NCBI RefSeq assembly: GCF_900240285.1
Contig: NZ_OESS01000002.1
Span: 620,001-684,000 of the forward strand
Length of the DNA stretch: 64,000 nt
Origin: Halobacillus sp. Marseille-P3879
GTDB taxonomy: Bacteria; Bacillota; Bacilli; Bacillales; Halobacillaceae
Direction: 5' to 3'
Both the position numbers and the translations under genes were made by a program. Below the pieces are notes generated by a model. That model did no database searches, had not been told where the DNA came from, and worked only from the letters and a program-made list of their open reading frames with translations. Below are positions 1 through 64,000 of the stretch, in pieces; within the stretch, counting starts at the first letter, position 1, and each line of letters begins with the position of its first letter.

Positions 1-1
1 C

Positions 2-634
2 ATTAAATCGATTACTCAGCAAGTTAAAGAAGTAGCTGAATTAGGTGTGGAAGTCGCCGTTGTTGTAGGCGGCGGCAATATCTGGCGCGGTAAGGTCGGC
101 AGTGAAATGGGGATGGATCGTGCCAACGCTGATTATATGGGGATGCTTGCAACCGTCATGAACTCTCTTGCCCTTCAGGACAGCTTAGAAAACATCGGGA
201 TACCGACGAGAGTTCAAACATCAATTGAAATGAGACAGGTAGCTGAACCTTATATAAGAAGAAAAGCGATACGCCATTTAGAAAAGAAACGTGTCGTTAT
301 TTTTGCGGCCGGAACTGGGAATCCGTACTTCTCTACAGATACAACGGCTGCTTTGAGAGCTGCTGAAATTGAAGCTGATGTCATTTTAATGGCAAAAAAC
401 AATGTGGACGGGGTATACTCTGACGATCCGAAAGTCAATGAAGATGCTAAGAAGTACGATAAAGTTTCTTATCTAGAAGTACTAAATGAAGGATTAGGAG
501 TAATGGATTCTACTGCTTCATCATTATGTATGGACAACGACATTGATTTACTGGTATTCTCTATTACAGAAGAAGGTAACATTAAGAAAGCCGTAATGGG
601 CGAAAATATTGGAACGATCGTAAGGGGGAAATAG
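2..634 (+). CDS. pyrH: UMP kinase, 5' truncated by window edge
   Basis: Uridylate kinase of the amino-acid-kinase fold, which phosphorylates UMP to UDP in pyrimidine nucleotide synthesis. The frame is open from base 2, so roughly the first 30 residues lie outside the window. The visible part holds the glycine-rich GGGNIWRG loop, the [13 protein letters not shown] segment and the [14 protein letters not shown] segment typical of bacterial PyrH. The stop codon lies two bases before the frr start, which implies co-transcription with frr. In Bacillus relatives rpsB and tsf precede it, but they are outside this window. Confidence 0.96.
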
Positions 635-636
635 TC

Positions 637-1194
637 ATGTCCGACTCAGTAATTAACGAAGGAAAACAACAAATGGAGCAAGCCGTTCAAGCTTTCTCTC
701 GACAATTAGCTACCGTAAGAGCTGGTAGAGCCAATCCATCAATATTAGATAATGTGTATGTCGATTATTACGGTGCTGCTACTCCATTAAATCAACTGGC
801 ACAAGTTTCCGCACCTGAGCCGCGCCTGCTTGTCATTACTCCATTTGACAAGTCAGCAATCTCGGAAATTGAGAAGGCTATCCAAAAAGCTGATCTGGGT
901 TTATCACCTTCAAGCGATGGTAATGTGGTAAGAATTAACATTCCAGCTTTAACAGAAGAGAGACGTAAAGACCTTGTTAAAGTAGTAGGCAAATATTCAG
1001 AAGAAGCAAAAGTCCAGGTGCGTAATATCCGTCGGGATGTCAATGATCAACTTAAAAAACTTCAAAAAGATGGAGATTTGACTGAAGATGATCTTCGTTC
1101 ATCTCAGGAAGATGTTCAAAAAGTAACAGATCAAAACATTGCTGAAATCGATAAGCTGGCAAAAGCTAAAGAAGAAGAAATGATGGAAGTGTAA
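637..1194 (+). CDS. frr: Ribosome recycling factor
   Basis: Ribosome recycling factor (185 aa, the usual family length). With EF-G it splits post-termination ribosomes in the cytoplasm. The N-terminal motif with [13 protein letters not shown] and the long helical C-terminus ([18 protein letters not shown]) are typical. The ATG follows the pyrH stop by two bases, with an AGGGGGA ribosome site inside the end of pyrH, so translation of the two is probably coupled. A terminator follows, closing this transcription unit. Confidence 0.97.
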
Positions 1195-1260
1195 AGGTAT
1201 CGATTCGTTTTATAGCGATAGTTAAGTCTAAAGGGCTTCTAATTATTGCTGAATTTTATA

Positions 1261-1300
1261 AAGCCGCACTGTTGCTGGATGACAGTGCGGCTTTTGTTTT
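1261..1300 (+). terminator. Rho-independent terminator after frr
   Basis: A perfect 12-bp stem (AAGCCGCACTGT with its complement at 1282-1293) has a 9-nt loop and is followed by TTGTTTT. It separates frr from uppS. Confidence 0.92.
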
Positions 1301-1385
1301 ACTCAATCATTTGTTATGCGTTAGCTTTTGGCTTTTAGCATCTATTACGCTTTTCTTAAATCCTCTTTAAGAGATCGGCAGCATG

Positions 1386-1415
1386 TTGTAGGATAATAGT
1401 ATATAATAATATAAT
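1386..1415 (+). promoter_or_regulatory. Candidate sigma-A promoter for uppS operon
   Basis: A TATAAT hexamer at 1410-1415 has a weak TTGTAG at 1386-1391, 18 bases upstream. The region is AT-rich and lies between the frr terminator and uppS, where a new promoter is expected. The -35 match is only partial. Confidence 0.4.
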
Positions 1416-1442
1416 GGAGCCATCGAACTGGAGGATTTATTC

Positions 1443-2210
1443 ATGCCAATCAAGTTTCCATTTACAAGGAATAAAAAACAAACGATCAATCGAACCCTTG
1501 GTTTAGATTATGATCATATACCAAAACACGTAGCGATCATTATGGATGGAAATGGTCGATGGGCAAAGAACAGAGGAATGCCTCGGATAGCAGGTCATAA
1601 AGAAGGAATGAGCGTCGTTAAGAAAATTGTCCGTCATGCATCCGACCTCGGCGTACAAATACTAACACTTTATGCGTTTTCAACAGAAAACTGGAAACGT
1701 CCGAAAAATGAAGTTGATTTTTTAATGAAGCTTCCTGTTGACTTTTTAGGTACATATTTACCTGAGTTAATTGAGAGGAATGTGCAGGTCCAAACCATTG
1801 GCGATGTCAGCCTCTTACCCGAACATACTCAAAAGGCAATAAGAGATGCGATTGAGAAAACTTCAGATAATGATGGGTTGATTCTAAATTTTGCATTAAA
1901 TTACGGCAGCCGTTATGAAATGGTGCATGCTGTCAAGGAAATTGCAAAAAATGTAGAGAAGGGCGAAATTTCATCTGAGGAAATAACAGAAGAGATGTTC
2001 ACCTCTCATTTGTATACTTCTAAACTGTTCGAGCCTGATTTGCTTATTCGCACGAGCGGAGAGCAGCGGCTTAGTAACTTTTTATTATGGCAGCTTGCTT
2101 ATTCAGAATTTTGGTTCACTGAAGTTTTCTGGCCTGATTTTGATGAAAGCCATTTCGAAAAAGCGCTGTATGATTATCAAAATAGGAAGCGTCGATACGG
2201 CGGAATTTAA
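1443..2210 (+). CDS. uppS: Undecaprenyl diphosphate synthase (isoprenyl transferase)
   Basis: Cis-prenyltransferase that adds isopentenyl diphosphate units to farnesyl diphosphate, giving the C55 lipid carrier for cell-wall synthesis. The catalytic MDGNGRWAK motif places the key aspartate at residue 35. The C-terminal RTSGEQRLSNFLLWQ motif near residue 203 binds the diphosphate. At 255 aa it matches the family. The ATG follows a CTGGAGGA ribosome site. It begins the uppS-cdsA-dxr-rasP run, which joins lipid-carrier, phospholipid and isoprenoid synthesis. Confidence 0.97.
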   Translation: MPIKFPFTRNKKQTINRTLGLDYDHIPKHVAIIMDGNGRWAKNRGMPRIAGHKEGMSVVKKIVRHASDLGVQILTLYAFSTENWKRPKNEVDFLMKLPVDFLGTYLPELIERNVQVQTIGDVSLLPEHTQKAIRDAIEKTSDNDGLILNFALNYGSRYEMVHAVKEIAKNVEKGEISSEEITEEMFTSHLYTSKLFEPDLLIRTSGEQRLSNFLLWQLAYSEFWFTEVFWPDFDESHFEKALYDYQNRKRRYGGI

Positions 2211-2224
2211 GGTGTGAATGTATA

Positions 2225-3016
2225 ATGAAACAAAGAACTATTACAGCAATCGTTGCAGTACTTATATTTTTACCTATAGTTATTTTAGGCGGTGTGCCGT
2301 TTCAACTTTTCGTCTATTTGATCGCAAGTATAGCTATATTTGAGTTAATGAGAATGAAGAAGATTGCCAGGTATTCCATTGCATCAGGAATAACTCTGTT
2401 GTTACTTTGGGCACTTATGTATAAAGAAGGGACACTAGCAGGCTATTCTCTCCCTATTACAAAAGCAGAAATCACCCTTTTAGCAGTCCTGGCCCTGCTG
2501 AGTTACACGGTACTCGTTAAAAACCGTTTCACATTTGATGATGCAGGGTTTCTTATAATTTCAGCCTTTTATGTAGGTATGGGTTTTTACTATTTAATAG
2601 AGACCAGGGAGGCGGATTTAGAGTATATTTTTTATGCTTTGTTTGTCGTCTGGGCTACCGATACAGGAGCCTATTTGTTTGGCAGAGCCTTTGGCAGGCA
2701 TAAACTTTGGCCGCAGATTAGTCCGAAAAAAACAATAGAGGGCTCAGTAGGCGGAATATTATTGGCATGTGTAGTAGCTTTTATATTTCAACTTGTAGAA
2801 CCTGTGCACTCCTCTATGATGGTTGTATTATTTGTAACCGTGATTATATCGGTGGCAGGTCAAATAGGCGACCTGGTGGAATCGGCTTTTAAAAGGCATT
2901 ATGCTGTTAAAGATTCCGGGAAAATTCTGCCGGGGCACGGAGGAGTTTTAGACAGATTCGACAGCTTGATTTTCATGCTGCCAATCCTGCATTTAATAGG
3001 ATTTATTTCAACGTGA
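2225..3016 (+). CDS. cdsA: Phosphatidate cytidylyltransferase
   Basis: Integral membrane enzyme that makes CDP-diacylglycerol from phosphatidic acid and CTP. At 263 aa it shows about seven to eight hydrophobic segments. The family signature is near the C-terminus (PGHGGVLDRFDS, about residues 236-247), and the conserved SPKKTIEGS loop lies near the middle. It starts 15 bases after uppS. Its product feeds PgsA, encoded later in this window. Confidence 0.96.
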   Translation: MKQRTITAIVAVLIFLPIVILGGVPFQLFVYLIASIAIFELMRMKKIARYSIASGITLLLLWALMYKEGTLAGYSLPITKAEITLLAVLALLSYTVLVKNRFTFDDAGFLIISAFYVGMGFYYLIETREADLEYIFYALFVVWATDTGAYLFGRAFGRHKLWPQISPKKTIEGSVGGILLACVVAFIFQLVEPVHSSMMVVLFVTVIISVAGQIGDLVESAFKRHYAVKDSGKILPGHGGVLDRFDSLIFMLPILHLIGFIST

Positions 3017-3103
3017 TTCTAAACGTATATATTTTTTCGACTGGAGAAAAATCAACAGAGCATAAGTTTTGTTGATTTAAAGGGGAGTCAGGGGGAGTAC
3101 GAA

Positions 3104-4249
3104 ATGAAGCAGATTGCACTGTTGGGAGCAACCGGTTCAATAGGGTTGCAGACACTTGATGTATTAAGGATACACAGAGAGGAATTTTCTTTATACGCCT
3201 TGGCTTTTGGAAGAAATATTGATGAAGCTGTACCGCTTATACAGGAATTCAAGCCGGAAATTGTGGTCGTTCAAGACGAAGATGCAAAAAAAAGACTGGA
3301 GAATGAAATAGACCATTCCTGTATTTTAAGCGGAAGTGGAGGTTTAATTGAAGCAAGTGTTGCCGATTCTGTAGATGTAGTCGTCAATGCAGTTATGGGC
3401 AGTATAGGGCTTCCTGCGACGCTTAAAGCAATAGAAGCTAAGAAATCGATTGCTATTGCCAATAAAGAAACACTTGTTACAGCGGGACATTTAGTCATGG
3501 AAGCTGCCCGTAAACATCAGGTGGCACTGCTGCCTGTGGACAGCGAGCATTCAGCTATCTATCAGGCTTTAAATGGAGAAAATCCTAAAGACATCCACAA
3601 GTTGGTTATCACTGCATCAGGAGGGAGCTTTCGGGATAAGACCCGGGATGAACTGGCAGGGGTGACAGTTAAAGATGCTTTAAACCACCCGAACTGGAGT
3701 ATGGGCGCTAAGATTACTGTAGATTCAGCCTCTATGATGAACAAGGGACTGGAGGTAATTGAAGCCCACTGGTTATTTGGAGTTCCTTATGATAAAATCC
3801 ATGTAATTCTACATAGAGAAAGTGTGATCCACTCTATGGTGGAGTTTGTGGATCGTAGTGTAATAGCTCAGTTGGGAACGCCTGATATGAAAGTACCGAT
3901 TCAATATGCACTGACTTATCCGAACCGGCTTAATCTGCCGATGACGAAGCAGCTGGATCTCGAGGAAATCGCATCCTTGCATTTTGAAAAAATGGATATG
4001 GAAAGATTTCCTTGTTTACGAATGGCTTACGAAGCAGGGCGTGAAGGCGGGTCTATGACGACCGTGTTAAATGCAGCGAACGAGGAAGCTGTACAGTTGT
4101 TTTTAAATAACCAGATCTCTTTCCTGGATATTGAACAGCTGATTGAAAAAGAGCTTGAGAGCCATCAAGTTATTCATACCCCTGACTTATCAACCATACT
4201 ATCTATAGACAAGACTACTAGAGAAAGAGTCCGCAGCCATTTAAATTAA
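3104..4249 (+). CDS. dxr: 1-deoxy-D-xylulose 5-phosphate reductoisomerase
   Basis: Second enzyme of the MEP isoprenoid pathway, converting DXP to MEP with NADPH. An N-terminal Rossmann motif GATGSIG lies at residues 8-14. IANKETLV near 118-125 and the metal-binding DSEHSA at 146-151 are the standard active-site segments. Length is 381 aa. The gene is preceded by GGGGGAG and an 87-base gap. It supplies isoprenoid precursors for the upstream uppS. Confidence 0.97.
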
Positions 4250-4265
4250 AAGGAAGGTGCTTCAT

Positions 4266-5522
4266 TTGACTACAGTGATTGCGTTTATAATCATGTTCGG
4301 CTTACTTGTGTTTGTACATGAGTGGGGGCATCTCATTTTTGCCAAAAGGGCAGGAATGCTCGCCAGAGAGTTTGCAATCGGTTTTGGGCCGAAAATCTTT
4401 GCTTTTACAAGAAACGAAACTCTATATACGATCCGTTTATTGCCGATAGGCGGCTATGTCAGAGTGGCTGGCGAAGACCCGGAAATTATTGAATTAAAAG
4501 CAGGTCACCATATCGGCCTGGAGTTTAATGATTCTGGCAAGGTCAATAAGATTATAGTTAATAATAAGTCAAAACATCCAAATGCACGTGTGATTGAAGT
4601 TGAAGAAGCTGATTTGGATCATCGTTTAATTATTGAAGGCTATGAAATTGATGAAGAGGAAAAGCTGTTTTTTGAAGTAGATCCAAAGGCCATGTTTGTA
4701 GTAGATGAGAAAGAAACTCAAATCGCTCCTTTTGATCGTCAATTCGCCTCTAAATCTGTTCCACAAAGAGCTATGCAATTATTTGCCGGGCCATTGATGA
4801 ATTTTGTTCTGGCGATCATTCTGTTTATGATTCTCGGCTTTATTCAGGGAGTACCAGCCGATAAAGCCATGATTGGTGAAGTGCAGCAGGAATCACCAGC
4901 AGAACAGGCAGGACTGCAGCCAGGTGATGAAGTAACAGCGGTCAACAATGAAAGTGTTAATACATGGGAAGAGTTCACGACGATAGTAAGGGAGCACCCT
5001 GAAGAAGAAGTAACACTAACTGTTTCTAGAAATGGACAAACCAATGAGTTAACCGTCACCCCGAATCGTTTAGAAGAGGGAGACGTAGAAATTGGGCAGG
5101 TAGGCGTAGCTCGCGCGTTTGAAGATTCGATAGCTAAGAAGCTGACATTCGGATTTACACAGACGTATGAATGGGGATCTTTAATACTGACAAATCTCGG
5201 CATGCTGGTCACAGGGCAGTTCTCCCTTGATATGCTGTCCGGTCCTGTTGGTATATACGATGCAACTGATCAAGTCGTACAAACCGGTTTAACTAATTTC
5301 GTGATGTGGACTGCAATACTAAGTGTAAACCTGGGCATTATTAATTTGCTTCCTCTGCCAGCATTAGACGGCGGCCGATTATTATTTGTAGGTTTAGAAG
5401 GCGTGCGCGGCAAGCCAATTGATCCACAAAAAGAAGGGATTGTGCACTTTGTTGGTTTTGCATTATTAATGCTTTTAATGCTTGTTGTAACATGGAACGA
5501 TATCCAAAGGTTATTTCTTTAG
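4266..5522 (+). CDS. rasP: Site-2 zinc metalloprotease RasP/RseP
   Basis: Membrane-embedded protease of the S2P family that cleaves anti-sigma factors and other membrane peptides. The HEWGH zinc motif lies in the first transmembrane helix, a PDZ domain sits in the middle (roughly residues 190-270), and the second active-site motif [12 protein letters not shown] is near the C-terminus. I chose the TTG at 4266 because AGGAAGG at 4251-4257 is about eight bases upstream. The in-frame GTG at 4257 overlaps that ribosome site. Length is then 418 aa. Confidence 0.95.
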
Positions 5523-5529
5523 TTCAAGG

Positions 5530-5590
5530 GGCTCGGGAGCATGGAGAGAAATAGCTCTCATCATGCTTTAGAGCCTTCTTTTTATTTTTA
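5530..5590 (+). terminator. Terminator between rasP and proS
   Basis: A nested hairpin (GGCTC with GAGCC outside, AGCATG with CATGCT and AGAG with CTCT inside) is followed by TTCTTTTTATTTTT. It probably terminates partially, because proS begins 20 bases later with no obvious separate promoter. Confidence 0.8.
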
Positions 5591-5611
5591 ATAAAAAATG
5601 GGGTGTATATA

Positions 5612-7315
5612 ATGAAACAGAGTCAAATGCTGATACCAACCTTAAAAGAAAATCCTGCAGACGCAGAAATCAAAAGTCACCAGCTTCTTGTGAGGGCAGG
5701 ATACATAAGACAGATTGCATCCGGGGTTTACAGTTATTTACCGTTAGGAAAACGAGTTTTAAGAAAGGTGGAAGAAATTGTAAGGGAAGAAATGGATAAG
5801 GCCGGTGCTCATGAACTAATGATGTCTGCCTTACAGCCTGCGGAACTATGGAAAGAAAGCGGCAGATGGAATACTTATGGTTCAGAATTAATGCGGCTTC
5901 ACGATCGGCACGAGCGGGAATTTGCTCTTGGGGCTACACATGAAGAGGTAATTACAAGTCTCGTCCGTGATTCGATTAAAAGCTATAAGCGTCTTCCGTT
6001 ATTGGTCTATCAGATTCAAAATAAATTTAGAGATGAAAAGAGACCCCGCTTTGGACTGCTTCGTGGTCGAGAATTTTTAATGAAAGATGCTTACTCGTTT
6101 AATGAATCATTTGAAAGTCTGGATGAAACGTACGATCAAATGTTCACAGCTTATTCAAATGTATTCTCAAGATGCGGCTTAGACTTCCGTGCTGTGATCG
6201 CCGATTCCGGACAGATGGGTGGAAAAGATACACATGAGTTTATGGTGCTGTCCGAAGTTGGGGAAGATGTTATTGCTTATTCTGATACTTCCGACTATGC
6301 TGCAAATATAGAAATGGCTCCTGTTGTTATGGATTATCCTTCATCAAACGAGACTCCAAAAGAATTATCAAAAGCCGCTACGCCTGAACAAAAAACAATG
6401 CAGGAGGTAGCAGATTATCTGGGCCATGATTTAGACAAAGGGTTAAAATCAATCATGTTCAAAGTAGACGAGCAGTTTGTCATGGTAGTTACCCGTGGAG
6501 ACCATGAAACTAACGATGTTAAGTTGAAGAACTTCTATGATGCTGATATTGTTGAACTGGCAACTGAAGAGGAAACACGTCAGCTGCTTGGTACCGGATT
6601 CGGTTCACTAGGGCCTATCAACGTACCAGAAGAAGTAGAAGTAGTCGCAGATAGAGCTGTTGAAAAGCTTATTAACGTAACTTGCGGTGCGAATGAAGAA
6701 GGCTATCATTACACAAATGTCAATCCATCACGTGATTTCAATGTAAAAGCATATGCTGATCTGCGTTTTATTAAAGAAGGAGATCCTTCTCCTGATGGTC
6801 AGGGTATCATCCAGTTTGCCAGAGGGATCGAAGTTGGGCACGTCTTTAAACTGGGTACGTTTTATGCTGAAAATATGAACGCTTCTTATCTGGATGCTCA
6901 GGGTAAATCTCAAACGATGGTTATGGGCTCCTACGGGATTGGAGTGTCACGGACGGTTGCTGCAATAGTGGAACAATATCACGATGAAAGTGGCATTACA
7001 TGGCCATCCCATATTGCGCCATATCAAGTACACCTTCTGTCTCTTAACCCTAAGAAGGAAGACCAGCAGAGGCTGGCAGATGAATTGTATGAGCAGCTAC
7101 AGGCTGCTGGTATTGAAGTGTTATATGATGACCGCAAAGAAAGAGCGGGCGTTAAATTTGCGGACAGCGATTTATTTGGAATTCCTTTACGAATTACTGT
7201 AGGAAAACGTGCAAGTGAAGGTATAGTAGAAGTAAAAGAGCGGCAGACAGGTAAGCAGGATGAACGAAATCAATCAGAGATTGTTGACACTGTCCGTCAA
7301 TGGTTCGATAATTAA
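5612..7315 (+). CDS. proS: Prolyl-tRNA synthetase (bacterial type, with editing domain)
   Basis: Class II aminoacyl-tRNA synthetase charging tRNA-Pro. At 567 aa it is the bacterial form, with the class II catalytic core, an inserted editing domain (about residues 225-390, against mischarged alanine) and a C-terminal anticodon-binding domain ([18 protein letters not shown]). The start is ATG at 5612, preceded by AATGGGGTG. The GTG at 5603 overlaps that site and is less likely. A terminator follows. Confidence 0.97.
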
Positions 7316-7331
7316 TAGAGAGTTTTTAATG

Positions 7332-7369
7332 TACCCTTGCTTAAGTGGACAGGCAAGGGTATATTTTTC
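7332..7369 (+). terminator. Terminator after proS
   Basis: TACCCTTGC pairs with GCAAGGGTA (7353-7361) around a 12-nt loop, followed by TATTTTTC. The stem is short but GC-containing. Confidence 0.8.
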
Positions 7370-7423
7370 GTATATGATACCACCTAATTATAGGATAAAG
7401 AATCCGGAGAGGAAGGAATCAGA

Positions 7424-10400
7424 TTGGATGTAAGCAGTCAGGACAAGATGTACTATTTGTTGGAACAAATCCAATTTCCTCAAGATTTAATACAGCCTCA
7501 CTTTGAAAATAGTAAACTAGAAAAGCTTACTGTCTATAAATCAGAAAAAAAGTGGCATTTTTTATTCCGATTTGAAAAACCTCTGCCCCCTTCAGTTTAT
7601 CAACTTTTCACAAGTAAGCTGCAAAGCACTTTTCGTGCCCTGGCTTCAGTTGAATGGACAATAGAAGCAAATGATAAAAATGTAAGCGCAGAGGATATTT
7701 GTGAATATTGGCGGAGCTTTATTCAATCGATCAGTGATTTGACTCCTGGTTATAAAGATTTACTCATGGAACAAGTCCCTGAAGTTAACGGTAACAAGGT
7801 TATGTTAACATGCAGGAACTTAGCTGAAAGTCATGCTATAAAGAAAAAGCTGGAAATGCCGCTGCAAAGCTTTTGCTTACGAACGGGACTTAACGCCCTT
7901 ATGCTGAATACTCGTGTGAAGGAAGAGCAGGAAGAGTTAAAAAAGTTCCAGGAACAACGTCAGCAGGAAGATAAGCTTATCGTCCAGAGGGCTGTAAAAG
8001 ACCAGGAAGAACGAGCTAAAGAGAAGGAAGACCATAAACCTAAAGGTCCGCTTGAAATCGGTTATAAAATTCAAGATGAACCTGAACCAATGGAAACTCT
8101 CCTTGAAGAAGAACGAAGAAAAACAGTACAAGGCTACGTGTTTGATGTTGAAATTAAAGAGCTGCGTTCAGGCCGTCACCTTTTACTTCTTAAAGCCACG
8201 GATTACACAGATTCCTTTGCTATTAAAATGTTTTCCCGGGGGGACGACCATCCCGAACTCTTTAAACAAGTTGAAAAGGGTATGTGGATTAAAGCGCGCG
8301 GCAGTATTCAAACCGATAACTTCACAAGTGAATTAACTATGATGGCGAATGATATTAATGAAGTGAAGCCGGTAATTAGAAAAGATGAAGCAGAAGGTCA
8401 AAAACGAATTGAACTTCACGCTCACACTACGATGAGTCAGATGGATGCGCCTGTTTCAGCTTCCCGATTAATCGCTCAGGCAGCAGACTGGGGGCACGAA
8501 GCTATAGCAATCACCGATCACGCAGTTGCCCAGGCATACCCGGAAGCCCATGCAGCCGGTGAAAAAAACGGAGTAAAAATCATCTATGGCATGGAAGCGA
8601 ACCTCGTTGACGATGGGGTACCGATCGCTTACGAAGAACAGGATCGTGAACTGGCTGACGATGTTTACGTCGTATTTGACGTGGAAACTACAGGGCTTTC
8701 TGCTGTTTATGATAAGATTATTGAGCTTGCGGCCGTTAAGGTAAAAGACGGGGAGATTATTGATCGGTTTGAGTCCTTTGCAAACCCTCATCAGCCGCTG
8801 TCGCAAACTACTACCGATTTAACGGGCATAACGGACGAGCACGTGAAGGACGCGCCTGAAATTGAGGATGTCCTTAGAGACTTTCATCAATGGATGGATG
8901 ATGATATCTTAGTTGCTCATAACGCAAGCTTTGATATGGGATTCTTAAATACTGGTTTTGACCGTATAGACTTAGGCAAAGCTTCCAACCCGGTTATTGA
9001 TACACTTGAACTGGCGAGGTTTTTAGTCCCTGAGTTAAAGAATCACCGATTAAACACCCTTTGTAAGCATTTCGATATTGAGCTTACACAGCATCACCGG
9101 GCAATTTACGATGCGGAAGCAACAGGTTACTTACTGTGGAAGCTGGTAAAAAAAGCTTTAGAACGCGGTATCAGCAATCATAAAAATTTGAATGATTATA
9201 TGGGCGAAGGCAAGGCCTACCAGCGTTCGCGTCCGTCCCATGTTACTTTGCTGGCTGCTAACTCCACAGGGTTGAAAAATATTTATCGTTTAGTGTCAGA
9301 AGCTCACGTCAATTATTTCTACCGTGTACCTCGAATTCCCCGGTCCCGTTTGGCCAAGTTGAGAGAAGGGATTCTTGTAGGTTCAGGATGTGACAAAGGA
9401 GAAGTGTTTGAAGCGGCTATGCAGAAGTCAGAAGAAGAGGCTGAAAAAGCAGCCTCGTTTTATGATTTCATTGAAGTTCAGCCTGTGGGAAATTACTATC
9501 ATCTTCTGGAAAAAGATTTGGTTCAAAATCAAGCCCAACTTTATGACATTCTTAAGAAGGTTGTAAAAATTGGGGAACGACTTAATAAAACAGTTACTGC
9601 AACCGGCAACGTACACTATTTAGACCCACATGACAAACAGTATCGGCAGATTCTTATTTCTTCTCAAAACGGAAACCCTTTAAATAGGCAGACTCTTCCT
9701 GATGTGCACTTTAAAACCACAAATGAAATGCTGGAAGAGTTTTCATTCCTGGGTGAGGAGAAAGCGCATGAAATAGTTGTCACAAATACTCACCTTATCA
9801 ATGAGCAGATTGATAAAATCACTCCTGTCAAAGATGATCTTTACACCCCGAATATTGAGGGGGCGGATCAGGAAATTAGAGATATGTCGTACAATAAAGC
9901 GAGAAGCCTCTACGGAGATGAACTGCCTGAACTGGTAGAGAAACGTTTGGAGAAAGAGCTGGAGAGTATAATCGGACACGGATTTGCGGTCATTTATCTA
10001 ATTTCACAAAAACTGGTAACCAAGTCCCTGGAAGATGGATATCTCGTGGGCTCGCGTGGTTCAGTGGGCTCTTCATTTGTAGCAACTATGACGGATATTA
10101 CAGAGGTTAATCCGCTCCCTCCGCATTATGTTTGTCCAAGCTGCCGACACCATGAATTTTTTACAGATGGCTCTGTAGGTAGTGGATTTGACTTGCCGGA
10201 AAAGGATTGTCCAGAATGTGGAACTGCGTATAAAAAAGACGGTCAGGATATTCCATTTGAAACGTTCCTTGGTTTTAAAGGAGATAAAGTTCCAGATATT
10301 GATTTGAACTTCTCAGGGGAATATCAGCCGCACGCTCATAACTATACAAAGGTTCTATTCGGTGAAGAAAATGTTTACCGTGCAGGTACAATTGGCACCA

Positions 10401-11713
10401 TCGCTGAGAAAACAGCTTATGGTTACGTAAAAGGGTACGCAGGGGACCACCAGCTTCAGTATAAAAATGCCGAAGTAGATCGTCTGGTCCAGGGGTGTAC
10501 GGGAGTGAAACGGACAACAGGTCAGCACCCCGGCGGCATAATTGTTGTGCCAGATGATATGGATATTTTTGATTTTTCACCTATTCAGTATCCGGCAGAT
10601 GATACAAAATCGGAATGGAAGACGACACACTTTGATTTCCATTCGATTCACGATAATCTGCTTAAACTTGATATACTCGGGCACGATGATCCAACGGTTA
10701 TCCGAATGCTTCAGGATTTAAGCGGGATTGATCAGAAAGAGATTCCTGTAGATGATCCTGAAGTGATGAAGATTTTCAGCGGCCCTGAAGCTTTAGGCGT
10801 AACGGCAGATCAAATTATGTGTAAAACAGGAACACTCGGGGTGCCTGAATTTGGTACCCGGTTCGTTCGTCAAATGCTTGAAGATACAAAACCAAAAACT
10901 TTTGCTGAACTGGTTATTATTTCGGGACTTTCCCATGGCACAGATGTATGGCTCGGGAATGCGGAGCAGTTAATTAACGATGGGATTTGTACACTGCCTG
11001 AAGTAATCGGCTGCCGTGATGATATAATGGTTTATCTTATGCATAAAGGGCTTGATCCATCTCTTGCTTTTAAAATCATGGAATTTGTAAGAAAAGGGAG
11101 AGGGCTTCAGGATGAATGGATCGAAGCAATGAAGGAACACGGGGTCCCGGACTGGTATATTGATTCTTGTAAGAAAATCAAGTATATGTTCCCGAAAGCC
11201 CACGCTGCAGCCTACGTGCTGATGGCCGTACGGATTGCATATTTTAAAGTTCATTATCCTATTTACTTTTATGCTGCTTACTTTACCGTTCGTGCAGGCG
11301 ACTTTGAGCTTGAAACAATGATTAAAGGTTCTGAAGCGATTCGTAAACGGTTAGAAGAAATCCAGGCTAAAGGGTTAGACGCCACACCAAAAGAAAAAAG
11401 TTTAATGACAGTTCTGGAAATCTCCCTGGAGATGTGTGAACGAGGCTTTGGTTTTAAACCAGTTGATCTTTACAATTCAAGTGCCACAGACTTTTTAGTA
11501 GACGGAAATAACCTTGTACCTCCTTTTAATGCAGTAGATGGTTTAGGTACTAATGCGGCGATTAGTATTGTTAATGCCAGAAAAGAAGGAGAATTTCTTT
11601 CGAAGCAGGATCTTCGGGAAAGAAGCCGTATTTCGAAGACAGTTCTTGAATATTTGGATACACAAGGATGTTTAGAAGGAATGCCTGAAGAGAACCAGCT
11701 TTCACTGTTTTAG
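7424..11713 (+). CDS. polC: DNA polymerase III alpha subunit, PolC type
   Basis: Main replicative polymerase of Firmicutes (1429 aa). Order of domains: N-terminal domain, OB-fold, PHP domain beginning near residue 332 ([10 protein letters not shown]), an embedded DEDD 3'-5' exonuclease (FDVETTG near 417), a four-cysteine zinc site (CPSC near 904, then CPEC), the catalytic palm (DIDLNF near 958) and helix-hairpin-helix regions. The start is TTG, with GGAGAGGAAGG upstream. The C-terminal LSLF looks like a clamp-binding tail. It stands alone, between a terminator and the rimP leader. Confidence 0.98.
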
Positions 11714-11778
11714 GTTGTATTGCATTATAACGGAAACTATGGTATATTTTTTATGGTGACAAGAGCGATAAGAACGGC

Positions 11779-11814
11779 CGAAAGAGTGGGGAAACCCACT
11801 CTTTCGTATATTTT
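11779..11814 (+). promoter_or_regulatory. Perfect 12-bp hairpin with GAAA tetraloop after polC
   Basis: CGAAAGAGTGGG (11779-11790) pairs perfectly with CCCACTCTTTCG (11795-11806) across GAAA. The following stretch TATATTTT is a poor, interrupted U-tract. It could terminate polC weakly or be a NusA-dependent terminator in the nusA-operon leader. Confidence 0.7.
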
Positions 11815-11843
11815 AAGGCATGTTCATGTATTCTATTTCTTGT

Positions 11844-11873
11844 AAACCGCTATGATTTTTCATAGCGGTTTCA
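11844..11873 (+). promoter_or_regulatory. Second leader hairpin upstream of rimP
   Basis: AAACCGCTATG (11844-11854) pairs perfectly with CATAGCGGTTT (11861-11871) around ATTTTT. Only TTTC follows, so it is a weak terminator by itself. It lies 66 bases before the rimP start and may belong to the leader control of the nusA operon. Confidence 0.65.
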
Positions 11874-11936
11874 TTACGACTCTAAACAGTTAAGTACCTA
11901 ATTAATAGTGAGATTAGCTAAAGGAGGGATTCGGAG

Positions 11937-12410
11937 TTGAATCAAAACATAACAAGTGTTACACAGCAATTAGTGGAACCAATTTTAGAACAGATGAACT
12001 TAGAATTAGTCGAAGTAGAGTATAAAAAAGAGGGGAAAAACTGGTTTTTGCGTGTCTTTATTGATAAACCAGGAGGCGTAGACATTGAAGAGTGCGGTCA
12101 GGTTTCTGAGCTGCTTAGTGAAAAACTTGATGAAACGGATCCGATTGAGGGTGCCTACTTTCTGGAGGTTTCCTCCCCTGGAGCTGAACGACCTCTTAAA
12201 ACCCCGGCCGACTTCAAAAAGTATGAAGGGGAACACATTTATGTTAAATTATATGAACCCATGGACGGAGAGAAAGAATTTGAAGGAACTTTAGTAAGTT
12301 TCGAAAACGACGTTGCTGCGATTGAAATACGAATCAAAGCGCGCAGGAAAAAGCTTGAAGTACCATTTAACAAAATTGCCAAAGCTAATTTGGCTGTAAC
12401 TTTTAATTAA
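11937..12410 (+). CDS. rimP: Ribosome maturation factor RimP
   Basis: Cytoplasmic factor for 30S subunit maturation (157 aa, DUF150/RimP family). The N-terminal LELVEVEYKKEGKNWFLRVF and the central SPGAERPLK segments are characteristic. The start is TTG with an ideal AAGGAGGGA site. It is the first gene of the rimP-nusA-rnpM-ylxQ-infB-ylxP-rbfA operon, which links transcription elongation, translation initiation and ribosome assembly. Confidence 0.95.
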   Translation: MNQNITSVTQQLVEPILEQMNLELVEVEYKKEGKNWFLRVFIDKPGGVDIEECGQVSELLSEKLDETDPIEGAYFLEVSSPGAERPLKTPADFKKYEGEHIYVKLYEPMDGEKEFEGTLVSFENDVAAIEIRIKARRKKLEVPFNKIAKANLAVTFN

Positions 12411-12423
12411 GGGGGATAAACTC

Positions 12424-13524
12424 TTGAGTAGTGAACTATTTGATGCCATGAATTATTTAGAAAAGGAAAAAGGCATTGACAAAGATTTGTTGTTGGAGGC
12501 TTTAGAAGCAGCTCTTATATCAGCGTATAAGAAAAATTTTAACTCCGCAACAAACGTTCGTGTAGATATTAATGAAGAAGAGGGCAGCATGAAAGTGTTT
12601 GCCCGAAAAGTGATCGTAGAGGAAGTTATGGATCCACAGCAGGAAATTTCCCTTGAAGAGGCAAAAGAGAAGAATCCTAATTATGAAGTGGAAGATGTTA
12701 TTGAAGTCGAAGTAACTCCAATGGACTTTGGAAGAATTGCTGCGCAGGCAGCAAAACAGGTCGTTACCCAACGTGTACGGGAAGCTGAGCGTGGAATCAT
12801 ATATGGAGAATATGTAGATCGTGAAGAGGATGTTATGACAGGGATCATTCAGCGTAAAGATCCACGTTTTGTCTACGTAAACCTCGGGAAAATTGAAGCC
12901 AGACTTCCAGAAGGGGAACAAATGCCTACTGAAGTATATGAGGTTCATGATCGCCTTAAAGTGTTCGTCACTAAAGTTGAAAACAGTAACAAAGGCCCGC
13001 ATATTTATGTTTCCCGCACTCATCCCGGCCTTCTTAAACGATTATTTGAAATGGAAGTACCAGAAATTTATGATGGAACTGTAGAAGTCCGTTCAGTTGC
13101 ACGTGAGGCTGGGGACCGCTCAAAGATTTCAGTTTTCGCAGAGGATCCGGAAGTAGATCCGGTCGGTTCTTGTGTAGGACAGCGCGGGCAGCGGGTTCAG
13201 GCAATTGTTAATGAATTAAAAGGGGAAAAAATCGATATTGTGCAATGGTCGGAAGATCCGATCGAATATGTGTCCAATGCATTAAGCCCTTCTAAAGTCG
13301 TAGAAGTTCTGGTAGATGAAGAAGATAAAGCAACAACTGTAGTTGTACCGGATTACCAGCTTTCCCTGGCAATAGGCAAAAGGGGGCAGAATGCAAGACT
13401 TGCTGCTAAACTGACAGGTTGGAAAATTGATATCAAGAGTGAAAGTGAAGCATTAGAAGAAGGTATTATTACTGAGAATTCCTCAAAACAGGATTCTGAG
13501 TTAGAAGATTTAACGGAAGAGTAA
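12424..13524 (+). CDS. nusA: Transcription termination/antitermination factor NusA
   Basis: RNA-polymerase-associated elongation factor (366 aa). An N-terminal polymerase-binding domain (about 1-125), an S1 domain (about 130-200) and two KH domains (about 205-345) are in the expected order. [14 protein letters not shown] and [12 protein letters not shown] are the two KH GXXG regions. The acidic C-terminal repeats of proteobacterial NusA are absent, as normal for Firmicutes. The start is TTG preceded by AAGGGGGA. NusA often controls its own operon, and hairpins before rimP would allow that here. Confidence 0.97.
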
Positions 13525-13536
13525 GGAGGGGGGGCG

Positions 13537-13812
13537 ATGGCCCGTTCCAGAAAACAGCCATTACGTAAATGTGTGGTTACTCAAGAGATGAAGCCTAAAA
13601 AAGAGCTCATCCGCGTTGTTCGAAACAAAGACGGAGAAGTTTTTGTGGATCAAACCGGAAAACAGAACGGCCGGGGGGCTTATGTATCAAAAAGCCTTGA
13701 TGTAATAAAGCAAGCAGAGCAAAAACAATCTTTGAACCGTCATTTAAATACGAAAGTAGATATGTCCGTTTATGAAGATTTAAGAAAAGCAGTAGAGGAT
13801 TCATCTTCATGA
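13537..13812 (+). CDS. rnpM: RNase P modulator / YlxR-family RNA-binding protein
   Basis: Small basic protein (91 aa) of the YlxR (DUF448) family. The B. subtilis member has been reported to bind RNase P RNA and modulate its activity. It shows the conserved [19 protein letters not shown] start and [10 protein letters not shown] motif. It follows nusA by 12 bases with AAGGAGGGGGGG and overlaps ylxQ by four bases. It probably acts in RNA processing; the RNase P link comes from the family, not from this sequence. Confidence 0.9.
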
Positions 13813-14120
13813 GCCAGTATCTTAACCTTCTAGGCATTGCTCTTCGTGCTGGTAAATTAACATTAGGTGAAGAACAGATTGTTAAAGAGATTCAAAACAA
13901 GCGGGCAAAGCTTGTGTTACTTGCTAATGATACAGGTAAACAAACAAAAAAGAAGCTGACTGATAAGTGCAGCTTTTATCATATACCCTGCTATGTAGTG
14001 GATGATCGTGAAACTCTTTCACAATCCATAGGTAAGTCAGGGAGAGTCGCGATCGCAGTTCTGGATCAAGGATTTGCGAAAAAGTTGCAATCGCTGCTCG
14101 ATGAATCTATTCGGGGGTGA
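13809..14120 (+). CDS. ylxQ: L7Ae-family kink-turn RNA-binding protein YlxQ
   Basis: 103-aa member of the L7Ae/L30e/S12e/Gadd45 family. Bacterial relatives bind kink-turn RNAs. The [17 protein letters not shown] start and [17 protein letters not shown] segment are typical. Its ATG overlaps the rnpM stop (ATGA), so translation is probably coupled. The role in the nusA-infB operon is not well established. Confidence 0.9.
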
Positions 14121-14124
14121 ACGT

Positions 14125-16200
14125 ATGAGTAAAATGCGCGTATATGAATATGCCAAAAAGAATGAACTTTCTAGTAAACAGGTAATTGATAAATTAAAAG
14201 AAATGAATGTGGAAGTTTCCAATCATATGTCGACAGTGGAAAACGATGTAAAAGGAAAATTAGATCAGGCTTTCGGCAAAAGTCAATCACAAGCTAAGCC
14301 AGCAAACAACAAGCCAGCCGGAAACCAGCAGAAACAGCAGCCTAAAGGTAAAAATAACAATAAAAGCGGCAAGTCAAACAGGAAGAACCAGCGACCGCCG
14401 CAAAAACAGCATGGCTCTAAAAATGACAAGCCTAAGCAAAAACAAACGCCAGAAAAAATTACGTACTCCGGTTCTCTTACAGTAAGTGAACTGGCCAAAA
14501 AGCTGAATAAAGACTCTACAGAGATTATTAAAAATTTGATGATGCTTGGGGTTATGGCTACTAAAAATCAGGATCTTGATGCTGATTCAATCGAATTAAT
14601 CTGCGCTGAATATAATGTAGAAGTGGAAGAGGAAGTATTGGTGGATGAAACTGATATTGAAAATCTGACTGTAGAAGATGCTCCCGAAGATCTTCTGGAA
14701 CGTCCGGCAGTCGTAACAATCATGGGGCACGTTGACCACGGGAAAACTACACTGCTTGATTCTATACGCCATACGAAAGTAACCGAAGGTGAAGCCGGAG
14801 GTATAACTCAGCATATCGGAGCTTATCAAGTGGAGGAAAATGATAAAAAAATTACTTTCCTGGATACGCCTGGTCACGCTGCTTTTACAAGTATGCGTTC
14901 ACGCGGCGCTCAAGTTACTGATATCGCCATTCTGGTCGTAGCTGCAGACGACGGGGTTATGCCGCAGACGAGAGAAGCTATAAATCACGCCAAGGCTGCA
15001 GAAGTTCCAATTATCGTTGCTGTTAATAAAATGGATAAAGAAGGAGCAAATCCAGACCGTATTATGCAGGAGTTAATGGAATATGAATTAATTTCTGAAG
15101 ATTTCGGTGGAGATACAATTTTTGTAAAAATGTCTGCAATCCAGGGTGAAGGTATTGATGAACTGCTTGAGATGATTGTGTTAGTGTCAGAAATGGAAGA
15201 GTTTAAAGCCAATCCGAACCGCCCGGCATTTGGTACAGTTATTGAAGCTGAACTAGATAAGGGACGCGGACCTGTGGCCACGCTTCTTGTGCAAAACGGG
15301 ACACTAAATGTAGGAGATGCGATTGTCGTCGGGAACACATACGGACGTGTCCGTGCTATGGTTAACGATTTAGGCCGCCGAGTAAAAACAGCTGCACCTT
15401 CTACCCCTGTAGAAATTACCGGCTTAAACAACGTCCCGCAAGCTGGAGATCGATTCCTTGTTTTTGAGGATGAGAAAAAAGCACGCTCTATTGGGGAGGC
15501 CCGTGCTCAGAAACAGCTTGAAGCGGATAGAAGCTCTACGGCCAAAGTCAGCCTTGATGATTTGTTTAGTCAAATCAAAGAAGGAGAAATTAAGGATATT
15601 AACTTGATTCTAAAAGGTGATGTACAAGGATCTGTGGAAGCTCTCGCAGGCTCTCTGGAAAAAATCGAAGTCGAAGGCGTAAAAGTTAAAATCATTCACA
15701 CCGGAGTGGGAGCAATTACAGAATCTGATATTTCGTTAGCTGCTGCTTCCAATGCGATTGTAATTGGTTTTAATGTTCGTCCTGACGGGAATGCTAGAAA
15801 GGCGGCAGAATCAGAAGATGTAGAAATCCGTCTCCATAACATTATTTATAAAGTAATGGAGGAGATCGAGGCGGCCATGAAAGGGATGCTTGACCCCGAA
15901 TATGAAGAGAAAATTATCGGTCAGGTTGAAGTACGGGAAATCTTTAAAGTATCTAAGATTGGCACGATCGCTGGTTCATACGTTACAGATGGTAAAATCA
16001 CCCGTAATTCAGGAATACGAGTCATTCGTGATGGCGTAGTTATTTACGAAGGTGAAATAGATGCACTCAAACGTTATAAAGACGATGCCAAAGAAGTCAT
16101 GCAAGGTTATGAGTGTGGAATCACAGTTAAGAACTTTAATGATTTGAAAGTAGGCGACATTATCGAGCCGTATGTTATGGAAGAGATTGAACGCACATGA
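14125..16200 (+). CDS. infB: Translation initiation factor IF-2
   Basis: GTPase that places initiator tRNA on the 30S subunit and promotes subunit joining. At 691 aa it has an N-terminal IF2N helix, a low-complexity basic linker rich in Q, K and N (about 50-120), a second IF2N, the GTPase (GHVDHGKTT near residue 201, [17 protein letters not shown]), then the beta-barrel and C-terminal domains. I chose the ATG at 14125 with TCGGGGGTGA upstream; the longer open frame overlaps ylxQ and lacks a ribosome site. Confidence 0.97.
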
Positions 16201-16475
16201 TTTTAAGTGCTGAGGTGGAATGCATTCTCTATGACGCCCAGTCTTTAAAACAAAAGCGTTCCGTTCTAAAGAGGATTCAAACGAGGCTGACAAACGAATA
16301 TAATATTGCTGTCAGTGAATTGGAATTTCAAGATCTCTGGCAGCGCACCTGCATAGGGATTGTAACGATTGCAAGCAGCAAAGTGATTGCGGAACAAACC
16401 ATGCAACAAGCGTTGGCCTTAATTGATTCATTTCCTGAGATTGAACGAACAAACACTTTAACTGAATGGTTGTAA
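16197..16475 (+). CDS. ylxP: DUF503 family protein YlxP
   Basis: 92-aa protein of the YlxP/DUF503 family, small ferredoxin-like-fold proteins nearly always encoded between infB and rbfA. It shows [16 protein letters not shown] and the central [16 protein letters not shown] segments. Its ATG overlaps the infB stop (ATGA). A role in ribosome assembly or translation is inferred from context only; no catalytic motif is visible. Confidence 0.88.
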
Positions 16476-16501
16476 TGTTGTGGTTGAAGAGGTGAGTGAA
16501 T

Positions 16502-16852
16502 ATGAACGATTTACGTGCTAACCGTGTAGGGGAGCAAATGAAAAAAGAACTAACTGATATTATCAGTAAGAAAATCAAGGACCCAAGAGTAGGTTTTGTA
16601 ACGGTTACAGAGGTTAAAGTGACGGGCGACCTGCAGCAGGCGAAAGTTTTTATCTCTGTACTCGGCGATGACAAACAAAAGCACGATACCCTCGTGGGTC
16701 TTGCTAAAGCAAAAGGTTTTATTCGTTCAGAGATTGGGCAAAGAATTCGTCTTAGAAAAACACCTGAGATCACGTTTGAATTCGACGAAGCCATTGAACG
16801 GGGTAACAGAATTGAAACAATTCTTAAGGATTTGAATGATACGGACGATTAA
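16502..16852 (+). CDS. rbfA: Ribosome-binding factor A
   Basis: Cold-shock-related 30S maturation factor (116 aa) with a KH-like fold. [30 protein letters not shown] and [14 protein letters not shown] are family hallmarks. ATG at 16502 is preferred over the in-frame GTG at 16496 because AGAGGTG lies at the right distance. It ends the nusA operon and is followed by a strong terminator. Confidence 0.96.
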
Positions 16853-16894
16853 TCCATTCTCTAATGATCCCCTTTTACTGGTCATTGACTATTT

Positions 16895-16925
16895 AAATCC
16901 GTGCTGCTTTAGCACGGATTTCTTA
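16895..16925 (+). terminator. Terminator after rbfA
   Basis: A perfect 11-bp stem, AAATCCGTGCT with AGCACGGATTT, has a 5-nt loop and ends in TTTCTTAG. Confidence 0.85.
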
Positions 16926-17037
16926 GTGTTCTTAAATACCATGAGATATTAAATTCAATTAACACCATAAAGACAATGCTGAACAAGTCGACCGCACTTT
17001 AGTTCTGCATGATCTTTTATTGAAGGGATGCAGTAGT

Positions 17038-17934
17038 ATGAACGGTATTTTACCATTATGGAAAGAGAAAGGGTTTACTTCTCATGACTGCGTAAGCAAA
17101 GCAAGAGGAATGCTGAAAACGAAGAAAATCGGCCATACTGGAACTCTTGATCCTGAAGTGGAGGGGGTGCTTCCTCTGTGTATCGGTAAAGCCACCAGGA
17201 TCGTGCCTTTTTTAACAGATACAGATAAAGTATATGAAGCTGTCGTGACACTAGGAAGTGCAACAGAGACTGAAGATGCCCATGGGGAAGTAATTGAAAC
17301 TCGTCCGGTTCAACATCCTCCTGCTATAGAAGAGATTGAACAAACCATTCACCAATTTAAAGGGGAAATAACCCAGATTCCGCCTATGTATTCTGCTGTT
17401 AAAGTAAATGGGAAACGGTTATATCAGTATGCCCGGGAAGGAATTAAAGTAGAGCGCCCTGAAAGAAACGTCGCTATTAAAGAGATCATACTTGATAAAG
17501 AGTCAGTTGTCTTTGATGGAGACAGTTTAAATTTTAAAGTAATGGTAACTTGTTCAAAAGGTACATATATACGGACGCTGTGTGTGGATATTGGTAAGGC
17601 ATTAGGGTATCCAGCCCATATGTCTTCACTCATTCGTTTCAGTACGGGAGGCATTAGCAAGGAGCAGTGTTATACCTTTTCTCAACTTCAACAATTAGTA
17701 GATACAAGAGCGATAGAAGAAGCTTTATTACCAATTAGTGAAGGGCTAACTCATCTTAACAAAATGCATATTAATGAAGATGAGCGATTTGCCTTTGAGC
17801 ACGGTCAGGTACTTCCCCGACCAAAGAATGCCCAAAATGATCCATTTGTTGTAATATGTAATAAAGAAGTGGTTGCCATTTATCAGCAGCATCCTTCAAA
17901 ACCTGATAAAATTAAACCAATGCGAGTATTTTGA
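17038..17934 (+). CDS. truB: tRNA pseudouridine(55) synthase
   Basis: Makes pseudouridine 55 in the T-loop of tRNAs. The catalytic aspartate is in GHTGTLDPE (D38 from ATG 17038). YSAVKVNGKRLYQYAREG and CSKGTYIRTL are conserved RNA-contact segments. Length is 298 aa. ATG 17038 has AAGGGATG upstream; a TTG at 17020 would extend the protein without family support. The gene is probably co-transcribed with ribF 19 bases downstream. Confidence 0.96.
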   Translation: MNGILPLWKEKGFTSHDCVSKARGMLKTKKIGHTGTLDPEVEGVLPLCIGKATRIVPFLTDTDKVYEAVVTLGSATETEDAHGEVIETRPVQHPPAIEEIEQTIHQFKGEITQIPPMYSAVKVNGKRLYQYAREGIKVERPERNVAIKEIILDKESVVFDGDSLNFKVMVTCSKGTYIRTLCVDIGKALGYPAHMSSLIRFSTGGISKEQCYTFSQLQQLVDTRAIEEALLPISEGLTHLNKMHINEDERFAFEHGQVLPRPKNAQNDPFVVICNKEVVAIYQQHPSKPDKIKPMRVF

Positions 17935-17953
17935 TCTTAAGCAGGTGAGTAAA

Positions 17954-18883
17954 ATGAAAACCATTTATTTAAGTGAAAAAGACACGGCACCTGAGCTTCC
18001 ACCCTGTGCTTTAGCCGTCGGATTTTTTGATGGAGTGCATAAAGGGCATCAGCGTGTCATTTTAACCGCAAAAAGTAAAGCCGAAGAGCTGGGAATTCAA
18101 AGTGCAGTAATGACTTTTGATCCCCATCCATCAGTGGTTTTAAACCAGAAAGTAAAGCATGCGAAATATATCACTCCTCTGGCGGAAAAAGAATTGATTT
18201 TGAATTCTTTGGGGATTGATGTTTTATTTGTCGTTCATTTTGACCGGAAGCTTGCATCGTTGTCTCCGCAAAACTTTGTTGAAAAATTTTTCATTTCCCT
18301 TAATGTCCGCCATGTCGTGGCGGGCTTTGACTTCAGTTTTGGTTTTAAAGGACAAGGGTCCATGAAGCTGCTTCCTGAATACGCTAATAACCGTTTTACT
18401 ACTACTACGGTAGAGAAAGTAACGGAAAATGATGAGAAAATTAGTTCAACAAGAATCCGACGGCTTCTCGATAAAGGTGATACATCGAAAGTTGGACAAT
18501 TATTAGACCGCCCATATTCTATTACTGGTGAAGTTATTTCCGGGGACCAGCGTGGACGCACAATTGGTTATCCTACAGCCAATGTAAGCATAAATGCTGA
18601 TTATTATATGCCAAAAAACGGTGTATACGCTGTGAAAGTTATGTTGAATGGGAAAGAATACAATGGAATGGCAAATCTAGGATTTAAACCAACGTTTAGT
18701 AACGAAGAGGTCAAATTCCTTGAGGTTCATATGTTTGATTTTAACGAGGACATATATGGCTGTCGAATAAGCGTTCTCTTTTATGAATATATCCGTGAGG
18801 AAGTTAAGTTTGACGGCATTGAAGCGCTTGTTGTTCAGCTTCATGCTGATGAACTGAAAGCAAGGGGATTACTGGAATACTAA
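17954..18883 (+). CDS. ribF: Bifunctional riboflavin kinase / FAD synthetase
   Basis: Converts riboflavin to FMN and FMN to FAD (309 aa). The N-terminal nucleotidyltransferase half has GFFDGVHKGHQ (residues 23-33) and the ISSTRIR motif. The C-terminal kinase half has GRTIGYPTANV. In B. subtilis the equivalent gene is ribC. A longer frame overlaps truB, but the ATG at 17954 has a GCAGGTGAG site and gives normal length. No FMN riboswitch is visible upstream. Confidence 0.96.
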   Translation: MKTIYLSEKDTAPELPPCALAVGFFDGVHKGHQRVILTAKSKAEELGIQSAVMTFDPHPSVVLNQKVKHAKYITPLAEKELILNSLGIDVLFVVHFDRKLASLSPQNFVEKFFISLNVRHVVAGFDFSFGFKGQGSMKLLPEYANNRFTTTTVEKVTENDEKISSTRIRRLLDKGDTSKVGQLLDRPYSITGEVISGDQRGRTIGYPTANVSINADYYMPKNGVYAVKVMLNGKEYNGMANLGFKPTFSNEEVKFLEVHMFDFNEDIYGCRISVLFYEYIREEVKFDGIEALVVQLHADELKARGLLEY

Positions 18884-19048
18884 GTCTAAGCGGAAAAGCG
18901 TAAGGCTCACAGTAAAATTCTCCTTTTTCCTTGCAATTTACCGCTAAAAATTGTACCCTTTAATATGGAACCTTCGCTTGGCGGAACGTAACTCCGGCGT
19001 CCGCTCGGGGAATGGGAATTCTAAATTTTTATAGGAGGTGTAGCTATA
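18884..19048 (+). promoter_or_regulatory. Candidate structured leader of rpsO
   Basis: This 165-base region holds a GC-rich hairpin at 18981-19004 (GCGGA, bulged A, CG, 9-nt loop, CG, TCCGC) followed by a G-rich stretch. Autoregulatory leaders bound by S15 have been described in Bacillaceae such as Geobacillus. Whether this belongs to that class was not established. Confidence 0.4.
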
Positions 19049-19318
19049 ATGGCTATCACACAAGAACGTAAGCAGGAATTAATCAATGAGTACAAAACTC
19101 ACGAAAATGACACAGGATCTGCAGAAGTACAGATTGCTGTTCTTACTGAACAAATCACGAACTTGAATGAGCACTTGCGTACGCATAAGCAAGATCACCA
19201 TTCTCGTCGTGGACTGCTTAAAATGGTAGGTAGACGCCGTAACTTACTCAACTACCTGCGTAATAAAGACATTACACGTTACCGTGAGTTAATTAAGAGC
19301 CTTGGTCTACGTCGCTAA
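19049..19318 (+). CDS. rpsO: 30S ribosomal protein S15
   Basis: 89-aa S15, which binds the central domain of 16S rRNA early in 30S assembly. [20 protein letters not shown] and [25 protein letters not shown] are near-invariant. The ribosome site is AGGAGGTG. It is followed by a terminator and then pnp, the usual order. Confidence 0.98.
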
Positions 19319-19328
19319 TGCAGAAGAG

Positions 19329-19358
19329 AAAAGCGGGAGTAAATCCCGCTTTTTCTGT
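19329..19358 (+). terminator. Terminator after rpsO
   Basis: AAAAGCGGGA pairs with TCCCGCTTTT around GTAAA and runs into a T-rich tail. Confidence 0.9.
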
Positions 19359-19434
19359 ATGTTTACATAAAATAAGTGTAAACTGTTTGATATATTCTAT
19401 TATTTATTGGTGATTGAGAGGAGTAAAATACTTT

Positions 19435-21552
19435 ATGGCAGAAGAAAATCAAGTGTTTTCTATTGATGTAGCCGGTCGGACGTTTTCTGTAGAAGTAGGA
19501 GAACTGGCTAAGCAGGCCAGTGGTGCAGCCATGATTAAATATGGCGACACATCAGTTCTTTCTGCAGCAACCGGTTCTAGAGAACCTAAGGACTTACCGT
19601 TTTTTCCTTTGACGGTTAATTATGAAGAAAGATTATATGCGGTAGGTAAAATACCTGGAGGTTTTATAAAAAGAGAGGGTCGTCCGAGTGACAAAGCTGT
19701 ATTGGCTTCACGGTTAATTGACCGTCCTATTCGTCCTTTGTTCCCAGTTGGATTTAGAAACGACGTTCAGGTTATCAGTACAGTGATGAGTGTGGATCAG
19801 GACTGTTCTACCGAAATGGCAGCGATGCTGGGCTCATCTATTGCCCTGGGGATTTCAGATATTCCATTTGAAGGACCTATTGCCGGAGTCGTTGTAGGTC
19901 GAGTTAATGGAGAGTTTATTATTAATCCTACAGTAAAACAGCAGGAAGAAAGTGATATCGATCTGACCGTCGCAGGTACTAAAGACGCGATTAACATGGT
20001 GGAAGCAGGAGCACTCGAAGTTTCTGAAGAAGATATGCTTGAAGCCATCATGCTTGGTCATGAAGAAATTAAACGTCTTGTAGCCTTCCAGGAAGAAATT
20101 ATTGAAGCTGTCGGAAAAGAAAAGATGGAAGTCCAGCTGTTTGATCTTGATCAGGAACTCAAAGACAAAGTTGAGGATGAGGCGAGAGAGCCTTTAGTTA
20201 CCGCAATTAAGACTGAAGAGAAGAAAGCTCGTGAAGAAGCAATTGACGATGCAAAGAAAGCTATTGTAGAAGCTTATGAAGAGTTAGAAGCTGATGAAGA
20301 AACGATTAAACAAGTGAAATCCATCCTTGATAATATTGTTAAAGAAGAAGTGCGGCGTCTGATTACGAAAGAGAAAATCCGCCCTGATGGACGGGGAGTC
20401 GATGAGATCCGTAAACTTTCATCTCGAGTAGGTATTCTGCCCCGCACGCACGGTTCAGGATTGTTTACCCGTGGACAGACCCAGGCTTTAAGTATTTGCA
20501 CCTTAGGGGCGCTTGGGGATGTGCAGATTCTGGACGGACTGGACCTCGAAGAATCCAAGCGTTTTATGCACCATTACAATTTCCCGCATTATTCAGTAGG
20601 AGAGACGGGGCCAATCCGTGGACCTGGACGACGTGAAATAGGCCATGGAGCTTTAGGAGAACGTGCTTTGGAAGTGGTAATTCCTTCTGAGAAAGAATTT
20701 CCTTATACAATCCGCCTTGTTTCAGAAGTATTAGAGTCAAATGGTTCCACTTCCCAGGCTAGTATTTGTGCGAGTACGCTGGCTATGATGGATGCCGGTG
20801 TTCCATTAAAGGCACCAGTGGCAGGGATTGCTATGGGTCTTGTTAAGTCAGGAGAAGATTATACGATCTTAACTGATATTCAAGGTATGGAAGACTTTCT
20901 TGGGGACATGGACTTTAAAGTTGCAGGGACGGAAAAAGGGATTACTGCACTTCAAATGGACATTAAAATTGAAGGTCTTTCCCGTCAGATCTTAGAGGAA
21001 GCTCTTGAACAGGCTAAAAAAGGACGCATGGAGATTCTAAGCTCAATGATGGCTACTCTTCCAGAATCAAGAAGCGAACTTTCTCAGTACGCGCCTAAGA
21101 TTATGACTATGAAGATTAATCCTGATAAGATCCGCGATGTCATTGGGCCAAGCGGAAAACAGATTAATCAAATCATTGACGATACCGGCGTTAAAATTGA
21201 TATCGAGCAAGATGGCACGGTGTTCGTATCTTCTACCGATGCTGAGATGAATAAAGTAGCCATGAAGATTATTGAAGATATAGTTCGTGAAGTAGAGGCT
21301 GGGGAAGTTTATGAAGGAACGGTAAAACGTGTAGAGAAGTTTGGCGCATTTGTTGAACTGTTCAAAGGAAAAGAAGGTCTTGTGCATATTTCCGAACTGG
21401 CTGAGGAACGCATAGGTAAAGTTGAAGATGTCGTATCTGTCGGTGACTCAATTAAGGTGAAAGTAAAAGAAATTGATAAACAGGGCAGAATTAATTTGTC
21501 AAGAAAAGCAATTCTCATAGATGAGAAAAAAGCGAAAGAAACAACCGAGTAA
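19435..21552 (+). CDS. pnp: Polynucleotide phosphorylase
   Basis: 3'-5' phosphorolytic exoribonuclease of RNA decay (705 aa). Two RNase PH domains are separated by a helical linker (about 210-310). The second holds the active site region with [19 protein letters not shown] ([12 protein letters not shown]) and S1 ([17 protein letters not shown]) domains follow near the C-terminus. ATG 19435 has GAGAGGAG upstream. A short inverted repeat (GTTTACA with TGTAAAC, 19361-19383) lies in the leader. Confidence 0.97.
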
Positions 21553-21560
21553 TAAAACAA

Positions 21561-21589
21561 GGAGACTGGTCAGCCAGTTTCTTTTTTTA
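21561..21589 (+). terminator. Terminator after pnp
   Basis: GAGACTGG pairs with CCAGTTTC (one G-U pair) around TCAG, followed by seven T. Confidence 0.88.
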
Positions 21590-21663
21590 TGTCTTTTTAC
21601 ATAAGCCACTTAGTATAAGGCTGTCCATTTACGCATAGACATGGAGTAAAGGGGGAGTGCCTG

Positions 21664-22572
21664 ATGAGTGGATTAATACGGCTTTTTGCAGCGATCATAT
21701 TAACTGCCACTTTGTTTGTCGTTACAATTAATTCCGCCAGTGAACCTGTAGCGAATACATCCTCCTTAGAAGAAACGATTAAACAAAAAGCGAAAGAATA
21801 TTATATGCCGCCAAAAGATGCATATATTGATAAAGTATGGAAAAAAACTCCTGGTCTCAATGGCAAGAAAGTAAACATAAAACAATCCTATCAAAACATG
21901 AAAAAAGACGGAGTATTTGATGAAAAGAAAATTGTTTACGATGAGGTTCCTCCATCCACTTCTCTAGGAGACCTTCCCTCTGCACCAATTTATCGAGGCA
22001 GCAGCGGGAAAGAGATGGTCAGTTTTCTCATTAATGTATCCTGGGGAGAAGAGTATATTCCTGAAATTCTCCAGGTATTAAATAAACACAAAATAAAAGC
22101 AAACTTTTTCATTGACGGGGCTTTTGCCAGGCAGAATAAAAAGTTAGTGACGATGATAGTAGAAGACGGCCATATAATAGGAAGTCACGGATATAATCAC
22201 CCTGATTTCTCTAAATTAGACTCGGCTGTGACAAGAGAGAACCTAACAAAAACAAATGAAATACTTGAAGCTTTTACAGATACGAAGGTTGAATTCTTTG
22301 CACCTCCGTCCGGCAGCTTTACTGACATTACAGTTAATGAAGCTGACGCCCTGGAAATGGAAACTATACTATGGTCTGTTGATACCATTGATTGGAAAAA
22401 ACCGACGAAGGATGTTCTCATACATCGTGTAATCTCTAAACTTCACAATGGAGCTACTATCCTTATGCATCCAACAAAGGTAACTTCTGAAAGTCTAGAT
22501 GAATTGATAACGCAGATTAAAAGTGATTACAGAATAGTGGATTTTCCTCAGTTAATTAGTGAGAAGCACTAA
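21664..22572 (+). CDS. ylxY: Polysaccharide deacetylase-like protein YlxY, degenerate first motif
   Basis: 302-aa protein with an N-terminal membrane anchor or signal (about residues 5-24) and a C-terminal NodB domain (about 115-295). The second zinc motif is present (H175, H179 in GSHGYNH), and VDTIDWKKP and LMHP match motifs 4 and 5. The motif 1 catalytic pair (TFDD in active enzymes) is replaced by NVSWGEE near 124-130. As far as I recall this is shared by the YlxY family, so activity may be altered or lost. ymxH follows. Confidence 0.88.
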   Translation: MSGLIRLFAAIILTATLFVVTINSASEPVANTSSLEETIKQKAKEYYMPPKDAYIDKVWKKTPGLNGKKVNIKQSYQNMKKDGVFDEKKIVYDEVPPSTSLGDLPSAPIYRGSSGKEMVSFLINVSWGEEYIPEILQVLNKHKIKANFFIDGAFARQNKKLVTMIVEDGHIIGSHGYNHPDFSKLDSAVTRENLTKTNEILEAFTDTKVEFFAPPSGSFTDITVNEADALEMETILWSVDTIDWKKPTKDVLIHRVISKLHNGATILMHPTKVTSESLDELITQIKSDYRIVDFPQLISEKH

Positions 22573-22587
22573 AAGGAGGCGCAGTAA

Positions 22588-22815
22588 ATGAGGTTAAAGC
22601 AGCTTTCCATGAAAGAAGTTATTGACATCAAAGAAGGAAAGAAGCTTGGAGTACTTGGCCAGGCTGACTTAAAAATTGACCCAGAAAGCGGGGAAATCTT
22701 ATCACTTATCATTTTAAATAAAGGACTCCTTCACCCGAGAGCCGAAACTGTGATCGACTGGAATCATGTGGAAATTATAGGGGAAGATACAATTTTAATT
22801 AACAATGAGCTGTGA
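22588..22815 (+). CDS. ymxH: YlmC/YmxH family sporulation-associated PRC-barrel protein
   Basis: 75-aa protein with a PRC-barrel-like pattern: KEVIDIKEGKKLG, IDPESGEILSLII and ETVIDWNHVEIIGEDTILI. YlmC/YmxH family proteins occur in endospore formers and their biochemical role is unclear. It starts 16 bases after ylxY with AAAGGAGG. Its stop codon lies inside the terminator stem. In B. subtilis the peptidase gene mlpA sits just upstream; here it is missing. Confidence 0.85.
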   Translation: MRLKQLSMKEVIDIKEGKKLGVLGQADLKIDPESGEILSLIILNKGLLHPRAETVIDWNHVEIIGEDTILINNEL

Positions 22816-22837
22816 CATGATGTCACAGCTTTTTTTG
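22808..22837 (+). terminator. Terminator overlapping the ymxH stop
   Basis: AGCTGTGACA pairs with TGTCACAGCT around TGA and is followed by six T. The ymxH stop codon lies in the left arm. Confidence 0.93.
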
Positions 22838-22874
22838 TGCTTTCATAGACTGCTTAAAGTGAGGATTTAGAACA

Positions 22875-22903
22875 CACTTACGAACCTAAATCTGCATACG
22901 ATA
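22875..22903 (+). promoter_or_regulatory. Candidate sigma-K promoter for dpaAB
   Basis: CATACGATA (22895-22903) matches the sigma-K -10 pattern CATAnnnTA fully, with CAC 17 bases upstream as the short -35. Dipicolinate synthase genes are sigma-K-dependent in B. subtilis. Confidence 0.6.
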
Positions 22904-22941
22904 CAAGGAGATGAAACCTAATAAAAAGGAGACTTTCCGGA

Positions 22942-23832
22942 ATGCTGACAGGATTCCATGTTGCGGTTATAGGCGGGGATGCCCGCCAGATTGAAATTAT
23001 ACGAAGACTACATGAATGGGATGCACAAGTGTACTTAGCCGGGTTTGATCAACTAAATGGCAGTTTTACTGAGTGTATTGACCTGGACTTTGAAGGTTCT
23101 CATGTAGAGAAACTCGATGCTGTCATTCTTCCTATCTCTGGAACAGATGAAAATGGGTGTGTTGACGGTATTTTTACTAACCAAACCCTGTGTTTACAGG
23201 CTGATTGGCTGAAGAAAACACCAGCTCACTGCCAGATTTATTCAGGCATCGCAAACAACACACTTATTAAAATTGCTGAAGATTCAAATCGAGAACTGAT
23301 TCCATTAATGAACCGAGATGATGTAGCCATTTACAATTCTATACCTACAGTAGAAGGAACCCTTATGATGGCGATCCAGCACACGGATTTTACCATTCAT
23401 GGATCAAAGGTAGTTATTTTTGGTTTAGGGCGAGTAGGGATGAGTTTAGCTCGTGTATTTGATCAACTTGGTGCAAAAGTAACAGTGGGGGTACGTTCTA
23501 ACTCTGGCGCAGCACGGGTTCATGAAATGGGCCTTGATTTTATTGATATGAGAAACGTCAGTTCTTATGAAATGAACTATGATTACTTGATCAATACTGT
23601 TCCTGCTCCTGTAGTAGACGCTTCTATTATAAAGAAGCTCCCATCTCATGCTCTGATTTTAGACCTTGCCTCTAAACCAGGAGGCACAGATTTTCGTTAT
23701 GCGGAAAAAAGAGGCATTAAAGCTATATTATTACCTGGTTTACCTGGACTTGTAGCACCCAAAACAGCAGGACGAATCGTGGCTGGTGTCATTTGTAAAG
23801 AATTACAAGAGCTTGATCGAAAGGTGGAGTAA
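22942..23832 (+). CDS. dpaA: Dipicolinate synthase subunit A
   Basis: With DpaB it oxidises dihydrodipicolinate to dipicolinic acid, the calcium chelator of the spore core, in the mother cell. At 296 aa it has an N-terminal domain and a Rossmann NAD(P)-binding motif (VVIFGLGRVGMSLARVF, about residues 153-169). GLPGLVAPKTAG near the C-terminus is conserved. ATG 22942 is preceded by AAAAAGGAG. It lies directly before dpaB and upstream of asd-dapG-dapA, which supply the substrate. Confidence 0.96.
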   Translation: MLTGFHVAVIGGDARQIEIIRRLHEWDAQVYLAGFDQLNGSFTECIDLDFEGSHVEKLDAVILPISGTDENGCVDGIFTNQTLCLQADWLKKTPAHCQIYSGIANNTLIKIAEDSNRELIPLMNRDDVAIYNSIPTVEGTLMMAIQHTDFTIHGSKVVIFGLGRVGMSLARVFDQLGAKVTVGVRSNSGAARVHEMGLDFIDMRNVSSYEMNYDYLINTVPAPVVDASIIKKLPSHALILDLASKPGGTDFRYAEKRGIKAILLPGLPGLVAPKTAGRIVAGVICKELQELDRKVE

Positions 23833-23835
23833 TGA

Positions 23836-24432
23836 ATGGCTAGTTTAAAAGGAAAAACTATAGGATTTGGATTAACGGGCTCCCATTGCACGTATCACGA
23901 AGTGTTTCCGATCTTAAAACAGTTGAAAGATCTAGGGGCCGAGATCGTTCCCGTCTTATCCTATACCGTTCAAAAAACAGATACAAGGTTCGGTGAAGCA
24001 GCCGAGCATGTAAAAACGATTGAAAAGATAACAGGTGAACCCATAATTATGACGATTCCGGATGCGGAACCACTTGGGCCGAAAAGGCCTTTGGATTGTA
24101 TGGTAATTGCCCCTATGACTGGAAATTCCACGAGTAAATTCGCTAACGCTTTAACCGACTCACCCGTTTTAATGGCAGCTAAGGCTACCCTTCGAAACGA
24201 GCAGCCAGTGGTACTTGCGATATCTACAAACGATGCGTTAGGATTAAACGGAGTAAACGTTATGAAATTAATGGCAGCGAAGAATATTTATTTTGTTCCT
24301 TTTGGTCAAGACCATCCGTTTAAGAAACCAAATTCTTTGGTGGCTGATATGACGCTTATACCTGAAACTATTGAAGCAGCACTAGATGGAAAACAAAAGC
24401 AGCCTGTTTTGATTGAACGTTACCAGGCGTAA
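23836..24432 (+). CDS. dpaB: Dipicolinate synthase subunit B
   Basis: 198-aa flavoprotein-fold partner of DpaA, required for dipicolinate production. GFGLTGSHCTYHEVFP at the N-terminus and VIAPMTGNSTSKFANALTD are characteristic. It starts three bases after the dpaA stop, with AAGGTGGAG as ribosome site, so the two are co-translated. No terminator is obvious before asd, so read-through is possible. Confidence 0.96.
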   Translation: MASLKGKTIGFGLTGSHCTYHEVFPILKQLKDLGAEIVPVLSYTVQKTDTRFGEAAEHVKTIEKITGEPIIMTIPDAEPLGPKRPLDCMVIAPMTGNSTSKFANALTDSPVLMAAKATLRNEQPVVLAISTNDALGLNGVNVMKLMAAKNIYFVPFGQDHPFKKPNSLVADMTLIPETIEAALDGKQKQPVLIERYQA

Positions 24433-24534
24433 ATCTATTTTTTCATAACAGTTTCTTGAGCAAGTATGATAGAATAACAAATAGTGACTCTTAACGACAG
24501 TTGAACCATTATATACGTGAAAGGGGATATCTTT

Positions 24535-25581
24535 ATGACACAATCTAACCAATATAACATAGCAGTAGTAGGTGCTACAGGAGCGGTCGGACAAAAGATG
24601 CTTGAAACACTGGAAGACCGTGACTTTCCAATTAAGGAATTAAAATTATTATCATCCAGCCGTTCAGCAGGAACTAAAGTAACCTTTAAGAATGCTGAAT
24701 ATACAGTTGAAGAAGCGACACCGGAAAGCTTTGAAAATATTGATATAGCTCTTTTTTCTGCAGGCGGGTCTGTCTCGAAAAAACTTGCTCCTGAAGCTGT
24801 GAAAAGAGGCGCATTAGTAATCGATAACACGAGTGCTTATCGAATGGACGAAAGTGTCCCGCTAGTTGTGCCTGAAGTTAATGAACATGATATTAAAGAG
24901 CATAACGGCATTATTGCTAATCCGAACTGTTCAACTATTCAAATGGTTGCGGCACTAGAGCCGATCAAACAAAAATTAGGTTTAAACCGGGTTATTGTTT
25001 CTACCTACCAGGCTGTTTCCGGTGCGGGAAATGAAGCGGCGGATGAGTTGAGAGATCAGTCTCAGGCATTCCTGAACGGAGAAGATTTAGAAGCCAATAT
25101 TTTGCCGGTAGGCGGGGATAAAAAACACTATCCGATTGCATTTAACGCTCTGCCGCAAATTGACGTATTCCAGGATAATGGATATACCTTTGAAGAGATG
25201 AAAATGATTAATGAAACGAAGAAAATTATGCATGCTCCTTCTCTACAGGTAGCAGCAACATGCGTTCGCTTACCTTTCTTTACTTCTCACGCAGAAAGTG
25301 TGTATGTGGAAGTGGATCAGGAAGGAGTAACGGTAGATCAAGTTAAAACCCTAATAGGTGAAGCAGAAGGAATTGTGCTTGAAGATGATCCTTCAACCCA
25401 ATCCTATCCGACACCATTAAGCGCTGCAGGAAAACGCGATGTCTTTGTGGGCCGAATTCGTAAGGACCTTGATCAGGAGAATGGGTTCCACCTTTGGGTA
25501 GTCTCTGATAACTTGCTTAAAGGGGCTGCTTGGAATTCTGTACAAATCGCTGAACGTGTAATTGCTAATCAGTGGTTGTAA
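24535..25581 (+). CDS. asd: Aspartate-semialdehyde dehydrogenase
   Basis: Reduces aspartyl phosphate to aspartate semialdehyde, the branch point to lysine, diaminopimelate, dipicolinate, threonine and methionine. GATGAVGQ starts near residue 13. The catalytic cysteine is C132 in NPNCSTIQ. Length is 348 aa. ATG 24535 is preceded by AAAGGGGAT. It forms a unit with dapG and dapA. Confidence 0.97.
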
Positions 25582-25605
25582 TTTGAATAACATTGAGGTG
25601 TGAAC

Positions 25606-26823
25606 ATGAAATTATTAGTTCAAAAATTTGGAGGTACGTCTGTTCGAGATGAGGAAGGGCGCTCCAGAGCGATTTCTCATATTAAGAAAGCCATCAATGA
25701 AGGCTATAAAGTAGTTGTAACCGTTTCTGCAATGGGGAGAAAAGGGGACCCTTATGCGACAGACTCCCTGCTTGAGCTTATTCAATTTCCTGCTTCTAAG
25801 ATTTCAGCACGAGAACAGGATATGCTCATGTCCTGTGGGGAAACTATTTCTTCAGTAGTTTTCACTAATGAACTGCTGGAATCCGGAGTATCTGCTTCTG
25901 GATTAACTGGAGCAGGAGCAGGGTTTTTAACAAACGATGATTTTACTAAAGCAAAAATTCTGCGCATGGATACGACCCGTATTTTAAATGAACTGGAAAC
26001 GAAAGATGTGGTTGTTGTAGCCGGCTTTCAAGGTAAAACCGAAGCCGGAGACACGACCACAATAGGGCGTGGAGGCAGTGACACTAGTGCTGCTGCTCTA
26101 GGCGCTGCCCTAAAAGCAGATTACATCGACATTTTTACAGATGTAGAAGGAATCATGACAGCAGACCCTCGTATTGTTGAAAATGCCAGGGCATTAAATG
26201 CTGTAACATATAATGAAATCTGCAACCTTGCTTATCAGGGAGCAAAAGTAATTCATCCAAGAGCAGTTGAAATTGCTATGCATGCCAAAGTGCCGATGCG
26301 TGTAAGATCGACTTATTCAGATCAGCCGGGTACACTTGTTGCTGCTTCAAGAGAAGGAGAAGCAGGTAATGACCTTCCGGACCGATTGGTAACCGGGATT
26401 GCCCATATGGCTGGAATTGCACAAATTAAAGTTCAATCGAAAGAAGATCCTTCTAAACTACAGTCGGAAGTATTTAAATCTATGGCAGAAGCGAACATTT
26501 CTGTAGATTTTATTAATATTTCACCAAGTGGTGTAACCTATACAATAGACAGTAAGTACACGAATCAAGCTGCTTCCATTTTAGAGGAAATTGGTTATGA
26601 GCCTGAGATTCGTGAAGGCTGTGCGAAAGTATCCACAGTAGGTGCCGGGATTACTGGAGTTCCAGGTGTAACTGCAAAGATTGTGCAGACATTAATAGAA
26701 CGCGGAGTACAAATACTTCAGTCAGCGGACTCACACACAACGATTTGGGTGCTGGTTAAAGATGAAGATCTCATACAAGCAGTTAATGCCCTACATGAAA
26801 TATTTGAACTGAACGCAGATTGA
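25606..26823 (+). CDS. dapG: Aspartokinase I (diaminopimelate-sensitive type)
   Basis: Phosphorylates aspartate, the first step of the aspartate pathway (405 aa). KFGGTSV is at the N-terminus and GRGGSDTSAAALGAAL is the kinase active region. Two ACT regulatory domains fill the C-terminal third. In B. subtilis DapG is inhibited by meso-diaminopimelate and serves cell-wall and spore needs; sensitivity here is inferred from synteny. ATG 25606 is better spaced from GAGGTG than GTG 25600. Confidence 0.95.
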   Translation: MKLLVQKFGGTSVRDEEGRSRAISHIKKAINEGYKVVVTVSAMGRKGDPYATDSLLELIQFPASKISAREQDMLMSCGETISSVVFTNELLESGVSASGLTGAGAGFLTNDDFTKAKILRMDTTRILNELETKDVVVVAGFQGKTEAGDTTTIGRGGSDTSAAALGAALKADYIDIFTDVEGIMTADPRIVENARALNAVTYNEICNLAYQGAKVIHPRAVEIAMHAKVPMRVRSTYSDQPGTLVAASREGEAGNDLPDRLVTGIAHMAGIAQIKVQSKEDPSKLQSEVFKSMAEANISVDFINISPSGVTYTIDSKYTNQAASILEEIGYEPEIREGCAKVSTVGAGITGVPGVTAKIVQTLIERGVQILQSADSHTTIWVLVKDEDLIQAVNALHEIFELNAD

Positions 26824-26841
26824 TGAAAGGGGAAATAGGGC

Positions 26842-27711
26842 GTGGATTTTGGTAAAGTGTTAACTGCTATGGTTACCCCTTTTGATAATCATGGCAACTT
26901 AGATTTAAATAAAACCTCTACCCTGGTAGAGTATTTATTGGAGCATGGAACAGATGGGCTGGTCATTGCAGGTACAACAGGAGAATCACCAACATTAACA
27001 ACGGAAGAAAAGGTCGCTCTTTGGGAACATGTCGTAAAGACTGTAAACGGACGTGTTCCTGTAATAGCGGGCACGGGCAGCAATGACACTCATGGCTCGA
27101 TTGCTCTTACAAAGAAGGCGGTAGCCACGGGAGTGGATGCTGTAATGCTTGTCACTCCTTATTACAACAAACCAAGTCAGCGTGGATTATACGAGCACTT
27201 CAGGTCAATAGCTGAGTCGACTTCAGTGCCTGTTATGCTGTATAACATCCCCGGTCGATCTGCAGTAAGGATAGATGTAGAAACGATCTTAGAATTATCC
27301 AAAATCCCTAACATCGTTTCTGTTAAAGAAGCTACAGGGGACTTAGACAGTATGGCTGAAATTATCGAAAATACCCCGGAGGATTTTTCTTTATACAGCG
27401 GGGATGACAATCTTACCTTACCAATTTACTCAATTGGAGGCAGTGGGATTATTTCCGTATCTTCTCATGTAGTGGGCAGGGAGATGCAGGAAATGCTTCG
27501 TTTATATGACGAAGGAAAGGGCAGGCAGGCTGCAGCTCTGCATCGTAAATTGCTGCCTGTACTAAAAGGTATGTTTATGAGTCCTTCTCCCTCTCCAATC
27601 AAAACAGCATTGCAGTTAAAAGGATTAGATACAGGAGGCGTTCGTCTCCCGCTCGTACCATTATCAGCTGAAGAACGGATAAAAATACAAAAGCTACTCG
27701 AACAACTATGA
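26842..27711 (+). CDS. dapA: 4-hydroxy-tetrahydrodipicolinate synthase
   Basis: Condenses pyruvate with aspartate semialdehyde in diaminopimelate and dipicolinate synthesis (289 aa TIM barrel). The Schiff-base lysine is K162 in VSVKEATG, with the catalytic tyrosine Y134 in MLYNIPGR. GTTGESPTLT is also present. The GTG start is preceded by AAAGGGGAA. The stop overlaps a strong terminator. In B. subtilis rnjB follows; here tepA follows directly. Confidence 0.97.
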   Translation: MDFGKVLTAMVTPFDNHGNLDLNKTSTLVEYLLEHGTDGLVIAGTTGESPTLTTEEKVALWEHVVKTVNGRVPVIAGTGSNDTHGSIALTKKAVATGVDAVMLVTPYYNKPSQRGLYEHFRSIAESTSVPVMLYNIPGRSAVRIDVETILELSKIPNIVSVKEATGDLDSMAEIIENTPEDFSLYSGDDNLTLPIYSIGGSGIISVSSHVVGREMQEMLRLYDEGKGRQAAALHRKLLPVLKGMFMSPSPSPIKTALQLKGLDTGGVRLPLVPLSAEERIKIQKLLEQL

Positions 27712-27743
27712 ACAGCAAAGTTACTGCTTTGCTGTTTTTTTGT
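27711..27743 (+). terminator. Terminator after dapA
   Basis: AACAGCAAAG pairs with CTTTGCTGTT around TTACTG, followed by five more T. Confidence 0.92.
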
Positions 27744-27770
27744 ATGAATAGGTTTTTCTGCTTCATACTA
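27742..27770 (+). promoter_or_regulatory. Candidate sigma-G/F promoter for tepA
   Basis: GTATG (27742-27746) and CATACTA (27764-27770) match the forespore sigma-F/G patterns GnATR and CATnnTA with 17 bases between. An inverted repeat, TTCATACT with AGTATGAA (27762-27784), overlaps the -10. Confidence 0.5.
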
Positions 27771-27799
27771 AGACAAAGTATGAAAGGGGTTTGAATAAG

Positions 27800-28537
27800 A
27801 TGAGTGAACATCAAGGCAATTCGCAGAACGAACCAAATAAGGATGATTCGAAAGAGCAGTCCTCGATAGTAGACAAAATCCAACAGCTGGGGCAGTCGAA
27901 CGTACCAAGTGCGGGGGATTCAAACATTCATGTTCTTCCAATTATCGGCCAGGTAGAGGGCCATGTCCAGCTCCCGTCCCAAAATAAAACAACAAAGTAT
28001 GAACATTTGCTTCCTCAGCTCATCGCAATTGAACAAAACCCAAAGATTGAAGGGGTAGTAGTATTATTAAATACGGTAGGCGGAGATGTTGAGGCAGGGC
28101 TGGCGATTTCGGAAATGATTGCATCTATTTCTAAACCTTCTGTTTCCATTGTATTAGGCGGAGGGCATTCGATTGGTGTTCCAATTGCAGTAGCAGCAGA
28201 CTATTCATTTATAGCAGAAACAGCAACTATGACCATTCACCCGATCCGGTTGAATGGTTTGGTTATCGGCGTTCCTCAGACCTTTGAATACATGGATAAG
28301 ATGCAGGACCGTGTCATTAATTTTGTTACCAGACATTCAAACGTGGAAGAGGAAAAATTTAAAGAACTAATGTTCGAGAAAGGAAACTTATCTCGTGATA
28401 TTGGAACAAATGTAGTTGGTCAAAAAGCTGTAGACGTGGGGTTAATTGATGCAGTTGGGGGCGTTCAGGAGGCTATGGCCAAACTGAATGAATATATTGA
28501 AGACCAAAAAGGAAAAGCACAGAAGGTGGTCCAATGA
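27800..28537 (+). CDS. tepA: ClpP-like protease TepA
   Basis: 245-aa ClpP/SppA-fold serine peptidase of the TepA family. The serine nucleophile candidate is in [11 protein letters not shown] and the histidine candidate in TMTIHPIRL. The B. subtilis homologue was first named for translocation enhancement and later linked to degradation of small acid-soluble spore proteins during outgrowth. The first 45 residues are polar and probably disordered. ATG 27800 fits AAAGGGG better than the TTG at 27791. ylzJ overlaps its stop. Confidence 0.92.
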
Positions 28538-28743
28538 CAATTTTGTATACCCCGCTGAGTGAATACGATGTCTTCCCGCAAAATGAAGCAGAAAATTCTA
28601 TTGTTTATGAAACGATTAATAATACCCAGGTAAAATGTTACGACCATGGAAATGGTAAAAAGCAGATTATTCAATTAATGTCTACAGATCCTAAGGATTA
28701 TATGGACCCATCTTTACAACCAGGACAGTGGCTGCACTACTAA
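28534..28743 (+). CDS. ylzJ: YlzJ-like protein, unknown function
   Basis: 69-aa acidic protein of the YlzJ-like family. Its ATG overlaps the tepA stop (ATGA), as in B. subtilis, so it is probably co-translated with tepA. No catalytic motif or membrane segment is visible. A link to TepA is suggested only by coupling. Confidence 0.8.
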
Positions 28744-28757
28744 CTACGCCAGGCATG

Positions 28758-28826
28758 TGGTATAATTATCTAAGAGAAAAAAGGATGCCGTTGCTGGAAT
28801 TTTAGCCAATGGCATCCTATTCTTTT
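28758..28826 (+). promoter_or_regulatory. Extended -10 element and hairpin before spoIIIE
   Basis: TGGTATAAT (28758-28766) looks like an extended -10 promoter. A hairpin follows: AGGATGCC with GGCATCCT, 28782-28818, longer with GUUG pairing, then ATTCTTTT. The hairpin may end tepA-ylzJ transcription or, if the promoter is used, sit in the spoIIIE leader. Confidence 0.6.
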
Positions 28827-28849
28827 CAACATGAATGGAGGTGTCACCA

Positions 28850-31123
28850 GTGGCAAGAAAGAAAAAAACAAAATCAAGAAAGAAAAAAGCGTCTTTGAAA
28901 CAGCATGTGAAATTTGAATTAACAGGTGTGCTGTTTATTTTTATAGCTGTGTTTGGAAGCGGTGCCTCCATGATTAGTGAGGGAGCCATACCAGGCGGGC
29001 TTGAACGTATATGGCAAGTGTTTTTTGGTGTATGGTATTTTACCGCATCTCTATTTTTTTTAATCTTAGGTCTCTATTTAATGATTAAAAGAAAATGGCC
29101 TGATTTTCTACATAAACGTCTGATTGGAATATATATAATGCTTGCGGCATTATTGCTTTTTACGCACGTTCAAACCCTTGCAGCAGATCTAAACCAGGCC
29201 CGCGGGGGAGTGTTTGAACTGACGTGGGATCGATTAATAAGCATGATGAGGGGTGAAACCTCTACCACGAGCATTGGCGGAGGTATGACGGGTGCATTCT
29301 TATTACTTATTACCTATTATTTATTTTCCGCTACAGGGTCCGTAATATTTTCTTTATTTCTTTTTCTTATAGGAGCCATGTTTATTACAGAGCGTTCGAT
29401 TGGAGAAGTACTTGCTTACTTTACTGATAAGGGAAAAGAAGCTTATGCATCATTTAAAGAAAATCAACAATCTAAGAAAGCTGCCAAGGAAAGTCGTGCA
29501 GAAGAGAAGGATAACTCAGCTTCTGATGAAGTGCATATCGTCGAACAACAACAATCTTCTGCTGTGGAAGAAGACTATGAACCTATCATTCAGGATTTTA
29601 CTGAGCAGGCTTATCAAAAACCAGACGAATCAAATGAAGCGGCGGATCAGTCACAAGGAGAAGCCGACCTGGATAAATCAATGAATACTGCAGAACTTGA
29701 GAATCCTGATTACAGGCTTCCGGGGTATGAACTTTTGGACGAGCCTACTTCCAGCCCCCAAAGCCAGGGACGCTCTCACATCCAGGCAACAGTGAAAAAG
29801 TTAGAGCAAACGTTTCATAGTTTTGGGGTAAAGGCTAAAGTTACCAAGGTGCACGTCGGCCCTTCGGTAACTAAATATGAGGTTTATCCTGACGTCGGAG
29901 TAAAAGTCAGCAAAATTGTAAATTTAAATGATGATCTTGCGCTGGCTCTAGCCGCTAAAGATATACGTATAGAAGCTCCGATACCAGGAAAATCAGCAGT
30001 AGGAATTGAAGTGCCCAATCAGGAAGTTTCTATGGTTTCGTTAAGAGAAGTGCTTGAGCAAGGTAAAGCGCACCCGGATGCTAAGTTAAGCTTTGCCCTC
30101 GGTCGTGATATATCAGGTGAGGCAGTTATGGCAGAACTGAACAAAATGCCTCATCTGCTTGTAGCTGGTGCGACAGGAAGTGGAAAGAGTGTATGTATTA
30201 ACGGGATTATTACCAGTGTGCTCATGCGTGCTAAACCTCATGAAGTAAAAATGATGATGATTGATCCTAAAAAAGTAGAGCTTAATGTTTACAATGGAAT
30301 TCCGCATCTTCTTGCCCCGGTTGTAACCGATCCTAAAAAAGCTTCCCGGGCTCTAATGAAGGTTGTATCTGAAATGGAGAGGCGCTATGATTTGTTTTCT
30401 GATTCAGGTACGAGAAATATAGAAGGTTATAATGAGTATATTAAAAAGCATAACCGGGAAAATGAAGATGACCAGCCGTTCCTTCCTTATATTATTGTGC
30501 TTGTAGACGAGCTGGCAGACTTAATGATGGTTGCTTCTAACGATGTGGAAGATGCAATAACACGCTTAGCCCAAATGGCACGGGCAGCGGGCATTCACTT
30601 AATCATTGCTACTCAGCGCCCGTCGGTGGATGTGATCACAGGTGTTATAAAAGCAAACATCCCATCACGAATCGCTTTTAGCGTTTCCTCCCAAACGGAT
30701 TCAAGAACTATTTTAGATACTGGAGGAGCGGAAAAGCTTCTAGGAAGAGGGGACATGCTCTTCACTCCGGTAGGTTCTAACAAACCAACACGTGTACAGG
30801 GGGCGTTTTTGTCAGATGAGGAAGTTGAGCGGATAGTCAACTTTTGTGTAGAGCAGCAAAAGGCTCAATATCAGGAAGAGATGATCCCTGATGAGGAATC
30901 AGAATCTGCCACAGAAGTAGATGATGAATTATACCCCGACGCTGTTCAAATGGTGATTGAAATGCAAAGCGCTAGTGTTTCTATGATACAAAGAAGGTTT
31001 CGAGTAGGCTATACCAGAGCCGCAAGATTAATAGATGCGATGGAGGACAATGGAATTGTAGGACCGTATGAAGGCAGCAAACCTAGAACCGTTCTTGTTT
31101 CAAATACAGTAGAAGAAAGCTGA
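28850..31123 (+). CDS. spoIIIE: DNA translocase SpoIIIE
   Basis: FtsK/SpoIIIE ATPase that pumps the chromosome into the forespore at the sporulation septum (757 aa). A basic N-terminus is followed by four membrane segments (about residues 20-180) and an acidic linker (about 195-305). The motor domain has Walker A GATGSGKS near 440 and Walker B with [11 protein letters not shown]. The C-terminal gamma winged helix is [22 protein letters not shown] 28850 is chosen because GGAGGTG lies six bases upstream; an ATG at 28835 overlaps that site. Confidence 0.96.
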
Positions 31124-31154
31124 ACTGACGTCATGACTGGCGTCAGTTTTTTTA
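31123..31154 (+). terminator. Terminator after spoIIIE
   Basis: AACTGACG pairs with CGTCAGTT around a 10-nt loop, followed by six T. Confidence 0.9.
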
Positions 31155-31330
31155 ATGATGATAAGAAACTTGAATATTCTGATTTAACAAACATGTGTAT
31201 TAATCGATAAAATTGTCCTAATTCTATTTATTTATTTATAGAAAAGTGTTATATTAATCTCGAATATGATGTGTCAAACGTCAGATGTCAGATCTCTTAC
31301 CTATAGGCAAATAGATTTGGAGTGAAGGTT

Positions 31331-32056
31331 ATGTCGATCAGGCAAGATACCCGCCACTTGTACCTGCAAGTGATTGAACAGATTAAACAAGATATTGAAA
31401 ACGGGGTTTACATAGAAAAAGAAAAACTCCCTTCAGAATTCCAACTGTCTAAATCTTTAGGCGTCTCAAGAGCAACTTTGCGTGAAGCTCTCCGTATTCT
31501 TGAAGAAGAAAATATCGTGACGAGAAGACATGGAGTAGGGACATTTGTAAATCCTAAACCTGTCTTTACTTCTGGGATTGAAGAACTAGACAGTGTAACA
31601 GGAATGATTACTAAGTCAGGAATGGTTCCTGGTTCCCAGTATTTATCTGCGGAATTAATTGAACCTACTGAAGATGAACGACAGCGTTTTTCCCCAATAG
31701 GTATTAATAAATTAGCCAAAGTTGAACGTGTAAGGACCGCCGATCAACAACCCGTGGTGTATTGTAAGGATAGAATCCCAGAAGGACTGATCCCCATTGA
31801 TCATGTACGGGAGGCAGATTCCTTGTTTGGAGTCCTGGAACGATTTACAGGAAAGACGATAAGCTATGCTGTGACAGATATAGAACCCATCGGCTACCAT
31901 GAGAAGATTTCCCCTATTTTAAATTGTGAACCTGACCAAGCTCTACTGCTGCTAAAACAAATGCATTATACAAAAGATGATGAACCTATCCTATTATCCT
32001 CTAATTATTTTAGAGCTGATAAGTTTAGTTTCCATGTTTTAAGAAGAAGAGTTTAG
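31331..32056 (+). CDS. ymfC: GntR-family (HutC-type) transcription regulator YmfC
   Basis: 241-aa regulator with an N-terminal GntR winged helix ([46 protein letters not shown]) and a C-terminal UTRA effector domain. In B. subtilis ymfC occupies the same place after spoIIIE. Here it precedes a nucleoside transporter operon, which is a plausible target, but no operator was proven. ATG 31331 is preferred over GTG 31322 by ribosome-site spacing. Confidence 0.9.
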
Positions 32057-32122
32057 TAGTGCCTTAAATTGTAAGGAGGTGAGGCTGGCCCTAGGGACGT
32101 TTAAAATTTTTTATTTGTTTGA

Positions 32123-32137
32123 ATTTTCTTAATCTTA
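32123..32137 (+). promoter_or_regulatory. Possible CodY box before the nucleoside transporter
   Basis: The 15 bases match the CodY consensus AATTTTCWGAAAATT at 12 positions. The B. subtilis guanosine transporter operon is, as I recall, a CodY target. AT-rich background makes chance matches common. Confidence 0.35.
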
Positions 32138-32160
32138 ACAATTTTAGGGGGGTTATCGTT

Positions 32161-33273
32161 TTGAAAAGTCGTCGTTTTCTATTGATTTTAGCATTATTAT
32201 TATCTTTCGGGTTGGTGTTAGCTGCTTGTGGCTCGTCAGATGAGGCTGATGACTCAGGTGGTGATGATGGAGAATCTGAGGAAGGTGGAGAGCAATCCGG
32301 TGAAGATTTCTCTGTAGCTATGGTGACTGACGTCGGCGGGGTAGATGATAAGTCTTTTAACCAGTCTTCCTGGGAAGGTTTGCAAGCTTTCGGTGATGAG
32401 AATGGTCTGGAAGAGGGAGAAGGCTATGATTACGCACAGTCTGACAGTGAAGGCGACTACACTACCAACTTAAGCCGATTGGTGCGTCAAGATTTTAATT
32501 TAATTTACGGTATTGGATACTTATTGCAGCCTGCACTAGAGGAAGTTGCAGAGCAAAACCCTGAAACCAACTTTGGTCTAGTTGATTCTGTAGCTGAAGG
32601 GGACAATATTGTCAGCATTACGTTTAAAGAACACGAAGGATCGTTCCTTGCGGGTGTTGCCGCAGCACTTAAAACAGAAACAGATAAAATTGGATTTATC
32701 GGCGGAGAAGACGGCGATTTGATTAGAAAATTTGAATCAGGTTATGTGGCAGGTGCGAAATCTGTAAATCCTGATATTGAAATTGATATTAAATATGCTG
32801 AAAGCTTTGCTGCAGCAGATAAAGGTAAATTAATTGCTTCTAATATGTATAATAATGATATTGATGTTATTTATCACGCTTCTGGAGCTACAGGGAACGG
32901 AGTTTTTGCAGAAGCCAAAGACAGAAAGCAGAACAATTCTGATGAGAACATCTGGGTAATTGGTGTTGACCGTGACCAGCATGAAGAAGGTCAAATTGAT
33001 GGTAATAACATTACGTTAACTTCTATGGTTAAACGGGTGGATGTTGCAGTTAACGAAGTAGCTACTCTTACTATGGAAGGCGAGTTTCCGGGTGGAGAGG
33101 TTATGGAGTACGGTCTGGATGATGATGCCATCAGTATTGCAAAAACAAACGAAGATGCTATGACAGAAGACATTGTGTCAAAAGTCGATGAATGGAAAGA
33201 GAAAATTGCCAATGGAGAGGTTGAAGTCCCTAGCACGGATGAAGAATTAGAAGAATTCGAAAGCTCGCTATAA
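32161..33273 (+). CDS. nupN: BMP-family nucleoside-binding lipoprotein
   Basis: Extracytoplasmic substrate-binding lipoprotein of the basic membrane protein family (370 aa). The signal peptide ends at the lipobox LAAC (C23), followed by an acidic glycine/serine linker. VTDVGGVDDKSFNQSSWEG starts the periplasmic-binding fold. It starts with TTG preceded by AGGGGGG. With nupO-P-Q downstream it matches the B. subtilis guanosine/nucleoside importer NupNOPQ; the exact substrate is inferred. Hairpins downstream separate it from the ATPase gene. Confidence 0.92.
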   Translation: MKSRRFLLILALLLSFGLVLAACGSSDEADDSGGDDGESEEGGEQSGEDFSVAMVTDVGGVDDKSFNQSSWEGLQAFGDENGLEEGEGYDYAQSDSEGDYTTNLSRLVRQDFNLIYGIGYLLQPALEEVAEQNPETNFGLVDSVAEGDNIVSITFKEHEGSFLAGVAAALKTETDKIGFIGGEDGDLIRKFESGYVAGAKSVNPDIEIDIKYAESFAAADKGKLIASNMYNNDIDVIYHASGATGNGVFAEAKDRKQNNSDENIWVIGVDRDQHEEGQIDGNNITLTSMVKRVDVAVNEVATLTMEGEFPGGEVMEYGLDDDAISIAKTNEDAMTEDIVSKVDEWKEKIANGEVEVPSTDEELEEFESSL

Positions 33274-33284
33274 ACTAGACATAT

Positions 33285-33312
33285 AGGGCTGAGTTTTCAG
33301 CCCTGTATTTCT
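33285..33312 (+). terminator. Hairpin 1 after nupN
   Basis: AGGGCTGA pairs perfectly with TCAGCCCT around GTTT, followed by GTATTTCT. The U-tract is weak, so partial termination or mRNA end protection is likely. Confidence 0.7.
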
Positions 33313-33316
33313 ACTA

Positions 33317-33369
33317 AAATCATCAAATGAAGAGAACTTTTCCGGACCTCTTCCTTTGATGATTTTTTA
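33317..33369 (+). terminator. Hairpin 2 after nupN, terminator or attenuator
   Basis: AAATCATCAAA pairs with TTTGATGATTT (33355-33365), with inner GAAGAG/CTCTTC pairing, and ends in a T-run. Two stacked hairpins between binding-protein and ATPase genes fit higher expression of the lipoprotein. Confidence 0.75.
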
Positions 33370-33418
33370 GGGCATTATGAGGTGACGAAAGTCGCATATA
33401 AAGGGGTGTGTGGGAAAT

Positions 33419-34945
33419 ATGGATTATGTAATAGAAATGTTGAATATCCGTAAAGAATTCCCCGGTATTGTTGCTAATAACAACGTTAATTTACAAGTAA
33501 AAGAAGGAGAAATCCATGCTTTACTAGGGGAAAACGGAGCGGGTAAATCGACTTTGATGAATGTTCTTTTTGGTCTCTACCAGCCGGAAAAAGGGGAGAT
33601 TAAAGTACGTGGAGAGAAAGTGAGCGTTTCTGATCCAAATGTCGCCAACCAATTAGGGATTGGGATGGTGCATCAGCATTTTATGCTGGTGGATACGTTT
33701 ACGGTTACAGAAAACATTGTACTTGGCAGTGAGCCAAGAAAAGGCGTCACCGTTGATATAAAAAAAGCTGAAAAAGAAGTTTCGGAGCTTTCGAAAAGAT
33801 ATGGGCTTAACGTAGATCCTAAGGCAAAAGTCCGTGACATTTCTGTAGGAATGCAGCAGCGCGTGGAAATCTTAAAAACTTTATATAGAGGGGCAGATAT
33901 TTTAATTTTTGATGAGCCTACTGCTGTGCTCACGCCTCAGGAAATTAAAGAACTAATTAACATTATGAAAAGCCTGGTCAGCGAAGGGAAATCTATTATT
34001 CTTATTACCCATAAGTTAAAGGAAATTATGCAAGTATGTGATCGATGTACAGTAATTCGAAAAGGAGAAGGCATTGGGACAGTTGATGTGAGCGGAACCA
34101 ATCCTGACGAATTAGCTTCTTTAATGGTAGGGAGAGAAGTAAATTTTAAAACTGAAAAAAACCCTGCTGAACCAAAGGAAACTTATTTATCCATTCATGA
34201 TTTATATGTTAAAGACTCTAGAAACGTAGAAATGGTAAAAGGGTTGAACCTTAATGTACGGGCAGGTGAGATTGTCGGCATCGCAGGAATAGATGGTAAT
34301 GGTCAGTCAGAGCTTATTGAAGCAATCGCAGGTTTAAGAAAGTCACAAGCAGGTACCATTACGCTGCATGACAATGTAATTACCAATCTTTCAACAAGAA
34401 AGGTAACTCGGGCAGGTGTCTCTCACATTCCGCAGGACCGACATAAATACGGCTTAGTTCTTGATTTTCCCATCGGTGATAATATGGTCCTTCAAACATA
34501 TTACCAGCAGCCTTTTTCTAAAAAAGGAGTTATGAACTTTAAAAATATTTACGAAAAAGCAAAAGCTCTAATTAAAGAGTTTGATGTGCGTACCCCAAAT
34601 GAGTTAACGAAAGCGCGGGCGCTTTCAGGAGGAAACCAGCAAAAAGCAATAATAGGACGTGAAATTGATCGGTCTCCGGATTTAATTATAGCGGCTCAAC
34701 CAACAAGGGGGCTTGATGTAGGGGCAATCGAATTTATACATCGTAAGCTTATCGGTGAGAGAGACAAAGGCAGAGCAGTACTTCTTTTATCGTTTGAGCT
34801 TGATGAAATCATGAACTTGAGTGATCGTATTGCTGTAATGTTTGATGGACAGATTATTGCTGAAGTTAAACCTGAGGAAACTAATGAGCAGGAGTTAGGT
34901 TTATTAATGGCAGGTAACAAAGTGAAGAAAGAGGGTGCTGAGTAA
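33419..34945 (+). CDS. nupO: Nucleoside ABC transporter ATP-binding protein
   Basis: Two fused ABC domains (508 aa). The first has Walker A GENGAGKST, signature DISVGMQQR and Walker B ILIFDEPTA. The second has a Walker A-like GIDGNGQSE and signature ALSGGNQQK but AAQPTRG in place of the usual Walker B DEPTRG, as in BMP-type systems. It energises the nucleoside importer with NupP and NupQ. ATG 33419 has AAAGGGGTG upstream; GTG 33410 is too close to it. The stop overlaps the nupP start (TAATG). Confidence 0.94.
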   Translation: MDYVIEMLNIRKEFPGIVANNNVNLQVKEGEIHALLGENGAGKSTLMNVLFGLYQPEKGEIKVRGEKVSVSDPNVANQLGIGMVHQHFMLVDTFTVTENIVLGSEPRKGVTVDIKKAEKEVSELSKRYGLNVDPKAKVRDISVGMQQRVEILKTLYRGADILIFDEPTAVLTPQEIKELINIMKSLVSEGKSIILITHKLKEIMQVCDRCTVIRKGEGIGTVDVSGTNPDELASLMVGREVNFKTEKNPAEPKETYLSIHDLYVKDSRNVEMVKGLNLNVRAGEIVGIAGIDGNGQSELIEAIAGLRKSQAGTITLHDNVITNLSTRKVTRAGVSHIPQDRHKYGLVLDFPIGDNMVLQTYYQQPFSKKGVMNFKNIYEKAKALIKEFDVRTPNELTKARALSGGNQQKAIIGREIDRSPDLIIAAQPTRGLDVGAIEFIHRKLIGERDKGRAVLLLSFELDEIMNLSDRIAVMFDGQIIAEVKPEETNEQELGLLMAGNKVKKEGAE

Positions 34946-35991
34946 TGTTTAATAACCGGACGATTAACGTTTTAATTCCTCTAATCTCAGTTATTCTCGG
35001 CCTTCTGGCTGGTGCGGTAATTATGCTGTTATTTGGTTACAATCCGATTCTGGGATATGGAGCTTTATGGAACGGAGCTTTTGGAGATAGTTATTTCTTC
35101 GGGGAAACAATTCGGATGGTGACGCCATATATCTTATCAGGTTTAGCGGTAGCTTTTGCCCTCCGTACAGGATTATTAAATATTGGTGTAGAAGGACAAG
35201 TGTTTGTAGGCTGGATGGCGTCCGTATGGATAGGAGTGGCTTTTGAGCTTCCTATGATCGTTCACTTACCGCTGGCTGTCTCAGCAGCAGCAGCAGCGGG
35301 GGCTTTCTGGGGCTTTATTCCGGGAATATTAAAGGCGAAGCTCGGTGTACATGAAGTTATCGTAACGATTATGATGAACTATATTGCCTTATATTCAACC
35401 AATGCTATTGTGCGTCATGTGATTACTGATGGGGAAGACCAGACTGAGAGAGTGGCGCCTTCCGCTTCACTTGCTTCAGATTGGATTGCTGAATTGACCT
35501 TTTACTCCAGAATGCATTATGGAATTTTAATCGCAGTATTTATGGCTTTGATTATGTGGTTTATTCTTAATAAAACGACTAGAGGGTTTGAACTGCGGTC
35601 TGTCGGATACAATCCTCATGCTTCTAATTATGCCGGAATGAGTGTTGGCAAAAACATCGTGCTTGCCATGATGATATCCGGAGCATTTGCTGGACTTGCT
35701 GGAGCAATGGAAGGATTAGGTACATATGGATACCTGGCGGCTAAATCCGGTTTTACAAATATCGGATTTGAAGGAATTGCCGTTGCTTTACTGGGGGCTA
35801 ATACTGCAATTGGTGTGGTGCTCGCCGCTTTCTTATTTGGAACGTTGAAGATTGGGGCTTTAAACATGCCTACAGTAGCAGATGTTCCGACTGAGCTTGT
35901 CGAAATCGTTATTGCGCTTATTATTTTCTTTGTAGCTTCAAGTTATATGATACGCTGGTTTATTCTTCGTTTTAAGAAGGAGGGGAAATAA
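34945..35991 (+). CDS. nupP: Nucleoside ABC transporter permease NupP
   Basis: Integral membrane permease (348 aa, about eight to ten hydrophobic segments) of the BMP-type ABC family. GLAVAFALRTGLLNIGVEGQ and the cytoplasmic loop KLGVHEVIVTIMMNYIALY are typical. Its ATG overlaps the nupO stop, so translation is coupled. It pairs with NupQ to form the membrane channel. Confidence 0.93.
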   Translation: MFNNRTINVLIPLISVILGLLAGAVIMLLFGYNPILGYGALWNGAFGDSYFFGETIRMVTPYILSGLAVAFALRTGLLNIGVEGQVFVGWMASVWIGVAFELPMIVHLPLAVSAAAAAGAFWGFIPGILKAKLGVHEVIVTIMMNYIALYSTNAIVRHVITDGEDQTERVAPSASLASDWIAELTFYSRMHYGILIAVFMALIMWFILNKTTRGFELRSVGYNPHASNYAGMSVGKNIVLAMMISGAFAGLAGAMEGLGTYGYLAAKSGFTNIGFEGIAVALLGANTAIGVVLAAFLFGTLKIGALNMPTVADVPTELVEIVIALIIFFVASSYMIRWFILRFKKEGK

Positions 35992-36951
35992 ATGATCGTT
36001 TTTGATGTTTTACAGTCCATCATCCCGCAGGCTTTATTTTTTGCGGCCCCTCTCATTTTCACTGCTCTAGGCGGCATATTTAGTGAGCGTTCAGGTATTA
36101 TTAATATTGGGCTTGAAGGGCTTATGGTAATGGGAGCATTTGTAGGAATTGTAGTGAACCTTACTTTTGCAGATGTATTTGGGTCAGCTACTCCCTGGGT
36201 ATCTATTTTTGCTGCGATGGTGATTTCAGCTGTTTTTGCATTAACCCATGCGGTCGCTTCTATTACTTTTAGAGCGGACCAGGTAGTCAGTGGGGTGGCT
36301 GTTAACTTTTTAGCTTTAGGAATTGGTGTCTTTCTTACGAAGCAGTGGTACGATAAAGGGCAGACAGATATGGTCAGCAGGCCTTTTTATACAAAGGATA
36401 TTTGGTTATTGAGTGATATACCTATTTTAGGTGAATTATTATTCTCAAGCATGTATATAACTTCTTATATTGCTATCATATTAGCTGTCGGGGTGTGGTT
36501 CGTATTGTTTAAAACACCTTTTGGTCTGCGGCTGCGTTCTGTTGGGGAACACCCGATGGCGGCTGATACAAATGGAATTAACGTATATGGAATGCGGTAT
36601 GCTGCTGTTATGCTTTCGGGTGCTTTAGGGGGCCTTGGCGGCGCTGTTTTTGCACTTACAATAGCCATGAACTTTTCTCAGTCAACTATTGTAGGGCAGG
36701 GTTTTATGGCCCTGGCTGCTGTTATTTTTGGAAAGTGGCACCCTTTGGGTGCTTTAGGGGCAGCCATCTTCTTCGGCTTTGCCCAAAGCTTAAGTGTAGT
36801 GGGATCGGGAATCCCGTTATTAGCAGAGGTCCCTCAAGTGTTTTTATTAATTGCTCCGTACGTGCTGACGATTTTAGCTTTAGCTGGATTTATCGGACGT
36901 GCTGAAGCACCAAAGGCGCTGGGAGAAGCCTACGTAAAAGGAAACCGATAG
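35992..36951 (+). CDS. nupQ: Nucleoside ABC transporter permease NupQ
   Basis: Second membrane permease (319 aa), with GGIFSERSGIINIGLEGLMVMGAF and RADQVVSGVAVNFLALGIG typical of this subfamily. It starts directly after the nupP stop, with AAGGAGGGG inside nupP. It ends the transporter operon and is followed by a terminator. Confidence 0.93.
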   Translation: MIVFDVLQSIIPQALFFAAPLIFTALGGIFSERSGIINIGLEGLMVMGAFVGIVVNLTFADVFGSATPWVSIFAAMVISAVFALTHAVASITFRADQVVSGVAVNFLALGIGVFLTKQWYDKGQTDMVSRPFYTKDIWLLSDIPILGELLFSSMYITSYIAIILAVGVWFVLFKTPFGLRLRSVGEHPMAADTNGINVYGMRYAAVMLSGALGGLGGAVFALTIAMNFSQSTIVGQGFMALAAVIFGKWHPLGALGAAIFFGFAQSLSVVGSGIPLLAEVPQVFLLIAPYVLTILALAGFIGRAEAPKALGEAYVKGNR

Positions 36952-36959
36952 GTAAAACC

Positions 36960-36994
36960 AGTCCGGTACAAAAGTGCCGGGCTTTATTTTTTTA
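36960..36994 (+). terminator. Terminator after nupQ
   Basis: AGTCCGGTAC pairs with GTGCCGGGCT (G-U pairs included) around AAAA, then TTATTTTTTT. Confidence 0.9.
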
Positions 36995-37092
36995 CTTTTG
37001 TATTCATATACCTTAGCATATTAATTAGTTTAACAGGGATGAATAAGCGGAGAACTGCTTATAATAATAGTCAATAATGGAGGAGGATTATG

Positions 37093-38379
37093 ATGAAAAT
37101 ATCAAAAGAATCAGTTTATGAAAAACAAGGGTACAGACTACATATACTGCCTAGCAAAAAATATAAAACCGTCTCAATCGTTGCAAAGTTAAAAGCCCCT
37201 TTAAAAAGAGAAGGAATTACAGAGAGAGCCCTGCTTCCTAACGTGCTTCAAAAAGCGACAAACAATCATCCCAATGTCAGAGCTCTCCAGTCCGCTCTTG
37301 AGAATCTTTACGGTACCGGCTTTTCCAGTGACGGCACTAAAAAAGGTGAAAATCATGTTTTATCCTTTCGTATGGAAGTTGTGAACGAAGCATACTTAAC
37401 CAACCAGGAGCCTATTTTGGAAAAAGCGATGCAGATATTCAGTGATGTTTTATTTAATCCTAAAGTCGAACAAGGAGGATTTGATGAAGCGATTGTGAAC
37501 CGGGAAAAACAGACCCTCGAACAAAAAATAAAATCGATTAAAGACGACAAAATGAGCTATGCGAATATGCGTTTGATCGATCATATGTGTGAAGATGAAC
37601 CTTATGCTCTGCATGTTCATGGATATTTGGAAGATTTCCCGGCAATTAATGCGGAAAGTTTATATGAATATTATCAAGGTATGATAGACCGGGATTTACT
37701 AGACGTTTATATCATAGGTGACATTGAGGAAAAGGAAATGGAAAAATTGGCTGACCAATTTTTCTCTCGATCGAGAAGTGAGAACAAAGATAACCATCAA
37801 GACTCGGTAGCAAGTGGGAAACGCAAAGTTAATGAAGTTATTGAAAAAGAAGATGTGAATCAAGGTAAACTTCATATTGGATATAGAACGAATATTAAGT
37901 TTGGAGACGACGATTATTTCGCCCTCCAGGTTTTTAATGGCATCTTCGGAGGCTTTCCAAGTTCTAAATTGTTTATGAATGTACGGGAAAAGCATAGTCT
38001 GGCTTATTATGCCGCTTCAAGATTTGAGAGTCACAAAGGACTGCTTCTGGTATTCAGCGGAGTGGATCCTAAAGATTTTGACCAGGCGAAAAGTATTATA
38101 TTAGAGCAGATGGAAGCTATGAAATCCGGGGATTTTTCTGATGCACAAGTTAGTGAATCAATGGAACAGGTCATTAACCAGCTTCAGGAAACAATGGATC
38201 ATGCGAATGGCCTGATTGAAGTTTTATATCACCAAATGCTGTCAGGAGTATCGATACCTGCTAAAGAAATCATTGAAAATGTGAGAAAAGTAAAGAAAGA
38301 AGACGTTATCAAAGTAGCTGAAAAAATTGAGTTAGACACAGTCTACTTTTTAACCAGCCAAAAGGGAGGGGAAGAGTAA
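37093..38379 (+). CDS. ymfF: M16-family peptidase-like protein YmfF (no zinc motif)
   Basis: 428-aa protein with the M16 two-domain pattern but no HXXEH zinc motif in the expected N-terminal position, so it is probably a non-catalytic partner. The C-terminal half (FGGFPSSKLFMNVREKHSLAYYAAS) matches the conserved M16 C-domain. It is followed at once by ymfH, which keeps the zinc motif, suggesting a heteromeric protease. The start at 37093 suits GGAGGAGG better than ATG 37090. Confidence 0.9.
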   Translation: MKISKESVYEKQGYRLHILPSKKYKTVSIVAKLKAPLKREGITERALLPNVLQKATNNHPNVRALQSALENLYGTGFSSDGTKKGENHVLSFRMEVVNEAYLTNQEPILEKAMQIFSDVLFNPKVEQGGFDEAIVNREKQTLEQKIKSIKDDKMSYANMRLIDHMCEDEPYALHVHGYLEDFPAINAESLYEYYQGMIDRDLLDVYIIGDIEEKEMEKLADQFFSRSRSENKDNHQDSVASGKRKVNEVIEKEDVNQGKLHIGYRTNIKFGDDDYFALQVFNGIFGGFPSSKLFMNVREKHSLAYYAASRFESHKGLLLVFSGVDPKDFDQAKSIILEQMEAMKSGDFSDAQVSESMEQVINQLQETMDHANGLIEVLYHQMLSGVSIPAKEIIENVRKVKKEDVIKVAEKIELDTVYFLTSQKGGEE

Positions 38380-39668
38380 TGGAGGAACTCGTTTACAAGC
38401 AATTAAATGAATCAGTATTTCAGGAAACTATGGATAATGGATTAAAAGTATTCCTGCTTTCGAAGCCCGAAATGGCAAAGACTTATGGAATCTTTACTAC
38501 GAATTATGGCTCGATTGACCAAACCTTTACACCGATTGGTAAAGAGGAAAAAGTTTCTGTGCCAGAAGGGATTGCTCATTTTCTTGAACATAAACTTTTT
38601 GAAAAGGAAGATCGTGATGTATTCCAGGATTTCACTAAATTAGGTGCTTCAGCAAATGCTTTCACCTCTTTTACGAAAACGGCCTATTTATTTTCTGCGA
38701 CCAGTCAAATTGAGAAAAACGTAGATACACTGTTAGATTTTGTCCAGGAGCCTTATTTCTCTAAAGAATCTGTAGATAAAGAAAAAGGGATTATTGCTCA
38801 AGAGATCAGAATGTATGATGATCAGCCGGACTGGAGAGCTTTTTTTGGTACGATTCAAAGCATGTATGATAAGCACCCTGTGAAGGTGGACATTGCCGGA
38901 ACGGTAGATTCAATTCAAGAAATTACCAAAGATGATCTTTATACCTGTTATGAAACGTTTTACCATCCTTCAAACATGGTACTGTTTGTGGCGGGTAACA
39001 TTAACCCTGAAGAAATGATGGACCAGATTCGAACAAATCAATCAAATAAAGAATTTAAGGAAATTCCTGAGATTGATCGTTTTTACCCGGAAGAATCTTC
39101 TTCTGTAGCAAAAGCTGAAGATTCGATCAAAATGCCGGTAACGACAGCTAAAGCTATGATTGGAGTTAAAGAAGATGTTTCTTCTCTCAATGGGGAAGAA
39201 CTGCTGCGTGCCGAATTACTGTCAGGAATGATCCTTGACTTTTACTTCTCCCGCAGTGGTGAATTTTATGAAGAATTATATAAAGACGATTTAATTGATG
39301 ACAGTTTTCAGTTCGAGACAGAGCTTGACCGCCAGTTCGGCTTTACTATTTTAGGAGGCGACACGAGAAAGCCGGATGAATTAGCTGACCGGGTGAAGAA
39401 AATGCTTCATCTATTACGGGAAAGAAAAATTTCTGAAGAAGACTTTACGCGCATGAAACGAAAAAAGATCGGTCAGTTTATGCGTGCGTTAAATTCTTTG
39501 GAGTTTATCGCCAATCAATTCACCCATTATCATACCTTAGGCGTTGATTTATTCGATGTATTGCCGGTCATCGAGTCTTTAACTACTGCAGATGCTGACA
39601 AATATGTTGAACACTGGATTAAAGAAGAACGAATATCCGTCTTTAAGGTGCTTCCTCAAGATTCATGA
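38379..39668 (+). CDS. ymfH: Zinc-dependent M16 peptidase YmfH
   Basis: 429-aa M16 peptidase. The inverted zinc motif HFLEH is at residues 67-71, with the downstream glutamate expected in the VDKEKGIIAQEIRMYDD segment. The start overlaps the ymfF stop by one base. Paired M16 subunits, one active and one inactive, are a known arrangement in bacteria. Substrate is unknown. Confidence 0.92.
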   Translation: MEELVYKQLNESVFQETMDNGLKVFLLSKPEMAKTYGIFTTNYGSIDQTFTPIGKEEKVSVPEGIAHFLEHKLFEKEDRDVFQDFTKLGASANAFTSFTKTAYLFSATSQIEKNVDTLLDFVQEPYFSKESVDKEKGIIAQEIRMYDDQPDWRAFFGTIQSMYDKHPVKVDIAGTVDSIQEITKDDLYTCYETFYHPSNMVLFVAGNINPEEMMDQIRTNQSNKEFKEIPEIDRFYPEESSSVAKAEDSIKMPVTTAKAMIGVKEDVSSLNGEELLRAELLSGMILDFYFSRSGEFYEELYKDDLIDDSFQFETELDRQFGFTILGGDTRKPDELADRVKKMLHLLRERKISEEDFTRMKRKKIGQFMRALNSLEFIANQFTHYHTLGVDLFDVLPVIESLTTADADKYVEHWIKEERISVFKVLPQDS

Positions 39669-40381
39669 GAAATGCTTTAATAATTGGAGGAAGTGGTGAA
39701 ATCGGTGCTGAAATTGCAAGAGTAATGGCTGCTGAAGGTTTCTCCATCGGTATACATTATAATAAGAACACATCAACCATGAACAACCTTAAATTTGAGA
39801 TTCCTCCTTCCCAATGGAAGGGTGCTTATTACGGTGACCTTTCGAGCGGCGAGGGGATTGAACGGTTCTTAGAGTCGCTGCCGCAAGATTGGGATGCTCT
39901 CGTGTTTGCGCCGGGAAACCATTCTGCGCAACTTATTCAGAATGTAAGCGTTGAGGAAATGGATCACTTCTACTACATTCATGTTAAAGCTTTATGGATG
40001 ATCACTCAAAGGTTAATACCTTCTATGGTAAGGAAGAAACAAGGCAATATAGTGGTCATATCATCCGTCTGGGGGGAAGAAGGGGCGAGTAACGAGGTGA
40101 TTTACAGTTCTGTTAAGGGGGCTCAAATCAGCTACGCAAAAGCACTGGCGAAGGAGCTAGCCCCCAGCAATATCCGTGTAAACGCAGTTACTCCCGGCTT
40201 TATTAAAACTAAGATGAATGACCAGCTTTCAGAGGAAGAGCAGTTTATGCTTTCAAGCGATATTCCTATAGGGAGAGCGGGGACCACGGCAGAGGTGGCT
40301 GATGGAGTTTTGTTTTTAGTAAGTGAGTCTTCTAGTTACATTACGGGTCATACGCTGCGGATAAATGGCGGCTGGTATTAA
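39665..40381 (+). CDS. ymfI: SDR-family oxidoreductase YmfI (FabG-like)
   Basis: 238-aa short-chain dehydrogenase/reductase. It has a glycine-rich GGSGEIGAEIA cofactor motif near residues 8-18 and the catalytic YSSVK (Y147, K151), with ISSVWGEEG carrying the serine. It resembles 3-oxoacyl-ACP reductases, but the substrate cannot be told. Its ATG overlaps the ymfH stop, so it is coupled to the M16 pair. Confidence 0.9.
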   Translation: MRNALIIGGSGEIGAEIARVMAAEGFSIGIHYNKNTSTMNNLKFEIPPSQWKGAYYGDLSSGEGIERFLESLPQDWDALVFAPGNHSAQLIQNVSVEEMDHFYYIHVKALWMITQRLIPSMVRKKQGNIVVISSVWGEEGASNEVIYSSVKGAQISYAKALAKELAPSNIRVNAVTPGFIKTKMNDQLSEEEQFMLSSDIPIGRAGTTAEVADGVLFLVSESSSYITGHTLRINGGWY

Positions 40382-40393
40382 ATAATTAATTGT

Positions 40394-40423
40394 GCATAAA
40401 TTCCTTACTGCTGTTTCATACTA
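40394..40423 (+). promoter_or_regulatory. Candidate sigma-G/F promoter for ymfJ
   Basis: GCATA (40394-40398) and CATACTA (40417-40423) match the forespore sigma patterns with an 18-base spacer. A perfect palindrome follows at the expected start of transcription (40423-40442). Confidence 0.55.
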
Positions 40424-40457
40424 AAGATGAAATATCATCTTTGAGGAGGTACATGAA

Positions 40458-40718
40458 ATGGCTGTACTTGACAACTTTGAATCTTGGAAGGATTTCTTAG
40501 GGGACCGTCTGCATCAAGCAGAAGGACAAGGAATGGACGATCGAACTGTTTCCGAATTAGCTTATGAAATTGGCGGCTACCTAGCCACTGAGGTTGAAGC
40601 GAAAAACGATCAAGAAACGGTTCTTAGGGAATTATGGAATGTGGCCGATGAAAAAGAACAGCACGCAATTGCGAATATGATGGTGAAACTTGTACAAAGT
40701 GAAGGTTCACAGTCATAA
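40458..40718 (+). CDS. ymfJ: DUF3243 protein YmfJ
   Basis: 86-aa acidic helical protein of the DUF3243 family, function unknown. NFESWKDFLGDRLHQAEGQGM is the recognisable start. It has its own promoter-like sequence of forespore type and its own terminator, so it appears to be a monocistronic, possibly late-sporulation gene. The ribosome site is TTTGAGGAGGT. Confidence 0.85.
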   Translation: MAVLDNFESWKDFLGDRLHQAEGQGMDDRTVSELAYEIGGYLATEVEAKNDQETVLRELWNVADEKEQHAIANMMVKLVQSEGSQS

Positions 40719-40730
40719 AAAAGTACTTAA

Positions 40731-40761
40731 ACCGTACAGGGTTTTCCTGTACGGTTTTTTT
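40731..40761 (+). terminator. Terminator after ymfJ
   Basis: ACCGTACAGG pairs perfectly with CCTGTACGGT around GTTTT, followed by a T-run. Confidence 0.95.
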
Positions 40762-40872
40762 ACTAAATCTGTTTCCAGTCTTTCTTATTAGGGTAAAATC
40801 ATTTATGATATAAAAAGGACTGTTGAAATCTATTTTTTTACAAACTTCGACATTTTCCAGAGGAGATGGATT

Positions 40873-41661
40873 ATGGAAAAAAAAGAGTGGTATTTAGAAT
40901 ATGAAATCCAGTATAATCGACCGGGACTCCTTGGAGATATTTCATCATTATTAGGAATGATGGCTATTAACATTGTAACGATTAACGGTGTCGAAAACTC
41001 CCACAGAGGGATGCTCCTGCTTTGTAAGAGTGAAGAGCAAATTATTCGCTTGCGTTCGATTTTAAATACAATGGATACGATTAAAATTACTAAATTACGC
41101 AGACCAAAATTAAGAGACCGCTTAGCTGTCAGGCATGGACGTTACATACATAGTGATATTGACGATAAAAAAACTTTTCGTTTTAATCGGGAAGACCTTG
41201 GCGTTCTCGTTGATTTTATGGCGGAATTATTTATGAAGGAAGGTCACAAATTAATCGGAATCCGCGGTATGCCGAGGGTTGGTAAAACCGAATCTATAGT
41301 TGCAGCCAGCGTTTGTGCAAATAAGAGGTGGCTTTTTGTGTCCAGTACTCTGTTAAAACAAACCGTTCGCAGCCAGCTGATTGAGGAAGAGTATAATGAA
41401 GATTATTTATATATTATAGATGGAATTGTTTCAGCAAGACGAGCCAGTGAAAAACATTGGCAGCTGGTACGTGAAATCATGAGGCTTCCTGCTACTAAAG
41501 TGATTGAACATCCTGATATCTTTGTGCAAGAAACGGAATATAAAATGAGCGATTTTGATTATATTATCGAACTTAGAAACGATGAAGATGAAGTTATCAC
41601 TTATGAAACCGTTGAGAGAGAAACGAAGACAAATGATGGATTTTCAATGTTCGATTTTTAA
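40873..41661 (+). CDS. ymfK: YmfK (DUF3388): ACT-like domain plus P-loop-like motif
   Basis: 262-aa conserved protein of unknown function. Residues 1-75 resemble an ACT domain (RPGLLGDISSLLGMMAINIVTI). Residues 129-141 read GIRGMPRVGKTES, which fits a Walker A P-loop (G132 to T139), and a hydrophobic strand ending in aspartate (YLYIIDG, about residues 175-181) could be Walker B. That suggests a ligand-sensing nucleotide-binding protein. It lies before rodZ with 19 bases between. Confidence 0.8.
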   Translation: MEKKEWYLEYEIQYNRPGLLGDISSLLGMMAINIVTINGVENSHRGMLLLCKSEEQIIRLRSILNTMDTIKITKLRRPKLRDRLAVRHGRYIHSDIDDKKTFRFNREDLGVLVDFMAELFMKEGHKLIGIRGMPRVGKTESIVAASVCANKRWLFVSSTLLKQTVRSQLIEEEYNEDYLYIIDGIVSARRASEKHWQLVREIMRLPATKVIEHPDIFVQETEYKMSDFDYIIELRNDEDEVITYETVERETKTNDGFSMFDF

Positions 41662-41680
41662 ATAATGGATGGTGTTAGTT

Positions 41681-42592
41681 ATGGAAATAGGCTCACGCTT
41701 AAGAGAAGCGAGAGAGGAAAAAGGATTAACCCTTGAGGAAGTTCAAAATACAACAAAAATCCAAAAAAGATACCTCCAGGCTATTGAGAAAAATGAGTTT
41801 GGAGTTCTGCCTGGAAAGTTTTATACCCGGGCCTTTATAAGAGAATATGCTTCAGCAATCGGCCTTGATCCAGAACAGGTAATGGAAGAACATAAGAGTG
41901 AACTTCCTGCTAATGAAGAAGAACAAGTGATCACATACAGCCGTGTCCAAAAGTCAAAAAGTGATAACAGAGGCAGTAAAGGACCAGGTAGCTTTTCTAA
42001 AGCATTCCCTACTGTTTTAACAATAGTATTGATTATCGGGTTACTTTTTGTGGCATGGTATTTTATTTTACAAGTGTCAAATCCTAATGACAGTTCTAAC
42101 GAAGAAGAAAGCAGCGAAGATCAGGTCGATGTCAGTAACACTGACGATCAAGAAAGTGGAGAAGAATCAAACGAAGGATCTAATGATGAGTCAAGTGAAG
42201 AAAATGAAGAAGATTCCGATGAAGAAAGCAATGCAGAAGACGAATCAGAGGAAGAAGAGCAGGAAGAAATGGATATATCACTTGAAGACACAGGTTCAGG
42301 AGGATTTCCGGAACACACTTATGAAATTACAAATGCTGATGACCGTGAATTAACCATTGAGTTCGACGGGGAATCTTATTTAGCTGTGAATGCACCTAAA
42401 GGTGGAGAGAGTCTCGCTGATGAGCGAATTTATACTGCCGATGATGATAATCTTGAAATAGATATCAGTGACCAGGAAGAAGTGTACATCAGCACAGGTT
42501 CAGTGTCTGGAATTACAGTGAAGGTGAATGATGAAGAAATTGAATTCCCAGCAGAAAACCATACGCAGAAATTGTTAATAAGGTTTGAGTAA
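41681..42592 (+). CDS. rodZ: RodZ-like cytoskeletal membrane protein
   Basis: 303-aa protein with an N-terminal Cro/C1-type HTH (about 5-65) that in RodZ contacts MreB. A basic segment and one transmembrane helix (about 105-130) follow, then a very acidic Glu/Ser/Asp linker (about 132-205) and a C-terminal DUF4115 beta domain. It helps maintain rod shape. The strong acidity of the extracytoplasmic linker suits a salt-tolerant host. ATG 41681 fits GGATGGTG; ATG 41669 overlaps it. Confidence 0.92.
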   Translation: MEIGSRLREAREEKGLTLEEVQNTTKIQKRYLQAIEKNEFGVLPGKFYTRAFIREYASAIGLDPEQVMEEHKSELPANEEEQVITYSRVQKSKSDNRGSKGPGSFSKAFPTVLTIVLIIGLLFVAWYFILQVSNPNDSSNEEESSEDQVDVSNTDDQESGEESNEGSNDESSEENEEDSDEESNAEDESEEEEQEEMDISLEDTGSGGFPEHTYEITNADDRELTIEFDGESYLAVNAPKGGESLADERIYTADDDNLEIDISDQEEVYISTGSVSGITVKVNDEEIEFPAENHTQKLLIRFE

Positions 42593-42608
42593 ATCTGGGT
42601 TAACAACG

Positions 42609-42660
42609 AAGCTGTCCTTTGATTGAAAGAAGAGTGATTACTTCTTTTTAAGGGCAGCTT
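42609..42660 (+). terminator. Long hairpin between rodZ and pgsA
   Basis: Outer arms AAGCTGTCCTT and AAGGGCAGCTT enclose inner arms AAAGAAG and CTTCTTT. The U-tract is short (TTTAT), so it could be a partial terminator or a processing/stabilising structure. Confidence 0.65.
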
Positions 42661-42686
42661 TATGTACTTTAAGGAGTGAAGAAGAA

Positions 42687-43265
42687 ATGAATTTACCAAA
42701 CAAGATTACCTTATCAAGAATTTTATTAATCCCTGTTTTTATCATATTAATGAGTGGGCCATTTAACTGGGGTGAAATAGAAATGAGCGACCGTGCTCTC
42801 CCTGTTGCGCACCTGGCAGGGGCCATATTATTTATCATTGCTTCGACCACAGATTGGATTGACGGATACATTGCCAGAAAACATAACCTTGTTACCAATT
42901 TAGGCAAATTCCTGGATCCGCTGGCAGACAAATTATTAGTAAGTGCGGCGCTTATTCTTCTCGTGGAAATCGGCCTTGCACCAGCCTGGATTGTTATTTT
43001 AATCATCAGCAGAGAGTTTGCTGTTACTGGTTTACGTTTAGTGGCAGCTGGTGAAGGAAGCGTACTTGCAGCCAGTCAAATGGGCAAGCTCAAGACCTGG
43101 ATTCAAATTGTTTCCATCTCGCTGCTTCTGCTCCACAATTGGCCGTTTGCATACATTGATTTTCCGCTAGGATTGATCAGCCTGTATGCTGCTCTAGTAA
43201 TCACTGTGTATTCGGGATATGATTACTTCGTGAAAAATTGGCACGTAATGAGAGATTCGAAATGA
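42687..43265 (+). CDS. pgsA: CDP-diacylglycerol--glycerol-3-phosphate 3-phosphatidyltransferase
   Basis: Membrane enzyme (192 aa) making phosphatidylglycerol phosphate from CDP-diacylglycerol, the product of CdsA. The CDP-alcohol phosphotransferase signature DG(X2)AR(X8)G(X3)D(X3)D is complete in DGYIARKHNLVTNLGKFLDP and the following residues. About four to five hydrophobic segments. The ATG is preceded by AAGGAG. cinA overlaps its stop (ATGA). Confidence 0.96.
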   Translation: MNLPNKITLSRILLIPVFIILMSGPFNWGEIEMSDRALPVAHLAGAILFIIASTTDWIDGYIARKHNLVTNLGKFLDPLADKLLVSAALILLVEIGLAPAWIVILIISREFAVTGLRLVAAGEGSVLAASQMGKLKTWIQIVSISLLLLHNWPFAYIDFPLGLISLYAALVITVYSGYDYFVKNWHVMRDSK

Positions 43266-44521
43266 GAACAGAAATCATAGCAGTTGGAACTGAACTCCTA
43301 TTAGGACAAATATCGAATACGAATGCACAGTGGATCTCAAAAGAATTGGCACATTATGGCACTAATATATATCACCATACCGTTGTCGGCGATAATCTCC
43401 ATCGGGTAGTAGATGCGTTTGAACTGGCTCAAAAACGCTCAGATGTAGTTATTGTCACCGGAGGTCTCGGACCAACAGAAGATGACTTAACGAGAGATGC
43501 AGCACGGATTGTCTTTGCCGATGAATTAGTGGAGCATGAAGCAACGATAAATAAAGTAGTCAATTATTTTAAAAAGAATGGTCGTACCATGACTAAAAAT
43601 AATCGAAAGCAAGCGTTAGTATTACAAAAGGCGTCCGTTTTGGATAATGAGGAAGGAATGGCTCCCGGGCAGATCGTTGAGGATAAAGATTCTACTTTTA
43701 TTTTACTCCCTGGAGTACCCTCAGAAATGAAAAGACTGATGAACGATGCTGTTTTTCCTTATCTCGTGAAAAAGTATAAGCTTGAAACCAAAATAAAGTC
43801 TGAAATGCTTCGTTTTATTGGAATAGGGGAATCAGCTTTAGAAGAACAGCTTAAGGATTTAATTTCGTCCCAGACAAACCCAACAATCGCTCCGTTAGCT
43901 GGTGAAGGAGACGTAGCCATTCGTCTCACCTCCTCAGGGGCAGCTCCAGAAAAGAAAATAGCTGACTTAAAAAATAAAATATTGGAGCGTGTCGGTCAAT
44001 ATTATTTTGGCAGTGACAGCATTACCATTGAAGAAGTTGTCCAGGATTTATTAGTGCAAAATTCAGAAACCATTGGTTCAGCCGAAAGTCTCACAGGCGG
44101 GAGTTTTATTGAAAAAATCATCCAGTTAACCGGAGCTTCTTCAATTTGCCAGGGAGGGCTGGTCGCTTATACCCCTGCAGCAAAACAGCGTATGATCCAA
44201 GTCCCTAAAGAGGTGATCTCAGACTATGGTACGGTAAGTCCCCAATGCGCTGAAGAAATGGCTGTTCAGGCTCAGAAACTTTTAAATGTTGACCACGCCA
44301 TCAGCTTTACAGGGGTGGCGGGTCCTTCTTCAAGTGAAGGTCATGAACCCGGGATAGTATACATCGGCTTAAAAATGAGGGATAATCCCGTTCAAGTGTT
44401 TCAATACCACTTTGACGGGAGCAGGGATAAAATACGCCGGCGCACGGTAAATAAAGGATTTGAACTTCTTTTTCATAAACTAAAATTAACAAACCTTGAA
44501 CATGAAGATATTGAAAAGTAA
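43262..44521 (+). CDS. cinA: CinA: competence-damage inducible / NMN-ADP-ribose hydrolase family protein
   Basis: 419-aa protein. The N-terminal MoaB/MoeA-like domain begins EIIAVGTELLLGQ and includes TGGLGPTEDD. The C-terminal CinA domain carries SAESLTGG and FTGVAGPSS (nicotinamide-nucleotide amidase type). In B. subtilis cinA is upstream of recA and induced in competence. The start overlaps the pgsA stop; an upstream in-frame start lies inside pgsA and is unlikely. Confidence 0.94.
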   Translation: MRTEIIAVGTELLLGQISNTNAQWISKELAHYGTNIYHHTVVGDNLHRVVDAFELAQKRSDVVIVTGGLGPTEDDLTRDAARIVFADELVEHEATINKVVNYFKKNGRTMTKNNRKQALVLQKASVLDNEEGMAPGQIVEDKDSTFILLPGVPSEMKRLMNDAVFPYLVKKYKLETKIKSEMLRFIGIGESALEEQLKDLISSQTNPTIAPLAGEGDVAIRLTSSGAAPEKKIADLKNKILERVGQYYFGSDSITIEEVVQDLLVQNSETIGSAESLTGGSFIEKIIQLTGASSICQGGLVAYTPAAKQRMIQVPKEVISDYGTVSPQCAEEMAVQAQKLLNVDHAISFTGVAGPSSSEGHEPGIVYIGLKMRDNPVQVFQYHFDGSRDKIRRRTVNKGFELLFHKLKLTNLEHEDIEK

Positions 44522-44573
44522 AAAGTCAAGCAGTGAAACTTTTAAATTGGAGATGTGTTACTCTCGAAAAAAG

Positions 44574-44624
44574 GGAACATTTATTCGCTTTTTAGTTGGC
44601 AAAATGAATAAAACGAGTTATGAT
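44574..44624 (+). promoter_or_regulatory. recA promoter with SOS-like box
   Basis: TTGGCA (44596-44601) and TATGAT (44619-44624) form a sigma-A promoter with 17 bases between. GGAACATTTATTCG at 44574-44587 resembles the LexA box CGAACRNRYGTTYG with a few mismatches, ending nine bases before the -35. Confidence 0.65.
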
Positions 44625-44653
44625 AGGGATAGAAATCTTGAAAGGGGAATATT

Positions 44654-45694
44654 ATGAGTGATCGCAAGCAAGCTTTAGATATGGCTCTAAGACAAATTGA
44701 AAAACAGTTCGGCAAAGGTTCAATTATGAAGCTGGGGGAACAGGCAGAACAGAAGATTAACACTGTCTCCAGTGGATCACTCGCTCTTGATGTCGCTCTC
44801 GGTGTGGGTGGATATCCTCGAGGAAGAATTGTAGAAATATATGGTCCGGAATCTTCAGGTAAAACGACAGTGGCTCTGCATGCTATTGCAGAAGCACAAA
44901 GACAAGGCGGCCAAGCCGCATTTATTGATGCAGAACATGCGCTTGACCCCGTATATGCCCGTGCTTTAGGAGTAAACATTGAAGAATTACTGTTATCACA
45001 GCCGGATACTGGTGAACAAGCTTTAGAGATCGCAGAAGCGTTAGTTCGAAGCGGAGCAGTAGACATGGTCGTTATTGACTCTGTAGCTGCATTGGTACCT
45101 AAAGCTGAAATTGAAGGGGAGATGGGTGACTCTCACGTCGGTTTACAGGCGCGTTTAATGTCTCAGGCATTAAGAAAGCTTTCAGGTGCTATTAATAAAT
45201 CGAAGACAACTGCTATTTTTATTAACCAGATTCGTGAAAAAGTCGGAGTTATGTTTGGTAACCCTGAAACCACTCCTGGCGGCCGTGCGCTGAAATTCTA
45301 TTCTTCCGTAAGACTGGAAGTACGCCGTGCTGAAACTTTGAAACAAGGAAATGATATGGTTGGTAATAAAACGAGATTAAAAGTTGTGAAAAACAAAGTT
45401 GCTCCTCCATTTAAACAGGCTGAAGTGGATATTATGTATGGACAAGGGATTTCTCGCGAGGGAGAATTGCTTGATATAGCGACTGATCTCGACCTGGTTC
45501 AGAAGAGCGGTTCCTGGTACTCTTACAACAATGATCGTATGGGACAGGGCCGGGAGAATGCAAAACAGTTCTTAAAAGAAAACGAAGAAGTTTATCAAGA
45601 GATTAAGAGCTCTGTTCGTGAACACTATGGAATGGACGATGCGCCGGCATCAAACGAATCAAAAACGGAAAGTCAAGAATCACTTGATGTGTAA
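44654..45694 (+). CDS. recA: Recombinase RecA
   Basis: 346-aa DNA-dependent ATPase for homologous recombination and SOS induction. Walker A is GPESSGKTT near residues 64-72, Walker B is [10 protein letters not shown], and the L2 loop region is [22 protein letters not shown]. The C-terminus is short and acidic. No intein or insertion is present. The ribosome site is GAAAGGGG. A terminator follows. Confidence 0.98.
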
Positions 45695-45705
45695 ATAACT
45701 TGCAT

Positions 45706-45740
45706 TAAACAGCGGCTCTTAATCAGGGGCCGCTGTTTTT
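45706..45740 (+). terminator. Terminator after recA
   Basis: AACAGCGGC pairs with GCCGCTGTT around an AT-containing loop, followed by TTTT. Confidence 0.92.
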
Positions 45741-46126
45741 TATGCAGAAAGGAATATTTAAGCTAAAAACTGACGAGGGTGGATAGGAGAATATGCGTAG
45801 ATTCTACTCGTTCCTCAAATACCACGTCTTATGAATAATTCCTTATATATGAACCTCACCAGGACAGCTCCGATTTTTGGATATCAGCAGTAGAAAAGTC
45901 TAGAGGCAGAGGATGAATTTATTAATTGATAGATTTTTTTGAAATTTCGTTTCAAATCCTCCACTGTGGAACGAGGTTTCCTTGACATTACCATTCTGCA
46001 AGCATAAAATGAATGTGTATCATTTTCATATTTATACCTTTTTTACCTAAATGAAATGAAACTGAAAATGAATCGTTTGTACACGCCGACAAACGGACCA
46101 AGTTTATAGCAAGAGGAGGTGAAACT
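45741..46126 (+). other. Gene-free stretch upstream of rny
   Basis: This 386-base gap holds a possible 13-codon open frame (45793-45834) behind GGATAGGAG, a TTTGAAA/TTTCAAA inverted repeat (45938-45956), the rny promoter at 45982-46010, and a pair of 9-base complementary arms in the rny leader. In B. subtilis pbpX lies here. I see no remnant of it. Confidence 0.7.
45982..46010 (+). promoter_or_regulatory. Strong sigma-A promoter for rny
   Basis: A perfect TTGACA (45982-45987) lies 17 bases before TAAAAT (46005-46010). This predicts a leader of about 110 bases before the rny start. Confidence 0.8.
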
Positions 46127-47686
46127 ATGGATATGTTATCCATCATCTTCATTTTGCTTGCCCTTATCGTCGGTTCTGTTGTTGGTTACCTAATTCGGAA
46201 ATCTATTGCGGAAGCGAAAATATCCAGCGCTGAAGAGTTAGCAAAGCAAATTGTAGAGGAAGGACGTCGAAACGCTGAATCTGCAAAAAAAGAAGCGCTG
46301 CTTGAAGCGAAAGAAGAAAATCAGAAATTCCGCCAGGAAGCTGAAAGTGATATTCGTGAACGCCGCATAGAGCTACAAAAAACCGAAAACCGCCTAACAC
46401 AGAAAGAAGAGAATCTTGATCGTAAGAGTGGAACACTGGACCAACGTGATTTATCACTCGAAAAGAAAGAGGGGACTCTTGCCGAGAGACAACAACAAAT
46501 TGAAGAAATGGAAAGCAAAGTGGAAGCAATGCTTCAAGAGCAGCAAACTGAACTTGAACGTATTTCCGGCTTAACTGCTGACCAGGCTAAACAAGTGATT
46601 CTTGAACGAGTCGAACAGGAAGTATCACATGAATCAGCTTTAAGGATTAAAGAAGCTGAGAATCGTGCCAAAGAAGAAGCGGATAAGAAAGCGAAGAACA
46701 TTCTTTCACTTGCCCTTCAACGTTGTGCTGCCGATCATGTGGCAGAGACTACAGTTTCTGTTGTTAATCTGCCAAACGATGAAATGAAAGGCCGTATTAT
46801 CGGACGGGAAGGACGTAATATCCGTACGTTAGAGACGTTAACAGGTATCGATCTAATTATTGATGATACTCCAGAAGCCGTCATTTTATCTGGTTTTGAT
46901 CCAATTCGACGGGAAACTGCTCGAATGGCTCTTGAGAAGCTTGTTCAAGATGGCCGTATTCACCCTGCCAGGATTGAGGAAATGGTCGATAAATCTAGAC
47001 GCGAAGTCGATGATTACATTCGGGAAGTTGGAGAAGAAACCACTTTTGAAATCGGAGTGCATAATCTCCATCCGGATCTAGTGAAGATTCTTGGACGATT
47101 AAAATATCGTACAAGCTACGGTCAAAATGTCCTGAAGCACTCTACAGAGGTTGCGTACTTATCCGGTCTTCTGGCTGCTGAACTAGGAGAAGACGAAACA
47201 CTCGCCCGTAGAGCCGGTCTTCTTCATGATATCGGGAAAGCGATTGACCACGAAGTTGAAGGAAGCCACGTGGAGATTGGGAAAGAGCTGGCGACGAAGT
47301 ATAAAGAGAATGAAGTCGTCATAAACGCCATCGCTTCTCACCATGGAGATGAAGAGCCTACTTCAGTCATTGCTGTACTTGTGGCAGCTGCTGATGCGTT
47401 GTCTGCAGCTCGTCCAGGAGCGCGAAGTGAGACGTTAGAGAATTATATTAAACGTCTTGAAAAACTTGAAGAGATTTCCGAATCCTATGACGGGGTTGAG
47501 AAGTCCTTCGCAATCCAAGCAGGTCGTGAAGTTCGCATAATGGTTCGTCCTGATGAGATTGATGACCTTACCGCTACAAGCTTAGCGCGGGATATTCGAA
47601 ATCGAATTGAGGATGAACTTGATTATCCAGGTCACATTAAAGTTACTGTTATTCGTGAAACACGTTCAGTGGAATATGCGAAATAG
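46127..47686 (+). CDS. rny: Ribonuclease Y
   Basis: Membrane-anchored endoribonuclease starting mRNA decay (519 aa). One N-terminal transmembrane helix (about 3-23), a long charged coiled coil (about 25-190), a KH domain ([17 protein letters not shown], about 222-238) and an HD metal-dependent domain ([12 protein letters not shown]) are in order. The ribosome site is GAGGAGGTG. ymdB follows after a terminator, as usual. Confidence 0.97.
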
Positions 47687-47688
47687 AG

Positions 47689-47722
47689 ATGAAGCGGTCA
47701 AATCGGCCGCTTCATTTTGTTT
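47689..47722 (+). terminator. Terminator after rny
   Basis: ATGAAGCGG pairs with CCGCTTCAT around a 9-nt loop, then TTTGTTTTG. Confidence 0.85.
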
Positions 47723-47751
47723 TGAAAGCTAATCAATAAAGGAGACTTAAA

Positions 47752-48549
47752 ATGAAAATATTATTTATCGGAGATGTGGTAGGCTCACCAGGGCGGGATA
47801 TGATTAACGAATATTTACCAAAGCTTAAACAGAAGTACCAGCCGACGGTAACGATCATCAATGGAGAAAATGCGGCTTCCGGGAAAGGGATTACGGAAAA
47901 AATTTACCGGAATTTTTTAGAGCGTGGGGCTCAAGCTGTAACTTTAGGCAATCACGCATGGGATAAAAAAGAAATTTTTGATTTTATCGATAGTGCAGAA
48001 TATATGGTTCGTCCTGCTAACTTCCCAGAGGGCACACCAGGCAAAGGTCTTACCTTTATAAAAACTCCAAAAGCTGAAGTGGCAGTGATAAATATGCAAG
48101 GGCGAACCTTTTTAACTCCAAATGATGATCCATTTCGAAAAATAGATGAACTTATCGCAGTGGCTAAGAAAAGAACAAACATCATTTTTCTAGATTTCCA
48201 TGCGGAAGCCACAAGCGAGAAGCAGGCTATGGGATGGTACGTAGATGGTCGGATCAGTGTGAATGTCGGCACCCATACCCATATACAGACAGCAGATGAC
48301 CGCATTCTTCCTGAAGGCACTGCTTACATTACAGACGTCGGAATGACCGGCCCTTATGATGGTATTTTAGGTATGGAACGTGAGGCTGTGATGAAGCGGT
48401 TTTTAACAAATCTGCCTGTACGTTTTGAAGTTCCAAAAACGGGAAGAACACAATTAAGCGGGGTTATCGTTGACGTTGAGGAATCTACAGGAAAAGCGAA
48501 ATCAATTAAACGGATTCTAATTAATGACGATCATCCGTTCTTCAGCTGA
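47752..48549 (+). CDS. ymdB: YmdB metallophosphoesterase / cyclic-nucleotide phosphodiesterase
   Basis: 265-aa protein of the YmdB family. The metal ligands are in IGDVVGSPG, INGENAASGKGI, LGNHAWDKK and VGTHTHIQTAD. The B. subtilis enzyme hydrolyses 2',3'-cyclic nucleotides and affects biofilm and motility choices. Its place after rny is conserved. The ribosome site is AAAGGAGA. Confidence 0.94.
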   Translation: MKILFIGDVVGSPGRDMINEYLPKLKQKYQPTVTIINGENAASGKGITEKIYRNFLERGAQAVTLGNHAWDKKEIFDFIDSAEYMVRPANFPEGTPGKGLTFIKTPKAEVAVINMQGRTFLTPNDDPFRKIDELIAVAKKRTNIIFLDFHAEATSEKQAMGWYVDGRISVNVGTHTHIQTADDRILPEGTAYITDVGMTGPYDGILGMEREAVMKRFLTNLPVRFEVPKTGRTQLSGVIVDVEESTGKAKSIKRILINDDHPFFS

Positions 48550-48584
48550 TTATTTGAATTTTTAGAAAAATTCCTTCATAATGA

Positions 48585-48614
48585 AAAGGGAATATTCTAC
48601 AACTCCAAGAATAT
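48585..48614 (+). promoter_or_regulatory. Candidate sigma-H promoter for spoVS
   Basis: AAAGGGAAT (48585-48593) and CAAGAATAT (48606-48614) fit RnAGGAnWW and RnnGAATWW with one mismatch each and a 12-base spacer. spoVS is sigma-H-controlled in B. subtilis. Confidence 0.55.
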
Positions 48615-48657
48615 AGTGGTTATGGAACAACTATAGTGAATGAAGGAGGAGCTAGTA

Positions 48658-48918
48658 ATGGAAGTATTAAAAGTATCAGCTAAATCCGTACCTAATTCAG
48701 TAGCAGGAGCCTTGGCAAACGTAGTAAGAGAACGAGGGACAGCCGAAATACAAGCCATTGGAGCAGGTGCTTTAAATCAGGCAATTAAAGCCGTTGCCAT
48801 TGCCAGAGGATTTGTGGCACCTAGTGGAATAGACCTGATCTGTATCCCGGCCTTTACAGACATTATGATTGATGAGGAGGAACGTACAGCCATTAAGCTG
48901 ATCATCGAGCCTCGTTAA
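48658..48918 (+). CDS. spoVS: Stage V sporulation protein S
   Basis: 86-aa Alba-like fold protein needed for late sporulation. EVLKVSAKSVPNSVAGALANV and IELICIPAFTDI-like segments make it unmistakable. ATG 48658 has AAGGAGGAG upstream; a longer frame begins within that leader. It is flanked by a sigma-H-type promoter and a terminator, so it is a single-gene unit. Confidence 0.97.
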   Translation: MEVLKVSAKSVPNSVAGALANVVRERGTAEIQAIGAGALNQAIKAVAIARGFVAPSGIDLICIPAFTDIMIDEEERTAIKLIIEPR

Positions 48919-48944
48919 TGATATTTTTATTTTTTTTAAAACCG

Positions 48945-48983
48945 CCGCATTCTTTTGTATGACAAGGATGCGGTTTTATTTGT
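48945..48983 (+). terminator. Terminator after spoVS
   Basis: CCGCATTC pairs with GGATGCGG (one G-U) around a 13-nt loop, then TTTTATTTG. Confidence 0.85.
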
Positions 48984-49095
48984 GTTCATATGTTTTTATG
49001 GAGTGGACATATTGGGTTGATTATTTTTATTAACATGATAATATGATAGTTGAATTCTGTGTTTATCATGTTTTATTAATAAAGAGGTGTTCACT

Positions 49096-50136
49096 GTGAG
49101 CGGAAAAATGAATGCAGTAGTGAAACATCACCGCGGTCCAGGTGCAGAACTTCGCAAGGTTCAGATTCCGGAAATAGGTGATGAGGAAGTATTAATTAAA
49201 GTAAAAGCTACATCTATTTGTGGTACAGATGTACATATTTATAATTGGGATGACTGGTCAGCTGGTCGTGTGCATCCTCCTTATGTGTTCGGTCATGAAT
49301 TTTCCGGTGAGATTGTGAAGACAGGAGAAAAAGTTATTAACTTTAGTATCGGAGATTATGTTAGTGCTGAAACCCATCTTATTTGCGGGCACTGCCCTCA
49401 ATGTTTAACAGGACAATATCATATCTGTGAAAATACAAAGATCATAGGAGTTGACACTCAAGGCTGCTTTGCGGAGTACGTCGCTATCCCTGCAGCTAAC
49501 CTTTGGCGGAATCCTGAAGAAATGCCGACCGATATTGCATCGGTTCAGGAACCGATGGGAAATGCTGTACACACGGTGTTAAATGGAAGTGTAGCGGGTA
49601 AAACCGTGGCAGTAATCGGCTGCGGTCCTATTGGAGTTATGGCAGTAGGTGTTGCAAAAGCAGCAGGAGCTTCTCAAGTCCTCGCTTTTGATTTAAATGA
49701 ATACCGTTTAAACCTGGCTGGAAAAATGGGAGCGACGACAGTGATTAATTCAGCAGAAACAGACCCGGTAAAGAGGGCTAAAGAATTAACAAACGGTCAC
49801 GGAGTAGATGTCGTCTGCGAAATGAGCGGTCATCCAGTGGCCATGGATCAAGGGTTTAAGATGATTACAAATGGGGGGCGTGTTTCTATTCTGAGCCTGC
49901 CTGCAGGCCCGGTATCCCTGGATGTTACAAATGATATTGTATTTAAAGGGGTTCAAGTACAAGGGATAACGGGAAGAAAAATGTATGAAACCTGGCAGCA
50001 GGTGTCTCGTTTACTTCATTCCGGGCAGGTAGATTTAACTCCTATGATTACCCATCACTTCCCTCTTGAGGATTTCGAAAAGGGGTTTCAATTAATGAAT
50101 GAAGGTAATTGCGGTAAGGTAGTATTACATCCATAA
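49096..50136 (+). CDS. tdh: L-threonine 3-dehydrogenase
   Basis: Zinc-dependent medium-chain dehydrogenase (346 aa) oxidising threonine to 2-amino-3-ketobutyrate with NAD. CGTDVHIYNWD carries the catalytic zinc cysteine, GHEFSGE the histidine/glutamate, and CGHCPQCLTGQYHIC the structural zinc site. The Rossmann motif is GCGPIGVMAVG. GTG 49096 lies six bases after AAAGAGGTG; the earlier GTG overlaps that site. kbl follows by 15 bases to finish threonine breakdown. Confidence 0.96.
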   Translation: MSGKMNAVVKHHRGPGAELRKVQIPEIGDEEVLIKVKATSICGTDVHIYNWDDWSAGRVHPPYVFGHEFSGEIVKTGEKVINFSIGDYVSAETHLICGHCPQCLTGQYHICENTKIIGVDTQGCFAEYVAIPAANLWRNPEEMPTDIASVQEPMGNAVHTVLNGSVAGKTVAVIGCGPIGVMAVGVAKAAGASQVLAFDLNEYRLNLAGKMGATTVINSAETDPVKRAKELTNGHGVDVVCEMSGHPVAMDQGFKMITNGGRVSILSLPAGPVSLDVTNDIVFKGVQVQGITGRKMYETWQQVSRLLHSGQVDLTPMITHHFPLEDFEKGFQLMNEGNCGKVVLHP

Positions 50137-50151
50137 TAAAGGAGGATCTAT

Positions 50152-51327
50152 ATGAAAGGCTTTGAATACTTAGAGAATCAATTAAATGAAATGAAGCAGG
50201 AAGGGACATTTCGGGAATTAATCCCTTTAGAATCGGCTCAAGGGTCTCGAGTGACAATTAAAGGAAAAGAAGTTATCCAGCTTTCATCCAATAATTATTT
50301 AGGGCTGACCTCTCACCCGAAATTAAAAGCAGCTGCAGATCAGGCAAACAAGGAGTTTGGAGTAGGAACAGGATCTGTCCGTACGATTGCAGGAACCCTT
50401 GATATGCATGAGAAATTTGAAGAGAAACTGGCTGAATTCAAGCACACGGAAGCTTCTCTCGTTTTTCAATCAGGCTTTACGACGAACCAGGGAATTCTAT
50501 CTTCTATTCTGACTGAGAAAGATGTCGTCATCTCTGATGAATTAAATCACGCCTCAATTATTGATGGAATTCGATTGACGAAAGCAGCACGTAAAATATA
50601 CAAACACGTCGATATGGAGTCACTGGAACAATCCCTTAAGGAAAGCTCCGAATATCGCACACGGCTGGTAGTGACGGACGGAGTGTTTTCAATGGATGGA
50701 AACATTGCTCCATTGCCGGAAATCGTTGAGTTAGCTGAGAAATACGACGCCCTGGTAATGGTGGATGACGCTCATGCCAGTGGCGTGTTGGGAGATAACG
50801 GCAGGGGCACGGTTAATCATTTTAAATTAGACGGCCGTGTACACATTCAGGTAGGTACATTAAGCAAAGCTATAGGAGTATTAGGAGGATATGCGGCAAG
50901 TACTAAAACGCTGAGAGAATATTTAATTCATAAAGGACGCCCTTTCTTATTCAGTACTTCTCATCCGCCGGCTGTGACAGCAGCTAATGACGCAGCTATT
51001 GATGTATTGCTGAATGAGCCTGAATTAATCGACAAGCTTTGGGCAAATACGAAGTTTTTTAAGGAAGGGTTAAATACCCTGGGATTTGATACAGGTATTA
51101 GTGAAACTCCGATTACACCTGTAATGGTAGGTGATGATGCCTTGACTCATAAATTTTCGGACGAATTGTTTGAAGAAGGAGTATTTGCTCAAGGAATTGT
51201 CTTCCCTACGGTACCCCGCGGGAAAGGCAGAATTCGTACAATCGTTACGGCTGAGCATTCAAAAGAAGAACTGCAGGAGGCTCTACAGGCCTTTGAGAAG
51301 GTCGGAAAAAAATTAAATGTTTTATAA
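50152..51327 (+). CDS. kbl: 2-amino-3-ketobutyrate CoA ligase (glycine C-acetyltransferase)
   Basis: PLP enzyme (391 aa) splitting 2-amino-3-ketobutyrate with CoA into glycine and acetyl-CoA. The PLP lysine is K239 in [12 protein letters not shown], with [13 protein letters not shown] upstream. It belongs to the alpha-oxoamine synthase family, so relatives such as BioF look similar, but tdh next door supports Kbl. The ribosome site is AAAGGAGG. Confidence 0.94.
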
Positions 51328-51337
51328 ATAGAGTTAG

Positions 51338-51377
51338 AAAGCCACAATGAACGTAACTGTTATTGTGGCTTTTTTTG
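51338..51377 (+). terminator. Terminator after kbl
   Basis: AAAGCCACAAT pairs perfectly with ATTGTGGCTTT around a 13-nt loop, followed by a T-run. Confidence 0.94.
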
Positions 51378-51380
51378 AGA

Positions 51381-51426
51381 CAATTTTTGCAAGCCTCTTA
51401 AAAAGCCATGCAAAAATTGATATAAT
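51381..51426 (+). promoter_or_regulatory. miaB promoter with 11-bp inverted repeat
   Basis: CAATTTTTGCA (51381-51391) and TGCAAAAATTG (51409-51419) are perfect complements 17 bases apart. TATAAT at 51421-51426 with TTAAAA 17 bases upstream puts the putative -35 inside the repeat spacer, an operator-like layout. Confidence 0.6.
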
Positions 51427-51463
51427 AAGACAGTTACAAAGCTCTGATTGAAAGGAGATCGCT

Positions 51464-53035
51464 ATGAACGAACAGCAGCGAAAAGAAATGTCGCAAATTC
51501 GTCAGGGAGAGCCAGCGGACGTAAAATCCGAACAGGACAACCTGAAGCGGCTAAAAGATAAAAGCAGTGAAGACTTTATGAAGTATTTTGAAACAACCTA
51601 CCAGCCCCCATCCTTAAGAAAGGCTCAGAGGCGGCGCAAGGAAGATGTACAGATTCATTACGATTTTAAAATCCCGGAGGACATGCAGGAAGCAGGCGAA
51701 GGTCGGAAATACATGATTCGCACGTACGGTTGTCAAATGAACGAGCATGACACTGAAGTTATGGCGGGGATTTTTGAAGAAATGGGGTATGAATCTACAA
51801 GTGATACAAAAGAAGCTGACATCATCTTGTTAAACACTTGCGCAATTAGAGAGAATGCAGAAAACAAAGTGTTTGGTGAAATAGGCCACTTAAAGCCTCT
51901 GAAACTTGAGAACCCAGACTTGATTATCGGGGTGTGCGGGTGTATGTCACAGGAAGAATCCGTGGTGAACCGGATTCTTAAGAAACATCCTTTTATTGAC
52001 TTAATCTTCGGTACCCATAATATTCACCGCCTGCCTCAGCTTGTCAAGGAAGCTATGTTTAATAAAGAAATGGTTGTTGACGTGTGGTCTAAAGAAGGCG
52101 ACATTATTGAAAACCTTCCTAGGTCACGTAAAGGAAAAATCAAGGGCTGGGTCAACATTATGTACGGGTGTGATAAGTTCTGTACGTATTGTATCGTCCC
52201 TTATACACGAGGCAAAGAACGCAGCCGTTTACCCGAGGACATCATTCAGGAAGTTCGTCATCTTGCCGCACAAGGCTACAAAGAGATTACTTTGCTTGGG
52301 CAAAATGTCAATGCCTACGGGAAAGATTTAGAAATAGAGTACGGGCTAGGTGATTTAATGGATGAGCTGCGCTCAATTGATATCCCGCGTGTTCGTTTCA
52401 CCACTTCTCACCCGAGAGATTTTGACGACAGATTAATTGAAGTGTTAGCTAAAGGCGGTAACATGCTGGATCACATCCACCTGCCAGTACAGTCAGGAAA
52501 CTCTGATGTCTTAAAAATTATGGGACGGAAATATTCCCGCGAAGAATATTTAGAGCTGGTTAGGAAGATCCGATCTGCTATGCCGGATGCTACGTTAACG
52601 ACGGATATTATTGTCGGGTTTCCAAATGAAACGGAAGAACAGTTTGAAGACACCTTATCATTAGTAGAAGAAGTAGGCTTTGAAGCGGCTTATACATTTA
52701 TCTATTCTCCGCGTGAAGGTACCCCGGCAGCCAGGATGCAGGACAATGTTTCCATGGATGTTAAGAAAAACCGCCTTCATCGTTTAAATGAAATCGTCAA
52801 TCGTCAGGCGGCGGAGTCGATGAAAAAATATGAAGGGGAAATCGTAGAAGTTCTCGTTGAAGGAGAAAGCAAGAAAAATAAAGACGTATTAGCCGGCTAC
52901 ACAAAACGTAACAAGATGGTAAACTTCAGAGGTCCACGCTCCTCGATTGGACAGCTGGTAAAAGTGAAAATTACAGAAGCAAAAACGTGGTCTCTAAATG
53001 GAGAAATGGTTGAAGAAACGGCAGAGGTGAAATAA
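51464..53035 (+). CDS. miaB: tRNA-2-methylthio-N6-dimethylallyladenosine synthase
   Basis: Radical-SAM methylthiotransferase (523 aa) acting on i6A37 of tRNAs, made by MiaA (also in this window). The N-terminal cluster site starts in [11 protein letters not shown]. The radical-SAM cysteines C236, C240 and C243 are in [13 protein letters not shown] domain ends the protein. The first 80 residues are a charged extension found in Bacillus homologues. ricA starts one base after the stop. Confidence 0.97.
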
Positions 53036-53461
53036 ATGGCTCAATATACTAGGAAACAAGTTGTTGATGAAGCGCATAAGCTGGCTAAAATGATTGCAGA
53101 TATTGAAGAAATTGACCGGTTTAAACAAATTGAAGCAAAACTGAATGAAAATCAAAAAGTTCAGTCCCACATTAAGAAAATTAAAGCCTTGCAAAAGCAA
53201 GCAGTTAATTTCCAAGCTTATGGCAAAACTGAGGCTCTCGAACGAATCGAAAAAGAAATAGACCGTCTGCAGGATGAACTTGATGCCATTCCGATAGTGG
53301 CTGAATTTAAAGATACACAAATGGTGATCAATGATATTTTGCAAATGATTTCAAGTACCATCTCCCGTGAAGTAACCAATGAAGTTATCCGTTCTACCGG
53401 CGGAGATGTGCTTAGTGGAGAGACTGGAACAAAAAAAGAAAATAGCTCTTGCAGCCATTAA
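53036..53461 (+). CDS. ricA: RicA (YmcA), RNA-maturation/biofilm/sporulation regulator
   Basis: 141-aa helical protein of the YlbF/YmcA family. In B. subtilis RicA forms the Y-complex with RicF and RicT, acts with RNase Y on mRNA maturation and promotes Spo0A activation; the complex carries Fe-S clusters. The single C-terminal cysteine (C139, in SSCSH) is kept. It follows miaB without a gap. rny lies 5 kb upstream in the same window. Confidence 0.93.
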   Translation: MAQYTRKQVVDEAHKLAKMIADIEEIDRFKQIEAKLNENQKVQSHIKKIKALQKQAVNFQAYGKTEALERIEKEIDRLQDELDAIPIVAEFKDTQMVINDILQMISSTISREVTNEVIRSTGGDVLSGETGTKKENSSCSH

Positions 53462-53467
53462 TTCTAT

Positions 53468-53506
53468 AAATCCGTTAGATAAAATAATATCTAACGGATT
53501 TTTTTG
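53468..53506 (+). terminator. Terminator after ricA
   Basis: A perfect 14-bp stem, AAATCCGTTAGATA with its complement at 53488-53501, has loop AAATAA and a T tail. Confidence 0.96.
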
Positions 53507-53627
53507 TACAATTTTATAGGCTGATGCATAGAATGAAATACAAACGTCCTGAAGTCATCGAGAATATTGTTCACCATTTGCCCAATTCCGCATAGGATGA
53601 GTGGTAGAATAAGGAGGAGTGTTTCCT

Positions 53628-54197
53628 ATGTCATTTTTCGAACGCGAATACAGGGAGATTATTACGAAGGCTGTTTGTGGAAAAGGGAAAAAATTCGTTG
53701 AAGCTACCCACACCATCAGTCCTTCGCATCGGCCGACCAGCATACTTGGTTGTTGGGTGATTAATCATATTTACAATGCGAAGAAAAAGGGGGAGCATGT
53801 GGAAGTTTCCGGAAGTTATGACATTAACGTCTGGTATTCGTATAATGATAATACGAAGACGGAAGTTGTAACAGAACGAGTAAACTACTGCGATAGTGTT
53901 CCTCTTGTCGTTAAAGACGACAACTGTATCAATGACAACTTTGAAGTAATTGCTAAGGCAGTACAGCAGCCAAATTGTCTGGAGTGCAGAATAGCAGCCC
54001 AGGGCCAGCAAATTGTTGTTGAAGTAGAACGAGAATTCATCGTTGATATCATAGGGGAAACAAAGCTATGTGTCCGGGTGGATCCGGATGGCTGTGATGA
54101 TGATTGTGATTTTGAATTTGAGCTATCATCCGATGATTTTTCAGGAATAGAAACAGATTTCTTACCAAGCAGCAGTAGCAGCCATCATAAAGATTAA
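53628..54197 (+). CDS. cotE: Outer spore coat morphogenetic protein CotE
   Basis: 189-aa protein that organises assembly of the outer spore coat. [22 protein letters not shown] at the N-terminus and the valine-rich central beta region are characteristic. The C-terminus is acidic with a run of serines and histidines, fitting the variable tail of the family. ATG 53628 has AAGGAGGAG upstream. A CATAGAAT element at 53527-53534 resembles a sigma-E -10, but no good -35 was found. Confidence 0.95.
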
Positions 54198-54206
54198 CTT
54201 TCTTGT

Positions 54207-54236
54207 CCTTGCTGATTCAGCGGGGCATTTTTTTTG
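54207..54236 (+). terminator. Terminator after cotE
   Basis: CCTTGCTG pairs with CAGCGGGG (two G-U pairs) around ATT, followed by CATTTTTTTT. Confidence 0.85.
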
Positions 54237-54361
54237 CGCGTTATGAGATGGTCTGGATGATTCAGAGGGGTTGAATCTGTGTGATATAATGTTTCTAGCT
54301 AATGATAAATGACAGGAAGATGTCAAAGGCATCAATTTACGTTTGTTTTGGAGGATGAGTG

Positions 54362-56914
54362 ATGGCTCAGTACACACCTATGATTCAGCAATATTTAAAG
54401 ATAAAAGCACAACATAAGGATGCTTTTTTGTTTTTTAGATTAGGAGATTTTTACGAAATGTTCTTCCAGGATGCGCTTTCAGCATCGCAGGAACTGGAAA
54501 TAACTTTGACAAGCCGGGATGGGGGAGGAGAAGAGAGAATTCCCATGTGCGGTGTTCCTTACCATTCGGCTGAAAATTACATAAAGCAACTAATTGAAAA
54601 AGGTCATAAAGTAGCTATTTGCGAGCAGGTGGAAGACCCAAAGGCTGCTAAAGGTGTAGTAAGAAGAGAAGTGGTACAGTTAATTACACCAGGCACTGTT
54701 ATGGAAGGAAGCATGTTAGATGAAGAAGAAAATAATTACCTGGCTTCAGTAAGTGACTTCGAAGACGGGACTTTTACCGTGAGCTATAACGACCTGACAA
54801 CCGGGGAGAACAGCATAGCGATGTTGTCGGAAGGTTTTAACGCAGTATTGAGTGAGTTGTTTAACCGTCCGGTAAAAGAAGTCGTGGTCGATCATAGTTT
54901 TGATAAGGATAAGCAGCAACTGTTTAAAGACCGTTTGGGGTTAACGGTTTCTTTCTGTGATGAAACGGTAATAACGGAGGATTTTTCCTACTTAGTTAAA
55001 GATATACACAATGATAAATGTACGAAAGGTTTCGGCCGTTTATTAAACTACATCCAGCACACCCAGAAGCGGTCTTTGGATCATCTCCGTCCTGTGAAAT
55101 TGATTGAACTTAAGAAATACATGACACTCGACATGTACTCAAAAAAGAATTTAGAACTAATTGAAACGATGAGGAAACAAGGAAAAAAAGGAAGTCTGCT
55201 TTCAGTAATGGATCGTACGATGACAGCGATGGGGGCGCGCCTGTTAAAGAAATGGCTGGAACGTCCATTGTTGGCATTCGACGAGATAACAACGAGGCAT
55301 GAACAGGTAGAGGGCCTTCTTGAACAGTTCTTTGAACGGGAAACACTGCGAGAACAATTGAAGTCGGTTTATGACCTTGAGCGGTTAGCTGGACGTGTCG
55401 CATATGGAAATGTGAATGCCAGAGATCTCATACAACTTAAACTGTCTTTAACCGCAGTTCCTGAGCTTTTGGACATACTGGGACAATTTGAGAATCGTTC
55501 TATCCACGCTCTCTATAAAGCTATTGACCCATTAACTGAGCTAAAGGAGTTGTTAGAGACCAGTCTGCTGCATGATCCGCCCATTCAAATCAGCGAAGGC
55601 GGAATGATCCAGGATGGATATCATCCAAAGCTTGATGAGTACCGTGATGCTTCTAAAAACGGTAAACAGTGGATTGCAGAATTAGAAGCAAAGGAACGCA
55701 ATGAAACTGGAATCAGGTCGTTAAAAATCGGCTATAACCGTGTATTTGGTTATTATATAGAAGTAACAAAACCTAATATTCCTCATTTACCAGAAGGAAG
55801 ATATGAGAGGAAACAGACATTAACGAACGCTGAACGCTACATTACACCTGAATTGAAAGAGAAAGAAACTTTAATTTTAGAAGCTCAGGAAAAAAGCGTC
55901 GAGCTAGAGTATGAATTATTTATAAAAATAAGAGAAAAAGTAAAACAGTTTGTAGGAGAGTTGCAGATTTTAGCTGAACAAATCAGCCGAATCGATGTCC
56001 TGCAGGGTTTTGCCCAGCTTGCTGATGAGAACGACTATACGCGGCCTGAATTAAACAATCAGCGCAGTGTCGATGTGAAACAGGGCAGGCATCCTGTGGT
56101 TGAGCAGGTTATGGACAGGGGATCTTTCGTTCCTAACGACATTTTCATGGACGAATCAAACGACATATTACTGATCACCGGTCCAAATATGTCTGGGAAA
56201 AGCACGTATATGCGCCAATTAGCTCTTACGTCTATTATGGCTCAGATGGGAAGTTTTGTACCGTGCGAGCAAGCTTCTCTTCCGGTGTTTGATCAAATTT
56301 TTACGCGTATAGGAGCCGCTGATGATTTAGTATCCGGTCAGAGTACGTTTATGGTTGAAATGCTTGAGGCGAATCATGCGCTCACCCATGCTACGGAAAA
56401 CAGTCTCATATTATTGGATGAAATCGGAAGAGGGACAAGCACTTATGATGGAATGGCCTTAGCACAGGCGATTGTAGAGCATATCCATGAGAACATCAGG
56501 GCAAAAACCTTGTTTTCCACCCATTATCATGAGCTGACAACTTTGGATGAAGAATTAATTCGGTTGAAAAATATTCATGTAAAAGCTGAAGAGTACGAGG
56601 GAAGTGTAATTTTCCTCCATCAGATACAAGAAGGAGCGGCAGATGAGAGTTATGGCATACATGTTGCCAAGCTGGCTGATTTACCTGAACCTTTAATTGA
56701 TCGAGCCAGCTCATTACTCAAGGAACTGGAGAATACACGCGTGGAGGAAGCAAGCTCGGAGCAGCTTAGTTTATTTGTGGAAGAAGAAAAACCGAAAGCT
56801 AAGACTTCAAAGCTTGAATCGAGACTCAAAGATTTAGACTTGATGCAGATGACCCCAATGGACGCCATGAATGAACTATATCAAATGCAGAAACAAGTTA
56901 AACAAAAATCATAA
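54362..56914 (+). CDS. mutS: DNA mismatch repair ATPase MutS
   Basis: 850-aa mismatch recognition protein. The N-terminal [11 protein letters not shown] contains the conserved Phe-X-Glu mismatch reader. Walker [10 protein letters not shown] begins near G607, with [16 protein letters not shown] as Walker B and the D-loop. The C-terminus has a clamp-binding-like QLSLF near residue 800. ATG 54362 suits GGAGGATGA. A TATAAT at 54285-54290 probably belongs to its promoter. It is coupled with mutL 33 bases downstream. Confidence 0.97.
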
Positions 56915-56947
56915 TAATCCTCTTATACCAGGAAAGGAGGGTGAGGG

Positions 56948-58783
56948 ATGGCAGACATACACTTAATGCCGGATCATCTCGCTAACAAAATCGCAGCCGG
57001 GGAGGTAGTTGAACGCCCGTCCTCGGTAGTGAAAGAATTAGTTGAAAACAGTATTGATGCGGACAGCACCTGGGTGGAAATCGAACTGAAAGAAGCGGGA
57101 CTTGAAAGAATTAGAGTGACCGATAACGGGAATGGTATGGACGGGGAAGATGCGAAGCAAGCGTTCTTTAGACATGCTACGAGTAAAATTCAAAATGAAC
57201 AAGACTTGTTCCATGTAAGAACACTCGGCTTCAGGGGTGAAGCCCTCGCAAGTATCGCTGCAGTGAGTAGATTAACAATTAAAACTTCCCAGGGAAATGA
57301 GGCAGGAACAAAGCTGGAACTTGCCGGAGGGGAGGTGCTCTCCGAAGGGAAGAGTGATGCTCGTAAAGGAACAGAGATTATTGCAGATGAACTTTTTTAT
57401 AATACTCCTGCCAGGTTGAAGTATATGAAGACGATTCATACCGAACTAGGTCATATTACAGACGTACTAAACCGTATGGCCTTGGCGAACCCAACGGTGA
57501 AATTCACATGTAAACATAATGACAAAGAACTATTTCGTACAAATGGGCGCGGGGATTTGCTGCAGGTCGCAGCTCAGATTTATGGCATGAAAGTAGCTCG
57601 TAAAATGGTACCTGTTCAGGCGGAAACCAAAGACTTTAAGATTCACGGATATGTAGCCAAGCCTGAAATTTACCGTGCTTCAAGAAGTTTTATTTCAACT
57701 ATAATAAATGGGCGCTATATTAGGAATATAATGCTGAATAAAGCAGTGCTTCAAGGCTATCATACTTTACTCCCGATTGGAAAAAGTCCGATTGTTGTTC
57801 TAAATATCGAAATGGATCCCATTCTAGTGGATGTTAATGTTCATCCTGCCAAGCTTGAAGTTCGCTTTAGTAAAGAGAAAGAGTTGTTTGAACTACTAGA
57901 AGAAACGATTCGTGAATCCTTTAGAACCCAGACCCTTATACCAGAGGTTGAATATCAACCGGCAAAGAAAGAGGTCCCTTATCAAAAACAGGAAAGCCTT
58001 AAACTTTATGATTATGAGAATCAGGTGCAGGAACCATCCATCCCCCGGGTTTCACGCCAGGAAGAGGGGAGAGGAGAAGTGGATGAGCGCACGGAGATTC
58101 TTATAAATGAAAACAAGCAGTCGGTTGAGCATCCGATTGAAACAACTGATGTTTCCGATCTGGTTGCGGATCAGGAGCCAACCAAACCTCCTTCGCCAAA
58201 ACGAGTGCCTTCGATGCATCCTATTGGGCAGTTACACGGCACCTATATCCTTGCCCAAAATGAAGAAGGTATGTATATCGTAGATCAACATGCCGCACAA
58301 GAGCGAATAAAATATGAATATTTCAAAGATAAAATAGGTGAAGTAAAACATGAGGTACAAGAACTTCTTGTGCCGATGACATTTGATTTTCAAAGAAAAG
58401 AAGCTTTAAAAATTGAAGAATTTAAAGAGCAGCTGGAAAAAGTAGGTCTTTTCTTTGAAAATTTTGGAGAAAATAGTTATATTATTCGCTCTCATCCCCA
58501 GTGGTTTCCTGAAGGCTTTGAAGAAGAAGTCATTCAAGATATGATAGAACAGCTGATGAAAGAGGAAAAAATTGATATTGCTAAGTTGAGGGAAGAAGCA
58601 GCCATTTTAATGTCTTGTAAACGTTCGATTAAAGCGAATCACTATTTAAATCACCATGACATGTTTCAGCTGCTCGAAGAACTCAGGAATTCTACAGATC
58701 CATTTACATGTCCGCACGGAAGGCCGATTATTGTTTTCTTCTCGGAATATGAATTGGAAAAGATGTTTAAGCGTGTAATGTAA
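56948..58783 (+). CDS. mutL: DNA mismatch repair endonuclease MutL
   Basis: 611-aa GHKL ATPase plus endonuclease. N-terminal motifs are [19 protein letters not shown] and FRGEALAS. The linker (about 335-420) is variable. The C-terminal endonuclease site [12 protein letters not shown] starts at D446 (form DQHA-X2-E-X4-E), with SCKRSIKAN and CPHGRP. QELLVP fits a clamp-binding motif. This nicking type is normal where MutH is absent. The ribosome site is AAAGGAGGGTG. Confidence 0.97.
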
Positions 58784-58820
58784 AAAAAGCATGGCTCCGT
58801 TTTGGAGTCATGCTTTTTTT
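58782..58820. terminator. Bidirectional terminator between mutL and the XRE gene
   Basis: Seven A, then GCATG-G-CTCC, a short T-rich loop, GGAG-T-CATGC and seven T. Symmetry lets it serve mutL on the plus strand and the convergent regulator gene on the minus strand. Confidence 0.93.
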
Positions 58821-58835
58821 GTTTACATAACAGAA

Positions 58836-59195
58836 TTATGAAGGGTGATTTTGCTGTAATAGAAAACGAAAGTAATTTTCAATTTGGTGAATCTCTTCCG
58901 GCTGAACTTTCAACCATGAATTTTTGTCAAAAATCACTGAACGATCAAAACCTCTATCTTCAAGGAATTGCTTAATTTCTCTGATCTCATCTTCTTTCTC
59001 ATCACTCAAACCAAGTAAATAGTCCGCTGTCGTATGAAGGGCATGGGCAATTTTGGACAAATCCTCAAGGTCAGGGGAGGTATATTGACGCTCCCAATTC
59101 GAAACTACCTGGGCTGAAACACCGACTTTTTCGGCCAACATCGTTTGCGTGAGACGCCGTTTCTTACGTAATGTTCGAATTCGCTGATTAACCAC
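58836..59195 (-). CDS. XRE-family transcription regulator
   Basis: 119-aa regulator, the only convincing minus-strand gene in the window. Residues 4-58 form a Cro/C1-type HTH (IRTLRKKRRLTQTMLAEKVG, VSAQVVSNWERQ, DLSKIAHAL). The C-terminal 60 residues are charged and helical and could dimerise or sense a ligand. The start is GTG behind AAAGGAGGAG. I do not recognise an equivalent at this position in B. subtilis. A phased repeat array lies in its promoter region, next to the divergent miaA. Confidence 0.9.
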   Translation of the reverse strand: MVNQRIRTLRKKRRLTQTMLAEKVGVSAQVVSNWERQYTSPDLEDLSKIAHALHTTADYLLGLSDEKEDEIREIKQFLEDRGFDRSVIFDKNSWLKVQPEEIHQIENYFRFLLQQNHPS

Positions 59196-59216
59196 TTCAT
59201 ACTCCTCCTTTTCTTT

Positions 59217-59244
59217 ATATTATCACAAAACTAACGAAAGTCGA
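59217..59244 (-). promoter_or_regulatory. Candidate promoter of the XRE gene
   Basis: On the minus strand TCGACT (59244-59239) and TAATAT (59222-59217) are 16 bases apart. The first ACTAACG repeat falls between them, as expected for autorepression. Confidence 0.4.
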
Positions 59245-59317
59245 TACACAAACTAACGAATTCTTTGATTTTTACTAACGATATCCGTTAGTTGTGGTAA
59301 CGGATATCGTTAGTTTA
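59230..59317. repeat. Four 22-bp-phased ACTAACG operator repeats
   Basis: Copies of ACTAACG begin at 59230, 59252 and 59274, and a variant GGTAACG at 59296, exactly 22 bp apart. The last two extend into palindromes with CGTTAGT at 59286-59292 and 59308-59314. A 16-bp perfect inverted repeat (59274-59289 with 59299-59314) spans them. The layout suggests cooperative binding of the adjacent XRE regulator. Confidence 0.85.
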
Positions 59318-59326
59318 TGCTGTGAG

Positions 59327-59355
59327 TTAGCATTGTAGAGCGATTCATGTATAAT
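59327..59355 (+). promoter_or_regulatory. Candidate sigma-A promoter for miaA-hfq
   Basis: TTAGCA (59327-59332) and a perfect TATAAT (59350-59355) are 17 bases apart. The repeat array ends about ten bases upstream, so the XRE regulator could affect this promoter too. Confidence 0.65.
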
Positions 59356-59385
59356 GGAGTAGGAATAAAAAAGGAGTGAATTAGA

Positions 59386-60321
59386 GTGAAACCGCACGTG
59401 GTTAGCATTGTTGGTCCTACTGCAGTTGGAAAAACAGAGTTAGCTGTGAAATTAGCTCAGCAATTTAACGGTGAAGTGATCAGCGGAGATTCCATGCAAG
59501 TCTATAAGTCGATGGATATCGGTACAGCTAAAGTTACAAGTGCAGAGATGGAAGGTATCCCTCACCACATGATTGATATTAAGCAACCAGACGAAACTTT
59601 TTCAGTTGCTGAGTTTCAAGAAAGAACAGCTTCTTTAATCGATGAAATAACAAAGCGCAATCGACTTCCTGTAATTGCGGGTGGTACGGGATTATATATA
59701 CAAGCCGCGCTGTTTGATTTCAATTTTTCAAATGAAAAAAGGGACCCTGAAGTCATTGAAAAGCTGGAGAAAGAGTGTGAAGATCAAGGAATAGAGGAAT
59801 TACATACAAGGCTGAAAGCAATTGATCCGGTTCAAGCTGGTAAAATTCACCCCAATAATGTCAGAAGGGTGATCAGGGCTCTTGAGGTTTACGAAACAAC
59901 CGGACGGACTTTAAGCGAGAACCATGAGGCACAAACGCAGGAGGCACCTTATCATCCCCACATTATTGGTTTAGAAATGGAACGCGGCGTTTTATATGAA
60001 AGAATTAATAAACGTGTCGAGCTTATGGTTAAAGCCGGATTGGAAGAAGAGGTTCGGCTTTTATACGAAAAAGGGTATGAAGATTGCCAATCGATGAAAG
60101 CGATAGGCTATAAAGAGTTTATCCCCTATTTTAAAGGGGAACAAAGTTTTGATCGCACAGTTGAACTTTTAAAAAGAAACTCCAGGCGCTATGCGAAGCG
60201 GCAGCTTACTTATTTCAAAAATAAGCTGGATGTTCAATGGTACAATGTAGGTTCTTCGAAAAAACAAGATACTATTGAAAAAATTTTGCGGGATTTAGCA
60301 GGAATGCTCGAAGAAACCTAG
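59386..60321 (+). CDS. miaA: tRNA dimethylallyltransferase
   Basis: Adds a dimethylallyl group to A37 of tRNAs reading codons that begin with U, making the substrate for MiaB. P-loop GPTAVGKTE is at residues 10-18, with SGDSMQVYKSMDIGTAK following. Length is 311 aa. The start is GTG behind AAAGGAGTG. hfq follows by 38 bases, the common miaA-hfq arrangement. Confidence 0.96.
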   Translation: MKPHVVSIVGPTAVGKTELAVKLAQQFNGEVISGDSMQVYKSMDIGTAKVTSAEMEGIPHHMIDIKQPDETFSVAEFQERTASLIDEITKRNRLPVIAGGTGLYIQAALFDFNFSNEKRDPEVIEKLEKECEDQGIEELHTRLKAIDPVQAGKIHPNNVRRVIRALEVYETTGRTLSENHEAQTQEAPYHPHIIGLEMERGVLYERINKRVELMVKAGLEEEVRLLYEKGYEDCQSMKAIGYKEFIPYFKGEQSFDRTVELLKRNSRRYAKRQLTYFKNKLDVQWYNVGSSKKQDTIEKILRDLAGMLEET

Positions 60322-60359
60322 AATGGTAATAATATAGATAGAAAAGAGGAGGAAGATGT

Positions 60360-60587
60360 ATGGCACAATCAGTAAATATTCAGGATAATTATCTAAATCA
60401 ATTAAGGAAAGACCGCGTTCAGGTGACGGTATTTTTACTTAATGGGTTTCAACTGAGAGGGAATGTTAAGGCGTTTGATAATTTTACAGTCCTTCTTGAA
60501 ACCGATGGAAAACAGCAGTTAATCTTTAAACATGCAATTTCTACATTTGCTCCTGTTAAGAATATTGCCCTTGATAAAGAGCAATAA
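60360..60587 (+). CDS. hfq: RNA chaperone Hfq
   Basis: 75-aa Sm-like protein that forms a hexamer and binds AU-rich and small RNAs. [21 protein letters not shown] is the Sm1 region and [14 protein letters not shown] contains the Sm2 KHA-type motif. The short C-terminal tail is typical for Firmicutes. The ribosome site is AAGAGGAGGA. A terminator follows. Confidence 0.97.
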
Positions 60588-60626
60588 TAATGACGTGAAA
60601 AGGTTCTACTGAATATACTTAAGAAG

Positions 60627-60652
60627 CGAGCGCAGTTACGCGCTCGTTTTTC
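60627..60652 (+). terminator. Terminator after hfq
   Basis: CGAGCGC pairs perfectly with GCGCTCG around AGTTAC, followed by five T and a C. Confidence 0.93.
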
Positions 60653-60720
60653 TATGGCTGGGCGTTTGTCACGAATCCTCATTTGCAGCGTATGATACAT
60701 GGAAGCTAGGAGGGATCGGT

Positions 60721-61650
60721 ATGAATCAGCAAGCCAGAGTTAAAAGCCAGAGTAAGATTAACATTGTACTGAAAAAAGATTACACGGAACATGAAGATAC
60801 TGCTTCTCAATCTAACCCTAAGGTTCATGCACCTTATTTTCGTTTTATTGACCAATATTTTTCGTCTATCGTGGGATTAGACGGTTTAAAACATCAAATA
60901 AAAGAAATCTATGCTCAAGTATTAATTGAACAAAAAAGGAAAGAAATGGGTTTAAAAACGAATCATCAGGTCCGTCACATGATTTTTAAAGGCAACCCAG
61001 GGACCGGAAAAACCACAGTAGCCAGACTGGTAGCTCAATTGTTTCAAGAAATGAAAGTATTGGAAAGCGGTCACCTTATTGAAGCGGACCGAGGGGAACT
61101 GGTGGGAGAATACATCGGTCATACTGCACAAAAAACAAAAGATTTGATAACGAAGGCTCTCGGGGGAATATTATTTATAGATGAAGCCTATTCATTAGCG
61201 CGTGGTGGGGAGAAAGATTTTGGGAAAGAAGCTATAGACACTCTCGTTAAGTGCATGGAAGACTATCATGAACAGCTTATTATTATATTGGCAGGCTATC
61301 CTGTAGAAATGGAAGAGTTTTTAAGTATGAACCCCGGGCTCGCTTCTCGTTTCCCTTTACAGCTTAATTTTAATAATTACAAAGCTGAGGAGCTTTCGGC
61401 TATAGCCCGGGTTATGCTTAAAGAAAAAGATTACACTCTTACCCCTCAGGCTGAAAGGAAGCTTTATGAACATTTAGCGGAAGCCAGCTATTATCCTCCT
61501 CGAAATTTTGCTAATGCCAGGTATGTTCGAAACTTGATTGAAGATGCCGTTCGAAAACATGCTTATCGTTTAGCTAATCGGGAAAACTGGAACAAAAAGG
61601 ACTTAATGACGTTAGAACCATCTGACTTTCACTTTAATTCAATCACATAG
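60721..61650 (+). CDS. spoVK: Stage V sporulation protein K, AAA+ ATPase
   Basis: 309-aa AAA+ ATPase of the CbbX/SpoVK family, needed for late spore maturation. Walker A GNPGTGKTT is at residues 91-99, Walker B ILFIDEAYSLA includes D154, and PGLASRFPLQLNF holds the arginine finger region. Its partner or substrate is not known. A weak sigma-E-like pair (GAATCCT at 60673, GATACATG at 60694) lies upstream. Order spoVK-hflX-ynbB matches B. subtilis. Confidence 0.95.
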   Translation: MNQQARVKSQSKINIVLKKDYTEHEDTASQSNPKVHAPYFRFIDQYFSSIVGLDGLKHQIKEIYAQVLIEQKRKEMGLKTNHQVRHMIFKGNPGTGKTTVARLVAQLFQEMKVLESGHLIEADRGELVGEYIGHTAQKTKDLITKALGGILFIDEAYSLARGGEKDFGKEAIDTLVKCMEDYHEQLIIILAGYPVEMEEFLSMNPGLASRFPLQLNFNNYKAEELSAIARVMLKEKDYTLTPQAERKLYEHLAEASYYPPRNFANARYVRNLIEDAVRKHAYRLANRENWNKKDLMTLEPSDFHFNSIT

Positions 61651-61689
61651 CTGATACAGATATTTTCACAGGTAAAGGTGGTAAAAAAT

Positions 61690-62925
61690 TTGGAGAAAGA
61701 AAAAGTAATCTTAGTAGCAAGAAAAGATCCAGGGCAGGAGCAGGAAAGGTTTAACTCTTCTTTGGAAGAATTACAGTCTTTAACAATTACTGCCGGCGGA
61801 GAAGTGGCGGAAGTAGTTATACAAAACCGGGAGCACATCCATCCGGCTACTTATTTAGGTCGAGGCAAGCTCGATGAAATAAAATTAACTGCAGAGGAAT
61901 GGGAAGCCTCCCTCGTAATCTTTAATGACGAGCTTTCTCCAGGTCAGTTGAAAAATATTAGTGATAAGCTGGAGCGGAGAGTTATTGATCGAAGTCAGCT
62001 TATTTTGGATATATTCGCCAACAGAGCCAGAACAAAAGAAGGAAAACTGCAAGTAGAATTGGCCCAACTTCAATACTTGCTTCCGCGCTTAGCCGGCCAG
62101 GGTACCGAGCTTTCGAGATTAGGAGGCGGGATTGGCACGCGGGGTCCCGGAGAAACAAAGCTTGAAACGGACCGACGTCACATCCAGCGTCGTATAGATG
62201 ATATAAAACGAAGGCTCAAAACGGTAGTAAAGCAGAGGGATCAGTATCGTAAGCGGAGGGATGAGAACTATGCCTTCCAAATTGCTATTGTTGGATACAC
62301 TAACGCAGGAAAGTCCACCTTATTTAACCGATTAACTTCGAGTGATTCTTTTGAAGAAGATTTACTGTTCGCTACTTTAGACCCTTTGACACGGCAGATA
62401 AGTCTCCCTTCTGGCTTTCAAGCCTTGCTTTCGGACACCGTAGGGTTTATTCAAGATCTGCCAACTACTCTTATAGCTGCATTCCGCTCGACGCTCGAAG
62501 AAGTAACGGAAGCTGACTTTATTCTGCACTTAGTCGATGCCTCTCATCCGGATCACATGGAACAGGAAAGAACGGTTAATAAACTGCTTGAAGACTTAGA
62601 GGCCTCTCACTTACCTTCACTTACGGTTTACAATAAAATGGATTTATTAAATGAGGTATTTATTCCTCATGCTCATCCGTCAATCACTGCGAGTGTAAGA
62701 GATCCGATTGACATTAAACGTATTACAGCTAAAATTGAAACCGTACTTAAAGAGGAATGGGAGTATTATCATGTGTTTATAGCTGCCTCCTCAGGCAAGC
62801 AGCTGCAACAAATAAAAACTCAATCTATCGTCACCTCCTACCGTTTTTTAGAAGATAATGAGGGGTACGAGGTTGAAGGTTATATTCAGCCGAATCATCC
62901 TCTAAAGGTAAGTTTACTAAGATAG
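61690..62925 (+). CDS. hflX: Ribosome-associated GTPase HflX
   Basis: GTPase that splits stalled or heat-damaged ribosomes (411 aa). The N-terminal HflX domain has ATYLGRGKLDEIK and a coiled linker. RLGGGIGTRGPGETKLETDRR precedes the G domain, whose G1 motif GYTNAGKST starts at G202; DTVGFI and NKMD follow. I chose TTG 61690, seven to eight bases after AAAGGTGG; GTG 61678 overlaps that site. Confidence 0.95.
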   Translation: MEKEKVILVARKDPGQEQERFNSSLEELQSLTITAGGEVAEVVIQNREHIHPATYLGRGKLDEIKLTAEEWEASLVIFNDELSPGQLKNISDKLERRVIDRSQLILDIFANRARTKEGKLQVELAQLQYLLPRLAGQGTELSRLGGGIGTRGPGETKLETDRRHIQRRIDDIKRRLKTVVKQRDQYRKRRDENYAFQIAIVGYTNAGKSTLFNRLTSSDSFEEDLLFATLDPLTRQISLPSGFQALLSDTVGFIQDLPTTLIAAFRSTLEEVTEADFILHLVDASHPDHMEQERTVNKLLEDLEASHLPSLTVYNKMDLLNEVFIPHAHPSITASVRDPIDIKRITAKIETVLKEEWEYYHVFIAASSGKQLQQIKTQSIVTSYRFLEDNEGYEVEGYIQPNHPLKVSLLR

Positions 62926-62936
62926 GAAGATTAATA

Positions 62937-64000
62937 ATGAAAGAACTTGTAAAACAGGTGGAGGATATTATCCAGCCACAGCATAAATATATTCAAACTA
63001 TTGTGGATGCCAATCAGGAAAAAGTGCTGGACTCTTTTCAGAAATTAAAAGTTTCTGATGCCCATTTCAATCCTACAACAGGATATGGATACGATGACTT
63101 TGGTCGAGACAAGCTTGAAGCATTATATGCAGAAGTCTTCAAGGCTGAGGATGCGATCGTACGCCCACAATTAATTTCGGGCACCCACGCCATTACCACC
63201 GCCCTCTTTGGAGTTCTCAGACCGGGAGATGAATTATTGTATATAACTGGAGATCCTTACGATACTCTGGAGGAAGTTATAGGTCGCTCTCCAAAACAGG
63301 ACAAAGGAGCTTTAAGTGATTTTGATATTACATATCAATCGGTCCCGCTTAAAAGTAATGGTGAATTTAATAAGGAGCAAACTCGAAAAGCAATTAATAA
63401 GAGAACAAAAGTTGTCGCTATTCAACGTTCCAAAGGATATGCAGACCGGCCCTCTTTTTCTATAACCCATATAAAAGAGATGGTTAAAGAGGTGCGGAAA
63501 GTAAGAAAAGATATTATCGTCTTTGTAGATAATTGTTATGGAGAGTTCGTCGAAACCGAAGAACCTATTGAAGCGGGTGCTGATTTGATCGCAGGTTCGC
63601 TAATTAAAAATCCCGGTGGAGGAATTGCGCGAGTCGGGGGGTATATTGCTGGACGAGCTGATTTAATCGAGTTATGCAGCTATCGGTTGACAGCGCCCGG
63701 TCTTGGAAAGGAGACTGGTCCCAGTTTAAATATGCTGCAGGAAATGTATCAAGGTATCTTCCTGGCTCCGCATGTGGTGGGAGAAGCATTAAAAGGTGCT
63801 GTGTTTACAGCGAAGCTTCTTCAGTCAAAAGGCTTTACTACTTCTCCTGCCTTTGATGAGCACCGGACAGATTTAATACAATCGGTTAATTTTGATTCAG
63901 CAGAACAAATGACTGCGTTCTGTCAAGCTGTTCAAGCAGCTTCTCCAATTAATTCACATGTGACCCCTCACCCCAGCCCGATGCCCGGGTATGAGAACGA
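62937..64000 (+). CDS. ynbB: YnbB, methionine gamma-lyase-like PLP protein (3' end cut off)
   Basis: 354 codons are open to the window edge without a stop; homologues are a little over 400 aa. It belongs to the aluminium-resistance/methionine gamma-lyase-like family of fold-type I PLP enzymes. The expected Schiff-base lysine is K224 in GSLIKNPGGG, and VFVDNCYGEF carries the cofactor aspartate. ATG 62937 follows AGGAAGA 11 bases after hflX. Substrate is unproven. In B. subtilis glnR-glnA come next. Confidence 0.9.
   Translation, partial: MKELVKQVEDIIQPQHKYIQTIVDANQEKVLDSFQKLKVSDAHFNPTTGYGYDDFGRDKLEALYAEVFKAEDAIVRPQLISGTHAITTALFGVLRPGDELLYITGDPYDTLEEVIGRSPKQDKGALSDFDITYQSVPLKSNGEFNKEQTRKAINKRTKVVAIQRSKGYADRPSFSITHIKEMVKEVRKVRKDIIVFVDNCYGEFVETEEPIEAGADLIAGSLIKNPGGGIARVGGYIAGRADLIELCSYRLTAPGLGKETGPSLNMLQEMYQGIFLAPHVVGEALKGAVFTAKLLQSKGFTTSPAFDEHRTDLIQSVNFDSAEQMTAFCQAVQAASPINSHVTPHPSPMPGYEN

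Follow-up and report, generated by a model that had tools for sequence, protein, structure and literature searches.

Between the gene of a small regulator of the XRE type and the miaA-hfq genes of Halobacillus sp. Marseille-P3879 lies a run of evenly phased, partly palindromic repeats, and the question raised by this locus is which protein reads these repeats, where they come from and which of the two neighbouring transcription units they serve. The window considered here is the whole stretch of 64,000 nucleotides that was analysed, and positions refer to it unless stated otherwise. A sequence-only reading of this DNA had proposed that four ACTAACG-type units with an exact 22-bp period form the operator array of a unique XRE protein, which would control itself and perhaps also miaA-hfq.

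The phased repeats and the XRE protein

The array consists of four 19-bp operators with the consensus ACTAACG-N5-CGTTAGT, which start at 59230, 59252, 59274 and 59296, that is, at exact 22-bp steps, and which are numbered here from the miaA side without assignment to a strand. O1 (59296–59314; GGTAACG-GATAT-CGTTAGT) is a palindrome with two mismatches and O2 (59274–59292; ACTAACG-ATATC-CGTTAGT) a perfect 7-5-7 palindrome, CGTTAGT being exact at 59286 and 59308, in agreement with the palindromy previously ascribed to the last two units. O3 (59252–59270; ACTAACG-AATTC-TTTGATT) and O4 (59230–59248; ACTAACG-AAAGT-CGATACA) retain one good half-site each, the other half departing from the consensus in a set way. 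The starts and the period given in the sequence-only reading are therefore right, but ACTAACG itself is exact only at 59230, 59252 and 59274, as the fourth unit reads GGTAACG (two mismatches); likewise, the perfect inverted repeat over O2 and O1 is there, but its complementary arms measure 17 nt (59274–59290 and 59298–59314) and not 16. When the four sites are scored jointly at 22-bp steps, the top sum of the window, 47 out of 56, falls at 59230, against an average of 28.7 and a maximum of 33 for the best sums of 100 first-order-Markov windows of 64 kb, and the perfect ACTAACG-N5-CGTTAGT occurs a single time in the 4.17-Mb genome. A chance origin of the array is ruled out by these simulated windows and is untenable because the array is conserved in relatives, as detailed below.

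The XRE gene (58836–59195, minus strand; GTG start) encodes 119 amino acids, with a Cro/C1-type helix-turn-helix (HTH) at residues 6–60 and a short helical C-terminal tail, and its match to Pfam HTH_3 (62 bits, cut-off 23) places the protein among the XRE/Cro-C1 regulators. Its Pfam matches include no C-terminal S24 peptidase domain, which sets it apart from lambda-type CI repressors; it scores 60.2 bits with the RstR family (NCBIfam NF041951), under the 80-bit threshold, and 18 bits with the NCBIfam SlrR model (cut-off 250), no SinR model being among the 25 matches listed. The AlphaFold2 model (mean pLDDT 90, pTM 0.65) predicts a five-helix HTH domain plus the helical tail, and a fold search with this model (E up to 0.001) returns RghR at rank 1 and P22 C2 second, together with the arbitrium-phage protein 9iaq, SinR, DdrO and ImmR; in the matches of small rmsd, the superposition is confined to the HTH part (for instance, 0.8 Å over 60 columns with 3jxb_C). 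By sequence, the best solved relative is P22 C2 (E 1.3e-9, residues 2–62), and the nearest named relatives come from Halobacillus andaensis and other Halobacillus species. The recognition helix reads QVVSNWER, with Q29, V30 and S32–R36 invariant across an 18-row alignment.

This helix fits the pattern Q-x-x-SNWER of a clade of phage repressors with TAACG-N5-CGTTA operators, and it is the co-occurrence of helix and operator that ties the array to the protein. Two scans yielded 81 distant relatives, 13 from genomes (L063–L075) and 68 from viral contigs (L135–L202). When the 320 bp ahead of each repressor gene are searched, an exact TAACG-N5-CGTTA turns up for 40 of the 81, all of them among the 50 relatives with QxxSNWER, versus 0 of the 31 without it. 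The relatives thus divide into 40 with both, 10 with only the helix, 0 with only the operator and 31 with neither. Each of 58 permuted half-sites, taken as a control, is found in at most 1 of the 81 loci. Collapsing near-copies by their first 80 residues leaves 38, 9, 0 and 24 loci, respectively, with a Fisher value of 7e-12 that is descriptive only, because the helix pattern was fixed after the results of the operator scan. The ten helix-bearing relatives without an exact operator count against the reading preferred here. Paralogues elsewhere in the order (about 32–37% identity; 11 loci, L083–L093, of which L093 comes from outside the family) have a recognition helix of another type wherever it is printed among the matches listed; likewise among the matches listed, nine of these loci are devoid of a 10-of-14 operator, and L084 and L088 have one 10-of-14 match each, without the TAACG core. 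The assignment of the array to the XRE protein as its operator array, already suggested by the sequence-only reading, is thus well supported by comparative sequence evidence. The regulator, on the other hand, is not unique as had been claimed, but belongs to a large clade of phage-type repressors, and the helix-operator match predicts the binding sites of many prophage repressors from sequence alone.

The likely -10 region of the XRE gene (TAATAT/GATAAT; 59217–59224, minus strand) is read from the sequence and from relatives, many of which show TATAAT, TATAGT or TATTAT at a similar position, 6–7 bp after O4; a consensus promoter scan of 58760–60720 missed it. Since O4 lies over the -35 region and spacer of this promoter, 6–7 bp before the -10 region, binding there should block the XRE gene. 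Self-repression via O4 is thus supported by position, and the earlier placing of one element in the likely XRE promoter is borne out.

The array across the family

An XRE orthologue is found in all 44 family genomes examined and adjoins miaA in every one of them (30 + 7 + 5 + 2 loci checked), with hfq present in 43 of the 44 loci and the contig of the remaining one (L220) ending within miaA. In L012–L015 and L024, five of 30 loci, no mutL is seen in the 1.5 kb or so covered on the XRE side, and all five retain miaA-hfq; because miaA-hfq stays where mutL is not found, the XRE gene is considered linked to miaA and not to mutL.

The term Halobacillus-type is used for 27 loci (L005–L031) from the genera g1 and g4 and the single g5 genome, all of which have four sites at exact 22-bp steps. 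Of these loci, 25 keep an intact CGTTA core at every site and two, L012 and L015, at three sites, and even the departing halves are kept, the TATCG of O4 in 27/27 loci and the degenerate TCAA of O3 in 21/27 (both read on the XRE strand). Information content averages 1.42–1.52 bits in the operator blocks versus 0.76 bits in the 12 columns beside O1 and 0.64 bits downstream of the miaA -10 box. At least three sites scoring at least 10 of 14 are present in all 37 family loci examined, but their arrangement varies, with spacings of 27/33/23 in the Thalassobacillus locus (L032), of 22, 23 and 46 in Salimicrobium-type loci (L033, L034, L076 and L077) and of 24, 46 and 24 in genus g2, where L082 has a further site 32 bp on. 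Because the number and spacing of sites differ in other genera, strict 22-bp phasing is a feature of Halobacillus, whereas the array itself is a feature of the family. In a sample of 120 genomes of the order, an exact-core pair at 22 bp occurs in five, which are the five sampled from the family, each time at the XRE-miaA locus, and 11 others have only scattered matches with two or three mismatches; a loose negative control with an 18-bp period, which leaves a 3-bp gap between cores and not 7, gives scattered matches with two to three mismatches in 25 of 249 genomes.

The expectation that relatives keeping the regulator also keep the phased repeats is thus confirmed in the 27 Halobacillus-type loci, with the gene beside miaA throughout the family, but the period as such does not extend to the other genera, nor to the phages discussed below with their 27/40/21 arrangement. 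Array and repressor gene are kept together in one family of mostly salt-loving bacteria.

Likeness to phage immunity regions

Ahead of the repressor gene, Firmicutes prophages and their relatives (L135–L199 and L063–L075) share an immunity region of four sites, which in many of them takes the form OA-27-OB-40-OC-21-OD. Among the 40 phage-type loci, the distance between the palindromes OA and OB is 27 bp in 24 and within 26–29 bp in 28, and OB is followed by OC (TCTCA...CGTTA) and OD (TATC-like...CGTTA) under a strict pattern in 19, where OC stands 40 bp from OB in 16 cases and 21 bp from OD in 18; the 21 loci departing from this strict pattern count against the preferred reading. In many of the phage loci inspected, the repressor's own -10-like box comes directly after OD. 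The family locus has the same kind of operators upstream of the XRE gene, and the Halobacillus array reproduces the four-site order, O1, O2, O3 and O4 being the counterparts of OA, OB, OC and OD, respectively: the repressor-side pair O3 and O4 has degenerate halves similar to those of OC and OD, and the -10 box is in the same place. The spacing of this pair, 22 bp in Halobacillus versus 21 bp in phages, speaks against the equation.

The other side of the region differs. A small divergent HTH (cro-like) gene was recognized by eye in all 12 phage loci read; in L135, for instance, OB sits between the TTGACA and TATATT boxes of this gene, and an operator followed by GTCAA, the complement of a TTGAC -35 box, occurs in 29/40 phage-type loci versus 1/37 family loci. 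At the family locus, miaA stands where the phages have a divergent cro-like gene whose TTGAC box adjoins OB, and because that arrangement is absent the array is described as derived from a phage immunity module and not as one itself. Within 2.5 kb after the repressor gene, a frame with HExxH is found in 18/40 phage-type loci (six of the 40 having less than 600 bp downstream), and all six scanned frames of these 18 are M78 peptidases. In contrast, M78 (PF06114) has no match at E 0.001 in the whole window genome (G000); of 13 genomes searched, 8 have matches, G000 and G001 having none, so that proteolytic induction by M78 is unlikely in these two. No integrase is seen beside the XRE gene, and the locus is not on a recognisable mobile element.

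Two further results bear on the ancestry. The 27-bp pair of the Thalassobacillus array at miaA is the only such pair (with at most two mismatches) in the 44 family genomes, which fits a less altered form of the phage array. A tree in which 42 of the 81 distant rows were hand-picked and cut to 170 aa places the miaA-linked XRE proteins among phage-type repressors; it requires two changes for the miaA linkage, with weak support, which counts against the preferred reading and leaves a single capture short of proof.

The reading we favour is that the array represents an immunity operator region in contracted form, in which 27/40/21 became 22/22/22, the cro and protease genes were lost and miaA came to lie in the place of cro. 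We assign a probability of roughly 0.7 to this explanation in full, any step involving miaA excepted. A phage-type (ImmR-like, peptidase-less) repressor would have been captured with its operators into the chromosome in the ancestry of the family, and the two kept together, whereas the cro gene with its promoter, the integrase and the M78 antirepressor would have been lost and the three spacings changed, leaving miaA-hfq where cro once stood. The 119-aa protein would bind the TAACG-N5-CGTTA palindromes as a dimer, and at O4 it would block its own promoter, resulting in autorepression. The remaining three sites, which follow at intervals of two helical turns, would be co-bound and set the steepness of the response. 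Such intervals place the dimers on one face of the DNA, where they could touch, and it is from this geometry that we infer cooperativity; binding, autorepression and capture are likewise proposed from sequence and position. The series of spacings, 27/40/21 in most phages, 27/33/23 in Thalassobacillus and 22/22/22 in Halobacillus, may record the reshaping of a control region, and the unexpected part is that phage ancestry would be readable in the DNA itself, with a still legible operator region and its repressor fixed next to miaA-hfq across a bacterial family.

Several known systems resemble this arrangement in part. P22 C2, the closest solved relative by sequence, acts on palindromic operators between divergent promoters, but the sequence of its operators differs and the XRE protein lacks its C-terminal cleavage domain. 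SinR and DdrO, which have the HTH fold in common with the XRE protein despite a weak sequence relation, are instructive as captured phage-like repressors running host genes; at variance with them, the window genome has no IrrE-type (M78) partner and the XRE target is apparently mainly local. DdrO, with IrrE, is a phage-type repressor working from the chromosome (PMC8072749). ICEBs1 ImmR, of the ImmR-ImmA pair, is likewise a short HTH repressor with several operators over two divergent promoters, with six ImmR sites (PMC8960796), and the HExxH frames downstream of many phage relatives of the XRE gene add to this likeness. However, the ImmR helix differs from that of the XRE protein, the window genome has no M78 antirepressor, and at the XRE locus there is neither an integrase nor a divergent cro gene, miaA-hfq being in the place of cro. 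The TAACG-N5-CGTTA prophage clade shares helix, operator, four-site order, degenerate pair and a -10 box after the last site, but mostly has 27/40/21 spacing, whereas the XRE locus has 22/22/22 without cro or a recognisable mobile element. In the literature searched, mostly titles and the beginnings of abstracts, neither a name for this clade nor a description of the XRE-miaA array was met, which is not proof that the system is unpublished.

Possible control of miaA-hfq and other candidate targets

Whether the array also serves the genes on its other side depends on the miaA promoter. The genes for MiaA (tRNA dimethylallyltransferase; 59386–60321, plus strand) and Hfq (75 aa; 60360–60587, plus strand) are named from sequence and gene order, and the likely miaA promoter is TTAGCA-17-TATAAT (59327–59355, plus strand; -35 at 59327–59332, -10 at 59350–59355). 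It has 10 of 12 hexamer matches but rests more on conservation, because the scan found 6 promoter-like sites versus 5.2 in shuffled sequences. TATAAT is invariant in the 27 Halobacillus-type loci; the -35 hexamer (TTAGCA in the window, GTATGA in 19/27 loci) is far from consensus, which suits a promoter helped by an upstream protein and equally suits no effect at all. A block at this promoter (59325–59355), TGAGGTATGATT...TTCATGTATAAT, is conserved in most Halobacillus-type loci, though not in L012–L015, and is longer than the promoter hexamers need, so that another factor may bind here.

With its last base at 59314, the array leaves 12 bp to the likely -35 and 35 bp to TATAAT, and thus stops just before the miaA promoter, as had been noted previously. 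The gap from O1 to TATAAT is 35 bp in 26 of the 27 loci and 34 bp in L014, whereas TATAAT stands anywhere from 24 to 31 bp before the miaA start. The seven columns adjoining O1 show almost no constraint on their sequence (0.15–0.55 bits) but do not vary in number; the length of the gap could nevertheless be held by the promoter itself, because the remainder is conserved promoter sequence (1.38 and 1.29 bits in the -35 hexamer and spacer columns). If TATAAT is taken as -12 to -7, the centre of O1 is near -57. Across genera, the gap between the last operator and TATAAT is 35, 26, 48–54 or 63 bp, with no TATAAT found in three loci, so that no single contact geometry is kept in the family. Unlike at cro in the phages, no operator overlaps the promoter. 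Given the constant 35-bp distance between the array and the miaA -10 box, XRE bound there may tune miaA, and partly hfq, by touching RNA polymerase and not by occupying the promoter. This fixed spacing and the constant linkage make such control of miaA-hfq plausible, whatever its sign and its presumed inducing signal, and we rate its chances slightly under even.

Any effect on hfq would be partial, because hfq probably has its own σH promoter. An element GCAGGAATG...TAGAAT (60298–60324, plus strand) at the end of miaA resembles the σH consensus, its first part being also conserved coding sequence. The pattern AGGAWD-N13-16-GAAT precedes hfq in 28/37 family loci; this is the widened pattern, the one with a shorter spacer giving 0/37. 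For Bacillus subtilis, one study places a σA promoter before miaA and a separate σH promoter before hfq, and calls the function of Hfq in Gram-positive bacteria elusive and somewhat controversial (PMC4410918); another found just one start ahead of hfq in stationary-phase cells (PMC3574147). If acting on miaA-hfq, the XRE protein would be a candidate transcriptional regulator of this operon in Gram-positive bacteria.

The most serious alternative differs from the preferred reading in the miaA step only: the four sites would serve cooperative autorepression of the XRE gene alone, and miaA-hfq would be the neighbour that happened to be present at capture. The coverage of the likely XRE promoter by O4, the position of the phage counterparts of O3 and O4 over the repressor's own promoter, the freedom of the miaA promoter from operator overlap and the varying operator-to-miaA distance between genera all agree with such an arrangement, which nonetheless leaves it harder to understand that the far sites O1 and O2 are the better palindromes and are retained in 27 Halobacillus-type loci, that the gene stays beside miaA where mutL is not found, and that the 35-bp gap is so constant. 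It deserves real weight, at somewhat worse than even odds.

Another reading is that the XRE protein is a wider regulator, with single sites giving it control over unlinked genes as well. Matches with one to three mismatches do occur elsewhere, some between genes, and G028 has one exact site between frames (L240). In the second Halobacillus group, exact CTAACAATATCCGTTAG, one mismatch from the palindromic operator core, is found in 6/22 genomes (7 copies). In L133 (G065:C11 487000–492500), the one locus read, the first copy lies between genes, near a -10-like box and about 160 bp ahead of a 92-aa frame; the second copy is followed by an almost identical frame of the same length. CTAACAATATCCGTTAG is a possible second XRE target in that group. 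CTCACGTAATCCGTTAG (L134) is likewise intergenic and occurs in at least three genomes among the matches listed. Against a wider role, matches in the window genome are fewer than those of a reversed control pattern (71 vs 185), exact CTAACG-N5-CGTTAG occurs in 7 of 11 genomes of the host genus g1 exclusively at the XRE-miaA locus, and the exact site met most often elsewhere, in the second group, is rejected as a target for lying inside a long sensor-kinase-like frame in 9/9 loci read (among the matches listed, 21 genomes). A recurrent site in L132 was also discarded, as it falls within a frame resembling ribosomal protein L15. Of nine places in the window genome outside the locus (L235–L239, L002 and L003), three are inside a frame of at least 70 aa and the others between frames; none is phased and no convincing second target was seen. 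The system in this genome is accordingly read as local, judging from its sequence, and wider control appears improbable. In L239, around 1440–1640, several intergenic TTATCCACA-like boxes and an operator-like GGTAACTCATTTCGTTAGT lie upstream of a gene that, judged by eye, is threonine-aldolase-like.

Equally improbable is a role in superinfection immunity, in which the captured repressor would silence the lytic promoter of incoming temperate phages sharing its operators, the position at miaA being incidental. The XRE operator is indeed that of phages in the same repressor clade, but such a role does not need the fixed miaA linkage. Nor is the lack of 27-bp phage-type pairs elsewhere in the 44 family genomes a sign of exclusion, because only 3 of 299 sampled genomes of the order have one (two of the three imperfect; 0 of 12 in family genomes), and these counts lend exclusion no support. 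Slightly more remote still is a combined scheme, in which XRE would set miaA-hfq transcription and the replicating operators of an infecting phage would titrate the repressor off the array, changing tRNA modification and Hfq levels; if true, the captured repressor would serve immunity and at the same time act as an alarm connected to translation. Finally, that the array binds another protein or acts as a DNA structure (iterons, cruciform or terminator), with XRE as a bystander, is very hard to credit: the 17-nt arms could form a hairpin and the 22-bp direct repeats are of a length comparable to plasmid iterons, but helix and operator co-occur across the 81 loci, in phage relatives these sites cover the promoter of the repressor gene itself, and 58760–60720 has no terminator-like site.

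The XRE leader itself varies within the family. In L016 and L029, and judging from operator position also in L041, L054 and L056, about 57–124 extra bp separate the array from the XRE start; the leaders of L016 and L029 are alike around GTCTGAATGTT. The extra stretch may be a leader RNA or a small insertion.
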